Source of the DNA: Solirubrobacteraceae bacterium
Lineage (GTDB): Bacteria > Actinomycetota > Thermoleophilia > Solirubrobacterales > Solirubrobacteraceae
Direction of reading: 5' to 3'
DNA: 64,000 bases
Assembly: GCA_030447505.1 (NCBI GenBank)
Contig: JAUJOT010000001.1
Coordinates: 657,992-721,991 of the forward strand
Part shown: in pieces, positions 1-64,000 of the stretch
Layout of the letters: the number at the start of each line of letters is the position of its first letter
How positions within the stretch are numbered: position 1 is the stretch's first letter
Notes under the pieces: model-generated
The model's input: only the letters and a program-made list of their open reading frames with translations
What the model was told of the DNA's origin: nothing
Database searches by the model: none
Program-made: the position numbers and the translations under genes

Positions 1-519
1 ATGGCCTACTACGTCGATCAGGCGGGCGACAGCACGCACGTCAACTACGAGCCGTCGATCCTCGGCGGGCTGCGCGAGGCCGAGGCGCCCGGTCACGAAG
101 AGGTCGGTCCGCTGATCTCCGGCCGGCTCTCGCGCAAGCGGATCCCGCGTACGAACGACTACGCGCAGGCCGGCGAGCGCTACCAGCTCTCGGAGCAGTG
201 GGAGAAGGACGACCTCGTCCTCAACCTCGTCGACGCGCTGTCGCAGTGCGACCGCCCCGTGCAGGAGCGGATGCTCTGGCACCTCTACATGGTCGAGGAC
301 GAGCTCGGCGCCCGCGTCGGCGAGGGCATCGGCATCTCGCTCGCCGAGGTCAAGGACATGGCGCCGCTTGCGACGCAGACCCTGACCGACGAGGAGGAGC
401 AGCGCCGCCGCAACCTCGGCGACAACGGCCCGCGCAACGTCGAAGGACACGTGATGACGCACTGCGTGCCCAACGAGCGCGTCGCCGTGGCCGACGAGCC
501 GGACTACGCCGGGGTCTAG
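1..519 (+). CDS. Catalase, C-terminal part (gene enters from outside the window)
   Basis: The frame is open from base 1, so the ATG at position 1 is probably an internal codon. The 172 residues resemble the C-terminus of a small-subunit haem catalase: a VNYEPSIL stretch near residue 15, then the helical catalase immune-responsive region with the typical LVDALSQC and QERMLWHLYMV stretches. Catalases break hydrogen peroxide into water and oxygen. The catalytic His/Asn and the haem-ligand Tyr lie upstream and cannot be checked. The next gene starts 3 bases after the stop codon. Confidence 0.85.
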   Translation: MAYYVDQAGDSTHVNYEPSILGGLREAEAPGHEEVGPLISGRLSRKRIPRTNDYAQAGERYQLSEQWEKDDLVLNLVDALSQCDRPVQERMLWHLYMVEDELGARVGEGIGISLAEVKDMAPLATQTLTDEEEQRRRNLGDNGPRNVEGHVMTHCVPNERVAVADEPDYAGV

Positions 520-521
520 GC

Positions 522-734
522 ATGGACGAGGAGGCCGACCGTATGCAGGCCCGGCTCGACGAGCTCGACGAACACATCGACGACGCTGCGAAGAAGGCGC
601 AGAAGACCCGCGAGCAGGCCGATCCGGATGCCGACGAGCCGGTCGGCGAGGTCGTCGGCGACTGGTCGGACATGGCGCGCAGCGACGACGATCCCTCCGG
701 CGCGTTCGACGACGCGTCGGAGAAGGGCCCGTAG
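522..734 (+). CDS. Small acidic hypothetical protein
   Basis: This is a 70-residue, highly charged protein starting at an ATG 3 bases after the catalase stop codon, so it is probably co-transcribed with catalase. The first half (MDEEADRMQARLDELDEHID) is a predicted amphipathic helix that could form a coiled coil; the second half is Asp/Glu-rich and probably disordered. No cysteines, membrane segment or catalytic motif are visible. I do not recognise a characterised family. Codon bias matches its neighbours, which supports a real gene. Confidence 0.65.
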   Translation: MDEEADRMQARLDELDEHIDDAAKKAQKTREQADPDADEPVGEVVGDWSDMARSDDDPSGAFDDASEKGP

Positions 735-773
735 CCTGGATTGACCGGGCCGCCGGGCGGGAACACGCGCGAG

Positions 774-1286
774 ATGCCGTCAACGACCAGACAACTGCCG
801 CGCTCGCCGTTGGACGGCTACGCGCCGCCCGGCGAGGAGCGCCCGCTCGCCAGCTACTCGCTGCTGACCTCCGTGTTCTCGGCGAGCTTCGTCGGCGCGC
901 TCGTCGCCGCCCACCGCGCCGGCTACACGCTGCCCCAGGAGCACCGCGTGAAGGACATCGTCCTCACCGGGTTGGCGACGCACAAGCTCAGCCGCCTCGT
1001 CGCGCGCGACAAGGTGACCGCCTTCGCGCGCGCCCCCTTCACCCGCTTTCAGGAGGCGGCCGGGCACGCCGAGGTCGACGAGGAGCCGCGCGGCGGCGGC
1101 CTGCGGCTGGCGGTCGGCGAGCTGCTCGTCTGTCCTTACTGCCTGGCGCAGTGGATCGCCGGCGCGTTCACCGTCGGCCATGTCGTCGCGCCGCGCGTGA
1201 CGCGGCTGCTGACGGCGATGTGGAGCGCGCATGCGATCGCCGACGCCGCGCAACTCGCATACAGCGCGGCCGAAAAGCGTTCCTGA
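774..1286 (+). CDS. DUF1360 family membrane protein
   Basis: The protein has a hydrophobic segment near residues 30-45 (LLTSVFSASFVGALVAA), the THKLSRLVARDKVTAFARAPF stretch typical of DUF1360, and a second hydrophobic region starting with a conserved CPYCLAQWIAG motif. DUF1360 proteins are small bacterial membrane proteins of unknown function, sometimes linked to sporulation or stress. I chose the ATG at 774; an in-frame TTG at 741 would add 11 residues of low quality. The gene follows the catalase and the small acidic gene in the same direction. Confidence 0.75.
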   Translation: MPSTTRQLPRSPLDGYAPPGEERPLASYSLLTSVFSASFVGALVAAHRAGYTLPQEHRVKDIVLTGLATHKLSRLVARDKVTAFARAPFTRFQEAAGHAEVDEEPRGGGLRLAVGELLVCPYCLAQWIAGAFTVGHVVAPRVTRLLTAMWSAHAIADAAQLAYSAAEKRS

Positions 1287-1304
1287 GGCGAGCGGCTCGG
1301 GTAC
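1279..1304 (+). promoter_or_regulatory. Weak candidate SigB/SigF-type promoter
   Basis: A GTTC element is separated by 16 bases from GGGTAC, resembling the GTTT-N14-16-GGGTA form used by actinobacterial SigB/SigF-like factors. It overlaps the end of the DUF1360 gene and lies about 120 bases before the sigma-factor gene, so it could mark autoregulation. The -35 match is imperfect, so confidence is low. Confidence 0.25.
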
Positions 1305-1422
1305 GCTGTAGCGAGTGCGCCTGCTCTGAAGGCGGGGGCTCATTACACCGCTTCGAAGACGTTCGGCATCAACCGTTGGTGCATGTACCGGCTTCGTGTC
1401 AATTCAATGACCGGAGTATCGC

Positions 1423-2205
1423 GTGCCCAACACGTATCACTCGTCGGATCTCGCCAGAACACGTCATGACCGCCTGCTCCTGGGCCGGATGGCCGGCGGC
1501 GATCCGCATGCGCGCGAAGCGCTTGTCGAGCGCTTTCTGCCGCTCGCCCACAAGCTCGCCCGGCGCTACTCCAGCGGCCATGACACGTACGACGACGTCT
1601 TCCAGGTCGCCTGCCTCGGCCTGCTGAAGGCGATCGACGGCTTCGACGTGCAGCGCGAGGTCGCGTTCTCCTCGTACGCGGTGCCGACGATCGTCGGCGA
1701 GCTCAAGCGCTACTTCCGCGACCGCACCTGGAGCGTGCGCCCCCCGCGTGACCTGCTCGAGCGCGCGCTGCGGATCGAGCGTACGAGGGAGCGCCTGAGC
1801 GAGCAGCTGCATCACGCGCCGACGATCAGCCAGCTCGCCGAGCAGCTCGACCTGACGTGCGAGCAGGTGCTCGAGGGACTCGAGGCCGGCCGCGCACAGC
1901 ATGGCGCGTCGCTCGACGCGCCGCTGGACCACACCGAGGAGGCTCGCTCGCTGGCGGATCTCTTCGGCGACGTCGACGATGGCTTTGCGCGCGCCGAGCA
2001 GCGCGTGCTCGCCGAGCAGCTCGGACGCGGGCTCTGTGAGCGCGACCGCGAGATCCTGCGGCTGCGCTTCGAGGAGGACATGACGCAGAGCGAGATCGGC
2101 GCGATGCTCGGCGTCAGCCAGATGCAGGTCTCGCGACTGATCCGCAGCGCGCTCGAGCGACTGCGTGCGGTTGCGGCCCACGATGAGCAGATGGCGCTCG
2201 TGTGA
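1423..2205 (+). CDS. RNA polymerase sigma factor, SigB/SigF/SigG type
   Basis: The 260-residue protein has the sigma-70 group 3 layout. Region 2 (about residues 30-100) contains DDVFQVACLGLLKAID and FSSYAVPTIVGELKRYFRD; region 3 follows from about 105 (RLSEQLHHAPTISQLAEQLD); region 4 ends the protein with a helix-turn-helix, MTQSEIGAMLGVSQMQVSRLI. This combination is typical of stress-response sigma factors controlled by anti-sigma partner switching. The GTG start is preceded by a GGAG about 7 bases upstream. No anti-sigma or STAS anti-anti-sigma gene sits next to it, but an RsbU/RsbW-like fusion lies 8 kb downstream behind a promoter of the type this factor could read. Confidence 0.93.
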   Translation: MPNTYHSSDLARTRHDRLLLGRMAGGDPHAREALVERFLPLAHKLARRYSSGHDTYDDVFQVACLGLLKAIDGFDVQREVAFSSYAVPTIVGELKRYFRDRTWSVRPPRDLLERALRIERTRERLSEQLHHAPTISQLAEQLDLTCEQVLEGLEAGRAQHGASLDAPLDHTEEARSLADLFGDVDDGFARAEQRVLAEQLGRGLCERDREILRLRFEEDMTQSEIGAMLGVSQMQVSRLIRSALERLRAVAAHDEQMALV

Positions 2206-2208
2206 CGT

Positions 2209-2649
2209 TTGCCCCTGCGCCAGGTGCGGTACTCCGATCTGATCGAGAGCTCGAGAACACCGCCGCGCGAAGCTTCTGCCGCTGACCTCGTCAAGCAGGT
2301 CTCCGAGCAGACCCAGCGCCTGATCCGCCAGGAGCTCGCGCTCGCGCGCCTGGAGATCACCGACAAGGCAAAGCACGCCGGCATCGGCGCCGGCATGCTC
2401 GCCGGCGCCGGCTTCGTCGCGTTCCTCGGGGTCGGCACGCTCGTCGCGATGCTGGTGCTGCTCCTCGCGCAGGCCCTCGACGCCTGGCTCGCCGCGCTGA
2501 TCGTCGCGGTCCTGCTGCTCGCCGTGGCGGGGCTGATGGCCGTGATGGGCAAGGGTCAGCTCCAGCGCGCTGCACCGGCCGCGCCCGAGCAGACGATCGA
2601 GAGCCTCAAGGCCGACGTCGAAGAGGTCCGCGCGCACGCGCAGACGTAA
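2209..2649 (+). CDS. Phage-holin family (actinobacterial Holin-X-like) membrane protein
   Basis: The 146-residue protein has an N-terminal amphipathic helix (LVKQVSEQTQRLIRQELALARLEI), two adjacent membrane helices around residues 63-115, and a charged tail. This is the layout of the actinobacterial Holin-X/DUF1469 group, found on many actinobacterial chromosomes without a prophage; its function is not established. The TTG start lies 3 bases after the sigma-factor stop, so the two are probably co-transcribed. A GTG at 2224 is an alternative start. Nothing nearby suggests a prophage. Confidence 0.72.
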   Translation: MPLRQVRYSDLIESSRTPPREASAADLVKQVSEQTQRLIRQELALARLEITDKAKHAGIGAGMLAGAGFVAFLGVGTLVAMLVLLLAQALDAWLAALIVAVLLLAVAGLMAVMGKGQLQRAAPAAPEQTIESLKADVEEVRAHAQT

Positions 2650-2675
2650 GGCCGTAGGCCGCCCGCACCACTCCA

Positions 2676-2701
2676 GCCCCTTCGCGCGACGAAGGCGGGG
2701 C
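2676..2701 (+). terminator. Possible hairpin terminator after the Holin-X-like gene
   Basis: The sequence gccccttcg-cgcga-cgaaggcggggc can fold into a GC-rich stem with a small bulge. There is no T-run after it, so it is only a tentative terminator between the sigma-factor operon and the kinase operon. Confidence 0.3.
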
Positions 2702-2741
2702 GCGCACGAGCAACGATCGGCTCGCCCCCTTGCCGCAGCAC

Positions 2742-2766
2742 GTTTGAATCCAGGCGGATTGGGTAA
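2742..2766 (+). promoter_or_regulatory. Strong candidate SigB/SigF-type promoter of the kinase operon
   Basis: GTTT at 2742-2745 is followed by exactly 15 bases and then GGGTAA at 2761-2766, a near-consensus match to promoters used by SigB/SigF-type factors. Transcription would start near 2773, leaving a leader of roughly 38 bases before the ATG at 2811. The nearby sigma-factor gene is of the class that reads such promoters, so stress-dependent control of the kinase operon is a reasonable inference. Confidence 0.7.
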
Positions 2767-2810
2767 CGCCGGGCGGTTGGGACGAGCGACGAGTTGGGGG
2801 GACGGGTCGT

Positions 2811-8683
<5,873 letters not shown>

Positions 8684-8687
<4 letters not shown>

Positions 8688-9523
8688 ACGGCGTCGACGA
8701 GCACGACGAAGCTCGTGAGCGCATCGAGATCGACCTGCTGCTCGAGGCCATCCAGCGCCGTTACGGCTACGACTTCCGCGGCTACGCGCTGGCCTCGCTG
8801 CGCCGCCGGCTGTGGCATCGCACCTATGGCGAGGGGCTGCAGACGCTGTCGGGGCTGCAGGAGCGAGTCCTGCACGACCCCGCCTGCATGGACCGCCTGC
8901 TGCGCGACCTGTCGATCAACGTCACGGAGATGTTCCGTGATCCGAGCTTTCACCGCGCGCTGCGCGAGCGCGTCTTCCCGCTGCTGCGGACATATCCGTT
9001 CGTCCGCGTCTGGAATGCCGGCTGCTCGACCGGCGAGGAGATCTACTCCCTGGCGATCGCGCTGCGCGAGGAGGGCCTGCTCGATCGCACGCGGATCTAC
9101 GCGACCGACATCGACGACGGCGCCCTCGAGCGCGCCCGATCGGGATCGTTTCCGCTCGACCGGATGCAGCGCTACACGGAGAACTACCAGCGCGCGGGCG
9201 GCAGCGACGCGTTCTCTTCCTACTACACCGCGTCGGGCGCGTCGGCCCGTTTCGATCCTGCGCTCGCCGCCGGTATGGTCTTCGCCCAGCACAACCTCGT
9301 AACAGACGGCTCCTTCAACGAGTTCCAGCTGATCGTGTGCCGCAACGTGCTGATCTACTTCGGCCCCAAGCTGCAGGAAGAGGTGCTCGGCCTGTTCGGT
9401 CAGAGCATGACGCGCCGCGGGATCCTCGCGCTCGGCCGCAAGGAGTCGATCCGCCACTCGACGCACGCCGACGAGTACGAGCCGCTCGTCGAGAGCGAGA
9501 AGATCTTCAGGCGGCGCTCGTGA
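8684..9523 (+). CDS. cheR: CheR-type chemoreceptor/protein-glutamate methyltransferase
   Basis: The 279-residue protein has the all-helical CheR N-domain (IEIDLLLEAIQRRYGYDFRGY) and a SAM-binding C-domain with NAGCSTGEEIYSLAI, ATDIDDGALERAR and CRNVLIYF, matching CheR. CheR uses SAM to methylate glutamates on chemoreceptors. Its ATG overlaps the kinase stop codon by 4 bases, so translation is coupled to the kinase. No methyl-accepting receptor, CheA or CheW gene is in the window, which suggests the target is the poly-HAMP kinase or another protein encoded elsewhere. Confidence 0.93.
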
Positions 9524-10107
9524 GCGCGACCGGGCTCGTCGCGATCGGCGCCTCGTGGGGTGGGCTGCGCGCTCTCGAGACGGTGCTCGGCGCGCTCCCC
9601 GAGGACTTCGCGGCCCCCGTCGTCATCGCCCAGCACCGCCAGGCCGACGCGACGGACGGAACGCTCGTGCGGCTGCTCGACGCCCGCTGCGCGCTGACCG
9701 TCTGCGAGGCCGAGGACAAGCAGGAGCTCGATCCGGGGCTCGTGCTCGTCGCGCCGCCCGACTACCACCTGCTCGTCGAGCCGGGGGCGGTCGCGCTGTC
9801 GGTCGACCCGCCGCTGAACTACAGCCGGCCGGCGATCGACGTTCTCTTCGGGTCGGTCGCGCACGCCTACGGCGAGCGCGCCGTCGGCGTCGTCCTGACG
9901 GGAGCCAACGCCGACGGCGCGCTCGGCCTTGCGCAGATCGCCGGCCGGGGCGGTACGGCGATCGTGCAGGATCCCGAGACCGCCGAGCGGCGCGAGATGC
10001 CCGAGGCCGCGCTGTGGGCCACTCCCGAGGCGCGCGTGCTCGAGCTCACGCAGATCGCGCCGGCGCTCACCGGGCTCGCCGGGACGCGCGAGGAATCGGC
10101 GCGCTGA
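9520..10107 (+). CDS. cheB: CheB-type methylesterase domain protein (no receiver domain)
   Basis: The 195 residues cover only the CheB methylesterase domain. The catalytic Ser is in IGASWGG, the His in VVIAQHRQ, and the Asp in LTGANADGA. CheB removes methyl groups added by CheR or deamidates glutamines. The usual N-terminal receiver domain is missing, so the enzyme cannot be switched directly by phosphorylation; the receivers of neighbouring proteins could play that part. The GTG start overlaps the cheR stop by 4 bases. Confidence 0.92.
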   Translation: MSATGLVAIGASWGGLRALETVLGALPEDFAAPVVIAQHRQADATDGTLVRLLDARCALTVCEAEDKQELDPGLVLVAPPDYHLLVEPGAVALSVDPPLNYSRPAIDVLFGSVAHAYGERAVGVVLTGANADGALGLAQIAGRGGTAIVQDPETAERREMPEAALWATPEARVLELTQIAPALTGLAGTREESAR

Positions 10108-12569
10108 TGCCCGAGACCGCGGTCCTGCTCGTCGACGATCACGAGGAGAACCTGATCGCGCTCGAGGCGGTCCTCGAGCCGACGGGCTACCGGCTCGTGA
10201 AGGCGCGCTCGGGCGAGGAGGCGCTGCGGGCGCTGCTGCAGGGCGACTTCGCGGCGATCCTGCTCGACGTCCAGATGCCGGGCCTCGACGGCTTCGAGAC
10301 GGCAGAGCTGATCCGCACGCGCGAGCGCTCCCGCTGCGTGCCGATCATCTTCGTCACGGCGATCAGCAAGGCACCCGAGCACGTCTTCCAGGGCTACGAA
10401 GCGGGCGCCGTCGACTACCTCTTCAAGCCCGTCGACGCGGTCGTGCTGCGCTCCAAGGTCGAGGTCTTCGGTCAGCTCTACGAGCGCGGGCGCGCGCTCG
10501 CCGAGCGCGAGGAGCTGCTGCGCGCGACGTTCGATGACGCGCCGATCGGGATGGCGCGGGCCGGCGCCGACGGGCGGCTGCGCCACGTCAACTCGGCGCT
10601 GACGCAAGCCCTCGGGCGAGAGGCCGGCGAGCTGCTCGGGCGCACGCTGGACGAGCTCGGCCCGCGCGCGGAGGCGGGCATCGACGCCGCCCAGCGCGAG
10701 CAGCTGCTCGCCGGGCGGATCGCGCGCTACGAGGTCGAGCGGCGGCTCGTGGGCCCGCGCGGGACGACGATTCCGGTGCTCGTGAGCGCGTCGCTCGCGC
10801 GCTCGGCGAACAACAGCCGGCCCGATCTGATCCTGCAGCTGCAGGACCTGCGCGAGCGCCGCCGCGCGCAGCGCGACCGCGAGCAGCTGATCCGGGCTCA
10901 GGCGGAGCGCGCTCAGGCGGAGGCCGCCGCCGAGCGGTTGCGGATCATGCAGTCGATCGCGGTCGCCGCACTGGGAGCCGAGGATCTCGAGCAGCTCCTG
11001 CGCGAGCTGCTCGACCGGATCCTCGAGGCGCTCGATGTCGACCGTGCCGCGGTCGTGCTGACCGACGAGGCGCCCGCGGTGGTGGCGCGCGCCGCGGGCG
11101 GCGTCGACACCGTCGTCGGGCGCGAGGCTCGCGACGACGTCGACGACATCACCGTGCGCGTCATGCGCGAGGGCGGACCGCTCGCGATCGCGGACCTCCC
11201 CGCCGCCGGCCTCGACGCAAGCTCGCTGGGGCCGGCGATCACGTCGCTGCTGGCGGTGCCGCTCGCCGACGGCGAGCAGGTCATCGGCTCGATCCACGTC
11301 GGCACGCTGACGCGGCGCGACTTCGACGAGGAGACGACCGCCCTGCTGGGCCTGGCGGCGGACCGCGCCGGTCTGGCCATCGCGCGCACGCGCCTGTACG
11401 AGCGCGAGCGGCAGATCGCGGGCGAGCTGCAGCGCTCGCTGCTGCCCAAGCGCCTGCCGCGGGTGCCCGGCGTCGCGCTCGATGCGCGCTACCTGCCGGG
11501 CGTCAACGGGACGACCGTCGGCGGCGACTGGTACGACGCGGTCGCGCTGCCGAGCGGGCACGTCGCGCTGGCGATCGGCGACGTCGTCGGCCGCGGCATC
11601 GCGGCGGCCGCGACGATGGGCCAGATGCGCAGCGCGCTGCGCGCGATCCTGATGCAGGGCGACGACACCGGCGCGATGGCCGACCGCCTCAACCGCTTCG
11701 CGCACGCGCTCGGGCCCGAGGCCGTGATGACGACGGTGGTGCTGGCGATCCTCGAGCCCGCGACCGGCAAGCTGCGCTACACGAACGCCGGTCATCCGCC
11801 GCCGGTGCTCGCCGGCGCCGACGGCCGGGCGCGCTTCCTCGCCGACCCGCCGTCGCCGCCGATGGGCGTGCTGGCGTCGCCGCGCTACACCGAGCACGTG
11901 ACCGTCGTCGAGCCGGGCTCGACGATCGTCCTCTACACCGACGGGCTCGTCGAGGAGCCGAGCGAGGTCCTGGACGTCGGCCTCGAGCGCCTGCTCGATG
12001 CCGCGCGCGGCGCAGGCCGCGACGTCGCCGCGACCTGCGAGCGCCTGCTCGAGCGCGGCCTGCGCGGATCGCCGAGCCGCTCCGATGACGTCACGCTGCT
12101 CGCGGTGCGGATGAACGAGACGCTCGGCGATCAGGTGACGCTCGAGGTCTCCGGCCAGCCCGGCGGGCTCTTCGCGATGCGCCAGACGCTGCGCCGCTGG
12201 CTGAGCGAGACCGCCGCCGACGCATCCGAGGCCGACGACATCGTCATGGCCTGCAACGAGGCCTGCGAGAACTCGGTCGAGCACGGCTACGGGTTCGGCG
12301 ACGACCTCTTCGAGGTGGCCTTCGAGCGCGACGGCGGCGAGGTCACGATCAGGATCCGCGACACCGGCTCCTGGCAGCCACCGCGCGACGAGCCGCACCG
12401 CGGCCGCGGGCTGCCGCTGATCCGCAAGGTCATGGATGCCGTCGAGGTAACGCCGCGCAACGACGGCACGACGGTGCTGATGCGCCGCCGACTGGCGGCC
12501 GCCCCGGCGCCGTCGGATCGCTCCGGCGCCGAGATCGCCGGCTCGCTGGCGCGCGGCGTCAGCCGCTGA
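10107..12569 (+). CDS. REC-PAS-GAF-PP2C phosphatase fused to an RsbW-like HATPase
   Basis: This 820-residue protein starts with a receiver domain (LLVDDHEENL, phospho-acceptor LLDVQMPG, residues 1-125), then a PAS domain (about 140-255), a short coiled coil and a GAF domain (about 275-430). A SpoIIE/RsbU-type PP2C phosphatase follows (about 435-670) with VGGDWYDAV, DVVGRGIAA and YTDGLVEEP. The C-terminus is an RsbW/SpoIIAB-type HATPase (about 680-800) with NEACENSVEHGYG and GRGLPLI. Such fusions control partner-switching pathways by dephosphorylating STAS anti-anti-sigma proteins and binding or phosphorylating them or sigma factors. The start overlaps the cheB stop (TGATG). No STAS partner is nearby. 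It is the probable output of the poly-HAMP kinase. Confidence 0.93.
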   Translation: MPETAVLLVDDHEENLIALEAVLEPTGYRLVKARSGEEALRALLQGDFAAILLDVQMPGLDGFETAELIRTRERSRCVPIIFVTAISKAPEHVFQGYEAGAVDYLFKPVDAVVLRSKVEVFGQLYERGRALAEREELLRATFDDAPIGMARAGADGRLRHVNSALTQALGREAGELLGRTLDELGPRAEAGIDAAQREQLLAGRIARYEVERRLVGPRGTTIPVLVSASLARSANNSRPDLILQLQDLRERRRAQRDREQLIRAQAERAQAEAAAERLRIMQSIAVAALGAEDLEQLLRELLDRILEALDVDRAAVVLTDEAPAVVARAAGGVDTVVGREARDDVDDITVRVMREGGPLAIADLPAAGLDASSLGPAITSLLAVPLADGEQVIGSIHVGTLTRRDFDEETTALLGLAADRAGLAIARTRLYERERQIAGELQRSLLPKRLPRVPGVALDARYLPGVNGTTVGGDWYDAVALPSGHVALAIGDVVGRGIAAAATMGQMRSALRAILMQGDDTGAMADRLNRFAHALGPEAVMTTVVLAILEPATGKLRYTNAGHPPPVLAGADGRARFLADPPSPPMGVLASPRYTEHVTVVEPGSTIVLYTDGLVEEPSEVLDVGLERLLDAARGAGRDVAATCERLLERGLRGSPSRSDDVTLLAVRMNETLGDQVTLEVSGQPGGLFAMRQTLRRWLSETAADASEADDIVMACNEACENSVEHGYGFGDDLFEVAFERDGGEVTIRIRDTGSWQPPRDEPHRGRGLPLIRKVMDAVEVTPRNDGTTVLMRRRLAAAPAPSDRSGAEIAGSLARGVSR

Positions 12570-12605
12570 GCCTCCCGTACGCCCCGCCCCGGGAATAGGC
12601 ACTCC

Positions 12606-13139
12606 TCAACTCGGCCCCTCCGGCTCGCCCGCGAGGCGCGACCAGAAGCGGACCCACTCGCGCTCATGCGCGATACCCGCTTCCAGGGCCAGCAGGGGAC
12701 CGCGTGGCGCCTGCCCCGCGTAGAGCTTGTGGCGGGCGCGGTAGCTCTCGAGTTGGCGGCGGTGGGCCTCGAGGCGCACAGGCGCGAGCCGACTGGGCCG
12801 GGCGTCGAAGAACAGCCTCAGCAGACCCGGATCGCGTAGCTCTGGCAACTCGTCACTTGTCGTCTCGCGCCAGCGCTCGAACGCGCGCAGGCCGCGGCTC
12901 GTCAGCGCGTAGACCTTGCGCGGGCGCCCGCCGGGCGTCGCCTCGCGCCGATCGCTCAGGTAGCCCGCGCGCGCGAGGCGGTCCGCCTCGCGGTAGATCT
13001 GCGAGTGCGGAACGCTCCAGAAGTTGCCGATGCTCGCGGCGACCGCCTGCTTGAGCTCGTACGGCGACGCCTCGGAGAGGCGCGCGAGGAGGCCGAGGAC
13101 GATGAAGGAGGTGGGAGTGAGATCGATCTCGTCCGACAT
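12606..13139 (-). CDS. PadR family transcriptional regulator
   Basis: The 177-residue protein has an N-terminal winged helix typical of PadR (LTPTSFIVLGLLA, SPYELKQAVA, SQIYREADRLARAGYLS, GRPRKVYALTSRGL) and a helical C-terminal part that would mediate dimerisation. PadR proteins are usually repressors that respond to small molecules. The gene is divergent from a DUF2306-like membrane protein, and an 18-bp imperfect palindrome lies 9 bases upstream of its start over the divergent -10 elements, suggesting that it controls itself and the neighbour. Confidence 0.9.
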   Translation of the reverse strand: MSDEIDLTPTSFIVLGLLARLSEASPYELKQAVAASIGNFWSVPHSQIYREADRLARAGYLSDRREATPGGRPRKVYALTSRGLRAFERWRETTSDELPELRDPGLLRLFFDARPSRLAPVRLEAHRRQLESYRARHKLYAGQAPRGPLLALEAGIAHEREWVRFWSRLAGEPEGPS

Positions 13140-13147
13140 GGTACGAT

Positions 13148-13165
13148 TCGGACTATATGATCCGA
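13148..13165. promoter_or_regulatory. Palindromic operator overlapping two divergent -10 elements
   Basis: TCGGA-CTATATGA-TCCGA is an imperfect 18-bp palindrome. It contains TATAGT reading left towards padR and TATGAT reading right towards the DUF2306-like gene; the two hexamers share the TA at 13156-13157. A dimeric PadR bound here would block both promoters. The assignment to PadR is inference from position and symmetry. Confidence 0.6.
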
Positions 13166-13185
13166 ACCGGACGAATGGTAGCGGC

Positions 13186-13614
13186 GTGATCGGCGAGCTC
13201 GTGCACGTCGGCTCGGGCGTGGCCGGGCTGGCGATCGGTCCGATCGCGATCCGTGATGCCGTGCGCGCCGCCGCTCCCGGCGCGGCAGCGGCGGCCTACC
13301 ACTGGCTCGTCGCGGTCGTCGGCGTGTCGGCGGTCGTGCTCGCGTTGCTCGACTTCTCGCGGCTGTGGTTCTTCGTGCCGATCGCGATCGGCACGTACGC
13401 GTTTGCGTTGGTCGGCCACCTCGCCGCCAGACGCCGCTCGGGCCGCTGGCGCCAAGCCCGCGTCCGCGGTACCGCCGGCGCCTACGTCGCACTCGTCACC
13501 GCCGTGTTCGTCGTCAGCGCGAGCGCCTTGCCTCTGATCTGGCTGCTGCCGACAGTCATCGGCGTGCCGGCGATCGAGCGGCTTTGTCGGAGGGCCGAGG
13601 CGCCGGCGACGTGA
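13186..13614 (+). CDS. DUF2306-like integral membrane protein
   Basis: The 142-residue protein has about four membrane helices. The opening GELVHVGSGVAGLAIGPIAI, the central AYHWLVAVVG and the closing LPTVIGVPAI follow the DUF2306 pattern, a family of small membrane proteins without an assigned function. I chose the GTG at 13186, about 19 bases downstream of the likely transcription start; an in-frame ATG at 13138 lies upstream of the promoter palindrome and is unlikely. The divergent PadR gene probably regulates it. Confidence 0.65.
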   Translation: MIGELVHVGSGVAGLAIGPIAIRDAVRAAAPGAAAAAYHWLVAVVGVSAVVLALLDFSRLWFFVPIAIGTYAFALVGHLAARRRSGRWRQARVRGTAGAYVALVTAVFVVSASALPLIWLLPTVIGVPAIERLCRRAEAPAT

Positions 13615-13644
13615 GGGTGCGCGATCCCTGGCACGATCGTCAGG

Positions 13645-15084
13645 GTGAAGCCGGGCCCGCCACCGCTCGCCGACGCCGCCGATCCGCTCGGCAAGCTGCA
13701 GCGCGGGCTCGGCTCGGGCTATCTGTGGGCGCTGGACGCCGATCGCGCGGTCGCGCACGCGCTGCTGATGCACTGCGTCTTCAACGATCCGCGCTGGGAC
13801 CGCCAGCTCGACGACCGCGCCGACTTCCATGCGACGCTCGCGCTCGACGTGCAGCTGCACACCGGCGCGCTCGAGCTGTGGCTGCGCGACAGCGACGAGG
13901 ACGACGCCGATACGACGAGCGACGTGCTGGCGATGCTCGGGCGAATGGCCGTCCGCGGCCACGCCGACGCCCGCCGCGTGCTGCGCGAGTACGTCGCCTA
14001 CGGCCACTTCTGGGCGCGCGCGATCGATCGGCTGATCGGCGACCACGACGCGCTGCACGCCACGATGCCGTGGCCGGAGGTCGTCGCCGGCCTCGACGCC
14101 GTGCTCGTCGAGCGCTTCGGCAGCGACGACGCGCTCGCGGACGCGCTCACCGGCCTCGACCCGCGCGAGCGGCCGTGGACGATGTGGTCGGTCGAGAACC
14201 GCCGCATCGCGCGGGCGTTCGCGCTCGAGCAGCGTGGCGGTGGCGCCGCCCCGGCGCCCAGGGCCTCGTCGCCGAAGCGGCGCAACAGCCGCGAGCGCGA
14301 GCGTCTCCCAGGCGCGCGCCCGCGCGAGATGAGCACCGCCGCGCTGCTGCAGATCGCCGAGGACTCGCGCTGGACGCAGATCGCCGACGAGCTCGCGGGG
14401 CGCGCCGAGCCCGCCGACGTCGAGCTGCTGCTGCAGGCGGCGAACGATCCCGAGGTGCCGATGCGCCGCGCCGCGATCCTCGCGCTCGGACGCCAGGGCC
14501 GGCGCGAGCTGCTGGAGATCGCCGAGCAGGCGACGGCGGACGCCGAGCGCGGCAAGCTGCAGGGCGCGATCGCGCTCGCCCTGGAGGCGATGCCGCTCTC
14601 GCAGACGCGCGCGCTCGCACACGACTGGCTGCAGTCGGCCGACTGGGCGCGGCGGCGCAAGGCGGCCGGGATGCTCGCGACGTGGGCCGAGGACGAGGAC
14701 CTCGAGCCGACGCGGCGCGCGCTGTCGCATGAGCTCGACCTGGGCCTCGACGCAGACGTCTACGTCATCGGCTCGCTCTCCGAGGCGCTCGGCCGCTGCG
14801 GCGTGCACGGGCCGTTCGAGGAGCTGCTGCGCGCCTACGAGGCGATGGCGTACTCCTACGGCCGGCGCTACATCGTCGCCGCGCTGGCCGCGTCGGACCC
14901 GACGTTCGGAGGCGACGTCGCCGTCGAGTGCCTGTGGGACTGCGAGGCCGATACGCGGCGCCTCGCCGCGACGCACGTCGACCGGCGCGTGCGGCTCGCC
15001 TCACAGCGCCTCGACGAGCTCGCGCGCGACAAGGCCCAGGCGGCGTCGGTGCGGGCGGCGGTCGGCGAGCGGTTGCGCGCGTGA
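13645..15084 (+). CDS. HEAT-repeat-like hypothetical protein
   Basis: The 479-residue protein is largely helical. The C-terminal half (from about residue 230) contains HEAT-like units such as DVELLLQAANDPEVPMRRAAILALGRQG and a long region of paired helices. The N-terminal half (residues 15-190) has another helical domain. A basic, Pro/Ala-rich linker (residues 200-225) separates them. HEAT repeats usually serve as protein-binding scaffolds. No catalytic motif is evident. The GTG start was chosen because the frame is best supported from there. The downstream helicase has its own promoter. Confidence 0.7.
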   Translation: MKPGPPPLADAADPLGKLQRGLGSGYLWALDADRAVAHALLMHCVFNDPRWDRQLDDRADFHATLALDVQLHTGALELWLRDSDEDDADTTSDVLAMLGRMAVRGHADARRVLREYVAYGHFWARAIDRLIGDHDALHATMPWPEVVAGLDAVLVERFGSDDALADALTGLDPRERPWTMWSVENRRIARAFALEQRGGGAAPAPRASSPKRRNSRERERLPGARPREMSTAALLQIAEDSRWTQIADELAGRAEPADVELLLQAANDPEVPMRRAAILALGRQGRRELLEIAEQATADAERGKLQGAIALALEAMPLSQTRALAHDWLQSADWARRRKAAGMLATWAEDEDLEPTRRALSHELDLGLDADVYVIGSLSEALGRCGVHGPFEELLRAYEAMAYSYGRRYIVAALAASDPTFGGDVAVECLWDCEADTRRLAATHVDRRVRLASQRLDELARDKAQAASVRAAVGERLRA

Positions 15085-15102
15085 ACGGTCGCACCCACCG
15101 AC

Positions 15103-15108
15103 TAAGCT
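15103..15108 (+). promoter_or_regulatory. -10 element for a probably leaderless helicase mRNA
   Basis: TAAGCT lies exactly 7 bases before the GTG at 15116, so transcription should begin at or next to the start codon. Confidence 0.55.
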
Positions 15109-15115
15109 GGAGCAC

Positions 15116-16537
15116 GTGACCACCTTCGCCGACCTCGGCCTTTCCCCCAGTACCCTCGAGGCGCTCGAGGACGTCGGATACGAGAAGCCGAGCCCGATCC
15201 AGGAGCAGGCGATCCCGCCGATGCTCGAAGGACGAGACGTCATCGGCCAGGCGCAGACGGGCTCGGGCAAGACGGCCGCCTTCGGCCTGCCGATCATCGA
15301 GTATGTCGACCCCACCGAGCCCGAGGTGCAGGCGCTGATCCTGACCCCGACGCGCGAGCTGTGCATCCAGGTCACGCAGGCGATCCGCGCCTACGCGCAG
15401 CGCAAGGGCGCCGACGTCGTCGCCGTCTTCGGCGGCGCGCCGATCCGCACGCAGCAGGCCCAGCTGAAGGCCGGCGGCCACATCGTCGTCGGCACCGTCG
15501 GGCGGGTGCTCGACCTCATCAGCCGCCACTCGCTGGTGCTGGACGCCTGCCGCTTCGTCGTGCTCGACGAGGCCGACGAGATGCTCGACCTCGGCTTCCT
15601 CGAGGACGTCGAGAAGATCCTGCGCCTGACGCCCAACAGCCGTCAGACGGCGCTCTTCAGCGCGACGATGCCGCCGCCGATCCGCAAGCTCGCCGACAAC
15701 TACCTCTACGACCCCGAGCACGTCAAGGTCCAGTCGGCGACGCTCACCGTCGACTCGGTGGAGCAGTTCCAGGTCAGCGTGAAGACGGCCGACAAGGCCG
15801 ACAAGCTCGTCGAGCTGCTCGAGGCCGAGCGGCCCGACCAGGCGATCGTCTTCGCGCGCACGAAGATCCGCACCGACCAGCTCTACAAGAAGATGCGCGA
15901 CCGCGGATTCAACGTCAAGGCGCTGCACGGCGACATGTCGCAGGGCGCGCGCGACGGCGTGATGCTCGGCTTCAAGGGCGGCCGCGTGCCGATCCTCGTC
16001 GCCACCGACGTCGCCGCTCGCGGCCTCGACATCTCGACCGTGACGCACGTCGTGAACTTCGACGTGCCGCGCTCGCCCGACGTCTACGTGCACCGGATCG
16101 GTCGCACGGGCCGCGTCGGGCGCTCGGGCCGCGCGATCACGTTCGTCGAGCCGCGCCAGGAGAAGGAGCTCGACGCGATCGAGCGCCACATCGGCATCGA
16201 GCTCACGCCGTGGGAGGCCGGCGCGCACGTGCAGCCGGCGAAGGTCGTCGAGCGACCGCGGCGCCACAGCAAGCCGCACGTCTCGCGCAACGGCGACGAG
16301 GAGTACGCGAAGCTGATCGTCGCCGGCGGGCGCTCCGCCGGGATCGAGGTCGCCGACCTCGTCAGCGCCGTGACGCATGCGGCCGACATCGACGGCGAGG
16401 CGGTGCGCGACGTCAAGGTCCTCGAGCACTTCGCGTTCCTGTCGGTGCCCGCGACCGACGCCCAGCGCATCGCCGAGGCCGTCGACGGCGAGCGGGTGCG
16501 CGGGCGACGGATCAGAGTCGAGCCCGCCAAGGTCTGA
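15116..16537 (+). CDS. DEAD-box ATP-dependent RNA helicase
   Basis: The 473-residue protein carries the helicase motifs in order: the Q motif (KPSPIQEQ), Walker A (AQTGSGKT), PTRELCIQ, DEAD (VLDEADEM), SAT, IVFARTK, ARGLDI and HRIGRTGR. After the two RecA-like domains, residues about 385-473 resemble the DbpA-type RNA-binding domain (IVAGGRSAGIEVADLVSAVT), which in E. coli DbpA and Bacillus YxiN recognises 23S rRNA. A role in ribosome assembly or RNA turnover is therefore likely. The GTG start sits 7 bases after a TAAGCT hexamer. Confidence 0.95.
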   Translation: MTTFADLGLSPSTLEALEDVGYEKPSPIQEQAIPPMLEGRDVIGQAQTGSGKTAAFGLPIIEYVDPTEPEVQALILTPTRELCIQVTQAIRAYAQRKGADVVAVFGGAPIRTQQAQLKAGGHIVVGTVGRVLDLISRHSLVLDACRFVVLDEADEMLDLGFLEDVEKILRLTPNSRQTALFSATMPPPIRKLADNYLYDPEHVKVQSATLTVDSVEQFQVSVKTADKADKLVELLEAERPDQAIVFARTKIRTDQLYKKMRDRGFNVKALHGDMSQGARDGVMLGFKGGRVPILVATDVAARGLDISTVTHVVNFDVPRSPDVYVHRIGRTGRVGRSGRAITFVEPRQEKELDAIERHIGIELTPWEAGAHVQPAKVVERPRRHSKPHVSRNGDEEYAKLIVAGGRSAGIEVADLVSAVTHAADIDGEAVRDVKVLEHFAFLSVPATDAQRIAEAVDGERVRGRRIRVEPAKV

Positions 16538-16605
16538 CGGTTTCGCGGTTCGCTATCGGAACCGATGATCTCCCCGCGACGCGACACCTCCAGCGATCGG
16601 CTGCG

Positions 16606-17019
16606 ATGACCTCCCCGCGACGTCACCGTCAGGAACGCAACGTCCTGGGCGGGCAGCTCGAGTCGTGCGGCAGCGACCCGATGACGGGCTTCTACCGCGA
16701 CGGCTGCTGCAGCACCGGGCCGGAGGATCTCGGCAGCCACACGATCTGCGCGGTCGTGACCGAGGAGTTCCTCGAGCACCAGCGCAGCATCGGCAACGAC
16801 CTCAGCACGCCGATGCCGATGTACCGCTTCCCCGGACTCGTCGCAGGCGACCGCTGGTGCGTGACCGCGGCGAACTGGCTGCGCGCCCACGAGGACGGCG
16901 CAGCCGCCTTCGTCGTGCTCGCCTCGACGCACGAGCGGGCGCTGGACATCGTGCCGCTGGAGGCGCTGCGCGCGCATGGCGTCGACGTCCCGACGGATCC
17001 CGGCATGCTGGCCGACTGA
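16606..17019 (+). CDS. DUF2237 family protein
   Basis: The 137-residue protein matches DUF2237 closely: NVLGGQLESCGSDPMTGFYRDG, then CCSTGPEDLGSHTICAVVTEEFL, NDLSTPMP, and GDRWCVTAANW. The family is widespread and uncharacterised. Several conserved cysteines (LESC, DGCC, HTIC, RWC) suggest metal or redox chemistry, which is inference. The start ATG lies within the second copy of an 18-base direct repeat (gatgaYctccccgcgacg) whose first copy is 41 bases upstream. Confidence 0.9.
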   Translation: MTSPRRHRQERNVLGGQLESCGSDPMTGFYRDGCCSTGPEDLGSHTICAVVTEEFLEHQRSIGNDLSTPMPMYRFPGLVAGDRWCVTAANWLRAHEDGAAAFVVLASTHERALDIVPLEALRAHGVDVPTDPGMLAD

Positions 17020-17049
17020 CCGCCCGCAACTCCTCCTGAGCCGGCGCGT

Positions 17050-17055
17050 TACCCT
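17050..17055 (+). promoter_or_regulatory. -10 element before the zinc-ribbon gene
   Basis: TACCCT lies 8 bases before the GTG at 17064, consistent with a leaderless or nearly leaderless transcript. Confidence 0.45.
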
Positions 17056-17063
17056 TCCCTGAC

Positions 17064-18149
17064 GTGGCATTGCTCCTCAAAGACCGCGATGCGAGCGCCG
17101 AGGCAGTCGATCGACGCCCCGGCGGCGCCGTCTCGACCGCGGCTCCGGACTACCCCTGCGAGGTCTGCGGGGCGGCGATGGAGCGCGGGCAGGACTGGTG
17201 CCTGGAGTGCGGGACGGCCGCTCCCGGCCGGCTCGGCGCGCGTCCCGGCTGGCGTGCGGCGTTCACCGTCGTCGGGCTGACGACGCTGCTGCTGCTGTGC
17301 GCGGTCGTCGCGGCCTACGCCGCGCTGACCGGCGACGCCGAGCGCAGCGCGTCGACCGCGCCCCCCGTCGCCTCCGGCGACCCGATCATCGCGCAGACCC
17401 CGGGCGCCGCCCCCGGAGCGGCGCCGGCAGCGATCCCCGTCCAGCCGGGCGCGACCGGTCCGAACACGACGCCGCCGCCGGCGCCGGCCAACGCGGTCCC
17501 GATCATCCCGGCGCAGCCGCCCGCGCCCGCGACGAACACGCCCCTCGCGCCACCGCCACCGCCACCGCCCGCCGCGGGGACGAAGAGCTCCGGCGCGGCC
17601 GACGGCAACAGCACCGGCTCGACCGGCTCGACCGGCGATTCGGGCGCCGGCACCGGGTCGACAGGGGCGACGCGGACCAGCAGCGGGCTCATCGCGCTCG
17701 CGAAGGACGCCGCCAAGACGTACAACCAGCCGGCGCGGGCCGGCGCCGAGTTCGGCCCCGCCGCCTCCGCCGTCGACGGCAAGCCCGACACCGTCTGGGA
17801 CGTCGTCGTGCCCGCCGACGGCCAGCCGATCGCGGCCGGCCTGGTGCTCGACCTCGGCAAGCCCTACGCGCTGCGCTCGCTGCGGCTCGTCACCCCGACG
17901 CCCGGCTTCACGGTCGAGATCTACGGCGCCAGGAGTGCGAAGGAGCTTCCGGCGGACGTCATCGACAAGCGCTGGATCCACCTCACCGACAAGAAGGGCG
18001 TCAAGGACGGCGACCCGATCTCGCTCAAGGGCAAGGGCGACGGCGCGAAGGTCCAGCTTCTGCTGCTCTACATGACGGACCCGGCCGAGCCCAGCGACCC
18101 GCGGATCGCGATCGGCGACATCGCGCTGCGCGGCGCGCCCAGCCTCTAA
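17064..18149 (+). CDS. Zinc-ribbon, single-pass membrane protein with discoidin-like C-terminal domain
   Basis: The 361-residue protein begins with a cytoplasmic zinc ribbon (CEVCGAAMERGQDWCLECG, residues 32-50), followed by one membrane helix (about 70-92, FTVVGLTTLLLLCAVVAAYAAL), a long Pro/Ala/Gly/Thr-rich linker and a C-terminal beta-rich domain (about 210-361). That domain has the feel of an F5/8-type discoidin fold (AVDGKPDTVWDVV, LVLDLGKPYALRSLRLVT). It probably binds an extracytoplasmic ligand such as a glycan. The layout resembles actinobacterial protein-kinase extracellular domains, but the kinase domain is absent. Function unknown. Confidence 0.75.
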   Translation: MALLLKDRDASAEAVDRRPGGAVSTAAPDYPCEVCGAAMERGQDWCLECGTAAPGRLGARPGWRAAFTVVGLTTLLLLCAVVAAYAALTGDAERSASTAPPVASGDPIIAQTPGAAPGAAPAAIPVQPGATGPNTTPPPAPANAVPIIPAQPPAPATNTPLAPPPPPPPAAGTKSSGAADGNSTGSTGSTGDSGAGTGSTGATRTSSGLIALAKDAAKTYNQPARAGAEFGPAASAVDGKPDTVWDVVVPADGQPIAAGLVLDLGKPYALRSLRLVTPTPGFTVEIYGARSAKELPADVIDKRWIHLTDKKGVKDGDPISLKGKGDGAKVQLLLLYMTDPAEPSDPRIAIGDIALRGAPSL

Positions 18150-18152
18150 GCT
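18147..18152 (+). promoter_or_regulatory. -10 element overlapping a stop codon, before the cyclophilin gene
   Basis: TAAGCT includes the TAA stop of the previous gene and lies 6 bases before the ATG at 18159, suggesting a leaderless cyclophilin transcript. Confidence 0.5.
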
Positions 18153-18158
18153 CCCGGC

Positions 18159-18617
18159 ATGTCTGCAGCCGCAATGCGCACCACCGAGGGCGTCATCGTC
18201 TTCGAGCTCTTCGACGACGATGCGCCCGAGACCGTGGCCAACTTCAAGAAGCTGGCCAGCGAGGGCTTCTACGACGGCCTGCCGTTCCATCGCGTGATCA
18301 AGGACTTCATGATCCAGGGCGGGTGCCCGCAGGGCACCGGCACCGGTGGCCCCGGCTATCAGTTCGACGACGAGTTCAACGACCACAAGATCGTCCGCGG
18401 CGCGCTCGCGATGGCGAACGCCGGGCCCAACACGAACGGCTCGCAGTTCTTCATCGTCACGACCGACGCCGCACCCTGGCTCGACGGCAAGCACACCGTC
18501 TTCGGCGAGGTCACCGGCGGGATGGAGGTCGTCGACAAGATCGAGAACGTGCCGACGAAGGGCGCCGACCGACCGATCGAGCCGATCATGATCGCCTCGA
18601 TCGAGCTCGGCGACTAG
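18159..18617 (+). CDS. Peptidyl-prolyl cis-trans isomerase, cyclophilin type
   Basis: The 152-residue protein is a single cyclophilin domain. It has the active-site stretch [13 protein letters not shown] with the catalytic Arg, the NTNGSQFFI motif, and the C-terminal [13 protein letters not shown]. It catalyses cis-trans isomerisation of prolyl bonds during protein folding. No signal peptide is present, so it is cytosolic. Length is normal for the compact bacterial form. Confidence 0.95.
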
Positions 18618-18633
18618 CGCGCGCCGGCGAGGC

Positions 18634-19458
18634 TTGGACCTCCTCCAAGCCATCGTCCTGGGAATCGTCCAAGGGCTCACGGAGTTTCTGCCGATCTCCA
18701 GCAGCGGGCACCTGCGGATCGTCCCCGCCTTCGCCGGCTGGGACGACCCGGGCGCCGCGTTCACCGCCGTCATCCAGCTCGGGACGATGGCGGCCGTCGT
18801 CCTGTACTTTCGCGACGACCTGATCCGCATCGCACGCGCATGGCTCGGATCGCTGCGCGACCCGTCGCTGCGCTCGGATCTCGACGCGCGCCTGGGCTGG
18901 TACCTCATCCTCGGGACGCTCCCGATCGTCGTCTTCGGCGTCCTGTTCGCAGACCAGATCGAGAACGGCGCCCGCGACCTGTACCTGATCGGCACGACGC
19001 TGATCCTGCTCGGCATCGTGCTGCTCGCCGCCGAGAAGGTCTCGCGGCGAGAGCGCGAGCTGTCGGCGATCACGCGCCGTGACGCGATCGTCGTCGGCTT
19101 CGCGCAGGCGCTTGCGCTGATTCCCGGCGTGTCGCGCTCGGGCGCGACGATCAGCGCCGGCCTGTTTCTCGGGATGGACCGCGTCTCGGCCGCGCGCTTC
19201 TCGTTTCTGCTCTCGATCCCCGCTGTCGTGCTGAGCGGCGTCTACGAGCTCAAGGACGTCCTGGGCGGCAGCGCCGAGGGCGCCGCCGGCCTCGGCCCGA
19301 CCGCCGTCGCGACCGTCTTCGCCTTCGTCTCGGGCTACGTCTCGATCGCGTTTCTGCTGAGGTTCCTGACAACCCATACGACGGCCGTCTTCGTCGCCTA
19401 CCGGGTCGCGCTGGGCGCCGTCGTGCTCGTGCTCGCCGCCACCGGCACGATCGCCTGA
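18634..19458 (+). CDS. uppP: Undecaprenyl-diphosphatase (UppP/BacA)
   Basis: The 274-residue integral membrane protein has both signature motifs of UppP: EFLPISSSGHL near residue 17 and PGVSRSGATISAGLF near residue 165. The enzyme dephosphorylates undecaprenyl diphosphate to recycle the lipid carrier for peptidoglycan synthesis; the homologue is linked to bacitracin resistance. About eight membrane helices are visible. The TTG start gives the standard N-terminus DLLQAIVLGIVQGLTEF. It follows the cyclophilin gene by 16 bases. Confidence 0.96.
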   Translation: MDLLQAIVLGIVQGLTEFLPISSSGHLRIVPAFAGWDDPGAAFTAVIQLGTMAAVVLYFRDDLIRIARAWLGSLRDPSLRSDLDARLGWYLILGTLPIVVFGVLFADQIENGARDLYLIGTTLILLGIVLLAAEKVSRRERELSAITRRDAIVVGFAQALALIPGVSRSGATISAGLFLGMDRVSAARFSFLLSIPAVVLSGVYELKDVLGGSAEGAAGLGPTAVATVFAFVSGYVSIAFLLRFLTTHTTAVFVAYRVALGAVVLVLAATGTIA

Positions 19459-19534
19459 GGGCGTCCTGCCGTGGCGAGAAGGCTCACTCCGGGTAGGTTC
19501 GACAGCACGTCGAGAACGAGGAAGGACAACTGAC

Positions 19535-21079
19535 ATGGCCAGCGTCGACAGCACGGCCGCCCAGCGCACGAACGGCCACTGCGGCGGCGCCGAGATCCCC
19601 GTCGAGAACCCCGCCACCGGCGAGGTCGTCGCGCACGTCGCGGACCTGCCCGCCGACCGCGTCGCGGAGCTCGCCCGTCTCGGCCGCGCCGCCCAGCCGG
19701 GCTGGCAGGCGATGGGATTCGAGGGCCGCGGGCGCGTCATCCGGCGGATGCAGAAGTGGATCATGGACGACTGGGAGCGGATCGTCGCGACGATCGTCTC
19801 GGAGACGGGCAAGACCTACGAGGACGCCTTTCTCGTCGAGATCAACTACGCGGGCGGCGCGATCGACTACTGGATCAAACACGCTCCGAAGTTCCTCGCC
19901 GACGAGCCGGTGCACGTCAAGACGCTCGCCGGCATCGGCAAGAAGATGATCGTCCGCTACGAGCCGCTGGGCCTGATCGGCGTCATCGGGCCCTGGAACT
20001 ATCCGCTGATCAACTCCTTTGGCGACTGCATCCCGGCGCTGCTCGCCGGCAACAGCGTGATCCTCAAGCCGTCCGAGATCACGCCGCTGACGTCGCTGCT
20101 GCTCGCGCAGGGTCTCGCCGAGAGCGGGCTGCCCGAGGCCGTGCTGCAGGTCGCGACCGGCCGCGGGGAGACCGGCGCCGCGGTCGTCGACGAGGTCGAC
20201 ATGATCATGTTCACCGGGTCGACGGCGACCGGCAGGAAGGTGATGGCGCGCGCCGCCGAGACGCTCACGCCGGTCGCGCTGGAGCTCGGCGGCAAGGACC
20301 CGATGATCGTCCTCTCCGACGCCGACCTCGAGCGCGCCGCCAACCTCGCCGTCTACTACTCGATGCTCAACGGCGGCCAGACGTGCATCTCGATCGAGCG
20401 CGTCTATGTCGAGGAGCCCGTCTACGACGAGTTCGTGCGCAGGGTCGTCGACAAGGTCGGCGTGCTGCGCCAGGGCGAGTCGGCCGCTCCGGCGACGGTC
20501 GAGGTCGGCGCGATGACGTTGCCCAGGCAGCTCGACGTCGTCGAGGAGCACGTGCGCGACGCGGTCGCCAAGGGCGCGCGGGCACTGACGGGCGGCAGGC
20601 GCCGCCCGGGCAAGGGCACGTTCTACGAGCCGACCGTGCTCGTCGACGTCGATCACACGATGAAGGCGATGACCGAGGAGACCTTCGGCCCGACGCTTGC
20701 GATCATGAGGGTCGGCGACGCCGAGGAGGCGCTGACGCTCGCCAACGACTCGCCGTACGGGCTCGGCGGCGCGGTCTTCACGGCCGACCGCGCGCGTGGC
20801 GAGCAGCTTGCGCGGCGGATGCAGGCGGGCGCCGTCTGCGTCAACGACGCGCTGCTGAACTACGTCGCGGTCGAGCTGCCGATGGGCGGCTGGAAGGCGT
20901 CCGGCCTGGGCACGCGTCACGGCGCGAGCGGGATCAGGAAGTTCACCAAGCAGCAGTCGCTGTTCGTCAGCCGGGTGCACCTCAAGAACGACGTCTTCAT
21001 GTTCCCGTACAGGCCGACGGTCTCCAAGGCGCTGTTCCGCGGCCTGCGGCTGCTCTACGGCCGCGCCCGGCGCCGCTGA
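19535..21079 (+). CDS. NAD(P)-dependent aldehyde dehydrogenase family protein
   Basis: The 514-residue protein has the ALDH fold signatures: GPWNYPLINSFGD and KPSEITPLTS for cofactor binding, FTGSTATGR, the catalytic-base Glu in ALELGGKDP (about residue 249) and the catalytic Cys in NGGQTCISIER (about residue 283). It oxidises an aldehyde to a carboxylate. The sequence looks most like succinate-semialdehyde or fatty-aldehyde dehydrogenases, but the substrate cannot be fixed by eye. Unlike many neighbours it has a leader with a strong ribosome-binding site (GAGGAAGGA) before its ATG. Confidence 0.92.
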   Translation: MASVDSTAAQRTNGHCGGAEIPVENPATGEVVAHVADLPADRVAELARLGRAAQPGWQAMGFEGRGRVIRRMQKWIMDDWERIVATIVSETGKTYEDAFLVEINYAGGAIDYWIKHAPKFLADEPVHVKTLAGIGKKMIVRYEPLGLIGVIGPWNYPLINSFGDCIPALLAGNSVILKPSEITPLTSLLLAQGLAESGLPEAVLQVATGRGETGAAVVDEVDMIMFTGSTATGRKVMARAAETLTPVALELGGKDPMIVLSDADLERAANLAVYYSMLNGGQTCISIERVYVEEPVYDEFVRRVVDKVGVLRQGESAAPATVEVGAMTLPRQLDVVEEHVRDAVAKGARALTGGRRRPGKGTFYEPTVLVDVDHTMKAMTEETFGPTLAIMRVGDAEEALTLANDSPYGLGGAVFTADRARGEQLARRMQAGAVCVNDALLNYVAVELPMGGWKASGLGTRHGASGIRKFTKQQSLFVSRVHLKNDVFMFPYRPTVSKALFRGLRLLYGRARRR

Positions 21080-21128
21080 GGCTGCGCGCAGCCGGCGCAA
21101 CAGCCCGTAGATGAGGGAGTAGGCCCTG

Positions 21129-21980
21129 ATGGCCGCGATCGCCCTCGGGCTGGCCTCCTCGGTGGTGTGGGGGCTGGCGGACTATCTCGGCGGGCTGAAG
21201 AGCCGCACGTTCTGCGTGCCCGTGGTGCTCGCGATGATGTACCTGTCGTCGCTGGCGGTGATGCTCGCGTTCGTCGCGCTGCGCGGCGAGGGCCCCCCGG
21301 CGTCCGAGCACGTGCTGGCGTCGCTGGCCGCCGGGCTCGTCGGGATCGCCGGGCTGGCGGCGTTCTACCGCGCGCTTGCGATCGGCACGATGAGCGTCGT
21401 CGCGCCGATCGCCGCGACCGGCGTCGCGCTGCCGGTGATCGTCGGGCTGATCGGCGGCGACGACCCCGGCCCGGTCAGATCGGCCGGCCTGGCGCTCGCG
21501 GTCGTCGGCGTCGTGCTCGCCTCGCGCGAGGACGACGAGGGCGCGGCGCACGTGCGACAGCAGCGCTTGAGCATCGCGCTCGCGATCGTCGCCGGGCTCG
21601 GCTTCGGGTCGTACTTCGTGCTCGCCGAGATCGGCTCCCGCGGCGACGTCGCGTGGGCGCTCCTGCTGTCGCGCACGTCGGGGTTCCCGCTGATCGCGAC
21701 GATCGCGCTGGTCGTCGTGCGGCGCGGCGCGGCGCGGCCGCGCCGGCGCGCGCTGGCGGCGCTGGCGGGGATCGGGCTGCTCGACCTCGCCGCGAACTTC
21801 TTCTACAACTACGCCTCGACGATCGGCGAGCTGTCGAGCGTCGCCGTCGCGAGCTCCCTGTACCCGGTGACGACCGTGATGCTCGCCGCACTGCTGCTCG
21901 GCGAGCGCGTCCAGGGCATGCAGCGGATCGGCGTGATCGTCGCGCTGGCGGGCGTGGTGCTGATCGCGGCCGGCGCCTAG
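21129..21980 (+). CDS. EamA/DMT family transporter
   Basis: The 283-residue protein consists of about ten hydrophobic helices in two homologous halves, as in the drug/metabolite transporter superfamily. The first half starts AIALGLASSVVWGLADYLGG and the second starts near SIALAIVAGLGFGSYFVL. The motif LYPVTTVMLAALLLGERV near the end is typical of EamA domains. It probably exports a small metabolite; substrate unknown. Start chosen at the ATG after a gggag-like site. Confidence 0.9.
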   Translation: MAAIALGLASSVVWGLADYLGGLKSRTFCVPVVLAMMYLSSLAVMLAFVALRGEGPPASEHVLASLAAGLVGIAGLAAFYRALAIGTMSVVAPIAATGVALPVIVGLIGGDDPGPVRSAGLALAVVGVVLASREDDEGAAHVRQQRLSIALAIVAGLGFGSYFVLAEIGSRGDVAWALLLSRTSGFPLIATIALVVVRRGAARPRRRALAALAGIGLLDLAANFFYNYASTIGELSSVAVASSLYPVTTVMLAALLLGERVQGMQRIGVIVALAGVVLIAAGA

Positions 21981-22032
21981 CGCGCAGTCGGTCGCCTGAG
22001 CGGCCCATAGCTCACGGTCGGCGCCGGCGTCT

Positions 22033-22968
22033 GTGCGGCGGGTGAGCCGGCTGCCACCTGTCAGCCTTCTCGGCGTGCCGTCACTCGCCGCCGCCGCGTT
22101 TCAGTTCGAGCCGCTGCAGCTTGCGCCCGCGCTCGCGTTCGGGCTGATGTACCGCGTCCGCGCACGGCGGCTCGCCGAGCTCGGGCGCCCGCTGCCCGCC
22201 TGGCGCCAGGCCTGTTTTTTCGGCGGGCTCGCGCTGATCGCGGTCACGCTCGTCTCGCCGCTCGCCGGCCTGGCCGACGAGGTCTTCTGGGCGCACATGG
22301 CCGAGCACCTGCTGCTCGCCGACCTCGGCGCGCTGCTGCTCGTGCTCGGCTTCACCGGACCGCTGCTGGCGCCGCTGCTGCGCACGACGGCGCTCGGCTG
22401 GCTGCGCCATCTCGCTCATCCGGTCCCGGCGTTCGGGCTGTGGGCGGCGAACCTCTTCTTCTGGCACCTCGTCGGCCCGCACGAGGCCGCGGTCGACGAC
22501 GACGTCGTCCACGCGCTGCAGCACATGCTGTTCGTCGGCTTCGGGATCAACGTCTGGATGGCGCTGCTCGGGCCGCTGCCCAAGCCGGCGTGGTTCGGCA
22601 ACTTCGCGAAGCTGCTCTACATCGTCGTCGTGCGGCTGACGTCGACCGTCCTGGCCAACGTCTTCGTCTGGAGCGACGACGCGTTCTTCGGCGTCTACGC
22701 CGACGGCGAGCGCGCGAACGCGATCACGCCGCACACCGACCAGGTCATCGCCGGCTCGATCATGATGGTCGAGGGCTCGATCCTCACGATCTGCCTGTTC
22801 GGCTGGCTGTTTCTGCGCAGCGCGCGCGAGGGACAGGAGCGCCAGGAGCTGCTCGACCTCGCCGCGGCCGGCGGCGTCGCGCTCGACGAGCGGCGCGCCG
22901 CGCGCGCGGTCTCGGCCGGACGCGCAGGCGAGCTCAGACGACGCATCGAGGATGACGCCACCCGCTAA
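22033..22968 (+). CDS. ctaG: CtaG-type cytochrome c oxidase assembly protein
   Basis: The 311-residue protein has about seven membrane helices with the conserved His-rich stretches of the caa3-type CtaG family: FWAHMAEHLLLADLGALLLVLG, LFFWHLVGP and HALQHMLFVGFG. These proteins help insert copper into cytochrome oxidase in Gram-positive bacteria. The GTG at 22033 was used; an in-frame GTG at 22042 is equally plausible. No oxidase subunit genes are in the window. Confidence 0.88.
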   Translation: MRRVSRLPPVSLLGVPSLAAAAFQFEPLQLAPALAFGLMYRVRARRLAELGRPLPAWRQACFFGGLALIAVTLVSPLAGLADEVFWAHMAEHLLLADLGALLLVLGFTGPLLAPLLRTTALGWLRHLAHPVPAFGLWAANLFFWHLVGPHEAAVDDDVVHALQHMLFVGFGINVWMALLGPLPKPAWFGNFAKLLYIVVVRLTSTVLANVFVWSDDAFFGVYADGERANAITPHTDQVIAGSIMMVEGSILTICLFGWLFLRSAREGQERQELLDLAAAGGVALDERRAARAVSAGRAGELRRRIEDDATR

Positions 22969-22971
22969 CGT
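22966..22971 (+). promoter_or_regulatory. -10 element overlapping the ctaG stop codon
   Basis: TAACGT includes the TAA stop of ctaG and lies 6 bases before the ATG at 22978. Confidence 0.45.
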
Positions 22972-22977
22972 GCACGC

Positions 22978-23268
22978 ATGTCCCTCATGAACAAGCTCAC
23001 GAAGCTCGCCAAGTCCGAAAAGGGCAAGGAGCTCATCGACAAGGCCCAGACGATGGCCAACGATCCGAAGAACCGCGAGAAGCTCGACGGCGCGCGCCAG
23101 AAGATCGAAGGGCAGATCGGCGCCGCGAAGACCAAGCTCGCCGAGAAGCGCGCCGAGAAGGAGGGCGAGCAGCCAGCCGCCGGCGCCCCTGCCGCCGAGA
23201 CGCCAGCCACGACGCCCGCGACGCCGCCGCCGCCCCACGACGGCGACGAGGGCCCGAAGGCCGCCTAG
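22978..23268 (+). CDS. Small Lys-rich protein, possibly MT0933-antitoxin-like
   Basis: The 96-residue protein has a Lys/Ala/Glu-rich helical region (residues 1-60) and a Pro/Ala-rich tail. The pattern MNKLTKLAKSEKGKELIDKAQ loosely recalls the actinobacterial MT0933-like small antitoxin family, but no toxin gene is beside it, so I would not assign that role. Its stop codon overlaps, within a shared CTAG, the stop of a possible convergent small ORF on the other strand. Confidence 0.7.
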   Translation: MSLMNKLTKLAKSEKGKELIDKAQTMANDPKNREKLDGARQKIEGQIGAAKTKLAEKRAEKEGEQPAAGAPAAETPATTPATPPPPHDGDEGPKAA

Positions 23269-23429
23269 GCGCTTTCGGACATCATCTGCTCGGCTCGCTC
23301 GGCGAGGGCCATGACGCCCTCGCCGATCCGGCGACGCTCGGCGGCGTGTCGAGCGCGGTCGTCACGCTGGTCGTGGACGGCCTCGCGCCGCCGGCGCGCT
23401 ACGCGAGACGTTAACCAGCACTGCCGCAA
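23265..23429 (-). CDS. Possible small basic/acidic hypothetical protein
   Basis: A minus-strand frame of about 54 codons (TTG start at 23429) has strongly G/C-biased third positions through its last 45 codons and a plausible helical sequence (ALAERAEQMMSESA at the end). It fills a space otherwise without a gene. Against it, the start codon is weak and no family is recognised. Its upstream end would run against the promoter region of the glycosidase gene. Confidence 0.3.
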   Translation of the reverse strand: MRQCWLTSRVARRRREAVHDQRDDRARHAAERRRIGEGVMALAERAEQMMSESA

Positions 23430-23460
23430 CCTTGCCTCGCCAGCGTGGTTTCGGTCCGCA

Positions 23461-24828
23461 ATGCACCGACTTCTTCCGCTGACCGTCCTGCTCGCGCTGC
23501 TCGCGCTCGCGTCGCCCGCGAGCGCCTCGCGCACGCAGTCGATGACCTTCGAGGGCCCGAAGGACTTCCTCAACCCCGGCACCCGTGCGCGCGCGCTCGA
23601 GGAGGTCGATTCGCTCGGCGTGCGCTCGCTGCGGGTGATCCTCTCGTGGTCGGCGGTCGCGCCGGGATCCGACCAGGCCCAGCGCCCGGCGTTCGAGCCG
23701 ACCGATCCCGACGCCTACGACTGGGGTCAGTACGAGCCGCTGCTGGCGGCCGCCAAGGCGCGCGGCTGGGAGGTGCTCGTGACGATCTCGGGCCCCGTGC
23801 CGAAGTGGGCGACGGCCGCCAGGCGCGACAACCTCACGCGCCCGAGCGCGACCGCATTCGCCGCCTTCGTGACCGCCGTCGGCCGCAGGTTCGGTGACCA
23901 GATCGACACCTGGTCGATCTGGAACGAGCCCAACCAGCCGCAGTTCCTGCGCCCGCAGTACGCACGCGGCGGGCGAGCGGTGTCGCCGAGGATCTACCGC
24001 GGCCTGTACCAGGCCGCGGTGCGCGGGCTGGCAAACGCCGGGCAGGGCGATGACAGGGTGCTGATCGGCGAGACGTCGCCGCGCGGCACCCGCAGGGTCG
24101 TCGCGCCGCTGCGCTTCCTGCGCGGCATGCTGTGCCTCAACGCGAAGTACAAGAAGCGCGCGAAGTGCGGCGCGCTGGACGCGGACGGCTATGCGCACCA
24201 TGCCTACACGACGCGCCAGGGGCCATATTTCAAGCCCGCGCAGAAGGACGACGTGACGATCGGCGTCCTCTCGCGGCTGACGAAGGCGCTCGATCGCGCG
24301 CGCGCCGCCGGTGCCCTGCGCAAGCGGCTGCCGATCTACCTGACGGAGTTCGGCATCCAGTCCACGCCGGACAAGCAGAGCGGCGTCTCGCTGGCTAAGC
24401 AGGTCGAGTACCGCGCGGCGTCCGAGCGGATCGCGTGGAGCAACCGGCGCGTGGTCGCGTTCTCGCAGTACCTCCTGCGCGACAGCGATCCGACCGGAAA
24501 GGGCCAGTACGGCGGCTTCGAGTCGGGGCTGCGCTTCGCAGACGGCAGGCCGAAGCCGTCGCTGCCGGCGTTCCGGCTGCCACTCGCGGTCAAGCAGACG
24601 GGCTCGAGGGTCTCGATCTGGGGGCTCGTGCGGCCGGCGACCGGCTCGACCAGGGCGACGATCACCTACGCCGACCGCGGCTCGTCGCGCTTCAAGACGC
24701 TGCGCACCGTCAGGACGGACGCGCGCGGCTACTTCACGGTCAGGTCGAGGTGGCGCAAGGGCCGGCGCTGGAACATCACCTGGGAAGGGTTCTCGGGGAC
24801 GCCCGTCGGGTCGTACACCGGGCGTTAG
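23461..24828 (+). CDS. Secreted clan GH-A-like glycoside hydrolase
   Basis: The 455-residue protein starts with a Sec signal peptide (LLPLTVLLALLALASPASA, cleavage near residue 22). The catalytic domain has a TIM-barrel pattern with the acid/base Glu in WSIWNEPNQP and the nucleophile Glu in IYLTEFGIQS, as in clan GH-A families such as GH5 and GH39. A C-terminal beta-rich domain of about 85 residues (GSRVSIWGLVRP, FKTLRTVRTDARGYFTV) follows. It probably cleaves an extracellular polysaccharide; substrate unknown. The ATG at 23461 was chosen because it begins the signal peptide; the longer ORF start at 23311 is not credible. The stop overlaps the convergent methyltransferase gene. Confidence 0.85.
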   Translation: MHRLLPLTVLLALLALASPASASRTQSMTFEGPKDFLNPGTRARALEEVDSLGVRSLRVILSWSAVAPGSDQAQRPAFEPTDPDAYDWGQYEPLLAAAKARGWEVLVTISGPVPKWATAARRDNLTRPSATAFAAFVTAVGRRFGDQIDTWSIWNEPNQPQFLRPQYARGGRAVSPRIYRGLYQAAVRGLANAGQGDDRVLIGETSPRGTRRVVAPLRFLRGMLCLNAKYKKRAKCGALDADGYAHHAYTTRQGPYFKPAQKDDVTIGVLSRLTKALDRARAAGALRKRLPIYLTEFGIQSTPDKQSGVSLAKQVEYRAASERIAWSNRRVVAFSQYLLRDSDPTGKGQYGGFESGLRFADGRPKPSLPAFRLPLAVKQTGSRVSIWGLVRPATGSTRATITYADRGSSRFKTLRTVRTDARGYFTVRSRWRKGRRWNITWEGFSGTPVGSYTGR

Positions 24829-25565
24829 CGTCGGTCGCGCACTGCGCCTGCGGGGCGGCGCGCGATCAGCATGAACGTGTGACCGAGCCAGCGCGCGCCG
24901 GGCGCCGAGCCGAAGCGATCGAGCGCGCCGACGGCGCGCTGCGCGCGCACGGGCAGCCTGCGCCACGAGTAGCTGACGGCGTGCAGCTCGGCCGTCAGCC
25001 CGACCGCGCGGGCGGCCGCCGCCAGCTTTCGCGGCGACAGCGGGATGTCGTCGGGCGTGCCATGCACGCGCACGCCGAGGCCGGCGCGGTTGGCGACCGC
25101 GAGCGCCGCGCCGATCGGATGCAGGACGTTGGGCTCGATCGCGACGAGCGCGCCGGCGGGACGCAGCAGCCGCCGCGCCTCGGCGAGGACCGGCTCGAGC
25201 GGCCCGGCATAGGCGACGTGGTGCAGGACGAGCCGGTGCAGGACGACGTCGAACGAGCCGTCGGGCAGGCAGTGCAGCTGCCCCGCCGCGCCCTGCAGCC
25301 CCTCGTCGGCCTCGCCCTGCGCGACCGCGTGGCGCACGCGCTCGGGGTCGAGGTCGGCGGCGACGAGCCGCCAGGCGGGCCTGGGCAGCAGGTGGCGGCC
25401 GGGGTGCCAGCCGCAGCCGACCGACAGCGCGTCGCCGCCGCTCAGACCGAGGTGACGATCGAGCAGCTCGCGCTCACGCCGCTTTCCGCGCTCGTACTGC
25501 TCGGCCAGCGTCGCGGGATCGCTGAGATTGTCGAGCAGGTTGTCGGGCCGGTAGTTCTCGCTCAT
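24825..25565 (-). CDS. Class I SAM-dependent methyltransferase
   Basis: The 246-residue protein has a SAM-binding motif I (ALSVGCGWHPGRHLL), an acidic loop (LVAADLDPERVRHA), motif IV (FDVVLHRLVLHHV) and a post-core EARRLLRPAGALVAIEPN. This is the UbiE/Methyltransf_11 pattern. The substrate is unknown. The gene is convergent with the glycosidase and divergent from a second methyltransferase; both could act in a surface-glycan pathway, which is a guess from context. Confidence 0.85.
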   Translation of the reverse strand: MSENYRPDNLLDNLSDPATLAEQYERGKRRERELLDRHLGLSGGDALSVGCGWHPGRHLLPRPAWRLVAADLDPERVRHAVAQGEADEGLQGAAGQLHCLPDGSFDVVLHRLVLHHVAYAGPLEPVLAEARRLLRPAGALVAIEPNVLHPIGAALAVANRAGLGVRVHGTPDDIPLSPRKLAAAARAVGLTAELHAVSYSWRRLPVRAQRAVGALDRFGSAPGARWLGHTFMLIARRPAGAVRDRR

Positions 25566-25606
25566 GGTGCGGGGCGTCAGGCTACTTCGACTGCGCGTGA
25601 GGGCCG

Positions 25607-25612
25607 TAGGCT
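25607..25612 (+). promoter_or_regulatory. -10 element before the second methyltransferase gene
   Basis: TAGGCT lies 9 bases before the ATG at 25622, so the transcript would have at most a few leader bases. Confidence 0.4.
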
Positions 25613-25621
25613 GGCGCGACG

Positions 25622-26242
25622 ATGTCGCGCTGGTCGGCTGAGAACGTCTATGGCACCGCCAGGCAGGGGCTGCGCTCGCGCGCGGCGGCGGCGGTCTCCG
25701 CGCGCGCGCGGCGCATTCGACACGAGCGCCTCTTCGCGCTCACCGGCGCGACGGCGCAGACGCGCATCCTCGACATCGGCTGCGGGCGCCTCGGGCTGCG
25801 CCGCCACGCGCCGCAGCTCGACATCACCGGCGTCGACCGCGTCCCCCGGCCGGAGTATCCGGGGCCGTTCGTGCAGGCCGACGTGCTCGAGGGGCTGCCC
25901 TTCGCCGACGCCGAGTTCGACCTCGCGTACTGCTCGAGCGTCATCGAGCACATCGCGCCTGGCGACCGCGCCGCGTTCGCCGCCGAGTTGCGCCGCGTCG
26001 CGCGCGGCTGGTACGTGCAGACGCCCGCCTTCTCGTTTCCGATCGAGCCGCACGCGCTGCTGCCCTTCGCGCACTGGCTGCCGCGGGCGCTGCGGCGGCC
26101 GTACTGGCGCCTTGGCGTGGCCGGCGAATGGGAGGAGATCGAGCTGCTGCGCCGCGCCGAGATGGGCGCGCTGTTCGGCGCGCCGGTCGCCGAGCGTGCC
26201 GGTCCGCTGGTGAAGAGCTGGATCAGCGTGCGGCCGGTCTGA
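25622..26242 (+). CDS. Class I SAM-dependent methyltransferase
   Basis: The 206-residue protein has motif I ILDIGCGRLGLRRHAP, then VDRVPRPEYPGPFVQADVLEGLPF and FDLAYCSSVIEHI, which is a Methyltransf_11-like pattern. The C-terminal half (AFSFPIEPHALLPFAHWLP, AGEWEEIELLRRAEM) is typical of methyltransferases in glycan or lipid modification clusters. Substrate unknown. It is divergent from the other methyltransferase with a 56-base gap. Confidence 0.82.
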   Translation: MSRWSAENVYGTARQGLRSRAAAAVSARARRIRHERLFALTGATAQTRILDIGCGRLGLRRHAPQLDITGVDRVPRPEYPGPFVQADVLEGLPFADAEFDLAYCSSVIEHIAPGDRAAFAAELRRVARGWYVQTPAFSFPIEPHALLPFAHWLPRALRRPYWRLGVAGEWEEIELLRRAEMGALFGAPVAERAGPLVKSWISVRPV

Positions 26243-26262
26243 CGGTCGCTGCGGAAACGGCT

Positions 26263-26268
26263 TAGATT
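26263..26268 (+). promoter_or_regulatory. -10 element for a probably leaderless sixA mRNA
   Basis: TAGATT lies exactly 7 bases before the ATG at 26276. Confidence 0.5.
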
Positions 26269-26275
26269 CCCCGCG

Positions 26276-26758
26276 ATGGCACAGCAGCTCTGGTTTCTGC
26301 GACACGGCGAGGCCGAGCCGCACGATGCGCGCCCCGACTGCGATCGCCGCCTCACCGCGCGCGGCGAAGAGCAGTCGCGGGCGGCGGGCCGTGCGCTGGC
26401 GACGCTCGGGATCTCGTTTCAGCTCGTTCTCAGCAGCCCGCGGCTGCGGGCGCTGGACACGGCACGGATGGCGTGCGAGGCGCTCGACAGTGACGAGGTC
26501 GTCATCGACGCGTCGCTGTCGAGCGGCTTCGATGTCGACGATGCCGTCGGACTGGCGGCCGCCGCGGGAGACGACAGGCGCCTGCTGTTCGTCGGCCACA
26601 ACCCGGACTTCGTGCAGGTCGTCCACGACCTCACGGGCGGCGACGTCGACATGAAGAAGGGCGGCGTCGCCGCCGTGCGGATGCGCGGCCGCCGGCGCGG
26701 CGAGCTGCTCGTGCTGCTGCGCCCGCGCGAGATCAGCCTGATCGCGCCGTCAGGCTGA
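26276..26758 (+). CDS. sixA: SixA-type phosphohistidine phosphatase
   Basis: The 160-residue protein is a compact histidine phosphatase with the catalytic RHG motif (LWFLRHGEAEP), the second Arg in LVLSSPRLRALDTAR, and the second His in LLFVGHNPDFVQ. SixA enzymes remove phosphate from phosphohistidine on HPt domains or PTS proteins. The short length and absence of the sugar-phosphatase insertions support SixA over phosphoglycerate mutase. No HPt protein is nearby. Confidence 0.85.
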   Translation: MAQQLWFLRHGEAEPHDARPDCDRRLTARGEEQSRAAGRALATLGISFQLVLSSPRLRALDTARMACEALDSDEVVIDASLSSGFDVDDAVGLAAAAGDDRRLLFVGHNPDFVQVVHDLTGGDVDMKKGGVAAVRMRGRRRGELLVLLRPREISLIAPSG

Positions 26759-26761
26759 GCT

Positions 26762-28108
26762 TCAGAGCAGCTTTGCGGTCGCGCGCGCCGCGATCAGCAG
26801 CGGGTCGTAGACACCGCTGAACGGCGGCGCGTAGGAGAGGTCGAGCAGCGCGAGCTCCTGCACGGCGAGGCCCGCCCAGACGGCGGTGGCGAGCACGTCG
26901 ATCCGCTTCGCCGCGCCCTCGACCCCGACGATCTGCCCGCCGAGCAGTCGGCCGCTGCCGGGCTCGGCGACGAGCTTGACCCAGATCGGCCCGGCTCCCG
27001 GGTAGTAGCCGGCGCGCGTGCGATCCTCGATCGTCGCGCTGACGACGACGATCCCCGCCTGCGCCGCCTCGCGCTCGCCGATCCCCGTGCGCCCGATCTC
27101 ATAGCGGCAGATCTTCGACACCGCGGTGCCGATCACGCCCGGAAAGCGGTCGTCGCCGCCGGTCGCGTTGATGCCCGCGATGCGACCCTGCTTGTTGGCG
27201 TGCGTGCCGAGCTGGATGTTGACCTTCGCGTCGAGCACGCGGTGGTGGCTCTCGGCGCAGTCGCCGGCAGCGAAGACGCCGTCCGCGCCGGCGCAGCGCT
27301 GGCGGTCGTCGACGCGCAGCGCCCCGCTGTCGCCGACTTCGAGGCCCGCCTCGCGCGCGAGCGCGACCGCCGGCCTGGAGCCCGTGCCGATCACGACGTG
27401 GTCGGCCTCGAAGGACTCGCAGGCGGTGCGCACCGCGACCGGCGCGCCCGCCGCGTCGAGCACGACCTGCTCGACGGACGTGCCGAGCACGACCCGCACG
27501 CCGTGGCCCTCGGCGGCGTCCTGCACGTGCGCGGCCATGTCGGCGTCGAGCGTCGCCATGACCTGCGGCGCCTGCTCGATCATCGTCACGCGCAGGCCGC
27601 GGTCGACGAGCGCCTCGGCCATCTCCAGCCCGATGTAGCCGGCGCCGATGACGACGGCGCTGCTGCCGCCGCGCTCGAGCGCGGCGCGCAGCCGCTGCGC
27701 GGCGTCGACGGTCTGCGCCGGCTCGATCGCCTCGGCGCCCGCGACGGGCGGCGCCAGCGCCTCGGCCCCCGTCGCGACGACGAGCTGGTCGAAGGGCTCA
27801 TGCGTCTCTTCGCCGGCCGCGCAGCGCACGGTCAGCCGGCGGCCGTCGAGGTCGATCGCGACGACCTCACAGCACGTGCGCACGTCGATGCCGCGGGCGC
27901 GGTGCTCCTGCGGACTGCGGCTGATGAGGCGCTCGGCCTGCTCGACGAGCCCGCCGACGTAGTACGGGATCCCGCACGCCGAGTAGGACGTGTACGGGCC
28001 GCGCTCGAACGCGACGATCTCGAGGTCCGGATCGCGGCGGCGGGCGCTGCTCGCCGCGCTCATCCCGGCCGCGTCACCGCCGACGATCGCCAGTCGCTCG
28101 CGGGGCAT
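26762..28108 (-). CDS. CoA-disulfide reductase / NADH oxidase family flavoprotein
   Basis: The 448-residue protein has an N-terminal FAD site (LAIVGGDAAGMSAASSARR), the redox cysteine in SYSACGIPYYVGG, a second dinucleotide-binding site (AVVIGAGYIGLEMAEAL), the GVFAAGDCAES motif and a C-terminal dimerisation domain (YAPPFSGVYDPLLIAA). This matches CoA-disulfide reductases and water-forming NADH oxidases with a single active cysteine. It is divergent from mutM with only 24 bases between the two ATG codons; the start is 7 bases from a -10-like TACGCT. Confidence 0.88.
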   Translation of the reverse strand: MPRERLAIVGGDAAGMSAASSARRRDPDLEIVAFERGPYTSYSACGIPYYVGGLVEQAERLISRSPQEHRARGIDVRTCCEVVAIDLDGRRLTVRCAAGEETHEPFDQLVVATGAEALAPPVAGAEAIEPAQTVDAAQRLRAALERGGSSAVVIGAGYIGLEMAEALVDRGLRVTMIEQAPQVMATLDADMAAHVQDAAEGHGVRVVLGTSVEQVVLDAAGAPVAVRTACESFEADHVVIGTGSRPAVALAREAGLEVGDSGALRVDDRQRCAGADGVFAAGDCAESHHRVLDAKVNIQLGTHANKQGRIAGINATGGDDRFPGVIGTAVSKICRYEIGRTGIGEREAAQAGIVVVSATIEDRTRAGYYPGAGPIWVKLVAEPGSGRLLGGQIVGVEGAAKRIDVLATAVWAGLAVQELALLDLSYAPPFSGVYDPLLIAARATAKLL

Positions 28109-28138
28109 GCGCTGAAGCGTACGCTTGAACGCATGCCC
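28103..28138. promoter_or_regulatory. 36-bp palindromic bidirectional promoter containing both start codons
   Basis: The sequence is symmetrical about 28120/28121: GGGCATGCG arms at 28103-28111 and 28130-28138 flank a perfect 12-bp core AAGCGTACGCTT (28115-28126). Only two of 18 base pairs break the symmetry. The core carries two overlapping TACGCT hexamers on opposite strands, each exactly 7 bases from its ATG (28108 minus, 28133 plus). There is no room for a Shine-Dalgarno site, so leaderless divergent transcription is inferred. Confidence 0.65.
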
Positions 28139-28990
28139 GAGCTGCCGGAGGTCGAGATCACCGCGCGGCGCCTCGACGACGCCCTGTGCGGCGCGACGAT
28201 CGAGTCCGCGCTGGCGCCCGGGATCAACGCGCTGAAGACCTTCGATCCGCCGCTGTCGGCGCTCGAAGGCCGCACGATCAGCTCGGTCGGCAGGCGCGGC
28301 AAGCAGTTCGTGGTCGAGGTCAGCGGCGGGCTCGCGCTGCTCGTGCACCTGATGAGCGCGGGCCGCCTGCAGCTCTACGACAAGCGTGCCGGCCCGCGCG
28401 ACCGAACGTCACGGCTGCTGCTGCGGATCGCCGATCCGGCCGGCGCGCGCGAGCTTCGCCTGCGCGAGTTCGGCACCAAGCAGTCCGCCTGGGTCAAGCT
28501 GCTGCAGGCCGACGCGGTCGACGACGAGGAGCTGATCGCGTCGCTCGGGCCAGAGGCGTGGCCGCAGCCGCCGGAGGACCTCAAGACGCTGCTCAACGCG
28601 CCCCGCCCGCTGCACACGATGCTGCGCGACCAGCGCGTCATCGCCGGCATCGGGCGCTCGTGGGTCGACGAGATCCTCTGGAGCGCGCGGCTGTCGCCGT
28701 TCAAGCGCGGCGACGACCTGTCGGAGGAGGAGGCGAGCGCGCTGCGCGAGGCGATCGCGACGGTCCTCGACGGCGCGATCGAGCACTACGAGCGCGTCGT
28801 CGCGCTGCCGATCCCCGACAAGCTGCCGCTGCCGCTGCAGGTCCATCGCAGGGGCGGCGAGCCGTGCCCGCGCTGCGCCACGACGATCGAGCAGGTCCAC
28901 TACGAGGACTACGTGATGTGCTACTGCCCCGCCGAGCAGACGCAGGGCAAGGTGCTCAAGGACCGGCGGCTGTCGCGATTGCTGAAGTAG
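28133..28990 (+). CDS. mutM: Formamidopyrimidine-DNA glycosylase / Nei family (Fpg/MutM)
   Basis: The 285-residue protein begins with the catalytic MPELPEVE sequence in which Pro2 forms the Schiff base and Glu3 assists. It continues with the beta-sandwich domain (GRRGKQFVVE, HLMSAGRL), the helix-two-turn-helix region (LRDQRVIAGIGRSWVDEILW) and a C-terminal zinc finger (CPRC...CYC) ending in QTQGKVLKDRRLSRLL. It excises oxidised bases such as 8-oxoguanine or oxidised pyrimidines; Fpg versus Nei specificity cannot be decided. It shares a symmetrical promoter with a divergent flavoprotein of thiol or oxygen metabolism. Confidence 0.95.
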   Translation: MPELPEVEITARRLDDALCGATIESALAPGINALKTFDPPLSALEGRTISSVGRRGKQFVVEVSGGLALLVHLMSAGRLQLYDKRAGPRDRTSRLLLRIADPAGARELRLREFGTKQSAWVKLLQADAVDDEELIASLGPEAWPQPPEDLKTLLNAPRPLHTMLRDQRVIAGIGRSWVDEILWSARLSPFKRGDDLSEEEASALREAIATVLDGAIEHYERVVALPIPDKLPLPLQVHRRGGEPCPRCATTIEQVHYEDYVMCYCPAEQTQGKVLKDRRLSRLLK

Positions 28991-29020
28991 CGCAGCAGTC
29001 GACCGCGACGGTCGCGCGCG

Positions 29021-30829
29021 TCAGTCGCGAACCCCGTGCAGCGGGTTCGGGATCTGGACGTACGTGTCCTCCTCGTTCAGGCGCGTGCGCATCTGCGCCT
29101 TGCACGGCCACGTCGGCGCGGTCAGCAGCCGCTGAAGCAGCGTCGCCGCGTCGTCGCCGCGCTCGCGCTCGCGCTCGAGCAGCGCCTTGAGGTCGGCGAG
29201 CAGCTCGATCTCCTCGATCGCCCCGGCGACGCCGAGCGCGTTGATGACGGCGAGCGCGTTGTCGAGGAAGGGACCCTCGCCGATTCCGGCAGCGCCGACC
29301 GCGACGTCGTCGTGCGCGGCCTGGCCGACGAGGCAGCAGCGGGCGTCGCGCAGGACGCAGCGCACCGGCCAGCCGCCCTCGAGCTCGAGCAGCGTGTTCT
29401 GCTGATCGGTCTGGATCGACAGGCCGAGCTCGGCGTAGAGGCGAAGCAGCGGGACGATCGCGACCTCGGCGTAGCGGGCGAACCATGCGCGCGCGAGCTC
29501 GGCGACGGGGCGCCCGCTCTGCTCGGCGAGCCGCGCGACGATCTGCCCGAGGCGGCTCGCGCCGCCGAACGGGTGATCCTGGACGAGCACCTCGAGCGCG
29601 CTGACGTCCGCGTCGGAGCCGCTGCGCCAGCGGTTCTCTCGCAGCTGCACGGAGAGCCCGGCGACCGGCTCGCCGTCGACGTGCACGGCGAGATAGGCGG
29701 GGTCCTGCAGCATCGTCAGCTCAGGGGCGAGCGCCGCGGCGTCGCTCCCGAGCTCGTCTGCAAGCTCCCGTGCCACGTCGACCGCGCGCTGCAGCTCCTG
29801 CGGTTCGGCGAGCCGCATGTCGTCGGTCAGGCGGACGTGCAGCGGGAACGTGAGCTGCCAGGGCCAGTCGGCGTTGTAGACGGTCGACAGCGCCGCCGTC
29901 GGCGCGACCTCGCTGCCGAGCGCGCCGAGGTCCGCGATGCGGCCGTCCTCGAGCAGGCCCGCGACGAGCTTCTGCCCGCGCAGGTGCTCGAGCTCCCACG
30001 GATGGACGGGCAGCAGCACGCGCTCGCCGAGCTCGGCGAGCGCCGCGTCGAGTGCGGCGCCGTCGACGGCCGGATCGTCGCGCAGCAGCTGCTCGGTGAG
30101 CTGCGCCGCGGATGCGCCGCCGGCGCTGTCTGACTGCACGAGCGCGGGATCGACCGCGAGCCAGCGCAGCGCAAAGCGCGCCTGCGCCTCGGGTGCGTAG
30201 GCGGCGCTCTGCTCGGGATCGAGCTCCCAGCGGCTCTTGGCGGCCGGGTGCGCCATGTTGCCCAGCAGGCCCGCCTGCTCGCTGTCGACGAAGCTCAGCC
30301 GATCGGCGCTCCACAGCCGGTCGATGTCGTTGGCACGGGCATCGAGGAACGCGCCGAGGGTGGCGATGTGCTGGCGCACGCGCGAGAGCAGGAACGTCGG
30401 ATCGGGCCCGCGCGTTCCGGGTGCCGAGATGTCGTCGTCGAACAGCGTCGACCCGAGCTCGTCGGCGAGCATCCCCATCAGCGTGTCGACGGACACCGCC
30501 CAGGGCTTGCCGCCCGCCATCGCGACGTGCGCGGGGGTACGGAAGCGGTGGCGGTGCGTGGGGGAGAGGTGGCGCACGCCGGCGAGCACGGCGCTGCGCT
30601 CGTCGGGGAACGGCAGCACCGCGACGAACTCGTCGCCCTCCTGGGCGAACTCCGGCGCGCTCGCGGCGGGCACCGGACGCCACTCGCCGCCTTCGCGCGT
30701 GTAGCAGTTCAGAAGGGCCTCGACGGCGGCGCTGACGGCAGCCTGATGGCCGGGCGTCTGCGGCACTTCCTCGCGCGGGCTCGAGGGAAGCGGAGCGGTC
30801 TCTTCGTGGATCTTGATGTTCACGGTCAT
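29021..30829 (-). CDS. IucA/IucC family NRPS-independent siderophore synthetase
   Basis: The 602-residue protein has the order of motifs of NIS synthetases: GNMAHPAAKSR near residue 195, LLPVHPWELEHL, STVYNADWPWQLTFPLHVRLTDD, and the C-terminal FhuF-like half with SIQTDQQNTLLEL and PCKAQMRTRL. Such enzymes use ATP to join citrate or dicarboxylates to amines or alcohols in siderophores. No other siderophore biosynthesis, export or uptake gene is within the window, and no obvious Fur/IdeR box is seen in the 69-base gap to the divergent bcp gene. Confidence 0.92.
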   Translation of the reverse strand: MTVNIKIHEETAPLPSSPREEVPQTPGHQAAVSAAVEALLNCYTREGGEWRPVPAASAPEFAQEGDEFVAVLPFPDERSAVLAGVRHLSPTHRHRFRTPAHVAMAGGKPWAVSVDTLMGMLADELGSTLFDDDISAPGTRGPDPTFLLSRVRQHIATLGAFLDARANDIDRLWSADRLSFVDSEQAGLLGNMAHPAAKSRWELDPEQSAAYAPEAQARFALRWLAVDPALVQSDSAGGASAAQLTEQLLRDDPAVDGAALDAALAELGERVLLPVHPWELEHLRGQKLVAGLLEDGRIADLGALGSEVAPTAALSTVYNADWPWQLTFPLHVRLTDDMRLAEPQELQRAVDVARELADELGSDAAALAPELTMLQDPAYLAVHVDGEPVAGLSVQLRENRWRSGSDADVSALEVLVQDHPFGGASRLGQIVARLAEQSGRPVAELARAWFARYAEVAIVPLLRLYAELGLSIQTDQQNTLLELEGGWPVRCVLRDARCCLVGQAAHDDVAVGAAGIGEGPFLDNALAVINALGVAGAIEEIELLADLKALLERERERGDDAATLLQRLLTAPTWPCKAQMRTRLNEEDTYVQIPNPLHGVRD

Positions 30830-30898
30830 ACCTCGGATGCGATTGTGCCGGTGCGCCAGCGGTCACGTCCGATCCTACGCAAGTGCGATCATCTGCCG

Positions 30899-31360
30899 GT
30901 GATCGGCCCAGGCGCTCCAGCTCCGGACTTCGAACTGCCCGACCAGAACGGCGATCCGATCCGCCTGTCGGCGCTGCGCGGACGCCCCGTCGTCCTGTAC
31001 TTCTATCCCAGGGCCGACACGCCCGGATGCACGACCCAGGCGTGCTCGATCCGCGATCGCGAGGCCGATTACGCGGCCGCCGGCGTGAAGGTCGTCGGCG
31101 TCTCGCCGGACCCCGTCAGGAAGGTCAAGAGGTTCCACGACAAGCGCGGTCTGAACTTCACGCTGCTCGCCGACGCCGACCACGACGTCTGCGATCTGTA
31201 CGGCGTGTGGGTGCAGAAGTCGATGTACGGCAAGACCTACATGGGCGCCCAGCGCGCGACGTTCATCATCGACGCCGAGGGCTGCATCCGGCATGTGATC
31301 CCAAAGGCCTCGCCGAAGACGCACGACGCGGAAGTCCTTGCGGCTTTGGCAGCCGTCTAA
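30899..31360 (+). CDS. bcp: Thioredoxin-dependent peroxiredoxin (Bcp/PrxQ type)
   Basis: The 153-residue protein has APDFELPDQNGDPIRLS, then FYPRADTPGCTTQACSIRD with the peroxidatic Cys and a second Cys five residues later, as in PrxQ/Bcp enzymes. It reduces hydroperoxides at the expense of thioredoxin. Length is normal. The GTG start is divergent from the siderophore gene. It lies just before the accessory island and is the last gene of ordinary codon bias on this side. Confidence 0.93.
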   Translation: MIGPGAPAPDFELPDQNGDPIRLSALRGRPVVLYFYPRADTPGCTTQACSIRDREADYAAAGVKVVGVSPDPVRKVKRFHDKRGLNFTLLADADHDVCDLYGVWVQKSMYGKTYMGAQRATFIIDAEGCIRHVIPKASPKTHDAEVLAALAAV

Positions 31361-31381
31361 GGCGCGTGGAATGATCCTGTT

Positions 31382-31595
31382 GTGAGCGGTGTTCCAGGCG
31401 ACGACGGCGAGCTTGCGCAGTTCAAGAAGCCGCCGGTCGTCGAGATCGTCCGGCGCGGCGCAGTTCGTCGCGCTGCCACGGTTTGAGCTGCGCGATGTGG
31501 TCCGCGTCGGCCAAGTGCTGGATGACATCGAGCCGGCGGAACTGCAGCCGGAGTTGCCGCCATCCTCCAGCTCAATCTGTTCAGCCGGCGGATGA
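31382..31595 (+). pseudogene. Frameshifted N-terminal remnant, TIGR04255-like
   Basis: From the GTG at 31382 the frame reads GELAQFKKPPVVEIV and then leaves the family pattern; the continuation is found in the next frame as AAQFVALPRFELRDVVRVGQVLDDIEPAELQPELPP. Together these match the N-terminus of TIGR04255-type proteins (about 250 residues, function unknown) from memory. The second frame stops after about 40 more residues and no C-terminal part follows. This looks like a frameshifted and truncated gene at the edge of the restriction-modification island. Confidence 0.5.
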
Positions 31596-32212
31596 GTCGC
31601 CGAGCACGAGGACGTCGCCTCGGTCTTCGGCGATGCCAAGCAGATGTTGTCGGCGCCTCTGTCGCCATCACGATCCGTGAGATGCGTGCTGTCTCGAAGC
31701 GCAGGGGATGACGGACCTCCCCTTGACGATGTACTGCCTGGAGGGTGGTCGAACCGCCCGCGCTTTCTCGCGAGCGACGGCAAGGGCGGCCGCCCACTCT
31801 CGTCTCAGGCGCTCGACTCGGCCAGCCGGAAGACGGCTGTTCGGTTGATATGCAGAGTCCGCTTGTCGATCCGACGAAGCCCGAGACTGTCGTCAACGGG
31901 CACCCGGCCGAGATGGGGCTCGCGTCGGTCTCCGCACGGGACGCACGAGCGTGCCAGCACAAGGTCGTCGGGGACCGGCTCGGGAGAATCCGCGCACGCG
32001 GTAGTCGTGCGGCTGGCTGGGCGCTAAAGCGGAACTTCTCCAACTTCGCGAAGAAGGCCAAGCTGTTGAAGGAGCCCGAGATGGCCGACCAACCATCGGG
32101 AGGCTAGCCCTGACCCGCGCGCCCACTCTCGTGCGCGCTGGCGCGTCAGAGTTGCCATCGACCCGCTCTGACACGATGCGGGCGTGGCGCGGCCCCGTGG
32201 CGAAGGCAGAGG
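31596..32212 (+). other. Non-coding or decayed DNA upstream of the methyltransferase gene
   Basis: About 600 bases with ORFs in several frames, for example 31745-32107 (120 codons), but none shows the third-position bias of real genes here or a recognisable domain. It contains no transposase fragment, helix-turn-helix controller protein or tRNA that I can see. I regard it as decayed DNA belonging to the island. Confidence 0.45.
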
Positions 32213-33958
32213 ATGAGCAGCGGGCAGACGGCGGCTGCACAGCTGACGCTCGCCCGCGAACTCGGCGCACGCGGCTCCCGCGATCCGATTAGTGACGCAG
32301 ACCCGGCCGGGCCACTCACCCCGGCCGTAGTTGATGTGCTCGCGGCTCTCCCTGCGTGGTGGGAGCGTCGAGCGCATGCGAGCGGTCTCACCGGCCGCTG
32401 GCTCGACTTGACTGAAGCTCTCGGTGCGGTGCCACTGGCGGGAGTCGGCGGCTACTCGACGTCCGCGGAGACGCTCGAGACCTTGACAGGTGACAAGCTT
32501 GGTCGGGCGTATGTGGCCGCGCTCGGTCCGGGCGTACGCGCAAGGCACGGGCGCCACTACACGCCGTTTGATCTAGCCGACCACCTCTGGAAGATGATGC
32601 GCCGCGCACTCGGGCATGCGCGCGGCAAGTCCGGCCCGCTCGGCGGCCTCATGCGCGATCCGGCGTGTGGCGCAGGGGCGCTGCTTCTCCCTCCCCTCCG
32701 CGAGCACCTGCACGCGCTCGCGCACTCGGACCCCCGCGTGACGCTGTCGGGACTGCCGAATCTCATGGAAGGGATAGATGTTGATCCGTCGGCCGTCTGG
32801 GTCGCCAATGTCGTGCTCGCGGCCGAGGCGCTTCCGCTGCTGGCGGCCACGCCGGCCGCCCGCCGGCGACCGCTGCCGGCGCTTGCTCGTGTCGGGGACG
32901 GCCTCGCACCTCAAGATCGCCCTGCGAGAGCGGTCGCAATGAACCCGCCGTACGGCCGCGTGCGGCTCTCGGCCGACGAGCGCGAGCGCTTCGCGCGGGT
33001 CCTCTATGGTCACGCGAACCTCTACTCGCTGTTCATGGCCGCGGCGCTCGACCAGCTCGCCGCCGATGGTGTCCTCGGGGCTCTCATCCCGACCTCTTTC
33101 ACGGCCGGCCGGTACTTCTCGAACCTCCGGGCCGAGCTAGCCCACGTCGCGCCTCTTCGCGAGGCGGCCTTCGTCGCTGAGCGCGATGGCGTGTTCGCCG
33201 GCGTGCTGCAGGAGACTTGCCTCGCGGTCTTCTCGAAGCGGAAGGCGCGCCGCACCACGGTCGTGTGTTTGAACGGCCGCGTCGTCGCTGTAGCGAAGGT
33301 GCGCTCGCCTCGGGGTGCGGCACCGTGGTTGCTTCCTCGTAGGTCCGATGACGCACACGTCGCTGCGGCGGCGTCCGCGATGCCTGTGTCGCTCGCGTCG
33401 AGCGGCTGGAAGGCATCGACTGGCCCGCTCGTCTGGAACAGGCGTCGGCAAGACCTCTACGCAGAGGGCGGCGAGAGGCGCAAGATGATCGTGTGGGCAG
33501 CCGACCTCGACGGCGGGCAGCTTCACCGAGACAAGCAACGTGATCCGTTCCGATTCATCGAGCTGCGAGATGAACGCGACGTCGCGGTGCTCACGCTCTC
33601 CTCGCCGGCCGTGCTCGTGCAAAGGACGACAGCGCCAGAGCAGGAGCGCCGCGTCGTCTGCGTCGAGCTGACGCGCGCAGACCTTGACGCCTGGGGCGGC
33701 GCTGTTGTTGTTGAGAACCATGTCAATGTCCTCCGCCCGAGGGATGGCGAAGCTCCGCTCATCACACAGCCGACGCTCAGCGCCGTCCTCAGCACGCGGT
33801 GCGTGGACAGGTTGGTGCGGTGTCTGTCGGGCTCCGTTGCTCTGAGCGCATACGAGCTTGAGGCGCTGCCGCTGCCGGACGCGGAGACGCTGGCCGCATG
33901 GGAGGGCCTGCGAGGGGCGGAGCTTGAGAGCGCGGTCACGGCCGCCTACCGGCCGTAG
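32213..33958 (+). CDS. N6-adenine DNA methyltransferase of a type II restriction-modification system
   Basis: The 581-residue protein has a helical N-terminal region, the RHGRHYTPFDLADHLW stretch (motif X region), motif I MRDPACGAGALLLPPL, an acidic loop (EGIDVDPSAVWVA), and the catalytic motif IV VAMNPPYGRV. NPPY is the signature of adenine-N6 methyltransferases; motif order is that of the Eco57I/N6-Mtase gamma-like class. The C-terminal 280 residues probably form the target-recognition domain. The stop codon overlaps the start of the restriction gene (TAGTG). Codon use is less GC-biased than the flanks, indicating horizontal acquisition. Confidence 0.88.
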   Translation: MSSGQTAAAQLTLARELGARGSRDPISDADPAGPLTPAVVDVLAALPAWWERRAHASGLTGRWLDLTEALGAVPLAGVGGYSTSAETLETLTGDKLGRAYVAALGPGVRARHGRHYTPFDLADHLWKMMRRALGHARGKSGPLGGLMRDPACGAGALLLPPLREHLHALAHSDPRVTLSGLPNLMEGIDVDPSAVWVANVVLAAEALPLLAATPAARRRPLPALARVGDGLAPQDRPARAVAMNPPYGRVRLSADERERFARVLYGHANLYSLFMAAALDQLAADGVLGALIPTSFTAGRYFSNLRAELAHVAPLREAAFVAERDGVFAGVLQETCLAVFSKRKARRTTVVCLNGRVVAVAKVRSPRGAAPWLLPRRSDDAHVAAAASAMPVSLASSGWKASTGPLVWNRRRQDLYAEGGERRKMIVWAADLDGGQLHRDKQRDPFRFIELRDERDVAVLTLSSPAVLVQRTTAPEQERRVVCVELTRADLDAWGGAVVVENHVNVLRPRDGEAPLITQPTLSAVLSTRCVDRLVRCLSGSVALSAYELEALPLPDAETLAAWEGLRGAELESAVTAAYRP

Positions 33959-35052
33959 TGACGATGGCGTATCGCCCACTTCTGCCGATTCAGCAGTGCG
34001 TCGAGCGCTTGGAGTTGATCTTCCCGCGCGCCGCCTTCGACACCGTGCTTTCCTCGCCGGGGGCCGGCGCAGCGGTCGCCGCAATGCTCTATGTCGATGC
34101 AGTCGTCCGCGACGACGACCCGATGCCGACCGACGCGCGCTGGGCGCGCCCCACCACCTGCCTGTGGCTCAGCGAAGAGGCGTACGCGCGCCAGGACGCG
34201 GCGTCCCGGACGGAGTACTACGAGGCAGCCGTCGGCGCCCGAGCAAAGGGGCAGGTCGAGGCGCTGCACCAGCAATGGGGGCATCCGCACAAGCCCTTGT
34301 ATGGGGACAACACGCGGGAAACGCTGCGCGACGAGACATTCCCCGCATGGCTAGACCACGGCGCTCTCCGTGTCCGCCCTGGCGTGAAGACGACAAGCCC
34401 CGCGCCGCGCTGGGCGCTTACGGCGTCTTTCGCCGACCTCTTCCATCCGGCTTTCCAGGGCGATGCTCTGCTCACCGCTATAGACGGATGGCGTGACGCG
34501 CACATGACACCTGGCGCCCGTCTCAAGGCGCTCACAGCGCATCAGCGCGCGCAGACGGCGCACGAAGTCCAACTGCGCCTGCCGAATGGCGTTCAGCGCG
34601 CGCTCGAGCCGGGAGAAGCCTCGGTGATTCTCAAGGGAGTGATCGAGGAGTGGGCGCCTGCGCGCTTGGTCGATCCCGTGGTGCTCACCGTCTCCGAGCC
34701 GGGCGACAAGGTGTATATGGCCGACAGCAAGACGCTCGCGCAACTCGGTCTCCAGATCGACCAGACGACGCTCCTGCCTGACGCGGTAATCGTCGATATC
34801 GGGCAAGAGCCCCCGACCTTCTGGGTCGTCGAGGCGGTTGCAACTGATGGCCCTGTCACCGAGGACCGAAAGCGTGCGCTCCTGCACTGGGCAACGAGCC
34901 AGCGCATTCCTGAAGGGGCGTGCGAGTTCTTGTCGGCCTTCGGCTCGCGGAACAGCCCCCCGGCTCGCCGCCGTCTCAAGGACGTAGCGAGCGGCACCTT
35001 CGCTTGGTACGCCGACGAGCCGACGCACGAGCTGGCCTGGTACGAGCTTTAG
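33958..35052 (+). CDS. BsuBI/PstI family type II restriction endonuclease
   Basis: The 364-residue protein has an N-terminal helical domain and a C-terminal domain matching BsuBI/PstI-type endonucleases: KVYMADSKTLAQLGL, then LLPDAVIVDIGQEPPTFWVVEAVATDGPV, then CEFLSAFGSR and TFAWYADEPTHELAWYE. The Asp and Glu of PDAVIVD...WVVEAV form the likely metal-binding PD-(D/E)XK-like centre. The GTG at 33958 overlaps the methyltransferase stop by 1 base; an ATG at 33964 is the alternative. BsuBI and PstI cut CTGCAG, but specificity here cannot be assumed. Confidence 0.85.
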   Translation: MTMAYRPLLPIQQCVERLELIFPRAAFDTVLSSPGAGAAVAAMLYVDAVVRDDDPMPTDARWARPTTCLWLSEEAYARQDAASRTEYYEAAVGARAKGQVEALHQQWGHPHKPLYGDNTRETLRDETFPAWLDHGALRVRPGVKTTSPAPRWALTASFADLFHPAFQGDALLTAIDGWRDAHMTPGARLKALTAHQRAQTAHEVQLRLPNGVQRALEPGEASVILKGVIEEWAPARLVDPVVLTVSEPGDKVYMADSKTLAQLGLQIDQTTLLPDAVIVDIGQEPPTFWVVEAVATDGPVTEDRKRALLHWATSQRIPEGACEFLSAFGSRNSPPARRRLKDVASGTFAWYADEPTHELAWYEL

Positions 35053-35094
35053 CGCGTGCTCGCCGAGCTGCAGTCCGCGGCGTAGCCACGCGTG

Positions 35095-35763
35095 TCACTC
35101 CCGGCGGCTCGGGCAGATCCGCCGCAGCGCGCACTCCCGGCACGCCGGGCGCTGCGCGTGGCAGGTCCTGCGCCCGTGCCGCAAGAGGTTCACGTGCAAC
35201 TCGAGCTCGGCGCCCGGCGGCGTCAGCGCGAGCATCGCGTCGTGCAGCTCGCGAGACGGCGCCTTCGGGCGCAGCAGCCCGAGCCGCGTCCCCACCCGCG
35301 AGACGTGCGTGTCGACCGGCACGTCGCGCAGGCCGAACGAGAACAGCAGCACGCAGGCGGCGGTCTTGCGCCCCACGCCCGGCAGCGCGCACAGGTACTC
35401 CTGCGACTGCACCACAGGCGCCGAGCGCATCCACTCGAGGTCGAGCGGGTCGCCGATCGCGCGCAGGATCGCCTGGATGCGCGCCGACTTCACCTTCGAG
35501 ATGCCGCCCGGCCTGATCGCCTCCTCGATCTCCTCGAGCGGCGCGTCGCGGACAGCCTGCCAGGTCGGGAAGCGCTCGCGCAGGCGCAGGTACGCGACGT
35601 CGCGGTTGCGGTCGTTCGTCGACTGCGACAGCACGGTCAGCACGAGCTCCGCGATCGCATCTCCGTGCGGGGCGGCGACAGGCACGCCGTAGACCTCCGC
35701 GAGGCGCGCACGGATCCGCGCGACGCGCGCGCGGGAGGGCCGCCGCCAGTCGCAGCGGCTCAC
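35095..35763 (-). CDS. nth: Endonuclease III (Nth)
   Basis: The 222-residue protein has the helix-hairpin-helix motif ALPGVGRKTAACVLL with the catalytic Lys, the catalytic Asp in VPVDTHVSRVGTRL, and a C-terminal 4Fe-4S site with spacing C-x6-C-x2-C-x5-C (CHAQRPACRECALRRIC). It removes oxidised pyrimidines and nicks the abasic site. The GTG start overlaps the stop of the upstream PfkB gene by 4 bases. It marks the right border of the restriction-modification island. Confidence 0.94.
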   Translation of the reverse strand: MSRCDWRRPSRARVARIRARLAEVYGVPVAAPHGDAIAELVLTVLSQSTNDRNRDVAYLRLRERFPTWQAVRDAPLEEIEEAIRPGGISKVKSARIQAILRAIGDPLDLEWMRSAPVVQSQEYLCALPGVGRKTAACVLLFSFGLRDVPVDTHVSRVGTRLGLLRPKAPSRELHDAMLALTPPGAELELHVNLLRHGRRTCHAQRPACRECALRRICPSRRE

Positions 35764-36668
35764 TCCAGCGCGCCCCAGCGCTCGCACGCGCGCGCGGCTT
35801 GCTCGGCGGCTTCGGGCAGCGCCGCAGCGAGCGCCGAGGGGTAGTAGTCGGTCTGGCCGAGCCGCGCGATCAGCAGCCCGAGGAAGACGTCGCCCGCGCC
35901 GACCGTGCTGCGCAGCAGCTTCGCCGGCTGCGCACGCACGTCGAGCCGCATCCCCTTCGCGCGCAGGATCGCGCCGCCGACGCCGCGCGTGACGATGACG
36001 TGCTGCGCGCCGGCCGCCAGCAGCGACGCGGCCGCCGCCTCGGGATCGCTCTCGCCGGTCATCAGCCGCGCCTCGGCCTGGTTGCACTTGACGAGAAACG
36101 CCCCCGGCACGCAGGCGCCCGCCGCCATTGCGGCGCGACCCGGGTTGCGGCGCCAGCGCTGCAGGCGCAGGTTCGGGTCGAAGACGATCGGGCGTCCGAG
36201 CTCGAGTGCGCGCTCGCGCGCCGCCATCGTCAGCTGCGCCTCGGCCTTGCGGACGAGCGTGTTGGAGGTGAAGAACAGCGCGTCGCACGTCGTGACCGCG
36301 TCGAGCAGGCGCCCGGCGAGCGCGTCGACGGTCGCCGCGATCGCGTCGCCGTAGAGCTGCCAGGTCGGCTCGCCGCGCTCGTCGACGGTGACGAAGGCGA
36401 CCGCCGTCGCGCAGCCGGCTGCGAGGCCGAACCAGCGCAGGTCGACGCCCGCGGCGGCGAGCCGGTCGCGCAGCCACGCGCCCCACGGATCGTCGCCCGC
36501 GCCGCCGCCGAGCGCGACGGCTGCGCCATGGCGAGCGGCGGTCGCGGCGACGTTCGCGCTGACGCCGCCGGGCGATGGCACGAAGGCGTCCGCGTCGGCG
36601 AGCGAGCTGACCGGACGGCGGCAGATGAGGTCCACGAGGGCCTCGCCGAAGCAGAGTGTCCGCACCAC
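35760..36668 (-). CDS. PfkB family carbohydrate kinase
   Basis: The 302-residue protein has the ribokinase/PfkB motifs: PGGVSANVAATAARHG near the N-terminus, an FDPNLRLQRW stretch, KCNQAEARLMTG, and the catalytic signature STVGAGDVFLG with the catalytic-base Asp. Fructokinase-like sugar kinases have this form; the substrate is not evident. It is probably co-transcribed with nth. The start is GTG, 6 bases from a TAGCCT hexamer shared with the divergent hydrolase promoter. Confidence 0.9.
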   Translation of the reverse strand: MVRTLCFGEALVDLICRRPVSSLADADAFVPSPGGVSANVAATAARHGAAVALGGGAGDDPWGAWLRDRLAAAGVDLRWFGLAAGCATAVAFVTVDERGEPTWQLYGDAIAATVDALAGRLLDAVTTCDALFFTSNTLVRKAEAQLTMAARERALELGRPIVFDPNLRLQRWRRNPGRAAMAAGACVPGAFLVKCNQAEARLMTGESDPEAAAASLLAAGAQHVIVTRGVGGAILRAKGMRLDVRAQPAKLLRSTVGAGDVFLGLLIARLGQTDYYPSALAAALPEAAEQAARACERWGALE

Positions 36669-36674
36669 TCCGTG

Positions 36675-36684
36675 AGGCTATCTT
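36675..36684. promoter_or_regulatory. Bidirectional -10 pair sharing one TA step
   Basis: AGGCTATCTT reads as TAGCCT on the minus strand (6 bases from the pfkB-family GTG) and TATCTT on the plus strand (8 bases from the hydrolase GTG at 36693). The two hexamers share the TA at 36679-36680. Confidence 0.5.
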
Positions 36685-36692
36685 CCGCGACG

Positions 36693-37505
36693 GTGCCCGC
36701 GCTGTCCCAGGAGACCGTCGAGATCGACGACCAGCCCGTCTTCCTGCGCCGCGCAGGCGACGAGCAGTCGCCGATCGTCTACCTGCACGGGATCCCGACG
36801 AGCTCGTTCGACTGGCTCTCGCCGCTCGCGCTGGGCGGCGGCATCGCGGTCGACCTGCCCGGCTACGGACGCAGCGGCAAGCGCGGCGACCTCGACTACT
36901 CGCTGGCGGGACACGTGCGCTTCCTCGACCGGCTGCTCGACGAGCTCGACCTCGACCGGGTGCGGCTGTGCATGCACGACTGGGGCGCCGCGATCGGACT
37001 CGCGTGGGCCGGCGAGCAGCCCGAACGCGTGCAGCGGCTCGTCGCGATCAACGCCGTCCCGCTGCTGGCGGGCTTTCGCTGGCGCGGTCCGGCGCGGCTC
37101 GTGCGGACTCCGTTCGTCGGGCCGATCGCCGTCGGCGCGGCGACGAAGCGCGTCCTGCGTCATGTCTCGCGACGCGCGTCGGCGGGCAGGGGGCCGATGC
37201 CCGAGCCGTTCGTCGCGAGCGTCGCCGACAACTTCGACCTGGGAACCGCGAGAGCGACGCTGCAGCTGCTGCGCAGCGCATCGCCCGAGCTGCTCGCGCA
37301 GGCCGGCGCGAAACTCGGCGCGATCACGGCGCCCGCGCTCGTCCTGTGGGGCCGCCACGACCCGTACATCCCGGCGCGGTTCGGCGCGGGGTACGCCGCG
37401 ACGCTCGGCGACGCGACGCTCGAGGTCGTCGAGAACGCCGGGCACTGGCCGTGGATCGACCAGCCCGAGCTCGCCGCGCGGATCGTCGAGCACCTCAGCG
37501 ACTGA
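36693..37505 (+). CDS. Alpha/beta hydrolase, haloalkane dehalogenase/epoxide hydrolase-like
   Basis: The 270-residue protein has the oxyanion-hole region YLHGIPTSSFDWLSP, a nucleophile elbow with Asp instead of Ser (LCMHDWGAAIGLAWA), an acid in WGRHDPYIPARF and the catalytic His in VVENAGHWPWIDQP. An Asp nucleophile followed by Trp is typical of haloalkane dehalogenases and related epoxide hydrolases. The actual substrate cannot be deduced. The previous gene is divergent with an overlapping promoter. Confidence 0.85.
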   Translation: MPALSQETVEIDDQPVFLRRAGDEQSPIVYLHGIPTSSFDWLSPLALGGGIAVDLPGYGRSGKRGDLDYSLAGHVRFLDRLLDELDLDRVRLCMHDWGAAIGLAWAGEQPERVQRLVAINAVPLLAGFRWRGPARLVRTPFVGPIAVGAATKRVLRHVSRRASAGRGPMPEPFVASVADNFDLGTARATLQLLRSASPELLAQAGAKLGAITAPALVLWGRHDPYIPARFGAGYAATLGDATLEVVENAGHWPWIDQPELAARIVEHLSD

Positions 37506-37524
37506 GTCCTGCGAGGGTTGCGGC

Positions 37525-39048
37525 GTGCGCCGCGCGATCCTGATTCCGTCCCTCGTCGCAGCGCTCGGCGCCGCGCTCTACCTGCTCGTCGCGCCGCCCA
37601 GCGCCGATCTCGCCGCTCAGGAGTACCGCGCCGATCTCGGGCTCGTGCTGTGGAACAACGGCTGGTACGCCGGTCATCACACGCCCGGCTACAGCCTCCT
37701 CTCCCCGCTGCTGGGCGGCACGCTCGGCGTGCGCCTGGCCGGCGCGCTCGCGGCGGTCGCGGCGGCGGCGCTGTTCGCGCCGCTCGCCCACCGCCACTGG
37801 AGCGATCCGCGCGCCGCCGCTGCGGCGGCGCTGTGGTTCGCCGCCGGCACGGCCGCTGTGCTGCTGACCGGCCGGCTGACGTTCCTGCTCGGCGTCGCGA
37901 TCGGCCTCGGCGCGCTGCTCGCGCTGGCGCACGACCGGCGCGCGCTCGCCGCGGTGCTCGCGCTGCTGACGACGCTGGCGAGCCCGGTCGCCGGGCTGTT
38001 CGTCGCGCTCGGCGTGGTCGCCTGGGCGCTCGCCGGACGAGAGCGCCGGCGCTCGGGCGCCGCGATCGCGGTCGCGGCGCTCGCGCCCGTCGCGATCATG
38101 CTCGCGCTGTTTCCGCAGGGCGGCAGCGAGCCGTTCGTCGCCTCGGCGTTCTGGCCCGCCCTCGCCGCGACGTTGCTCGTCGCGGCGTTGCTGCCGGCCG
38201 GCGAGCGCACGCTGCGGATCGCAGCGCTGCTGTACGCCGTCGCGCTCGTCATGGCGTTGGCGATCGCGACCCCGCTCGGCGGCAACGCGAGCCGCCTGGG
38301 CGCGCTCGCGGCGGGCCCGATCCTGCTGGGCGCGCTGGTCGGCCGCCGCAGCTCGCTGCTGCTCGCCGCGCTGGCCGCGGCGTTCGCGTACTGGCCGCTG
38401 TACCCCGCCGTGCGCGACGTCGTTCGCGCCGCCGGCGACCCGTCCCTGCAGGCTAGCTACTACGCGCCGCTGCTCGGGTACCTGAGCTCGCGCCCCGCAG
38501 ACGGCGGCTTCCGGATCGAGATCCCCTTCACGCAGAACCACTGGGAGGCGCGTCACGTCGCGCCCCAGATCCCGCTCGCGCGCGGGTGGGAGCGCCAGCT
38601 CGACCGCCGCCTCGGCGCGCTCTTCTACGACGGCAGCCTCGACGCGTCGAGCTATCGCGCCTGGCTCGACAGCCGCGCCGTCGCCTACGTCGCGGTGCCC
38701 GACGTCCCGCTCGACGACGCCGGCCGCGACGAGGCGCGGCTGATCGATGCCGGTCTCCCATATCTGCGCGAGGTCTGGAGCGACGGGCACTGGCGCGTCT
38801 ACGCCGTCAGGCGACCGAAGCCGCTCGCCGACGGCGCGACCGCAACCCTCAGCGCCGACGGCATCGCGCTGCGCGCGCAGCGCGCAGGCGACGTGCTCGT
38901 CCGCGCGCACCACACGCGCTGGTGGCGCGTGACCAGCGGTCGCGCGTGCGTCCACGCGGCAGCGGGCGGGCAGACCAGGGTTCGGGTCCTGAGACCGGGC
39001 ACGGTGCGCATCCGGGCGCGCCTGATCGGCTCCCCCTGCCGGCGCTGA
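37525..39048 (+). CDS. Polytopic membrane protein of unknown function
   Basis: The 507-residue protein has about ten membrane helices in residues 1-310 and a C-terminal extracytoplasmic domain of about 180 residues. The order, a short first helix followed by a periplasmic loop (VLWNNGWYAGHHTPGYSLLSPLLGG) and then Ala/Leu-rich helices, recalls GT-C-type glycosyltransferases and 6-pyruvoyl-tetrahydropterin synthase-related membrane proteins, but no decisive motif is seen. The GTG start was chosen at the beginning of the first helix. Confidence 0.75.
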   Translation: MRRAILIPSLVAALGAALYLLVAPPSADLAAQEYRADLGLVLWNNGWYAGHHTPGYSLLSPLLGGTLGVRLAGALAAVAAAALFAPLAHRHWSDPRAAAAAALWFAAGTAAVLLTGRLTFLLGVAIGLGALLALAHDRRALAAVLALLTTLASPVAGLFVALGVVAWALAGRERRRSGAAIAVAALAPVAIMLALFPQGGSEPFVASAFWPALAATLLVAALLPAGERTLRIAALLYAVALVMALAIATPLGGNASRLGALAAGPILLGALVGRRSSLLLAALAAAFAYWPLYPAVRDVVRAAGDPSLQASYYAPLLGYLSSRPADGGFRIEIPFTQNHWEARHVAPQIPLARGWERQLDRRLGALFYDGSLDASSYRAWLDSRAVAYVAVPDVPLDDAGRDEARLIDAGLPYLREVWSDGHWRVYAVRRPKPLADGATATLSADGIALRAQRAGDVLVRAHHTRWWRVTSGRACVHAAAGGQTRVRVLRPGTVRIRARLIGSPCRR

Positions 39049-39122
39049 GGACTCCTCTGCCGAGGGTGTCGCGCAGCGGGCTGCGCGCGGCTGCTGTGGC
39101 TGCTTGCACCCGAAACGGCCAA

Positions 39123-39137
39123 ACCCCGGAACGGGGT
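39123..39137 (+). terminator. Short GC hairpin before the PAP2 gene
   Basis: ACCCCG-GAA-CGGGGT forms a perfect 6-bp stem with a 3-base loop in the 119-base gap. There is no T-run. It may be a weak terminator of the upstream gene or part of the promoter region. Confidence 0.3.
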
Positions 39138-39167
39138 GCAGATCTCTCGTAACATGCACGAGCCCTC

Positions 39168-39989
39168 ATGTCCGCCCGCCTCAGCACGGTTCAGGCGCGC
39201 CTCCTGCCGCACGGCCCACTGGACGTCGTGCGCCAGGTCGTGCTGTTCGTCGCCGCCTACCAGCTCTACCGCCTCGTGCGCGGCCTGGCCGACGACCCGG
39301 GATCGGCGACCGCCGCGTTCGCGAACGCGCGCGACCTGATCCACGCCGAGCAGGCGCTCAACATCTTCATCGAGCCGTCGCTACAGGCGTTTGCGGCCGG
39401 CCAGGACTGGCTGCTGGACGGCGCCTCCTGGATGTACATCAACGCGCAGACCTCGATCAGCCTCGGCGCCCTCACGTGGCTGTACCTCTTTCGCAACGCG
39501 AGCTTCTACTTCGTGCGCAACATGTTCCTCGTCGCGTTCGGCCTGGCGCTGATCGGCTACACCGTCTTTCCGACGGCACCGCCGCGCTTCTTCCCCGAAT
39601 GGGGCTTCTTCGACGCCGTCTCTGACTTCACCGGGCTCGCGCAGGACAGTGTGACGATCAACGAGCTCTTCAATCCATACGCCGCGGTGCCGTCGATGCA
39701 CGTCGGCTTCGCGCTCATGATCAGCGTCCCGCTCGCGCGGCTCGTGCGCTGGCGCGCGCTGAAGATCTTCTGGGCGATCTATCCGCTGATCGTCGTGTTC
39801 GTCATCGTCGTGACCGCCAATCACTTCATCGCCGACGCCGTCCTCGGCGCCGTCGCAGCGGGCCTCGGCGCGCTCGCGGCACGAGCTCTGGGCCGAGCGC
39901 GACCGCAGGCGTGGGCGTTCGAGCCCACGCCGCCGCGCGAGCCGGCGGTCCTCCCCGCGTCGGCGGCAGAGGCGACGGCGCAGCCTTGA
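39168..39989 (+). CDS. PAP2-superfamily membrane phosphatase, AUR1-like
   Basis: The 273-residue protein has about six membrane helices and the PAP2 active-site motifs in AUR1-like form: [14 protein letters not shown] with a catalytic His, and [17 protein letters not shown] with the second His and Asp. These enzymes remove or transfer lipid-linked phosphate groups; AUR1-type members act on inositol lipids. The gene overlaps a CDP-alcohol phosphatidyltransferase gene by 4 bases, and inositol-3-phosphate synthase follows. A role in dephosphorylating phosphatidylinositol phosphate is inferred. Confidence 0.82.
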
Positions 39990-40645
39990 GGCCGGCCGAC
40001 ACGAGAACGCCGCCGCCGCCGCAGCCGGATCCCGCCCGCCCCCGCGAACCTCTCCGGCGCTCGCGCCCGCGGCCCGGCGGCAACCGCCTCGAGGTCCTGC
40101 GCGACCGGCTGATCGCGTCACGCCTGACGCCGAACCAGATCTCGATGGCCGGCTTCACGCTCAACGTGGTCGCCGCCGTGCTCGTCTGGCAGCACGAGTT
40201 CTTCATCGGCGGGGTCGTGTTCATCGTCGGATCGCTGTGCGACACGCTCGACGGCGGCTACTCGCGCATGTCCGGCAAGGGCACGCCGTTCGGCGCCTTC
40301 CTGGACTCGACGCTCGACCGCATCGTCGAGGGCATCGTGCTGACCGCGGTCGCCGCGACCTTCACCGAGCGCGGCGACGAGCTCGCCGTCGCGGCGGTCG
40401 TCGTGGCCGTGATGTCGTCGCTCGTCGTGTCCTACACCCGCGCGCGCGCCGAGGCGCTCGGCGTCGAGTGCAAGGTCGGCATCGCCGACCGGCTCGTGCG
40501 CGTCGTCATCCTGTCCGCGGGCCTCGTGTTCGCGGACCTCGGCGCACTCGAGCCGTCGGTTTACGTTCTCGCCGCCCTGTCAACGATCACCGTCGTGCAG
40601 CGCATCCTGCACGTCCGCCGCCAGCTCGCGCAGGCACCGCTGTAA
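39986..40645 (+). CDS. CDP-alcohol phosphatidyltransferase, probably phosphatidylinositol-phosphate synthase type
   Basis: The 219-residue protein has a Pro/Arg-rich N-terminus, about six membrane helices, and the CDP-alcohol phosphotransferase motif [26 protein letters not shown], with all four Asp residues present. In actinobacteria such enzymes join CDP-diacylglycerol and inositol 1-phosphate. Proximity to inositol-3-phosphate synthase supports that substrate. The TTG start overlaps the PAP2 stop codon (TTGA). Confidence 0.85.
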
Positions 40646-40657
40646 CGAGCCATCCCG

Positions 40658-40676
40658 CGCGGGTGTATGACCCGCG
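40658..40676. promoter_or_regulatory. Inverted repeat upstream of ino1
   Basis: CGCGGGT-GTATG-ACCCGCG is a perfect 7-bp inverted repeat with a 5-base spacer, between the phosphatidyltransferase stop and the ino1 ribosome-binding site. It could be a terminator-like hairpin or an operator for a repressor of inositol synthesis. Which of the two cannot be decided from sequence. Confidence 0.5.
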
Positions 40677-40707
40677 AACGCAGAGACGAAAAGGAAGCGA
40701 ACCCGAC

Positions 40708-41916
40708 ATGACTCCCAGCAACGGCAACGGCAACGGCGCCGCCTCCACCAACGGCGCTGCGCGCTACCAGCAGGACAAGGTGCGCGTCGCGATCGTCGGC
40801 GTCGGCAACTGCGCGTCGGCCTTCGTGCAGGGCGTCGAGTACTACAAGAACGCCGACCCCGACCAGGACGTGCCGGGCCTGATGCACGTCGACCTCGGCG
40901 GCTACCACATCTCCGACATCGAGTTCACGGCTGCCTTTGACATCGACAGCACGAAGGTCGGCAAGGATCTCGGGCAGGCGATCCACGCCGGTCAGAACAA
41001 CACGATCCAGTTCGCCGAGGTCCCCAGCGAGCTCGGTGTCGAGGTCCACCGCGGGATGACCCACGACGGCCTCGGCAAGTACCTCAAGCAGAAGATCGAG
41101 AAGGCACCGGGCGAGACGGCCGACATCGTCCAGATCCTCAAGGACACGCACACCGACGTCGTCGTCTCCTACCTGCCCGTCGGATCCGAGGACGCGACGA
41201 AGTGGTACGTCGAGCAGGTGCTCGACGCCGGCTGCGGCTTCGTGAACTGCATCCCGGTCTTCATCGCGCGCGAGGACTACTGGAACAAGCGCTTCAAGAA
41301 GGCCGGCCTGCCGATCGTCGGCGACGACATCAAGTCCCAGGTCGGGGCGACGATCGTGCATCGGTCGCTCGCGCGCCTGTTCCACGACCGCGGCGTGAAG
41401 CTGATGCGAACGTCGCAGCTCAACGTCGGCGGCAACATGGACTTCTACAACATGCTCGAGCGCGAGCGCCTGGAGTCCAAGAAGATCTCCAAGACCAACG
41501 CGGTCACCTCGATCATGGACCACGAGCTGCCGGCCGACGACGTCTACATCGGCCCGTCGGACTACGTGCCGTGGCTGACGGACCGCAAGTGGGCGCACAT
41601 CCGCCTGGAGGGCAACTCCTTCGGCGACGTGCCGCTGACGGCCGAGCTCAAGCTCGAGGTCTGGGACTCGCCGAACAGCGCCGGCATCGTGATCGACGCC
41701 GTGCGCTGCTGCAAGCTCGCGCTCAACCACGGGCTCAGCGGTCAGCTCGACGGCCCGTCCTCGTACCTGATGAAGTCGCCGATGAACCAGCGCCCCGACG
41801 ACGAGGCGCACGCGGCGACGGAGGCCTTCATCGCGAAGTACACGCGCAAGCCGGGCACCGAGGCGGAGGCGCAGCCTTCGGACCCGGCGAACACGCAGGC
41901 CGGGCGCACGCTGTAG
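40708..41916 (+). CDS. ino1: Inositol-3-phosphate synthase
   Basis: The 402-residue protein has the NAD-binding start [18 protein letters not shown], the central conserved [10 protein letters not shown] and [28 protein letters not shown], and [18 protein letters not shown]. It isomerises glucose 6-phosphate to inositol 3-phosphate, the precursor of actinobacterial inositol lipids and mycothiol-type thiols. The first 20 residues are a low-complexity Asn/Gly extension. It has its own leader with a good ribosome-binding site (aaaaggaag), unlike many leaderless neighbours, and an inverted repeat upstream. Confidence 0.96.
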
Positions 41917-42005
41917 GCCGCGCCCGCGTGAGCGACGTTCGTCCCGACCGCGAGAAGCCGTCGTCGTCCGTGCGCCAGCCGTCCGCCCGGGCGCCGCACG
42001 CGGCG

Positions 42006-42011
42006 TAGGAT
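42006..42011 (+). promoter_or_regulatory. -10 element before the acyl-CoA ligase gene
   Basis: TAGGAT lies 6 bases before the ATG at 42018, consistent with a leaderless transcript. Confidence 0.5.
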
Positions 42012-42017
42012 CTTGTC

Positions 42018-43862
42018 ATGAGCACGGACGACAGCAGCACCCGGAGCCAGACGACCGCAGTGCCGCAGCCACAGACGCCGGGCGCGGCGCGTGCACGCAC
42101 CGTCGCGACGCTCGCGCTCGGCGCCGCCGCTCGCCACAGCGCCACCGCGATGCGCTATCCGCAGGACGGCGGCTGGAGCCGCACCTCCTATGCCGAGCTT
42201 GGCGCCGAGGTGCGCGCCGTCGCCAAGGGCCTGATCGCCCTCGGCGTGGCGCCAGGCGACCGCGTCGCGATCCTCTCCAACACGCGCATGGAGTGGACGC
42301 TCGCGGACTTCGGCGCGATCTGCGCCGGCGCGGTCGTCGTCCCCGTGTACCAGACCAACTCGCCGGAGGAGTGCGAGTACGTCCTCGATCACTCGGGCGC
42401 CACGGTGCTCTTCGCCGAGGACGAGGGGCAGCTCGCCAAGCTCGCGGAGGTCCGCGAAGCCCTGCGCGGCCTGCGCCACGTGATCCGCTTCGAGGGCGAG
42501 GGCGGCGAGGCGATGACGCTCGCGCAGCTGCGCGCCGCCGGCGCCCAGGTCTCCGACGCCGATTTCGACGCCCGCGTCGACGCGATCGGCTCCGACGACG
42601 TCGCGACGATCGTCTACACCTCGGGCACGACCGGCCTGCCCAAGGGCTGCATGCTGACGCACGGCAACGTCTGCTCGGACGTCGACGGGATCCGGCAGCG
42701 CGTCGAGTTCGTGCCCGGCGAGGACGTCGTCTACGTCTTCCTGCCGCTCGCGCACGTGCTGACGCGGATCGTGCAGCTCGTCACCGTCGACGCCGGCGCC
42801 GAGCTGGCCTACTGGCGCCGCGACCCGAAGAAGATCGTCGAGGACGTGCAGGTCATCAAGCCGACGCACCTGCCGTCGGTGCCGCGCATCTTCGAGAAGA
42901 TCCACGCCGCGGCGACGGCGAAGGCCGACGCCGCGGGAGGCGTCAAGGCAAAGCTCTTTCACTGGGCGGTCGCCGTCGGGCGCGAGGTCGGCCGCCGCGA
43001 CGACCGTGGCGGACGTCCGGGCCTGATCCTCAAGGCCCAGCATGCGCTCGCCGACAAGCTCGTGCTGCACAAGATCCGCGACCTGTTCGGCGGGCGCGTG
43101 AAGCTCGCGCTGTCGGGCGCCGCGCCGATCGACATCGAGATCCTGGAGTTCTTCCGCGCCGCCGGCATCTGGGTGCTGGAGGGCTACGGCATGACGGAGA
43201 CCTGCGCCGTCGAGACGCTCAACACGATCGAGGAGCACAGGTTCGGCACGGTCGGGCGACCGCTGCCGGTCTGCACTGTGAAGATCGCCGACGACGGCGA
43301 GGTGCTGATGGGCGGCCCGAACATCTTCAAGGGCTACTACGAGAACGAGCAGGCCACGCGGGAGACGCTCGTCGGCGGGTGGCTGCACTCGGGCGACCTC
43401 GGCGAGCTCGACGCCGACGGCTACCTGAGCATCACCGGCCGCAAGAAGGACCTCATCATCACGTCGAGCGGCAAGAACATCTCGCCCTCGAACATCGAGA
43501 ACGCGCTCAAGCTGTGCCGCTGGATCTCGCAGGCCGTGGTGTACGGCGACCGGCGGCCGTACCTGACCGCGCTGCTGACGCTCGAGCCCGACGAGGCGGG
43601 CGCGCTCGCCGAGCAGGTCGGTGCTGCGTCGCAGGATCCGGCCGCGCTCGCGCGGGACCCGGCCGTGCGGGCCGAGCTGCAGGCGGCCGTCGACGAGGCC
43701 AACAGCAAGTTCGCGCGCATCGAGCAGGTCAAGAGGTTCGCGGTGCTCGAGCGCGACCTCTCGCAGGAGGACGAGGAGCTGACGCCGACGCTGAAGGTCA
43801 AGCGCAACGTCGTCTACGCGCGCTACCAGGACGACTTCACCCGGCTCTACGAGGACGGCTGA
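42018..43862 (+). CDS. Long-chain fatty-acid-CoA ligase (AMP-dependent synthetase)
   Basis: The 614-residue protein has the AMP-binding signature IVYTSGTTGLPKGCML, the ALSGAAPIDIEIL and EGYGMTETCAVET stretches, the TGDLG-like SGDLGELDADGYL motif, and GRKKDLIITSSGKNISP with the C-terminal domain Lys. It activates fatty acids to acyl-CoA through an acyl-adenylate. It is the FadD type with a large N-domain. Its place after the inositol-lipid genes suggests supply of acyl groups, which is inference. Confidence 0.93.
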   Translation: MSTDDSSTRSQTTAVPQPQTPGAARARTVATLALGAAARHSATAMRYPQDGGWSRTSYAELGAEVRAVAKGLIALGVAPGDRVAILSNTRMEWTLADFGAICAGAVVVPVYQTNSPEECEYVLDHSGATVLFAEDEGQLAKLAEVREALRGLRHVIRFEGEGGEAMTLAQLRAAGAQVSDADFDARVDAIGSDDVATIVYTSGTTGLPKGCMLTHGNVCSDVDGIRQRVEFVPGEDVVYVFLPLAHVLTRIVQLVTVDAGAELAYWRRDPKKIVEDVQVIKPTHLPSVPRIFEKIHAAATAKADAAGGVKAKLFHWAVAVGREVGRRDDRGGRPGLILKAQHALADKLVLHKIRDLFGGRVKLALSGAAPIDIEILEFFRAAGIWVLEGYGMTETCAVETLNTIEEHRFGTVGRPLPVCTVKIADDGEVLMGGPNIFKGYYENEQATRETLVGGWLHSGDLGELDADGYLSITGRKKDLIITSSGKNISPSNIENALKLCRWISQAVVYGDRRPYLTALLTLEPDEAGALAEQVGAASQDPAALARDPAVRAELQAAVDEANSKFARIEQVKRFAVLERDLSQEDEELTPTLKVKRNVVYARYQDDFTRLYEDG

Positions 43863-43912
43863 CCGCAGCGCGCAGCTCGCGACGTCGCGATCGCCGCCAC
43901 CCGACGACTCCC

Positions 43913-43918
43913 TATCCT
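43913..43918 (+). promoter_or_regulatory. -10 element before the glycosyltransferase-PHP gene
   Basis: TATCCT lies 8 bases before the GTG at 43927. Confidence 0.45.
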
Positions 43919-43926
43919 CAGCAGTC

Positions 43927-45849
43927 GTGCCCGACGACCGCCTCGCGATCGCCCACGTGACGCCCTATCCGTGGGGGGCCGGCCGTCACGAGATCACGAC
44001 CTACGTGCAGCGGACGACCGTCGAGCTGGCGGCGCGCGGCCACCGCGTGCTGATCGTCGCCCCCTCGCGCTCCAACGAGGCCGTCCGCGAGACGCGCCAG
44101 GCGATCGCTGCCGCGCGCCACGATCCGTCGTCCCTGCTGCCCGAGCCGGGCGCGCCGCCGCGCGTGCTCGCCGTCGGCGACGCGCTGCCCGATCTGCCCG
44201 GCGGCCCGCGGCGCGCACCGGCGTTGCCGGTCGACGTCTCGCGCACGATCGAGAACCTGCTGACGACCCTGCCGCTGGACGTCTGTCACGTGCACGAGCC
44301 GTTCGCCCCGTCGACGTCGAGCGCCGCGCTGCGTCACTCGCGCGCCCTCAACGTCGGCACGTTTCACCGCCCGACGGAGCGCCTGCTGTCGACCCAGGTC
44401 GCGCGCAAGGTCGTCCAGCTCGTGCTCGGCCGCCTCGACGCCAGAACGGCGAGCTTCGGCGCCACGCGCGAGCTCATGCAGCGCTTCTTTCCCGCCGAGT
44501 ACCGCGTCCTGCTGCCCGGCGCCGACGACGCCGCGCCGCGCGTGCGCGCCGACGGCGGGCGCGTGCGCTTCGGCTTCGTCGACGACGAGGAGCGTCCCGC
44601 GCTGCGGCTGTTCCTGCGCGCGCTGCGGCGCCTGGACCGCGCCGCGCCGTGGGAGGCGACGATCGTCTCCGCGCGCGGCCCGTCGAGCAGCACGCCGCTG
44701 CGCCCCGACCTCGAAACGCGCGTGCGCTACGCGACGCCCGACGAGCAGCCCGAGCGCGAGTTACTCGCCCGCACCGATGTGCTCGTCGCCGCCTCCGACG
44801 GCGCCGTGCCCGCGCCGGGGCTGCTGCTGCGAGCGCTCAACGCGGGCGCCGTGCCGTTGGCCTCGCGCCTGCCCGCCTACGAGGAGGCGCTCGGCGAGGG
44901 CGAGCTGGGGCTGCTGTTCGAGCCGCGCGACCTCGAGACGCTCGCCGCCCAGCTGCAGCGGCTCACCGACGACCCCGCGCTGCTCGCGCGCCTGCGCGAC
45001 GCCGCCGCGCCGCTGCGCGCCCAGCTGAGCTGGCAGCGCGTCGCCGACGAGCTCGAGGACGTCTACGCCACGCTCGTCGCGCGGCGCCACCCGCTGACCG
45101 GCAACGCCGCGCTCGGCGCCCGGCTGCGCAAGCGGCCGCGCATCGACGTCGACCTGCACATGCACACCGACCACTCGCACGACTGCGCGACCCCCGTCGA
45201 GGTGCTGCTGGCGACCGCGCGCGAGCAGGGGCTCGGCGCGATCGCGGTGACCGACCACAACGAGGTCTCCGGCGCGCTCGAGGCGCGTGAGAAGGGCGCC
45301 CGCTTCGGGGTCGACGTGATCGTCGCCGAGGAGGTCAAGACGGCCGACCAGGGCGAGGTGATCGGGCTGTTCATCGAGGAGAAGATCGCGCGCGGCATGT
45401 CGCTGCGCGAGACCGTGGCCGAGATCAAGCGCCAGGGCGGCCTCGTCTACGTGCCGCATCCGTTCGATCGCATGCACTCCGTCCCCGACTACGAGCACCT
45501 GCTGACGATCGTCGACGACATCGACGCGATCGAGGTCTACAACCCGCGCGTCGCGATCGGCTCGTTCAACGAGGAGGCGGCGCGCTTCGCGGCCAAGTAC
45601 CGGATCCTCGCCGGCGCCGGCTCCGACTCGCACGTGGCACAGGGCCTGGGCTCCGTACGCGTGCGGATGGCGCGCTTCGACGGAGCCGAGGAGTTCCTCG
45701 AGGCGCTGCGCGAGGCGGAGATAACGACGAAGCCGTCGTCGCTGCTCTACGTGCAGGCGCTGAAGTTCCTCGAGACGAAGGCGACGCCGAACGGCGCACG
45801 GCGGGCGGTGCGCGACCGGCGCGTGCGAAGGGCGACGCGCAAGTCGTGA
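43927..45849 (+). CDS. PimA-like GT-B glycosyltransferase domain fused to a PHP phosphoesterase domain
   Basis: The 640-residue protein has two parts. Residues 1-385 look like a family 4 GT-B glycosyltransferase: AIAHVTPYPWGAGRHEI, HVHEPFAPSTSSAALRHS and NVGTFHRPTE recall PimA. However, the usual EX7E donor-site motif is replaced (ASDGAVPAPGLLLRALNAG), so activity is doubtful. Residues about 400-600 are a PHP domain with DLHMHTDHSHDC, TDHNEVSGA, VPHPFDRMHS and AGSDSH metal-ligand motifs, all intact. PHP domains hydrolyse phosphoesters. The stop overlaps the next gene's start. Confidence 0.85.
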   Translation: MPDDRLAIAHVTPYPWGAGRHEITTYVQRTTVELAARGHRVLIVAPSRSNEAVRETRQAIAAARHDPSSLLPEPGAPPRVLAVGDALPDLPGGPRRAPALPVDVSRTIENLLTTLPLDVCHVHEPFAPSTSSAALRHSRALNVGTFHRPTERLLSTQVARKVVQLVLGRLDARTASFGATRELMQRFFPAEYRVLLPGADDAAPRVRADGGRVRFGFVDDEERPALRLFLRALRRLDRAAPWEATIVSARGPSSSTPLRPDLETRVRYATPDEQPERELLARTDVLVAASDGAVPAPGLLLRALNAGAVPLASRLPAYEEALGEGELGLLFEPRDLETLAAQLQRLTDDPALLARLRDAAAPLRAQLSWQRVADELEDVYATLVARRHPLTGNAALGARLRKRPRIDVDLHMHTDHSHDCATPVEVLLATAREQGLGAIAVTDHNEVSGALEAREKGARFGVDVIVAEEVKTADQGEVIGLFIEEKIARGMSLRETVAEIKRQGGLVYVPHPFDRMHSVPDYEHLLTIVDDIDAIEVYNPRVAIGSFNEEAARFAAKYRILAGAGSDSHVAQGLGSVRVRMARFDGAEEFLEALREAEITTKPSSLLYVQALKFLETKATPNGARRAVRDRRVRRATRKS

Positions 45850-46502
45850 TGCACGCGCAGGGTCGGCCGTCGCAGCCGTCGAAACCACCGCCGACCATGC
45901 CCGCGACCGACGACGAGATCCGCGAGAAGTACCTCGAGCGGGCGATCCGAGAGCTCAACACGCTGACGCGCGAGCTGCAGGCCTGCTCGCACTGCCCGCG
46001 CGGTCAGCTGATGCCGGTGCTCGGCTCGGGCCACCCGCAGGCCGACGTCCTGCTGCTCAAGCATGCTCCGATGCCCCCCGAGATCGAGGAGGGCGTCGCG
46101 TTCTACGGCCGTGCCGGCGCGGCCCTGATGAAGGCCTTCAGGCGCCTGGCGATCGACCCGCTGGCGGTCTACGGGACGCTCTGCGTCAAGTGCCCCGTCA
46201 GCGACACGTCGCTTGCCGACCCCGCATGCGTCGCGCGGATCGCCGAGGAGCTTGCGATCGTGCAGCCGAAGATCGTCGTCATCATGGGCGAGGACGCGCT
46301 CGCGGTGCTCAACGACCTCGACCTGCCGCTCGCCCGGCCGGTGCTCGAGCAGCCCGGCGAGGTCCAGCGCCTGACGCCGTCGATCGAGGCGCTGTACGTG
46401 CCGAACATCGACCAGGCGCTCGACGAGGAGTCGGCCAAGCGCGCGTTCTGGTCGGCGTTCAGGGTGCTCGGCGAGTGGTACGCCGACCTTCCGCCGTATT
46501 GA
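45846..46502 (+). CDS. Uracil-DNA glycosylase superfamily protein, atypical
   Basis: The 218-residue protein follows the family 4 (Fe-S) uracil-DNA glycosylase layout: CSHCPRGQLMPVLGSGHPQADVLLL with a Cys pair, VAFYGRAGAALMKAF, and a further Cys pair in CVKCPVSDTSLADPAC that together could bind a 4Fe-4S cluster. The usual motif A (GEAPG) reads KHAPM and the HPS-type motif B reads VPNID. The catalytic residues are therefore altered, and the role in repair is uncertain. It starts at a GTG or ATG overlapping the GT-PHP stop codon. Confidence 0.75.
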   Translation: MMHAQGRPSQPSKPPPTMPATDDEIREKYLERAIRELNTLTRELQACSHCPRGQLMPVLGSGHPQADVLLLKHAPMPPEIEEGVAFYGRAGAALMKAFRRLAIDPLAVYGTLCVKCPVSDTSLADPACVARIAEELAIVQPKIVVIMGEDALAVLNDLDLPLARPVLEQPGEVQRLTPSIEALYVPNIDQALDEESAKRAFWSAFRVLGEWYADLPPY

Positions 46503-47221
46503 CGCGTCCCGGGCCGGCCACGATCGCGTTCGCGGTTCCGCTCGCGGCCTTCGCCTACTTTCTCGCGGCGCCCGCGCTGCCCGCGCTTGCGCCCGGTGAC
46601 GAGACGATCCTCGTGGCCGGCGGCATCGGCGTGCTGCTCGTCGCCGCCACGACGCTCGCGCTGCTCCCGGCGCGCGACGCGCTGATCGGGCCGCTGCTGA
46701 TCGTCCTCGGCAGCGGGCTGCTCGTGGCGGCGCTCAACAGCGACGGCGCGGAGGGGGTCGGTGCGGGGGCGAACGTCTTCGAGGCGCTGCTGGCGAGCTC
46801 GGCCGGGCTGATCCTCGCGCGCATGTTCGCGGCCCCGATGAGCGCCGTCGCGGTGCCGCTGTTCGCCGCCGCAGTCGACATCGCGTCGCTGGTGAACGGG
46901 CCCACGTCGAAGCTGCTCGAGGGCGGCACCGACCGCGTCGACGCGCTGAGCTTCGACTTCCCCGCCTGGGGCGACAGGGGCAGCGCCGGCCACCTCGGGC
47001 TGTCCGACGCGCTGTTTCTGTCGATGTTCGCGGCCTGGGCCGCGAGCTACGGCTTTCGCCGCAGCCTGACGCTGCTCGGCATGGTGCTCGGGCTGCTCGC
47101 GTCGCTCGTGCTCAGCGTCACGCTCGAGCAGGCGATCCCCGCCCTGCCGCTGCTCGCGGCGGGATATCTGCTGCCGAACCTCGACCGGATCGGCAGGCTG
47201 CTCGGCCACCAGCAGCCGTAG
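46499..47221 (+). CDS. Membrane protein with presenilin/SPP-like motifs
   Basis: The 240-residue protein is almost entirely hydrophobic with about eight or nine helices. Three spaced motifs recall presenilin/signal-peptide-peptidase aspartyl proteases: an Asp in a helix (FAAAVDIASLV, cf. YD), then HLGLSDALFLSMF (cf. GxGD) and IPALPLLAAGYLLP (cf. the PAL motif). Two intramembrane Asp and a PAL motif would define an intramembrane protease. The family is mostly archaeal and eukaryotic, so this is tentative. The TTG start overlaps the previous stop by 4 bases. Confidence 0.65.
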   Translation: MTRPGPATIAFAVPLAAFAYFLAAPALPALAPGDETILVAGGIGVLLVAATTLALLPARDALIGPLLIVLGSGLLVAALNSDGAEGVGAGANVFEALLASSAGLILARMFAAPMSAVAVPLFAAAVDIASLVNGPTSKLLEGGTDRVDALSFDFPAWGDRGSAGHLGLSDALFLSMFAAWAASYGFRRSLTLLGMVLGLLASLVLSVTLEQAIPALPLLAAGYLLPNLDRIGRLLGHQQP

Positions 47222-47232
47222 TGGGTCGCCGG

Positions 47233-48174
47233 CTACGGCTCGAGGACGATCTTGCCGAGCTTGCCGCCGGCGGCGAAGTGGTCGTAGGCCGCGGCGACGT
47301 CGTCGAGCGCGAACGTCGCGGCGATCGGGACGCGCAGCTCCCCGCGCGCAAACCGCGGCAGCACCTCGCGCTCCAGAGCGCGCGCAGTCGCCGCCTTCTG
47401 CTCGAGCGGCCGGGCGCGCAGCGTCGAGGCCATGATCCGCCCGCGCCTGGCCATCAGCAGCGCGAGGTTCAGCTCCGCCTTCGCGCCCGCGCCGACGCCG
47501 ATCACGACGATCCGCCCCTCGGTCTCGAGCGCCTTGAGATCGGCGGCGAGGTTCGGCGCGCCGACGAGCTCGAGGATGACGTGAAACGGGCCGTGCTCCT
47601 CGAAGCCCTCCGGCTCGACGACCTCGTCGGCGCCGAGCGCGGCGACGGCGTCGCGCGCAGCGGGGTTGCGCACCGTCGCCGTGACGTGCGCGCCGAGCGC
47701 TCGGCCGAGCTGGACGGCCGCCGTGCCGACGCCGCCCGCCGCGCCGTGCACGAGCAGCCGCTCGCCGGGCCGCAGACCGGCCTGCGTGAAGAGCGCGTCG
47801 TGCGCCGTCGTGAAGACCTCGGGCAGTCCGCCGGCGTCCGGCAACGCGACGGCGTCGGGCACCGGCATCAGCTGGCGCTCGTGGACGACCGCCAGCTCGG
47901 CCTGGCCGCCGCCGCCGACGATGCCCATCACGCGGTCGCCCTCGCCGAAGCGCGCCGCGCCGTCGCCGAGCGCCTCGACCTCGCCCGCCAGCTCGAGGCC
48001 GGGGATCTCCTGCGGGCTGCCCGGCGGCGCCGGATAGCGACCGCGTCGCTGGAGCATGTCGGCGCCGTTGACGCCCGCGCCGCGCACGCGCACGCGCACC
48101 TGCCCGGCGCCGGGCTCGGGATCGGGGTGCTCCTCGACGAGGACCTCGCCGGCGCGGATCGTGGCGGCGCGCAC
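47233..48174 (-). CDS. Zinc-free quinone oxidoreductase (MDR family)
   Basis: The 313-residue protein has the GroES-like N-domain (VRVRGAGVNGADMLQRRGRYP) and a Rossmann domain with LLVHGAAGGVGTAAVQLGRALGA that binds NADPH. The PIG3-like features, such as PPGSPQEIPGLELAGEVEALG, and the lack of zinc-ligand cysteines support a quinone or enone reductase. I moved the start from the ORF's 48225 to the GTG at 48174 because a TAGACT hexamer lies 8 bases upstream of it on the minus strand and the family's N-terminus fits. Confidence 0.88.
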   Translation of the reverse strand: MRAATIRAGEVLVEEHPDPEPGAGQVRVRVRGAGVNGADMLQRRGRYPAPPGSPQEIPGLELAGEVEALGDGAARFGEGDRVMGIVGGGGQAELAVVHERQLMPVPDAVALPDAGGLPEVFTTAHDALFTQAGLRPGERLLVHGAAGGVGTAAVQLGRALGAHVTATVRNPAARDAVAALGADEVVEPEGFEEHGPFHVILELVGAPNLAADLKALETEGRIVVIGVGAGAKAELNLALLMARRGRIMASTLRARPLEQKAATARALEREVLPRFARGELRVPIAATFALDDVAAAYDHFAAGGKLGKIVLEP

Positions 48175-48182
48175 GGGCTCGG

Positions 48183-48188
48183 AGTCTA
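48183..48188 (-). promoter_or_regulatory. -10 element of the quinone oxidoreductase gene
   Basis: TAGACT on the minus strand is 8 bases from the GTG ending at 48174. Confidence 0.45.
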
Positions 48189-48226
48189 AGGGTCTAAAGA
48201 TGCGCGACGCGCGCGCTCTCGTCACG

Positions 48227-48232
48227 TAAGCT
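48227..48232 (+). promoter_or_regulatory. -10 element for a probably leaderless M48 protease mRNA
   Basis: TAAGCT lies exactly 7 bases before the GTG at 48240. Confidence 0.5.
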
Positions 48233-48239
48233 CATCGAC

Positions 48240-49262
48240 GTGTCGACGCCTGCGCAGGCCTACCGGCTGACCGGCATCTCGCCGAAGGCCTACGAGCACC
48301 CGGCCGACCGGGCGGCGACAGCCGCGCTCGGGTCGATCCCGATGCTCGACTACGTGGTGCGCAAGCTGATCGAGTTCGGCTACGAGCGCGCGCTGCGCCA
48401 GACGTACCTCGGCGCCGGCGTCCGGCTCGGAACCGACCAGCTGCCGGACATCTGGACGCGCTACCAGCACGTGCTCGGCGTGCTCGACATGCCCGAGGAG
48501 TACAACCTCTACCTGACCGCCGAGCCGGTCCTCAACGCGATGGCGATCGGCTCGGGCAAGCCGATCCTCGTGCTCAACAGCGGTACGGTCGAGCTGCTGG
48601 GCGACGACCAGCTCGAGGCGGTCATCGCGCACGAGGTCGCGCACATCCTCTCCGACCACGTGCTGTACCGCACCGCGCTGCAGATCCTGCTGCGGCTCAC
48701 CTGGCAGACGCGCCTGCCGATGGGCGCCGGCCTGCCGCTGATGGCCGTCCAGTACGCGCTGCTCGAGTGGTCGCGCGCGACCGAGCTGACGTGCGACCGC
48801 GCGGCGGCGATCGTCACGCGCGACCCGCGCCTGGTCTGCAAGCTGCTGATGACGATGTCGGCGGGCGCAAAGGCGTCGGACCTCAACCTCGATGCGTTCA
48901 TGCGCCAGGCGATGGAGTACACCGAGAAGGGAGAGGGCCTCGACCGGATGCAGCGGCTGCTGACCGATCTGCGCCAGACGCACTCGCTGCCCGTCAAGCG
49001 CGTCCACGAGCTGCTGGCCTGGGTGCGCGAGGGCGAGTACGACCGCATCATCGGCGGCGAGTACATCCGCCGCGGCCAGGAGCGCCCGGCGCGCGAGGAG
49101 GCCGCCGACGCGACCGCGCACTACTCCGAGCGCTTCAGGGAGCTCTTCAAGGAGGCCGGCGAGCACGTCTCGGGCGCCGGCCAGCAGCTGTCGGACTGGC
49201 TGCGCAACCTGCAGGACGACGACAGGTCCTCGACGGGCGGCCCGAAGAGCGCGGATCAGTGA
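48240..49262 (+). CDS. M48 family zinc metallopeptidase
   Basis: The 340-residue protein has the zinc-binding HExxH motif in VIAHEVAHILSDH and the third-ligand Glu in ATELTCDRAA, as in M48 (HtpX/Ste24-like) proteases. The N-terminal 100 residues (ILVLNSGTVELLGDDQ region) match the actinobacterial M48 group without clear transmembrane helices, apart from a moderately hydrophobic stretch after the active site. Substrate unknown; the family often degrades damaged membrane proteins. Confidence 0.88.
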   Translation: MSTPAQAYRLTGISPKAYEHPADRAATAALGSIPMLDYVVRKLIEFGYERALRQTYLGAGVRLGTDQLPDIWTRYQHVLGVLDMPEEYNLYLTAEPVLNAMAIGSGKPILVLNSGTVELLGDDQLEAVIAHEVAHILSDHVLYRTALQILLRLTWQTRLPMGAGLPLMAVQYALLEWSRATELTCDRAAAIVTRDPRLVCKLLMTMSAGAKASDLNLDAFMRQAMEYTEKGEGLDRMQRLLTDLRQTHSLPVKRVHELLAWVREGEYDRIIGGEYIRRGQERPAREEAADATAHYSERFRELFKEAGEHVSGAGQQLSDWLRNLQDDDRSSTGGPKSADQ

Positions 49263-49275
49263 GAATGTCGGCTCG

Positions 49276-50004
49276 ATGGACCTCTCCGCGGCCGAGATCC
49301 GCGTCCTCGGCTGCCTCCTCGAGAAGCAGCGCACGACGCCGGACGCCTATCCGCTGACGCTCAACGCGCTGCGCGCGGCGTGCAACCAGTCGACGAACCG
49401 CGACCCCGTCGTCGACTACGACGAGGCGACGATTCGCGACGCGATCGCGCGCCTCAGCCGCCGCCGCTGGGCGCGGCTGGCGAGCGGCGCGGGCAGCCGC
49501 GCCTCGAAGTACCGCCACCTGCTCGACGACGCGCTGACGCCCGCTCCCGACGAGCTCGCCGTCCTCTGCGTGCTGATGCTGCGCGGCGCGCAGACGCCGG
49601 GCGAGCTCAAGGGCCGCAGCGAGCGCCTGCACCCGTTCGCCGATCTCGCCGCCATCCACGCGACGCTGCAGCGGCTGATCGAGCGCGAGCTCGTCGGGCA
49701 GCTGCCGCGCCGGCCCGGGCAGAAGGAGGAGCGCTACGCGCACCGGCTGTCGGACGAGGATGCGCCGCAGCCGCGGGTTGCGGCGAGCGTGGCGGCGCCG
49801 ACGGGCGCGGGCGCGGCCGCGACGGGGATCGACGCCGGCGCAGCCGGCGCGCCGCCCCCGCCGCCGCGCGTTGCGCCCGGGCGCCCGATGCCGGCTGTCC
49901 CCGAGCTGCAGCGCGTCGAGCTGCCGCTCGCCGACCGCGTCGCGCGTCTCGAGGACGAGGTCTCGCAGCTGCGCGCCGAGCTGCGCGCGCTGCGCGGGCG
50001 TTAG
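49276..50004 (+). CDS. YceH/DUF480 family protein
   Basis: The 242-residue protein matches YceH: LSAAEIRVLGCLLEKQRTTPDAYPLTLNALRAACNQ with a CNQ(S/K)xNR-type helix-turn-helix, then LCVLMLRGAQTPGELKGRSERLHPF and a second winged helix. YceH-like proteins have two winged-helix domains and unknown function. The C-terminal third is an Ala/Pro linker ending in a short coiled coil (RVARLEDEVSQLRAELRAL). It is 13 bases after the M48 gene, in the same direction. Confidence 0.9.
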   Translation: MDLSAAEIRVLGCLLEKQRTTPDAYPLTLNALRAACNQSTNRDPVVDYDEATIRDAIARLSRRRWARLASGAGSRASKYRHLLDDALTPAPDELAVLCVLMLRGAQTPGELKGRSERLHPFADLAAIHATLQRLIERELVGQLPRRPGQKEERYAHRLSDEDAPQPRVAASVAAPTGAGAAATGIDAGAAGAPPPPPRVAPGRPMPAVPELQRVELPLADRVARLEDEVSQLRAELRALRGR

Positions 50005-50049
50005 GGCGCGGTCAGCAGCGCCGCAACCGCTTCGGCCGCGGCGCGGAGG

Positions 50050-51276
50050 TCAAGCGCGTTCGAGCAGCGCCACGCACTCGATGTGCGGGGTCTGCGGGAA
50101 CATGTCGACCGGCGTGACGCGGCGCAGCGCGTAGCCGGCCTCGACGAGCTGGGCGGCGTTCGGCGCGAGCGTCGTCGGATTGCAGGAGATGTAGACGATC
50201 CGCCGCGGCGCGGCCTCGATGACGCGCCGCACGATCTTCTGCGACAGCCCGGCGCGCGGCGGGTCGACGACCATCAGGTCGGGCCGGCCGGCCTGCTCGA
50301 CGAGCTCGCGCAGCGCCAGGCGCACGTCGCCGGCGAAGAACCTCGCGTTCTTGATCTCGTTGCGGCGCGCGTTGGAGATAGCGTCGGCGACCGCCTGCTC
50401 GACGATCTCCAGGCCCCACAGCTCGCCGGCACGCGCCGCGAGGCTCAGCCCGACGGTGCCGATCCCGCAGTACAGGTCGTAGACGCGCTCCCAGCCCTTG
50501 AGATCCGCCTGCTGGGCCGCGATCCCGTAGAGCTTCTCGGCCATCTCGGTGTTCGTCTGAAAGAACGCGTGCGGCGAGATCGAGAGCCGCAGGCCGCAGA
50601 GCTCCTCCTGCAGCGACGCGTTGCCCGCGACGATCTCGGAGACGCCGCCCTGCGTCGTCTCGGCGAGCGCCTCGGTGCGCGTCCAGATCAGGCCCTCGCA
50701 GTCGACGGCCGCGGCGAGGCTGATGCCGTCGAGCTCGCCCGGGCCGGTCACGATCCGCACCTGCAGCTCGCCGCTGCGCCGGCCCTCGCGGACGACGAGG
50801 TTGCGCAGAAAGCCCGTCTGGGTGCGGCGGTCGAACGCCTCGAGACCCTGCTCGCGACACCAGGCCAGCACCTGCTCGCGGGCGACGTTCGAACGCTGCG
50901 ACGCGAGCAGGCAGTCATCGATCGGGACGATCTCGTGCCACGAGCCGGGCGCGTGGAAGCCGCAGACGAGGGAGCCTTCGTCGCCCGTGCCGAACGAGTA
51001 CTCGAGCTTGTTGCGATAGCGCCACTGCTGCAGCGCCGGGACGATCTCGTCGAGCTCGAAGCCGTCGAGATGTCCGATCCGCGTCAGCGCGTCGCGCACC
51101 TGCTCGTGCTTGACGACGAGCTGGCGCTCGTAGCGCAGCACCTGCCACGGCGCGCCCGGGTGCTCGGCGACCGGCGCGATCCGCTCGGGGCTCGGCTCGA
51201 GCACCTCGAGCGTGCGCGCCTCGGCGTAGGCGCGCTTGCGCTTCGTGATGACCGCACGGACGCGATCGCCGGGCAC
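50050..51276 (-). CDS. 23S rRNA (uracil-C5)-methyltransferase, TrmA/RlmD family
   Basis: The protein has the TrmA-family pattern: YRNKLEYSFG, HAFFQTNTEMAEKLY, motif I VYDLYCGIGTVGLSLAARA, VVDPPRAGLSQKIV and the catalytic Cys in IVYISCNPTTL, plus a C-terminal Glu (HIECVALLER). It methylates uracil C5 in rRNA or tRNA using SAM. The ORF starts at a GTG at 51276, but the TRAM domain's expected sequence (ELDLSVDALAYGGNGVAR) is open and in frame upstream for about 40 codons without any ATG, GTG or TTG. A TATCCT hexamer lies 6 bases before an in-frame ATC at 51402, so translation may begin there. Confidence 0.9.
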   Translation of the reverse strand: MPGDRVRAVITKRKRAYAEARTLEVLEPSPERIAPVAEHPGAPWQVLRYERQLVVKHEQVRDALTRIGHLDGFELDEIVPALQQWRYRNKLEYSFGTGDEGSLVCGFHAPGSWHEIVPIDDCLLASQRSNVAREQVLAWCREQGLEAFDRRTQTGFLRNLVVREGRRSGELQVRIVTGPGELDGISLAAAVDCEGLIWTRTEALAETTQGGVSEIVAGNASLQEELCGLRLSISPHAFFQTNTEMAEKLYGIAAQQADLKGWERVYDLYCGIGTVGLSLAARAGELWGLEIVEQAVADAISNARRNEIKNARFFAGDVRLALRELVEQAGRPDLMVVDPPRAGLSQKIVRRVIEAAPRRIVYISCNPTTLAPNAAQLVEAGYALRRVTPVDMFPQTPHIECVALLERA

Positions 51277-51406
51277 GGCGCCGGAGACGAAGACGACGTA
51301 GCCCTCCGTCCGGGCGACGCCGTTGCCGCCGTAGGCGAGCGCGTCGACGCTCAGGTCAAGCTCGGCGCCCCGCTCGGGGCGGATGAACGTGGAGGGCTCG
51401 ATCGGG

Positions 51407-51967
51407 TCAGGATAGGCGCAACTCGCGCTCGATCGCCGTCAGCACCGAGCTGCGGTTGGCGTTGCGGCGCTCGTGGTCGCGGACCTTGCGCAGCTCGGCA
51501 GGATTGAGATCGTCGAGGCGCTCCTCGACCTGCGCGGTCGTCAGTTCCTCGTAGCCGATGATCGGAAACGCGTGGCCCAGGCCGGCCGCGCGGCGCACGC
51601 GGTCGACCGTGCGCAGCGCGCGGTCGCTGCCCGGGGCGCGGCGCGCGACCGCGCCGACGCTCTTGACCCGCGCCTGTGCCTGGCGGCGCGTCTCGCTTGC
51701 CGAGCGCCCGACGAGTCCCTCGATCTCGGCGAGCGCGTCCTGTGACTGGCGACGGCCGATCGCGACGAGGTTCTGGACGATCTCCTCGGCGTCCTGGCGC
51801 GTCATCCTGCCGCGCTTGACGGCCTCGTCGACGGTCTCCTGCAGCCGTTCGCTCGTGATCGCGACGCCCTTGGACAGCAGATCGCGCAGCGACGCGACCG
51901 CCGCCGGCAGCTGGTCCTCGCGATGCGGTGCCTCGCGGTCTTCGGGCGGCTTCTTCGGCTGCGGCAT
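51407..51967 (-). CDS. Phasin-like / DUF8129-like protein
   Basis: The 186-residue protein starts with a basic Pro-rich segment, then a long amphipathic helical region (ASLRDLLSKGVAITSERLQETVDEAVKRGRM...AIGRRQSQDAL) resembling phasins or granule-associated proteins. A separate C-terminal domain (IIGYEELTTAQVEERLDDLNPAELRKVRDHERRN) is common in actinobacteria. Its function is not established. The ATG at 51967 was preferred over the longer ORF start, which extends into argF. Its stop is just upstream of the RNA methyltransferase gene. Confidence 0.7.
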   Translation of the reverse strand: MPQPKKPPEDREAPHREDQLPAAVASLRDLLSKGVAITSERLQETVDEAVKRGRMTRQDAEEIVQNLVAIGRRQSQDALAEIEGLVGRSASETRRQAQARVKSVGAVARRAPGSDRALRTVDRVRRAAGLGHAFPIIGYEELTTAQVEERLDDLNPAELRKVRDHERRNANRSSVLTAIERELRLS

Positions 51968-52002
51968 CGGAGTTCCCGCGATCGATCTCGCGAGCGCGGA
52001 CG

Positions 52003-52878
52003 CTAGCGGACGAGCAGCTCCAGCAGCGCCTTCTGCGCGTGGCGGCGGTTCTCGGCCTGGTCCCAGATGCACTGGCGCGGGCCGTAGAGCACGTCCGCGC
52101 TGATCTCCTCGCCGGGGTGCGCCGGCAGGCAGTGCAGCGCGATCGCGCCCGGCGCGGCGCGGTCGAGCAGCGCGTCGTCGAGACGGTAGGGGGCAAGCGC
52201 GGCGCGGCGCGCATCGGCGCTGTCCTCGTCGCCCATGCTGACCCAGACGTCGGCGTAGACCGCGTCCGCGTCGGCGACCGCCTCGACGGGGTCGGCGGTC
52301 AGCCGCGCGCCCGCCGTGTCGCCCGCGAGCGCGTAGCCGTCGGGCGAGGCGACCGCGACCTGCACGCCCGCGATCGCGCCGACCAGCGCCAGCGAGCGCG
52401 CGACGTTGTTGCCGTCGCCGACGTAGGCGAGCTTCAGACCCTCGAGGCGACCGAACCGCTCGCGCAGCGTCATCAGGTCGGCGAGCGCCTGGCAGGGGTG
52501 ATGAACGGCGGTGAGCATGTTGAAGACCGGCACGCGCGACGCCTGCGCGAGCTCCTCGAGCAGCTCGTGGGGGCCGGTGCGCAGACCGACCGCTGCGACG
52601 TGGCGCGAGAGCACGCGCGCGGTGTCGGCGACGGACTCGCCGCGCGCGAGCTGCAGCTCGTCGCGGCGCAGGACGATCGGCCGCCCGCCGAGCTCGAAGA
52701 CGCCGGCCTCGAACGACAGCCGCGTGCGCGTCGAGTGCCGTTCGAAGATCAGCGCGATGCTGCGGCCCTCGAGCGCGCGCGACGACAGCGGGGCGGCCTT
52801 CAGCGCGTCGGCGCGATCGAGCAGCGCAAGCAGCGCGTCGCGATCAAGCTCAGTCCCCGTGAGCAGGTGGCGCGCCAA
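52003..52878 (-). CDS. argF: Ornithine carbamoyltransferase
   Basis: The 291-residue protein has the carbamoyl-phosphate site FERHSTRTRLSFEAG, the HHPCQALADLMTL motif, the domain-closing LKLAYVGDGNNVARS, and the ornithine-site HCLPAHPG. It forms citrulline from ornithine and carbamoyl phosphate in arginine synthesis. The start is a TTG at 52878, chosen because a TAGACT hexamer lies 7 bases upstream on the same strand and the N-terminus then reads ARHLLTGTEL. No other arg genes are present in the window. Confidence 0.94.
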   Translation of the reverse strand: MARHLLTGTELDRDALLALLDRADALKAAPLSSRALEGRSIALIFERHSTRTRLSFEAGVFELGGRPIVLRRDELQLARGESVADTARVLSRHVAAVGLRTGPHELLEELAQASRVPVFNMLTAVHHPCQALADLMTLRERFGRLEGLKLAYVGDGNNVARSLALVGAIAGVQVAVASPDGYALAGDTAGARLTADPVEAVADADAVYADVWVSMGDEDSADARRAALAPYRLDDALLDRAAPGAIALHCLPAHPGEEISADVLYGPRQCIWDQAENRRHAQKALLELLVR

Positions 52879-52885
52879 GTCGGGC

Positions 52886-52891
52886 AGTCTA
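52886..52891 (-). promoter_or_regulatory. -10 element of argF
   Basis: TAGACT on the minus strand lies exactly 7 bases before the TTG start of argF, consistent with leaderless transcription. Confidence 0.5.
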
Positions 52892-52899
52892 CGAGGACG

Positions 52900-53589
52900 A
52901 TGCGTGTCCTGACCTGGAACCTCTTCCACGGCCGCGCCGTGCCGCCCGCCGGGCGCGAGCTGCAGGCCGAGTTCGCCGCCGCGCTCGCCGGCTGGGACTG
53001 GGATGTCGCGCTGTTGCAGGAGGTTCCACCGTGGTGGCCGCCTGCGCTCGCGCACGCCTGCGCGGCCGAGCAGCGGACGGCGTTGACGTCGCGCAATGCG
53101 CTGCCGGCGCTGCGCCGCGCGATCGCGCAGCGCGCGCCCGATGCGATCAAGTCAAACGGCGGCGGCGCCAACGCGATCCTCGTGCGGCGCGCGGCCGGTG
53201 CGATCGGCGAGCACCGCCGCGTGCTGCTGCGGCGCCTGCCGGAGCGGCGCGTCTGCCACGCCGTCGCGCTCGCGCGCAGCGGGACGTGGGTCGCCAACCT
53301 CCACGCCCAGGTGCACTCACGACAGCGCGCCCAGGCCGACATCGATCGCGCCGCGGCGGCGACGCTGTGCTGGGCGGGCGATGCACCGGCGCTGCTCGGT
53401 GGCGACTTCAACGTCCGCGACCCGCTCGCGACCGGCTTCGAGCACCTCGCCGGCCACGGCGTCGACCACCTCCTCGGGCGCGCGATGTATGCCGGCGGCG
53501 CGCCGGAGATCCCCGCTCGGGGCAACCTCTCCGACCATGCGCCCGTAATCGTCTGTGCGCTGCCGCGAGCGGGCAATATCGCTGCCTAG
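52900..53589 (+). CDS. Endonuclease/exonuclease/phosphatase family protein
   Basis: The 229-residue protein has the fold's key pieces: MRVLTWNLFHG (Asn), VALLQEVPP with the metal-binding Glu, TWVANLHAQVHS, LLGGDFNVRDP and a C-terminal LSDHAPVIV with the catalytic His. The set of residues is complete. The family cleaves phosphodiesters in nucleic acids, lipids or sugars, and the substrate is not apparent. It is divergent from argF with 21 bases between the start codons. Confidence 0.88.
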   Translation: MRVLTWNLFHGRAVPPAGRELQAEFAAALAGWDWDVALLQEVPPWWPPALAHACAAEQRTALTSRNALPALRRAIAQRAPDAIKSNGGGANAILVRRAAGAIGEHRRVLLRRLPERRVCHAVALARSGTWVANLHAQVHSRQRAQADIDRAAAATLCWAGDAPALLGGDFNVRDPLATGFEHLAGHGVDHLLGRAMYAGGAPEIPARGNLSDHAPVIVCALPRAGNIAA

Positions 53590-53619
53590 GCTCGCCGACC
53601 CCCGAACTACAGGAGAACA

Positions 53620-54054
53620 ATGTTCCGCATCCCCATGATCGCGCTTGCCGGCGTCCTGCTCGCGCTCGTCGTCTCCGCCTGTGGCGACGACAAGGCGAGC
53701 AACAGCGGCCGCAACCCCGGCGACAACGGCGCGATCGTCACGACGAACCCGACGCCCGAGGTTCAGACGAGCACCCAGAGCGAGGCGCAGGAGTCAAACG
53801 ACGTCGTCAGCGTCGGGATCGAGGACATCGAGTTCGTCCCCGCGAGCATCACCGCGAAGGTCGGTCAGAAGATCGTCTGGACGAACAACGAGGACGTCCC
53901 GCACAACGTGACCGCCACCGATGGCGCGGACTTCGCGTCCGAGACACTGCAGAAGGGCCAGACGTTCGAGTACAGCCCGACGAAGGCCGGCACGATCAGG
54001 TACGTCTGCACGATCCACCCCGGCCAGAACGGCCAGATCAGGGTCACCGAGTGA
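53620..54054 (+). CDS. Plastocyanin-like cupredoxin lipoprotein
   Basis: The 144-residue protein has a signal peptide with a lipobox (LALVVSACGDD), so it is anchored to the outer face of the membrane at Cys21 or so. A Ser/Thr/Asn-rich linker leads to a cupredoxin domain with copper ligands His in VPHNVTA, Cys in RYVCTIHPGQ, and His in the same motif. It may carry electrons or copper. A clear ribosome-binding site (aggagaa) precedes the ATG. Confidence 0.9.
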   Translation: MFRIPMIALAGVLLALVVSACGDDKASNSGRNPGDNGAIVTTNPTPEVQTSTQSEAQESNDVVSVGIEDIEFVPASITAKVGQKIVWTNNEDVPHNVTATDGADFASETLQKGQTFEYSPTKAGTIRYVCTIHPGQNGQIRVTE

Positions 54055-54079
54055 TGGCCGATCCTGGCGCCGCCCTGCT

Positions 54080-56692
<2,613 letters not shown>

Positions 56693-56695
56693 GAC

Positions 56696-56780
56696 ACCTC
56701 GCTTCGCCGGCATGATCCGGATCAGCTGTTGACGGTCGGCGTGGTCGCCCTCTCAGCCCGCGCCCGCGGGCTCCCGTATC
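56696..56780 (-). ncRNA. TPP riboswitch (THI element)
   Basis: On the minus strand the sequence contains ACGGGAGCCC, GGGCTGAGAGGG and CTGATCCGGATCATGCCGGCGAAG in the order and spacing of the TPP aptamer. The 3' side of the closing stem runs directly into the thiO ribosome-binding site, so ligand binding could block translation. This fits feedback control of the thiO-thiS-thiG operon by thiamine pyrophosphate. Confidence 0.95.
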
Positions 56781-56785
56781 GGTCC

Positions 56786-56791
56786 ATCCTA
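56786..56791 (-). promoter_or_regulatory. -10 element of the thiO operon
   Basis: TAGGAT on the minus strand lies a few bases upstream of the TPP aptamer, in position to start transcription at its 5' end. Confidence 0.45.
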
Positions 56792-56819
56792 GACGCTCGC
56801 CCGTTGCCACAATGATGCG

Positions 56820-57470
56820 GTGACCGATCTCGACGACCGCCGCGCACGGCTCCAGGAAGCCCGCCTGTACCTCGTCTGCGACCTGCAACCCGGAGGCCGC
56901 GCGCTCGCGGACGTGCTCGCGGCCGCGCTGCGCGGCGGCGTCGACGTCGTGCAGCTGCGCGACAAGCACGCCTCCGGCGAGGAGCTGGTCGCGGCGGCGA
57001 AGATCGCGCGCGCGCTGTGCGACGACGCGCGGGCGCTGTTGATCCTCAACGACCGTCCCGACCTCGTGCAGGCGGCGGGGGCGGACGGCTGCCACGTCGG
57101 GCAGCACGACGTCGGGCCCGCGGCCGCCCGCGAGCGCGGCGGCGCGGACGCGCTCGTCGGCCAGTCGACGCACTTCCCCGACGAGATCGACGCCGCCACC
57201 GATGTCGACTACATCGGCGTCGGGCCCGTGTTCGCGACCCCGACGAAGCCCGGCCGCCACCCGGTCGGCGTCGAGCTCGTGCGCTTCGCGGCCTGGCACG
57301 CGCATGTCCCGTTCTTCGCGATCGGCGGCATCGACGCTGGCAACGTGGGCGAGATCGTGGCGGCGGGCGCACGCCGGATCGCCGTCGTGCGCGCGATCGC
57401 CGAGGCCTCCGATCCGGCGGCGGCGGCGACGGCGCTGCGCGCCGCGCTCCCGGCCGGAGCGCTCTCGTGA
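56820..57470 (+). CDS. thiE: Thiamine-phosphate synthase ThiE
   Basis: The 216-residue protein has the ThiE barrel: [48 protein letters not shown] and [16 protein letters not shown]. It joins the pyrimidine and thiazole units. The start is GTG. It is divergent from the thiO operon and shares the 128-base intergenic region but lies outside the riboswitch. Confidence 0.95.
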
Positions 57471-58054
57471 GCAGGCGCAAGCGCAAGCGCTCGGGCAGCG
57501 CGCGAGCGCAGCCACAGCCGCCGGCACCGGCACCGGCGCCGGCGCCGGCGCCACCGGCACAGCAGCCACAGCAGCGCCAATCGGCGCCCGACGACGGACT
57601 GCGTCGCGGCTACGCCCGCGGCCGCGCGCGCGACGAGGAGATCAGGGCAGGCCTCGAGCCGCTCGCCCCGGGCGAGCGCCCGCGGGTCGTCACGATCGCC
57701 GCGATCGTCGCGATCGTCTTCGCGATCGCCAACGTCGCCACCGCCGTGGGCGGAAACGACATCTCGACGGCCAGCGGCGACCCTTCGCTGGCGACCGCCG
57801 TGACGACGGCGGTGCTGCTGCTCGCGGGGTTCGGCATGCTGGCCCGCCAGTACTGGGCGGTGCTCGGCTTTCAGGCGATCCTCGGCATCCAGATCGTCTT
57901 CTTCTCGCTCTACCTGATCGGCGTGCAGAAGCTCTGGCACGCGATCATCCCGGTGCTCGCGATCGGGCTGCTCGGCTGGCTGTTCTGGAAGCTCGTGCGC
58001 CCGATGGCGCAGCTGCAGATGCCCACGCGGGGCCCACGCGAACCGGCGCCGTAG
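57467..58054 (+). CDS. Small membrane protein, unknown function
   Basis: The 195-residue protein begins with a Lys/Arg-rich and Pro/Ala-rich low-complexity segment (residues 1-60), then has four membrane helices ([64 protein letters not shown]). No family is recognised beyond the general pattern of small actinobacterial four-helix membrane proteins. The GTG overlaps the thiE stop by 4 bases, so it is co-translated. Confidence 0.75.
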
Positions 58055-58097
58055 ACCCCTTCGCGCTCGCGCCCGAGGGAGCCGCAAGCCGAGTCGA

Positions 58098-58103
58098 TAG
58101 GCT
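58098..58103 (+). promoter_or_regulatory. -10 element before lpd
   Basis: TAGGCT lies 9 bases before the ATG at 58113. Confidence 0.4.
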
Positions 58104-58112
58104 CGATCCGCC

Positions 58113-59495
58113 ATGGCCGAGAGCTCCTACGACTGCATCGTCATCGGCTCGGGGCCGGGCGGCTACGTGGCCGCGATCCGCGCCGCTCAGCTCGGCATGA
58201 GGACGGCCGTGGTCGAGTCCGACCTCGTCGGCGGGCGCTGCCTGAACTACGCCTGCATCCCCGCCAAGGCGGTCCTGCGCGTTGCCGATGTGCTCGGCGA
58301 GATCCGCGAGGCGCAGGCCTACGGGATCAGCGTCGGCGAGCCGACGGTCGACTTCGCTGCCGTCGGCGAGCGGCGCAAGAGGGTCGTCAAGACGCTGACG
58401 GGCGGCGTCGCCGGGCTGCTGAAAAAGAACGGCGTCGACGTCATCGAGGGCCACGGCTCCGTGACCGACGACGCCAACGTCAGGGTCGGCGGCAACTTCG
58501 ACGGCAGCGAGATCGAGGCGACGTTCGTCATCCTCGCGACCGGCTCGCAGAAGAAGGCGCTGCCGGGCGCGCAGTTCGGCGGGCGCGTCATCGGCACCGA
58601 GGAGGCGTGGGCGCTCGAGGAGCTGCCACAGACGCTCGCCGTCGTCGGCGCCGGCGCATCGGGCACCGAGATCGCGTCGGCCTACGCGCGGCTGGGCAGC
58701 GATGTCACGCTCTACGAGGCCCTCGAGCGCGTGCTGCCGATCGAGGACCCCGAGATCTCGAAGATCGCCGAGCGCGGCTTCAAGAGGCAGGGCATCGCGG
58801 TTCGCAGCGGCGTCTTGGTCGAGGACGTGCAGACGAGCGCCGACGGCATCACGTGCAGCGTCGCGGGCGAGCCGCAGTCGGCCGAGTGGCTCGTGATCGC
58901 CACCGGCCGCGCGCCCGACGTGGAGGGGCTCGGGCTCGAGGAGGCGGGCGTCACGCTCGCGTCCGACGGCCTCGTCGCCGTCGACGGCGCGATGCGGACC
59001 TCGCTGGCCGGCGTCTATGCGATCGGCGACCTCGTGGCGGGCCCGGCGCTTGCGCACAAGGCCTCCGACGAGGGAGTCATCGCGGTCGAGGACGCCGCCG
59101 GCCTCGAGACCCGCCCGCTCGAGCACGTCGACATCCCGCGCGCGACGTTCTGCCTGCCGAACGTCGCGAGCTTCGGGCTGACCGAGCAGCAGGCGCGCGA
59201 CGCCGGCCACGACGTCGTCGTCGGCAGGCTCGGCTTCGGCGCCGTCGGCGCCGGCACCGTCTACGGCGACCGCGCCGGGCTCGTGAAGATCGTCGGCGAT
59301 CGCACCTACGGCGAGCTGCTGGGCGGCCACATCGTCGGGACGAAGGCGACCGAGCTGATCCAGGAGCTCGTCAACGTCCGCGCGCTGGAGGGCGGCTACC
59401 CCGAGGTGGCCCGCATGGTGCACGGTCATCCGACGCTGTCGGAGGCGGTCATGGAGGCCGCGCGCGACGCCGACGGCTGGCTCATCCACGGCTGA
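58113..59495 (+). CDS. lpd: Dihydrolipoyl dehydrogenase (E3)
   Basis: The 460-residue protein has the FAD site [19 protein letters not shown], the redox-active disulfide in [13 protein letters not shown] (C-x4-C), the NAD site [14 protein letters not shown], and the C-terminal catalytic pair in [13 protein letters not shown]. It reoxidises lipoyl groups of 2-oxo-acid dehydrogenase complexes. E1alpha, E1beta and E2 genes follow 1 kb downstream, so it probably serves that complex. Confidence 0.95.
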
Positions 59496-59557
59496 GTCCG
59501 TCTTCGCGTGAGCGTGTGCATCAAACGTTGCGAGAGGCGCCGGTAGCGGGTCGCCCC

Positions 59558-60130
59558 GTGCGCGCCGCGTTCTACTACGACCTGTTCAGCCCGGAGGCGT
59601 ACCTCGCCGCCGAGCGCGTCATCAACCTGCTGCCCGCCGCGGAATGGATCCCGGTCTTCGCGCCGCGGCTGCCGGGCGCCGACCTGCTCGACGGCTTTCG
59701 CTGTCAGACCGACCGCGACGCGTTCTTCGAGCGCATCGAGCGCATCGCCGCGCGCCGCGGGCTGCAGGACCTCCGCTGGCCGGACCCGTTTCCGTGCGAC
59801 TCCGCCTACGCGATGCGGGTCGCGACGTACGCCTGCCAGATCGGCCGCGCGGTCGCGTTCTCGCTGGCCGCGTTTCGCCAGGCGTTCGCCGCCGGCCGCG
59901 ACCTCGGCGTTGCCGACAACGTGCTGATCGCGGCCGCGGCGTGCGAGATGCACCCCAGGGCGGTGACCAAGGGCGCCGAGCTCAGCTCGATCGCGCGTGC
60001 CCTCGACGACGCGACCACCCTCGCCGCGCAGCGCGGCGTGCGCGACGTCCCGGCGGTCTGGCTGCCCGACGGGCGCGTCTTTCACGGCGACGACGCGCTC
60101 GACGGCGCGGTGCGCGCGCTGATCGCGTAG
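59558..60130 (+). CDS. DsbA/HCCA-isomerase-like thioredoxin-fold protein
   Basis: The 190-residue protein begins RAAFYYDLFSPEAYLAAERV and continues with a helical insertion (DSAYAMRVATYACQIGRAVAFSLAAFRQAFA) and a closing GVRDVPAVWLPDGRVFHGDDALD, the pattern of DsbA-family/2-hydroxychromene-2-carboxylate isomerase-like proteins. No CxxC active site is present at the N-terminus, so it is not a classical oxidoreductase. The GTG at 59558 was chosen; a GTG at 59516 would add 14 residues. Confidence 0.78.
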   Translation: MRAAFYYDLFSPEAYLAAERVINLLPAAEWIPVFAPRLPGADLLDGFRCQTDRDAFFERIERIAARRGLQDLRWPDPFPCDSAYAMRVATYACQIGRAVAFSLAAFRQAFAAGRDLGVADNVLIAAAACEMHPRAVTKGAELSSIARALDDATTLAAQRGVRDVPAVWLPDGRVFHGDDALDGAVRALIA

Positions 60131-60141
60131 CTTCGATCGCG

Positions 60142-60372
60142 ATGCGCGCCAACCGCAGCTACCGGCTGCTGCACACCCGCTCGAGCCGCCGCCCGGCGAG
60201 CCTCGATCCGGCGCGGATCGACCATCTCGAGGTCGTCGAGGTCGCCTCCGGCGAGGTCGTGCTGTTCTGGGATCTGCCCGCCCCCGACGCCGCCCGTCAG
60301 GCCCGGCGGCTGCGCGAGGACCTGTCACAGCTCGACGACTGCGAGTTTCTCTCGCGCTGGGGCGAGCTGTAG
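60142..60372 (+). CDS. Small hypothetical protein
   Basis: The 76-residue protein starts at an ATG 11 bases after the previous stop. It has a basic N-terminus (MRANRSYRLLHTRSSRR) and a beta-strand/helix pattern (HLEVVEVASGEVVLFWDLP, ARRLREDLSQLDDCEFLSRWGEL). Codon bias is normal. Function unknown; position between E3 and E1 genes suggests only co-transcription. Confidence 0.7.
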   Translation: MRANRSYRLLHTRSSRRPASLDPARIDHLEVVEVASGEVVLFWDLPAPDAARQARRLREDLSQLDDCEFLSRWGEL

Positions 60373-60381
60373 CGCGGCGGC

Positions 60382-60567
60382 TTACTGCTTCGGCCGCCCG
60401 CTGACCGCGAGTCCTGCGCCGAGGCCGATCATCGGGTTGAGCATCCCGACGAGGAAGCCGTCGGCGAGGATCCGCCGCAGCACCTTCGGCTCGACCGGCG
60501 CGTAGAGCGCCTCGACGAGCGACCGGCGACATCTGGCGCCGGCAGTCGGCCGGTACCCTGGAGACAA
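60382..60567 (-). CDS. Possible small membrane protein
   Basis: A minus-strand frame of 61 codons with a TTG start reads VEPKVLRRILADGFLVGMLNPMIGLGAGLAVSG, which includes a convincing membrane helix. Third positions are G/C-biased. Against it, the only start is a TTG lying in the leader of the E1alpha gene, and I recognise no family. The space of about 200 bases is otherwise unexplained. Confidence 0.35.
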   Translation of the reverse strand: MSPGYRPTAGARCRRSLVEALYAPVEPKVLRRILADGFLVGMLNPMIGLGAGLAVSGRPKQ

Positions 60568-60570
60568 CGA

Positions 60571-61731
60571 ATGGCAGAACGCGTCGCGCAACCCGCTGAG
60601 CACGCCGGGCTCCCCGAGCCCGCCGTCGCCCGTGAATGGCTCGCGACGATGCTGCTCATCCGCCGCTTCGAGGAGCGTGCCGGCGAGATGTACGCCAAGG
60701 CGAAGATCGGCGGCTTCCTGCACCTCGCGATCGGCGAGGAGGCGACGATCGTCGGATCGACGCGCGCGCTGCGCGATCAGGACTACCTGATCTCGACGTA
60801 CCGCTCGCACGGCCACACGCTCGCGCGCGGCTCGGAGCCCGAGCGCGTGATGGCCGAGCTGTTCGGGCGCGTCGACGGGCTGTGCAACGGCCGCGGCGGC
60901 TCGATGCACATGTTCGATCTGCAGAACCGCTTCATGGGCGGCTACGGGATCGTCGGCGGCAACCTCCCGCTGGCCGCCGGCTTCGCGCTCGCCTCGGACT
61001 ACCTCGAGCGCGACGAGGTGACGCTGTGCCAGTTCGGCGACGGCGCCTCCAACCAGGGCACGTTCGGCGAGACGATGAACCTCGCCGCGCTCTGGCGCCT
61101 GCCGGTCGTCTTCATGGTCACGAACAACCAGTTCGGGATGGGCACCGCGCTCGAGCGACACTCCGCCGTGACCGACCTGATGCGCAAGGGCGAGGGCTTC
61201 GGCGTGCCCGGGATGCGCTGCGACGGCATGGACGTCGCCGACACCTACAACGTGACCTGCGACGCGCTGCGAATCGCGCGCGAGGAGCGCCAGCCGGTGC
61301 TCGTCGAGGCCGTCACCTACCGCTTCCGCGGGCATTCGATGGCCGATCCGGAGGAGTACCGCACGAAGGAGCAGGTCGACGAGTGGCGCAAGCGCGACCC
61401 GCTGACCGTCTTCGGAGACCAACTCGTCGCCGCCGGCGTCCTCGGCGAGGACGAGCGCGAAGCGATCGATCGCGAGACGATCGAGCGCGTCGATCGCGCG
61501 GTCGCGTTCGCGGACGCTTCGCCTCACCCGTCGCCCAACGATCTCTACGACGACATCTATGTGCTCGGCGAGCAGGTGCGCGGCTGGTACTCCGTCGACG
61601 AGCGCACGCCGACGCCGCACCGCGGCGAGGACGAGAGCGCGATGGACCGCGCCGAGCTCCCGCACGCGGCCGAGCACGCCGGCGCCACGACGGCGAAGCC
61701 CGCCGACGCCGCGCAGGCGGACGAGGACTAG
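60571..61731 (+). CDS. pdhA: 2-oxo-acid dehydrogenase E1 component, alpha subunit
   Basis: The 386-residue protein has RRFEERAGEMYAKAKIGGFLHLAIGEEA, the thiamine-diphosphate/Mg motif GDGASNQGTFGETMN (about residues 156-170), MVTNNQFGMGT, and the regulatory-loop region YRFRGHSMADPEEYRTK. This is closest to pyruvate/acetoin dehydrogenase E1alpha. It decarboxylates the 2-oxo acid together with the beta subunit. A 40-residue acidic tail follows the domain. E1beta follows 3 bases after the stop. Confidence 0.94.
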   Translation: MAERVAQPAEHAGLPEPAVAREWLATMLLIRRFEERAGEMYAKAKIGGFLHLAIGEEATIVGSTRALRDQDYLISTYRSHGHTLARGSEPERVMAELFGRVDGLCNGRGGSMHMFDLQNRFMGGYGIVGGNLPLAAGFALASDYLERDEVTLCQFGDGASNQGTFGETMNLAALWRLPVVFMVTNNQFGMGTALERHSAVTDLMRKGEGFGVPGMRCDGMDVADTYNVTCDALRIAREERQPVLVEAVTYRFRGHSMADPEEYRTKEQVDEWRKRDPLTVFGDQLVAAGVLGEDEREAIDRETIERVDRAVAFADASPHPSPNDLYDDIYVLGEQVRGWYSVDERTPTPHRGEDESAMDRAELPHAAEHAGATTAKPADAAQADED

Positions 61732-61734
61732 CCG

Positions 61735-62724
61735 GTGGCCGTCATGCGCTACCGCGAGGCGCTGAACGCCGCCCTGCGCGAGGAGATGCAGCGCGACCCG
61801 AACGTCATGCTGATGGGTGAGGACATCGGCGTCTTCAACGGCGCCTTCAAGGTCACCGCCGGCCTGCTCGAGGCGTTCGGCGAGAAGCGCGTGCGTGACA
61901 CGCCGATCTCGGAGAACACGATCGTCGGCATGGGCGTCGGTGCCGCGATGACCGGTCTGCGCCCGGTCGTCGAGCTCATGACGATCAACTTCTCGCTGCT
62001 GGCGATGGACCAGATCGTCAACCACGCGGCGTCGATCCGCTACATGTTCGGCGGCCAGGTCAAGGTGCCGCTGGTCGTGCGCATGCCGCAGGGCGCCGGC
62101 CATCAGCTCGGGCCGACGCACTCGCACTCCTGGGAGGCGCTCTACCTCCACGTGCCGGGCCTGCTCGTCGCGACGCCGACGACCGCCGCCGATGCGAAGG
62201 GCCTCTTGAAGTCCGCGATCCGCGACGACAACCCCGTCATCTTCATCGAGCACGAGTACCTCTACGGCCAGCGCGGCGAGGTGCCCGACGACGAGGACCA
62301 CACCGTGCGCTTCGGGGTGGCCGCGATCCGCCGCGAGGGCTCCGACGTGACGATCGTCGGGATCTCGCGGATGGCGCTGACCGCGGCCCGCGCCGCGAAG
62401 ACGCTCAGCGAGGAGCACGACATCGAGGCCGAGGTGATCGACCCGCGCACGCTGCGCCCGCTGGACCTCGACACGATCCTCGCGTCGGTGCGCAAGACGA
62501 ACCGCTGCGTGATCGTCGAGGAGGGCTGGCCGCACGGCGGCGTCGGCGCGAACCTCGCGGCGCTCGTGCAAGAGCAGGCCTTCGACGACCTCGACGCGCC
62601 GATCCAGCGCGTGACGGGCGCCGACGTGCCGATGCCCTACTCCAAGCCGCTCGAGCAGATCGCCTTCCCGCACGAGCCGCAGGTCATCGACGCCGTCCTC
62701 GCGACGTTCGGCGACCGGCGATAG
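61735..62724 (+). CDS. pdhB: 2-oxo-acid dehydrogenase E1 component, beta subunit
   Basis: The 329-residue protein has the beta-subunit pattern: MRYREALNAALREEMQRDPNVMLMGEDIG, FKVTAGLLEAFGEKRVRDTPISENTIVG, RMPQGAGHQLGPTHSHSWEA, and the C-terminal EVIDPRTLRPLD. It completes the thiamine-dependent active site with the alpha subunit. The GTG at 61735 was used; an ATG at 61744 starts three codons later. Confidence 0.95.
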   Translation: MAVMRYREALNAALREEMQRDPNVMLMGEDIGVFNGAFKVTAGLLEAFGEKRVRDTPISENTIVGMGVGAAMTGLRPVVELMTINFSLLAMDQIVNHAASIRYMFGGQVKVPLVVRMPQGAGHQLGPTHSHSWEALYLHVPGLLVATPTTAADAKGLLKSAIRDDNPVIFIEHEYLYGQRGEVPDDEDHTVRFGVAAIRREGSDVTIVGISRMALTAARAAKTLSEEHDIEAEVIDPRTLRPLDLDTILASVRKTNRCVIVEEGWPHGGVGANLAALVQEQAFDDLDAPIQRVTGADVPMPYSKPLEQIAFPHEPQVIDAVLATFGDRR

Positions 62725-62752
62725 CGACGACGCGCGATTGCAAGGACATCCG

Positions 62753-62800
62753 ATGAGCCGATCCAGCGACCATCCGACGAGCAAGCGGCGACAGTCGTGA
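62753..62800 (+). CDS. Possible 15-residue leader peptide overlapping the E2 start
   Basis: A tiny ORF with an AAGGA ribosome-binding site 6 bases before its ATG reads MSRSSDHPTSKRRQS, and its TGA overlaps the E2 GTG (GTGA). It could couple or regulate translation of E2. It is too short to support by codon use, so this rests on the ribosome-binding site and overlap alone. Confidence 0.35.
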   Translation: MSRSSDHPTSKRRQS

Positions 62801-64000
62801 CGGAGATCGTCATGCCGCGCCTGTCGGACTCGATGGAGGAGGGCACGATCCTCAAGTGGCTCAAGGACGACGGCGCCGCGGTCAGCCGCGGTGAGCCGCT
62901 TGCCGAGATCGAGACCGACAAGGCGACGCTGACCTACGAGTCCGACGCTGCCGGCGTGCTGACGATCGTCGCGCCGGCCGGAGAGACGCTGCCGATCGGC
63001 AGCGTGATCGCGCGCCTGGACTCGGGCAACGGCGCGCGCGCGACGTCAGCGCCGACCGAGCCGCAGGGTGACTCGTCGGGCGAGCCCGAGCACGAGCCGG
63101 CGCCGCAGGCCGACGTCGAGCCGCACGCGGCGGCGCCTGCGCAGTCCGTCACGCCGCCCCGGGCCGCGCCCGCGGCGCCGTCTCGCTCCGGTGCCCGCGT
63201 CAAGGCCTCGCCCGTCGCGCGCCGCCTCGCGCGCGAGCACGGTGTCGATCTGCATCAGGTGACCGGCACCGGTCCCGGCGGGCGAATCGTCAAGGACGAC
63301 GTCGAGCAGGCTGCCACGTCCCCGTCGCCGCCGCAGGCCGCGCCGCGCGCCGCCGCGTCCGAACCCGAAGCCGCGCCGGCCGCGCCCGCCACGCCCGCCG
63401 CGCTCGGCGAGCAACCTGCCGGCGCCGCGCCCGCCGCCACCGGCGAGCAGCCTGCCGTCGGCGCACCGCCAGCACCGCCGCCGCCGCCGGCGCTGTCCGC
63501 GACCGGCACCGCCAAGGGTGACGTCACCGTCCAGGAGCTCACCCGCGTCCAGGGCCTGATCGCGCGGCGGATGGCCGAGTCGCGCGCGACGATCCCGTCC
63601 TTCGAGCTGCGCACGGAGATCAACATGGACGCCTGCGTCGCGCTGCGCGCCGAGCTCAAGGCGCTCGGCGGCGACGTTCCCTCCTACAACGACATGGTCG
63701 TCAAGGCGAGCGCGCTCGCGCTGCGCGAGTTCCCGCGCGCGAACGGCGCCTACCGCGACGGCCGCTTCGAGCTCTACTCGCGCATCAACGTCGGCATGGC
63801 GGTCGCGGGCCAGGACGCGCTCGTCGTCCCAACGATCTACGACGCCGACCGCAAGTCGCTCGGCGAGATCGCCCGCGATGCGCGCACGCTCGCCGAGCGC
63901 GTGCGCGCCGGCGCGGTCACGCCGCCCGAGCTCTCCGGCGGCACCTTCACCGTCTCGAACCTCGGGATGTTCGGCATCAAGTCGTTCACCGCGGTGATCA
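62797..64000 (+). CDS. pdhC: Dihydrolipoamide acyltransferase E2 (runs off the window)
   Basis: About 401 residues are visible. Residues 1-75 form a lipoyl domain (IVMPRLSDSMEEGTILKWL, lipoyl-Lys in IETDKATLTY). An Ala/Pro linker leads to an E3-binding domain (VKASPVARRLAREHGVDL...GTGPGGRIVKDDV), a second long Ala/Pro linker, and the catalytic domain from about residue 248 (QGLIARRMAESRATIPSF). The catalytic His motif (HxxxDG) lies beyond base 64000. One lipoyl domain suggests the pyruvate-type E2 of Gram-positive bacteria. The GTG start gives the usual TEIVMPRL N-terminus. Confidence 0.93.
   Translation, partial: MTEIVMPRLSDSMEEGTILKWLKDDGAAVSRGEPLAEIETDKATLTYESDAAGVLTIVAPAGETLPIGSVIARLDSGNGARATSAPTEPQGDSSGEPEHEPAPQADVEPHAAAPAQSVTPPRAAPAAPSRSGARVKASPVARRLAREHGVDLHQVTGTGPGGRIVKDDVEQAATSPSPPQAAPRAAASEPEAAPAAPATPAALGEQPAGAAPAATGEQPAVGAPPAPPPPPALSATGTAKGDVTVQELTRVQGLIARRMAESRATIPSFELRTEINMDACVALRAELKALGGDVPSYNDMVVKASALALREFPRANGAYRDGRFELYSRINVGMAVAGQDALVVPTIYDADRKSLGEIARDARTLAERVRAGAVTPPELSGGTFTVSNLGMFGIKSFTAVI

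What the first reader, a model, noticed from the sequence alone, without database searches (positions are those of the whole stretch)
2742..12569. Poly-HAMP kinase, CheR, CheB and an RsbU/RsbW fusion form one operon behind a SigB-type promoter
Four genes joined by 1-4-base overlaps encode a sensor kinase with about 21 HAMP modules, a receptor methyltransferase and methylesterase, and a protein with both PP2C phosphatase and anti-sigma-kinase-like domains. Chemotaxis-type methylation has no obvious receptor here: no MCP, CheA or CheW is present. One reading is a stress-response system in which CheR/CheB adapt the kinase and its receivers pass signals to a partner switch that controls the sigma factor encoded just upstream; that factor may in turn drive the operon.
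Basis: partly seen in the sequence, partly recalled or inferred. Interest (0 to 1): 0.75.

Follow-up and report, generated by a model that had tools for sequence, protein, structure and literature searches.

The report
Stress kinase with its own methylation pair
A bacterium with no detectable chemotaxis receptors keeps one methylating and one demethylating enzyme of the chemotaxis kind in an operon with a huge stress-sensing kinase and a phosphatase/anti-sigma protein, which suggests that reversible methylation tunes a stress response rather than swimming.

Summary
Four overlapping genes at 2811-12569 encode a soluble hybrid kinase with 21 HAMP modules, a CheR, a receiver-less CheB, and a REC-PAS-GAF-PP2C-RsbW protein. 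The genome has no MCP and no CheW domain, and only this one CheR and this one CheB. The core HK-CheR-(CheB)-REC-X is a widespread module: 80 loci from 11 phyla. Its known member is RsbK-RsbM-RsbY of Bacillus cereus, where RsbM methylates RsbK on the signalling helix; P. putida cfcABCDE is the same kind of cluster. The poly-HAMP kinase plus PP2C/anti-sigma half resembles Streptomyces OsaA/OsaC. The window genus joins the two with a dedicated CheB. The shared CheR-linked feature is a Glu-Glu heptad ladder in the helix before HisKA: 4 or more EE pairs in 15/15 poly-HAMP kinases with adjacent CheR, 3 or fewer in 17/17 without. A later sample agreed, though few comparisons are phylogenetically independent. 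The sigma loop is weaker: the upstream sigma gene is shared with only one congener, the promoter's -35 is not conserved, and the genome has at least six SigB/F paralogues. Most likely: the kinase phosphorylates the REC of the PP2C-RsbW protein, CheR/CheB set its gain, and a SigB/F-type sigma, not necessarily the neighbour, is the output.

The parts
1423..2205 (+). SigB/SigF-type sigma factor; candidate but not demonstrated target
   Evidence: TIGR02980 SigBFG E=1.8e-73, above cut-off; adjacent only in window and G175
2209..2649 (+). Phage_holin_3_6 (Actinobacterial Holin-X) membrane protein between sigma gene and operon
   Evidence: PF07332 E=2.4e-36
2742..2765 (+). SigB-like promoter match GTTTGA-N13-GGGTA; tentative
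   Evidence: only match in 64 kb, 0.05 expected; -35 not conserved in congeners, GGGTA kept in 2 of 5
2811..8687 (+). Soluble hybrid histidine kinase, 1958 aa: 21 HAMP, GAF, S-helix, HisKA, HATPase, 3 RECs (RsbK/OsaA-like)
6303..6638 (+). S-helix (residues 1165-1276) with Glu-Glu pairs at 1191/1192, 1198/1199, 1218/1219, 1226/1227, 1233/1234: proposed CheR/CheB substrate
   Evidence: gap-free alignment relative to phospho-His in 79 CheR-neighbour kinases; EE pairs track CheR
6666..6668 (+). Codon of predicted phospho-acceptor His1286
   Evidence: [10 protein letters not shown] at 1285-1294
7527..7865 (+). REC1 of the kinase, probably a pseudo-receiver: Ala in place of the phospho-acceptor Asp (DVIVLAVP)
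8328..8663 (+). REC3 of the kinase (residues 1840-1951), phospho-acceptor motif intact; candidate inhibitory receiver as in RsbK
   Evidence: PMC4574943
8684..9523 (+). CheR-type glutamate methyltransferase (RsbM-like); only CheR in the genome
   Evidence: PF01739 E=8e-38, PF03705; single genome hit
9520..10107 (+). CheB methylesterase domain without receiver; catalytic Ser/His/Asp motifs present; only CheB in the genome
   Evidence: PF01339 E=4.8e-55; motifs; single genome hit
10107..12569 (+). REC-PAS-GAF-SpoIIE(PP2C)-HATPase_c_2(RsbW-like) output protein, 820 aa (RsbY plus anti-sigma-kinase domain)
   Evidence: motifs intact
10122..10460 (+). Receiver domain of the output protein, Asp in LLDVQMP: proposed target of the kinase
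   Evidence: 68-73% identical to receivers of REC-HK partners in other CheR/CheB clusters

Best explanation
This is an RsbK-RsbM-RsbY/Osa-like stress-signalling operon with a full CheR/CheB pair. The cytosolic poly-HAMP/GAF kinase senses an internal cue and phosphorylates the receiver of the fourth protein. That changes its PP2C activity on a phosphorylated STAS anti-anti-sigma protein. The RsbW-like domain of the same protein acts on the same switch, and a SigB/F-type sigma factor is released or held. CheR adds and CheB removes methyl groups on Glu residues of the S-helix between GAF and HisKA, setting the gain or resetting the kinase after stimulation. Shown here: gene content, intact catalytic motifs, conserved order, the lack of MCP and CheW-domain proteins, uniqueness of CheR and CheB, and the S-helix Glu ladder that tracks CheR. 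Inferred: the methylation itself, its site, phosphotransfer, the sign of regulation, and which STAS protein and sigma factor are used.
For: (1) All 12 closest CheR homologues in the class (54% identity or more) have the same HK/CheB/receiver neighbourhood as far as their contigs reach; one lacks the large REC-X gene. (2) 80 homologous loci in 11 phyla: an S-helix kinase next to CheR in 67 by script, several misses being truncated contigs or ORF-calling cases. (3) In B. cereus RsbM, the same kind of CheR in the same position, methylates RsbK on the S-helix (PMC4574943). (4) No MCP and no CheW domain, single CheR and CheB in the genome; 10 of 12 genomes with the orthologue have no MCP hit at all (one further only sub-threshold). 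(5) EE pairs in the S-helix: 4-7 in 15 poly-HAMP kinases with CheR, 0-3 in 17 without; pair -53/-52 in 14/15 versus 0/17. A later sample of 9 further loci without an adjacent CheR and 2 congeners with CheR agreed. (6) A same-family relative (L225) has kinase + REC-PP2C-RsbW with no CheR/CheB between them and only 2 EE pairs. (7) Bacillota loci of the module place PP2C, RsbW and SigB-type genes beside it in 9-12 of 20; a congener has Sig-STAS-Sig beside the operon. (8) 13 STAS hits in the genome, most with the DST/DSS/DSA motif.
Against: No methylation or phosphotransfer was measured. The CheR-EE association rests on few independent changes (5 on the best tree, 1 on well-supported branches), and the EE threshold was chosen after seeing the data. 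The position of the preferred B. cereus site as I recall it (Glu439, -66) is Leu in the window kinase; only the minor site's position (Glu446, -59) is Glu. In P. putida, mutants of the other cfc genes were reported, as unpublished results, not to lose the crinkle phenotype (PMC4951495). The genome has at least six SigB/F paralogues and many STAS proteins, so the output is open.
Confidence: 0.72

Rival explanations
1. One reading: the SigB-type factor encoded just upstream is the target of the PP2C/RsbW protein and drives the operon from the promoter at 2742.
For: Unique promoter match; sigma gene 0.6 kb upstream; the GGGTA element is kept at about the same place in two congeners; a SigB-like match lies upstream of the sigma gene in G175.
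Against: Sigma orthologue adjacent only in two species although six congeneric genomes keep the kinase; -35 not conserved; another congener has different sigma genes on the other side; at least six SigB/F paralogues in the genome.
Confidence: 0.3
2. CheR/CheB modify some other protein, not the kinase.
For: No direct methylation data for this kinase; CheR enzymes usually act on MCPs.
Against: No MCP or CheW domain in the genome; CheR is next to an S-helix kinase in most of 80 loci from 11 phyla; B. cereus precedent (PMC4574943).
Confidence: 0.08
3. The CheR/CheB substrate is the HAMP array rather than the S-helix; the HAMP stack is the adaptation region.
For: The kinase is dominated by 21 HAMP modules, coiled-coil elements that resemble chemoreceptor parts.
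Against: HAMP arrays are about 72-80% identical in kinases with and without CheR, and most CheR-linked kinases of other phyla have few or no HAMPs.
Confidence: 0.07
4. The output protein controls a non-sigma partner, for example an enzyme regulated by a STAS protein; the RsbW-like domain phosphorylates STAS proteins without holding a sigma factor.
For: The genome has 13 STAS hits and several other SpoIIE and RsbW-like genes; most REC-X partners of this module in other phyla are REC-HK proteins with no sigma link.
Against: Bacillota relatives and the Osa system act on SigB-type factors (PMC4574943, PMC9739842); sigma genes lie beside the operon in three congeneric genomes.
Confidence: 0.2

Closest known systems
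RsbK-RsbM-RsbY of Bacillus cereus (PMC4574943; Chen et al. 2012)
   Same: Hybrid kinase with GAF-S-helix-HisKA-HATPase-REC, CheR-type methyltransferase encoded next to it, REC-PP2C phosphatase, SigB-type output; RsbM methylates RsbK on the S-helix and keeps SigB off.
   Different: RsbK is a transmembrane CHASE3-HAMP kinase with one REC; RsbM has no CheB partner; RsbW is a separate gene. Here: 21 soluble HAMPs, three RECs, a dedicated CheB, RsbW-like domain fused to the phosphatase, PAS+GAF in the phosphatase.
OsaA/OsaB/OsaC of Streptomyces coelicolor (PMC9739842, PMC10117811)
   Same: Very large cytosolic hybrid kinase with more than ten HAMP domains; a neighbouring gene combines an anti-sigma kinase with PP2C (the PP2C part from my own knowledge); acts on SigB in osmotic stress.
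   Different: No CheR/CheB; separate transcription units; the S-helix of osaABC-like loci lacks the EE ladder.
cfcABCDE of Pseudomonas putida (PMC4951495)
   Same: Hybrid kinase, CheR, CheB, REC-HK and REC in one cluster; cfcB/cfcC not used in chemotaxis.
   Different: Output is the diguanylate cyclase CfcR; no PP2C, RsbW or sigma.
RsfS-RsfR of Mycobacterium smegmatis (PMC10950880)
   Same: Histidine kinase controls a REC-PP2C phosphatase that acts on the antagonist RsfB of the SigF partner switch.
   Different: No HAMP array, no receiver on the kinase, no RsbM homologue; phosphorylation inhibits the phosphatase.
Chemotaxis adaptation by CheR/CheB
   Same: Same enzyme families; Glu residues on a long coiled coil as proposed substrate.
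   Different: No MCP and no CheA/CheW-type protein in the genome; CheB lacks its usual receiver.

Membership tests
RsbK-RsbM-RsbY module | Hybrid kinase with a S-helix directly before HisKA and one or more RECs, encoded next to a CheR | tested here: met
RsbK-RsbM-RsbY module | Glu in the S-helix at the methylated positions | tested here: inconclusive
   -60/-59 EE present (20/20 Bacillota loci have it); -66 is Leu in the window. Site numbers Glu439/Glu446 are from memory of Chen 2012; H505 from PMC4574943
RsbK-RsbM-RsbY module | CheR methylates the kinase | not testable with these tools
   needs biochemistry
RsbK-RsbM-RsbY module | REC-PP2C phosphatase in the same cluster | tested here: met
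   window 10107-12569
RsbK-RsbM-RsbY module | Methyltransferase without a dedicated CheB | tested here: not met
   CheB at 9520-10107; 0 of 20 Bacillota loci have CheB, 53 of 60 others do. A variation, not a core criterion
Osa system | Soluble hybrid kinase with more than ten HAMPs | tested here: met
   21 HAMPs, no obvious TM helix
Osa system | Anti-sigma-kinase + PP2C protein encoded nearby | tested here: met
   PP2C here precedes the RsbW-like domain
Osa system | No CheR/CheB; genes not transcriptionally coupled | tested here: not met
   single overlapping gene run with CheR/CheB
Chemosensory (Che) pathway | MCP and CheA/CheW | tested here: not met
   PF00015 and PF01584 absent genome-wide
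Sigma-factor partner switch | PP2C phosphatase and RsbW-like kinase with intact motifs, STAS antagonist in the genome | tested here: met
   motifs; STAS
Sigma-factor partner switch | Binding of the RsbW domain to a sigma factor or STAS protein | not testable with these tools
   needs two-hybrid or pull-down

The most novel reading that the evidence does not exclude
In an organism without chemoreceptors, the only methyl-accepting signalling protein is a cytosolic poly-HAMP stress kinase, and CheR plus a receiver-less CheB give the sigma-factor partner switch true reversible sensory adaptation, which the RsbK-RsbM system of Bacillus is not known to have.
Probability: 0.5. Interest if true: 0.65.

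Novelty: new variant of a known kind. Interest (0 to 1): 0.52.

Why it matters
In B. cereus it is not understood how methylation of RsbK is relieved; RsbM has no partner esterase and the chemotaxis CheB was reported not to matter (PMC4574943). Here, and in most non-Bacillota relatives of the module, a CheB is encoded in the cluster, and in this genome it is the only one with no MCP as a competing substrate. That makes this a clean system to ask whether stress kinases adapt as chemoreceptors do. The with/without-CheR comparison also points to specific glutamates to mutate, and shows CheR/CheB as a cassette present or absent between otherwise similar kinase and phosphatase genes.

Tried and rejected
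HAMP array as the CheR-specific feature: rejected, since it is equally similar with and without CheR. Conservation of the promoter as proof of sigma dependence: not found. Adjacent sigma as the obligate partner: rejected as a conserved feature. HmrABCX (PMC11481889) and WelA (PMC8921679) as relatives: their texts mention CheR/CheB only in passing. Independent-pairs test on the tree: too few supported contrasts to reach significance.
Full report
WHAT IS THERE. Four genes on the + strand overlap by 4, 4 and 1 bases: a 1958-aa hybrid kinase (2811-8687), CheR (8684-9523), CheB (9520-10107) and an 820-aa REC-PAS-GAF-PP2C-RsbW protein (10107-12569). Pfam supports every domain. The HAMP count by motif is 21. 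The kinase has no obvious membrane helix: its most hydrophobic 19-mer lies in the GAF domain. Catalytic motifs are intact: SHELRTP (His1286) in the kinase, NAGCSTGEE/CRNVLIYF in CheR, GAS/QH/NADGA in CheB, GGDWYD/GDVVG/SDDVTLL in PP2C, NEACENSVEH/DTG/GRGL in the RsbW-like domain. The phosphorylatable Asp is present in REC2 and REC3 of the kinase and in the receiver of the fourth protein; REC1 of the kinase has Ala instead.

GENOME CONTEXT. The genome (3.84 Mb, 97.65% complete) has one CheR, one CheB, no MCP signalling domain and no CheW domain, which excludes CheA and CheW. Of 12 genomes holding an orthologous CheR, 10 have no MCP hit, one has a single sub-threshold hit and one has seven. A receptor encoded elsewhere as the real substrate is therefore unlikely. 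There are 13 STAS hits, many with the DST/DSS/DSA motif, some beside other SpoIIE or RsbW-like genes, and at least six SigB/F-type sigma genes.

CONSERVATION OF THE MODULE. The 12 CheR orthologues of the class (54-100% identity) have the kinase upstream and CheB downstream wherever the contig reaches; the next gene begins with a receiver in all but one. A scan of one genome per species gave 80 loci in 11 phyla. An S-helix kinase is adjacent to CheR in 67 by script, and several of the 13 misses are truncated contigs or ORF-calling cases. Bacillota never have CheB (0/20), but 12/20 loci have PP2C and 9/20 RsbW plus a SigB-type gene nearby. The other phyla have CheB in 53/60 and receiver-HK outputs, with no PP2C found. 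The window genus combines both: CheB and PP2C-RsbW. The receiver of the fourth protein is 68-73% identical to receivers of REC-HK proteins in other CheR/CheB clusters, whereas its PP2C domain is closest, outside the genus, to REC-PP2C-RsbW proteins of CheR-less loci. This fits a conserved receiver with interchangeable output. In the same family, L225 has kinase + REC-PP2C-RsbW (43% identical over its length) with no CheR/CheB between them.

KNOWN RELATIVES. In B. cereus, RsbM (a CheR-type enzyme) methylates the hybrid kinase RsbK on its S-helix and keeps SigB off; RsbY is the REC-PP2C response regulator, and 127 RsbK-like kinases in 10 phyla had been noted (PMC4574943). P. putida cfcABCDE is the same cluster type with a c-di-GMP output (PMC4951495). 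Streptomyces OsaA has more than ten HAMPs and no TM helix, and OsaC acts on SigB (PMC9739842, PMC10117811). The 6-10 Mb genomes with osaC/osaA/osaB-like order in my set are, by inference, Streptomyces. rsbK and rsbM homologues were also noted in some mycobacteria (PMC8115616).

THE S-HELIX TEST. In 79 kinases next to CheR, the helix before HisKA aligns without gaps relative to the phospho-His, with Leu every seven residues and EE pairs in front of many of them. The window kinase has EE at -95/-94, -88/-87, -68/-67, -60/-59 and -53/-52, that is residues 1191-1234. With His505 as the RsbK phospho-acceptor (PMC4574943) and Glu439/Glu446 as its methylation sites (from my memory of the 2012 abstract, not held in the library), the B. 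cereus sites fall at -66 and -59. The window keeps Glu at -59 but has Leu at -66. Poly-HAMP kinases without adjacent CheR have degenerate pairs (SAEL, NAEL, KAL): 0-3 EE against 4-7 in those with CheR (15 with, 17 without, Mann-Whitney p=3.6e-7); pair -53/-52 is 14/15 vs 0/17. The tree of the catalytic core gives only five changes of CheR status, one of them on well-supported branches, so these p-values overstate the independent evidence. A later sample agreed with the threshold: nine loci without adjacent CheR had 3 or fewer (one on a short contig whose next gene is REC-HK), and two congeners with CheR had 4 and 5. HAMP arrays are about as similar with as without CheR, so they are not the distinguishing feature.

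SIGMA AND PROMOTER. The GTTT-N15-GGGTA match at 2742 is unique in the window. In congeners, GGGTA is kept at about the same place in G175 and G427 but the -35 is not, and three others have no match. The sigma gene is adjacent only in the window species and G175; in G427 two other SigB/F-type genes and a STAS gene lie beyond the opposite end of the operon. The operon is thus recurrently near SigB/F genes, which supports a sigma output in general but not this sigma factor in particular. Genes before it (catalase C-terminal part, DUF1360, Holin-X) fit a stress neighbourhood; that is inference.

MECHANISM (inferred). An internal cue acts through the HAMP stack and GAF domain, the S-helix passes it to HisKA, and phosphate moves to the receiver of the fourth protein, changing its PP2C activity on a STAS protein. 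The RsbW-like domain in the same chain counteracts this or binds the sigma factor. CheR/CheB set the methylation of the S-helix and thereby the kinase's working point. By analogy with RsbK, methylation would favour the inhibitory receiver state; the sign is not known here, since phosphorylation activates RsbY but inhibits RsfR (PMC10950880).

VERDICT. A real, conserved operon and a new variant of the RsbK-RsbM/Osa kind, notable for the dedicated CheB, the poly-HAMP sensor and the MCP-free background.

Noticed in passing
L225 (G077), 151-7365: Same-family relative with poly-HAMP kinase and REC-PP2C-RsbW directly adjacent and no CheR/CheB between them: a natural counterpart without the methylation pair.
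   Followed up: partly
L203 (G427), 1000-13828: Congener with the full operon followed by a convergent SigB/F gene, a STAS gene and a second SigB/F gene.
   Followed up: partly
window 1-516 and 741-1283: C-terminal part of a catalase and a DUF1360 protein upstream of the sigma gene, a possible stress-gene neighbourhood.
   Followed up: no
window 12609-13139 (-): PadR-family regulator convergent with the operon.
   Followed up: no
window 32213-33955: Protein with an Eco57I/N6-DNA-methylase match (PF07669 above cut-off), possibly restriction-modification or defence.
   Followed up: no
80 genome-contig loci (L056-L135): Every Bacillota locus of the CheR/S-helix-kinase module lacks CheB, while 53 of 60 loci of other phyla have one: the best-studied case (B. 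cereus) is the exception.
   Followed up: yes
window kinase REC1, about 7527-7865: First receiver of the kinase has Ala where the phospho-acceptor Asp is expected, so it is probably a pseudo-receiver.
   Followed up: no
G000:C3:648971-649252 (L012), about 9 kb before the window: STAS-domain gene whose usual DST motif reads SCD, a STAS protein that may not be phosphorylated.
   Followed up: no

What the first reader, a model, noticed from the sequence alone, without database searches (positions are those of the whole stretch)
28103..28138. 36-bp palindrome acting as a symmetrical divergent promoter with both ATGs inside it
The flavoprotein and mutM ATGs are 24 bases apart. The palindrome centre AAGCGTACGCTT contains TACGCT on both strands, each exactly 7 bases from its ATG, so one symmetrical element could drive leaderless transcription in both directions. 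Because even the start codons lie in the arms, a dimeric regulator bound here would control both transcription and start-codon access. Pairing a DNA-oxidation repair enzyme with a thiol/oxygen flavoprotein suggests redox control.
Basis: partly seen in the sequence, partly recalled or inferred. Interest (0 to 1): 0.65.

Follow-up and report, generated by a model that had tools for sequence, protein, structure and literature searches.

The report
Two-way leaderless promoter between two genes
A 24-base gap between two back-to-back genes carries two overlapping start signals for RNA polymerase that share the same two central bases, so the DNA reads almost the same on both strands; the promoter signals are kept in relatives, but the mirror symmetry itself is not.

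Summary
The palindrome is real: 28103-28138, 16 of 18 pairs, the only one that good in the window (0.03 expected). It holds TACGCT on both strands, sharing the central TA, each 7 nt from its ATG. The promoter reading is well supported by comparison. mutM keeps a TANNNT box 6-10 nt before its start in 23 of 29 relatives, and most flavoprotein orthologues with their own upstream region keep one too. Across 121 family genomes the layout CAT-N7-ANNNTANNNT-N7-ATG occurs 72 times against 5 for the reversed pattern; the opposite start codon piles up 5-10 nt from the shared box; the TANNNTA (18-bp) layout is not enriched. A second such promoter lies in the same window (36666-36695). The regulator reading is not supported: the core AAGCGTACGCTT occurs once in this genome and in none of 120 other family genomes, and in the nearest relative with both genes divergent the two -10 boxes are separate. 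There a 40-bp difference between two TACGC repeats would account for the palindrome. The symmetry is what two copies of one leaderless promoter template look like when they share a TA: a doubly leaderless form of the known bacterial bidirectional promoters. Transcription starts were not measured; redox co-control remains conjecture.

The parts
28103..28138 (.). 36-bp imperfect palindrome (16/18 pairs) spanning both start codons
28116..28125 (.). shared bidirectional -10 core AGCGTACGCT; the two hexamers overlap at TA 28120-28121
   Evidence: class enrichment
28120..28125 (+). -10 element TACGCT of mutM, 7 nt from ATG
   Evidence: TANNNT 6-10 nt upstream of mutM in 23 of 29 relatives
28116..28121 (-). 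-10 element TACGCT of the flavoprotein gene, 7 nt from ATG
   Evidence: TANNNT 6-10 nt upstream in most orthologues with their own upstream region
28133..28990 (+). mutM/fpg-family DNA glycosylase gene; predicted transcription start at or next to 28133
   Evidence: start site inferred
26762..28108 (-). CoA-disulfide-reductase/NADH-oxidase-type flavoprotein gene; predicted transcription start at or next to 28108
   Evidence: start site inferred
36666..36695 (.). second shared-TA divergent leaderless promoter in the window (GTG-N6-AGGCTATCTT-N8-GTG; PfkB-family kinase gene on -, alpha/beta hydrolase gene on +), not palindromic

Best explanation
This is a bidirectional core promoter of the housekeeping-sigma type. 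Two -10 elements (TACGCT) on opposite strands overlap by their first two bases, TA. RNA polymerase can bind in either orientation, one at a time, and start at or next to the A of the ATG, giving leaderless mutM mRNA one way and leaderless flavoprotein mRNA the other. The 36-bp palindrome follows from this layout: two copies of the template TANNNT-N7-ATG placed head to head on one TA, with the same -10 letters and Pro as second codon in both genes. It probably formed, or was lost in relatives, through a small indel between TACGC repeats. Shown: the sequence, the conservation of each -10, and the family-wide excess of the geometry. Inferred: transcription starts, the sigma factor, mutual exclusion, and the direction of the indel.
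For: TANNNT 6-10 nt before the mutM start in 23 of 29 relatives, none in the 35 more distal positions tested; the same for most flavoprotein orthologues, next to mutM or not. CAT-N7-ANNNTANNNT-N7-ATG at 72 places in 121 family genomes against 5 for the reversed pattern. With one side fixed, the opposite start codon piles up at N5-N10 (108 of 150 listed hits) against about 2 per position elsewhere. Shared TA about 48 places against 2.7 per gap for separate boxes with the same CCAT start. The glyoxalase/metallo-beta-lactamase-fold pair keeps the layout in five genomes of the genus and one of another genus. Second example in the window. Candidate starts in the window carry TANNNT at N5-N9 about six times more often per position than elsewhere.
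Against: No transcription start was measured. Not every relative's mutM has a recognisable -10 (6 of 29 do not). In G003 the same two genes use separate -10 boxes, so sharing is not required for their expression. The exact 7/7 ATG/ATG layout occurs only once in this genome.
Confidence: 0.85

Rival explanations
1. The palindrome is the operator of a dimeric (for example redox-sensing) regulator that blocks RNA polymerase and start-codon access for both genes.
For: Long, strong symmetry at the ideal place for a repressor; thiol/oxygen-linked neighbours, including a PrxQ/Bcp-type peroxiredoxin at 30875-31360. Bidirectional promoters in E. coli such as acrA/acrR and soxS/soxR are under regulators (PMC12825309).
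Against: Core absent from all other family genomes and single-copy here; palindrome lost in G003, G001, G032 although both genes remain; symmetry beyond the shared TA hardly exceeds random pairing of halves in the class. Imperfect variants of the site were not searched for.
Confidence: 0.08
2. Two independent leaderless promoters that happen to overlap after a deletion; the overlap has no effect on expression and the palindrome is a by-product.
For: In G003 the boxes are separate and a 40-bp difference between TACGC repeats would produce the fused form. E. coli bidirectional promoters at basal strength show little interference (PMC12825309).
Against: The shared-TA spacing is strongly over-represented across the family and conserved at orthologous pairs, which suggests it is at least favoured. 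This rival differs from the best explanation only in whether the sharing matters.
Confidence: 0.4
3. The inverted repeat acts as RNA: a hairpin, attenuator or terminator.
For: A long inverted repeat could fold if transcribed through.
Against: With starts at the ATGs neither mRNA contains both arms; the element lies between two gene starts, not ends, and no T run follows.
Confidence: 0.02

Closest known systems
Bacterial bidirectional promoters (Warman et al. 2021, doi 10.1038/s41564-021-00898-9, known here through PMC12825309 and PMC10268837)
   Same: Symmetrical or overlapping -10 elements let RNA polymerase bind in two orientations; divergent starts 7-25 bp apart, with 18 bp commonest and 10 and 23 bp also common. 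Predicted starts here are 25 bp apart (28108 and 28133), the shared-TA geometry that corresponds to the 23-bp class with one base more on each side.
   Different: Both products are predicted leaderless mRNAs of coding genes, so the whole control region is the 24 bp between two start codons; in this family the shared-TA layout, not the 18-bp TANNNTA layout, is the enriched one for such pairs.
Leaderless genes with a TANNNT box about 12 bp upstream of the start codon (PMC3160421; mycobacterial examples PMC10937400)
   Same: Same box, same distance, high-GC actinobacterial host (Solirubrobacteraceae by nearest named contigs).
   Different: Two of them are fused on one TA, head to head.

Membership tests
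Bidirectional promoter (Warman/Grainger) | Overlapping or shared -10 element on opposite strands | tested here: met
   TACGCT on both strands sharing TA 28120-28121
Bidirectional promoter (Warman/Grainger) | Divergent transcription starts 7-25 bp apart | not testable with these tools
   Predicted distance is 25 bp if both start at the A of ATG; no RNA data
Leaderless gene (TANNNT class) | TANNNT about 12 bp upstream of the start codon, conserved in orthologues | tested here: met
   mutM 23 of 29; flavoprotein in most orthologues with own upstream region
Leaderless gene (TANNNT class) | mRNA 5' end at the start codon | not testable with these tools
   no 5'-end data
Operator of a dimeric regulator | Palindrome conserved at orthologous loci or repeated at other targets | tested here: not met
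   only the exact core was searched, imperfect variants were not
Operator of a dimeric regulator | Specific protein binding | not testable with these tools
   needs EMSA or pull-down

The most novel reading that the evidence does not exclude
Solirubrobacteraceae use a recurrent regulatory module of about 24 bp, two start codons around one shared TA, in which mutually exclusive polymerase binding sets the ratio or noise of two leaderless mRNAs from divergent, sometimes functionally linked gene pairs (glyoxalase/metallo-beta-lactamase-fold; mutM/flavoprotein).
Probability: 0.3. Interest if true: 0.6.

Novelty: new variant of a known kind. Interest (0 to 1): 0.42.

Why it matters
It gives a sequence-level rule for a promoter class that can be read from genomes without RNA data: when both genes are leaderless, the start codons mark the transcription starts. 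It also indicates that in this high-GC family the preferred two-way geometry for leaderless gene pairs is the shared-TA layout rather than the 18-bp layout commonest in E. coli. And it warns that a strong palindrome between divergent starts need not be an operator.

Tried and rejected
Operator hypothesis: no second copy of the exact core and no conservation. RNA hairpin or terminator: both arms are not in one predicted transcript. TANNNTA (18-bp) geometry: 4 places against 7 control, and a nearly flat spacing spectrum. The reversed-pattern control alone was judged too weak, because the shared layout costs only one extra base plus a CAT once a real leaderless promoter exists; it was complemented by the spacing spectrum (the listing was cut at 150 hits). 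The phylum-wide scan was less informative because AT-rich genomes inflate chance hits (my count 93 against 49). The original Warman 2021 paper is not held. No tree was built, so whether the fused state is ancestral is left open.

Full report
Observation. The 36-bp palindrome at 28103-28138 is as described, with two mismatched pairs out of 18. It is the only one of that quality in the window; a first-order Markov model gives 0.03 per 64 kb, which is about two per genome of 3.84 Mb. The flanking genes are a MutM/Fpg-family glycosylase (+, ATG 28133) and a flavoprotein of the CoA-disulfide reductase/NADH oxidase family (-, ATG 28108), 24 bp apart.

What the letters are. Going outward from the centre on each strand, the palindrome reads TACGCT, seven bases, ATG CCC. 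TANNNT about 12 bp before a start codon is the accepted sequence mark of leaderless genes in Actinobacteria (PMC3160421); the nearest named contigs place the window in Solirubrobacteraceae. The two boxes overlap by TA at 28120-28121. Nothing like TTGACA stands at the -35 distance on either side, where the other gene is already coding (28097-28102 CTCGCG for mutM).

Each promoter half is conserved. In 29 relatives with the mutM start, 23 have TANNNT 6-10 nt before it and none has one in the 35 more distal positions tested. The flavoprotein gene keeps TANNNT 6-10 nt before its start in most orthologues that have their own upstream region, whether or not mutM is its neighbour.

The palindrome is not conserved. 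In G003 (mutM 91% identical) the genes are divergent but the boxes lie apart: AAGCGTACGC ... TACGCTTG. The distance between the two TACGC copies is 40 bp, and its absence would give AAGCGTACGCTTG, the core seen here. In G001 another reading frame appears to lie between the two genes; in G006 the flavoprotein gene follows mutM in tandem; in G005 no orthologue passes the cut-off used. In G032, of another genus, the boxes again share a TA (ACCCTACCCT), with TTG and ATG starts 8 and 7 nt away, but without the palindrome; the TTG start is my reading of the frame. Whether the shared state is ancestral or arose twice cannot be told. The exact core AAGCGTACGCTT is found once in this genome and nowhere in 120 other family genomes. 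A regulator site would be expected to recur or persist.

The layout is a family-wide class. CAT-N7-ANNNTANNNT-N7-ATG occurs at 72 places in 121 family genomes, against 5 for the reversed pattern; the N6 version is also far above control. Because the shared layout needs few extra bases once a leaderless promoter exists, I ran a stricter test. With one side fixed, the distance of the opposite start codon was left free: in the 150 hits listed it piles up at N5-N10 (108 hits) and falls to about 2 per position elsewhere. Separate boxes at any single gap from 0 to 30 average 2.7 places, against about 48 for the shared TA with the same CCAT start. The TANNNTA arrangement, the commonest in E. coli, is not enriched. 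One pair, glyoxalase with a metallo-beta-lactamase-fold protein, keeps the layout in G001, G003, G004, G005 and G006 and in another genus (G143). Not every hit is a real pair: several of the 30 loci opened have only a very short frame on one side. A second case lies in this window at 36666-36695 between PfkB-kinase and hydrolase genes, again 24 bp between starts, not palindromic. Among 60 distinct cores, symmetry beyond the shared TA is only slightly above random pairing of halves (z 2.1 inside the boxes, 1.4 in the spacers), so strong palindromes are mainly the tail of this class.

Mechanism. The most likely reading is a bidirectional promoter. Polymerase binds in one of two orientations, opens the shared region, and starts at or beside each ATG. 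Work in E. coli describes such promoters, with one binding event excluding the other, little interference at basal strength, and repression of one direction when the other is strongly activated (PMC12825309). The present case differs in that both products are predicted leaderless mRNAs. Starts, sigma factor and mutual exclusion are inferred, not shown. Any special redox coupling of mutM and the flavoprotein is unproven; their proximity in five of the 61 genomes examined is only suggestive.

Verdict. The thing is a doubly leaderless variant of a known class, of moderate interest mainly because the class can be counted from sequence across a whole family.

Noticed in passing
36666-36695: A second shared-TA divergent leaderless promoter (GTG-N6-AGGCTATCTT-N8-GTG) between PfkB-kinase and alpha/beta-hydrolase genes, with the same 24-bp spacing between starts.
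   Followed up: partly
L117-L121, L130: A glyoxalase/metallo-beta-lactamase-fold gene pair keeps a shared-TA divergent leaderless promoter across a genus and in one genome of another genus.
   Followed up: partly
26276-26758: SixA-like phosphohistidine phosphatase gene ends 4 bp from the end of the flavoprotein gene; in G005 (L003) the frame just upstream of mutM looks like the end of a SixA-like gene and no flavoprotein orthologue passed the cut-off.
   Followed up: no
28133-28990: The MutM zinc-finger region reads CPRC...MCYCPAEQ, so the usual fourth cysteine seems to be replaced; the protein scores below the curated cut-off of the fpg family models.
   Followed up: no
29021-31360: IucA/IucC-type siderophore synthetase gene next to mutM, with a PrxQ/Bcp-type peroxiredoxin gene beyond it (30875-31360).
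   Followed up: no
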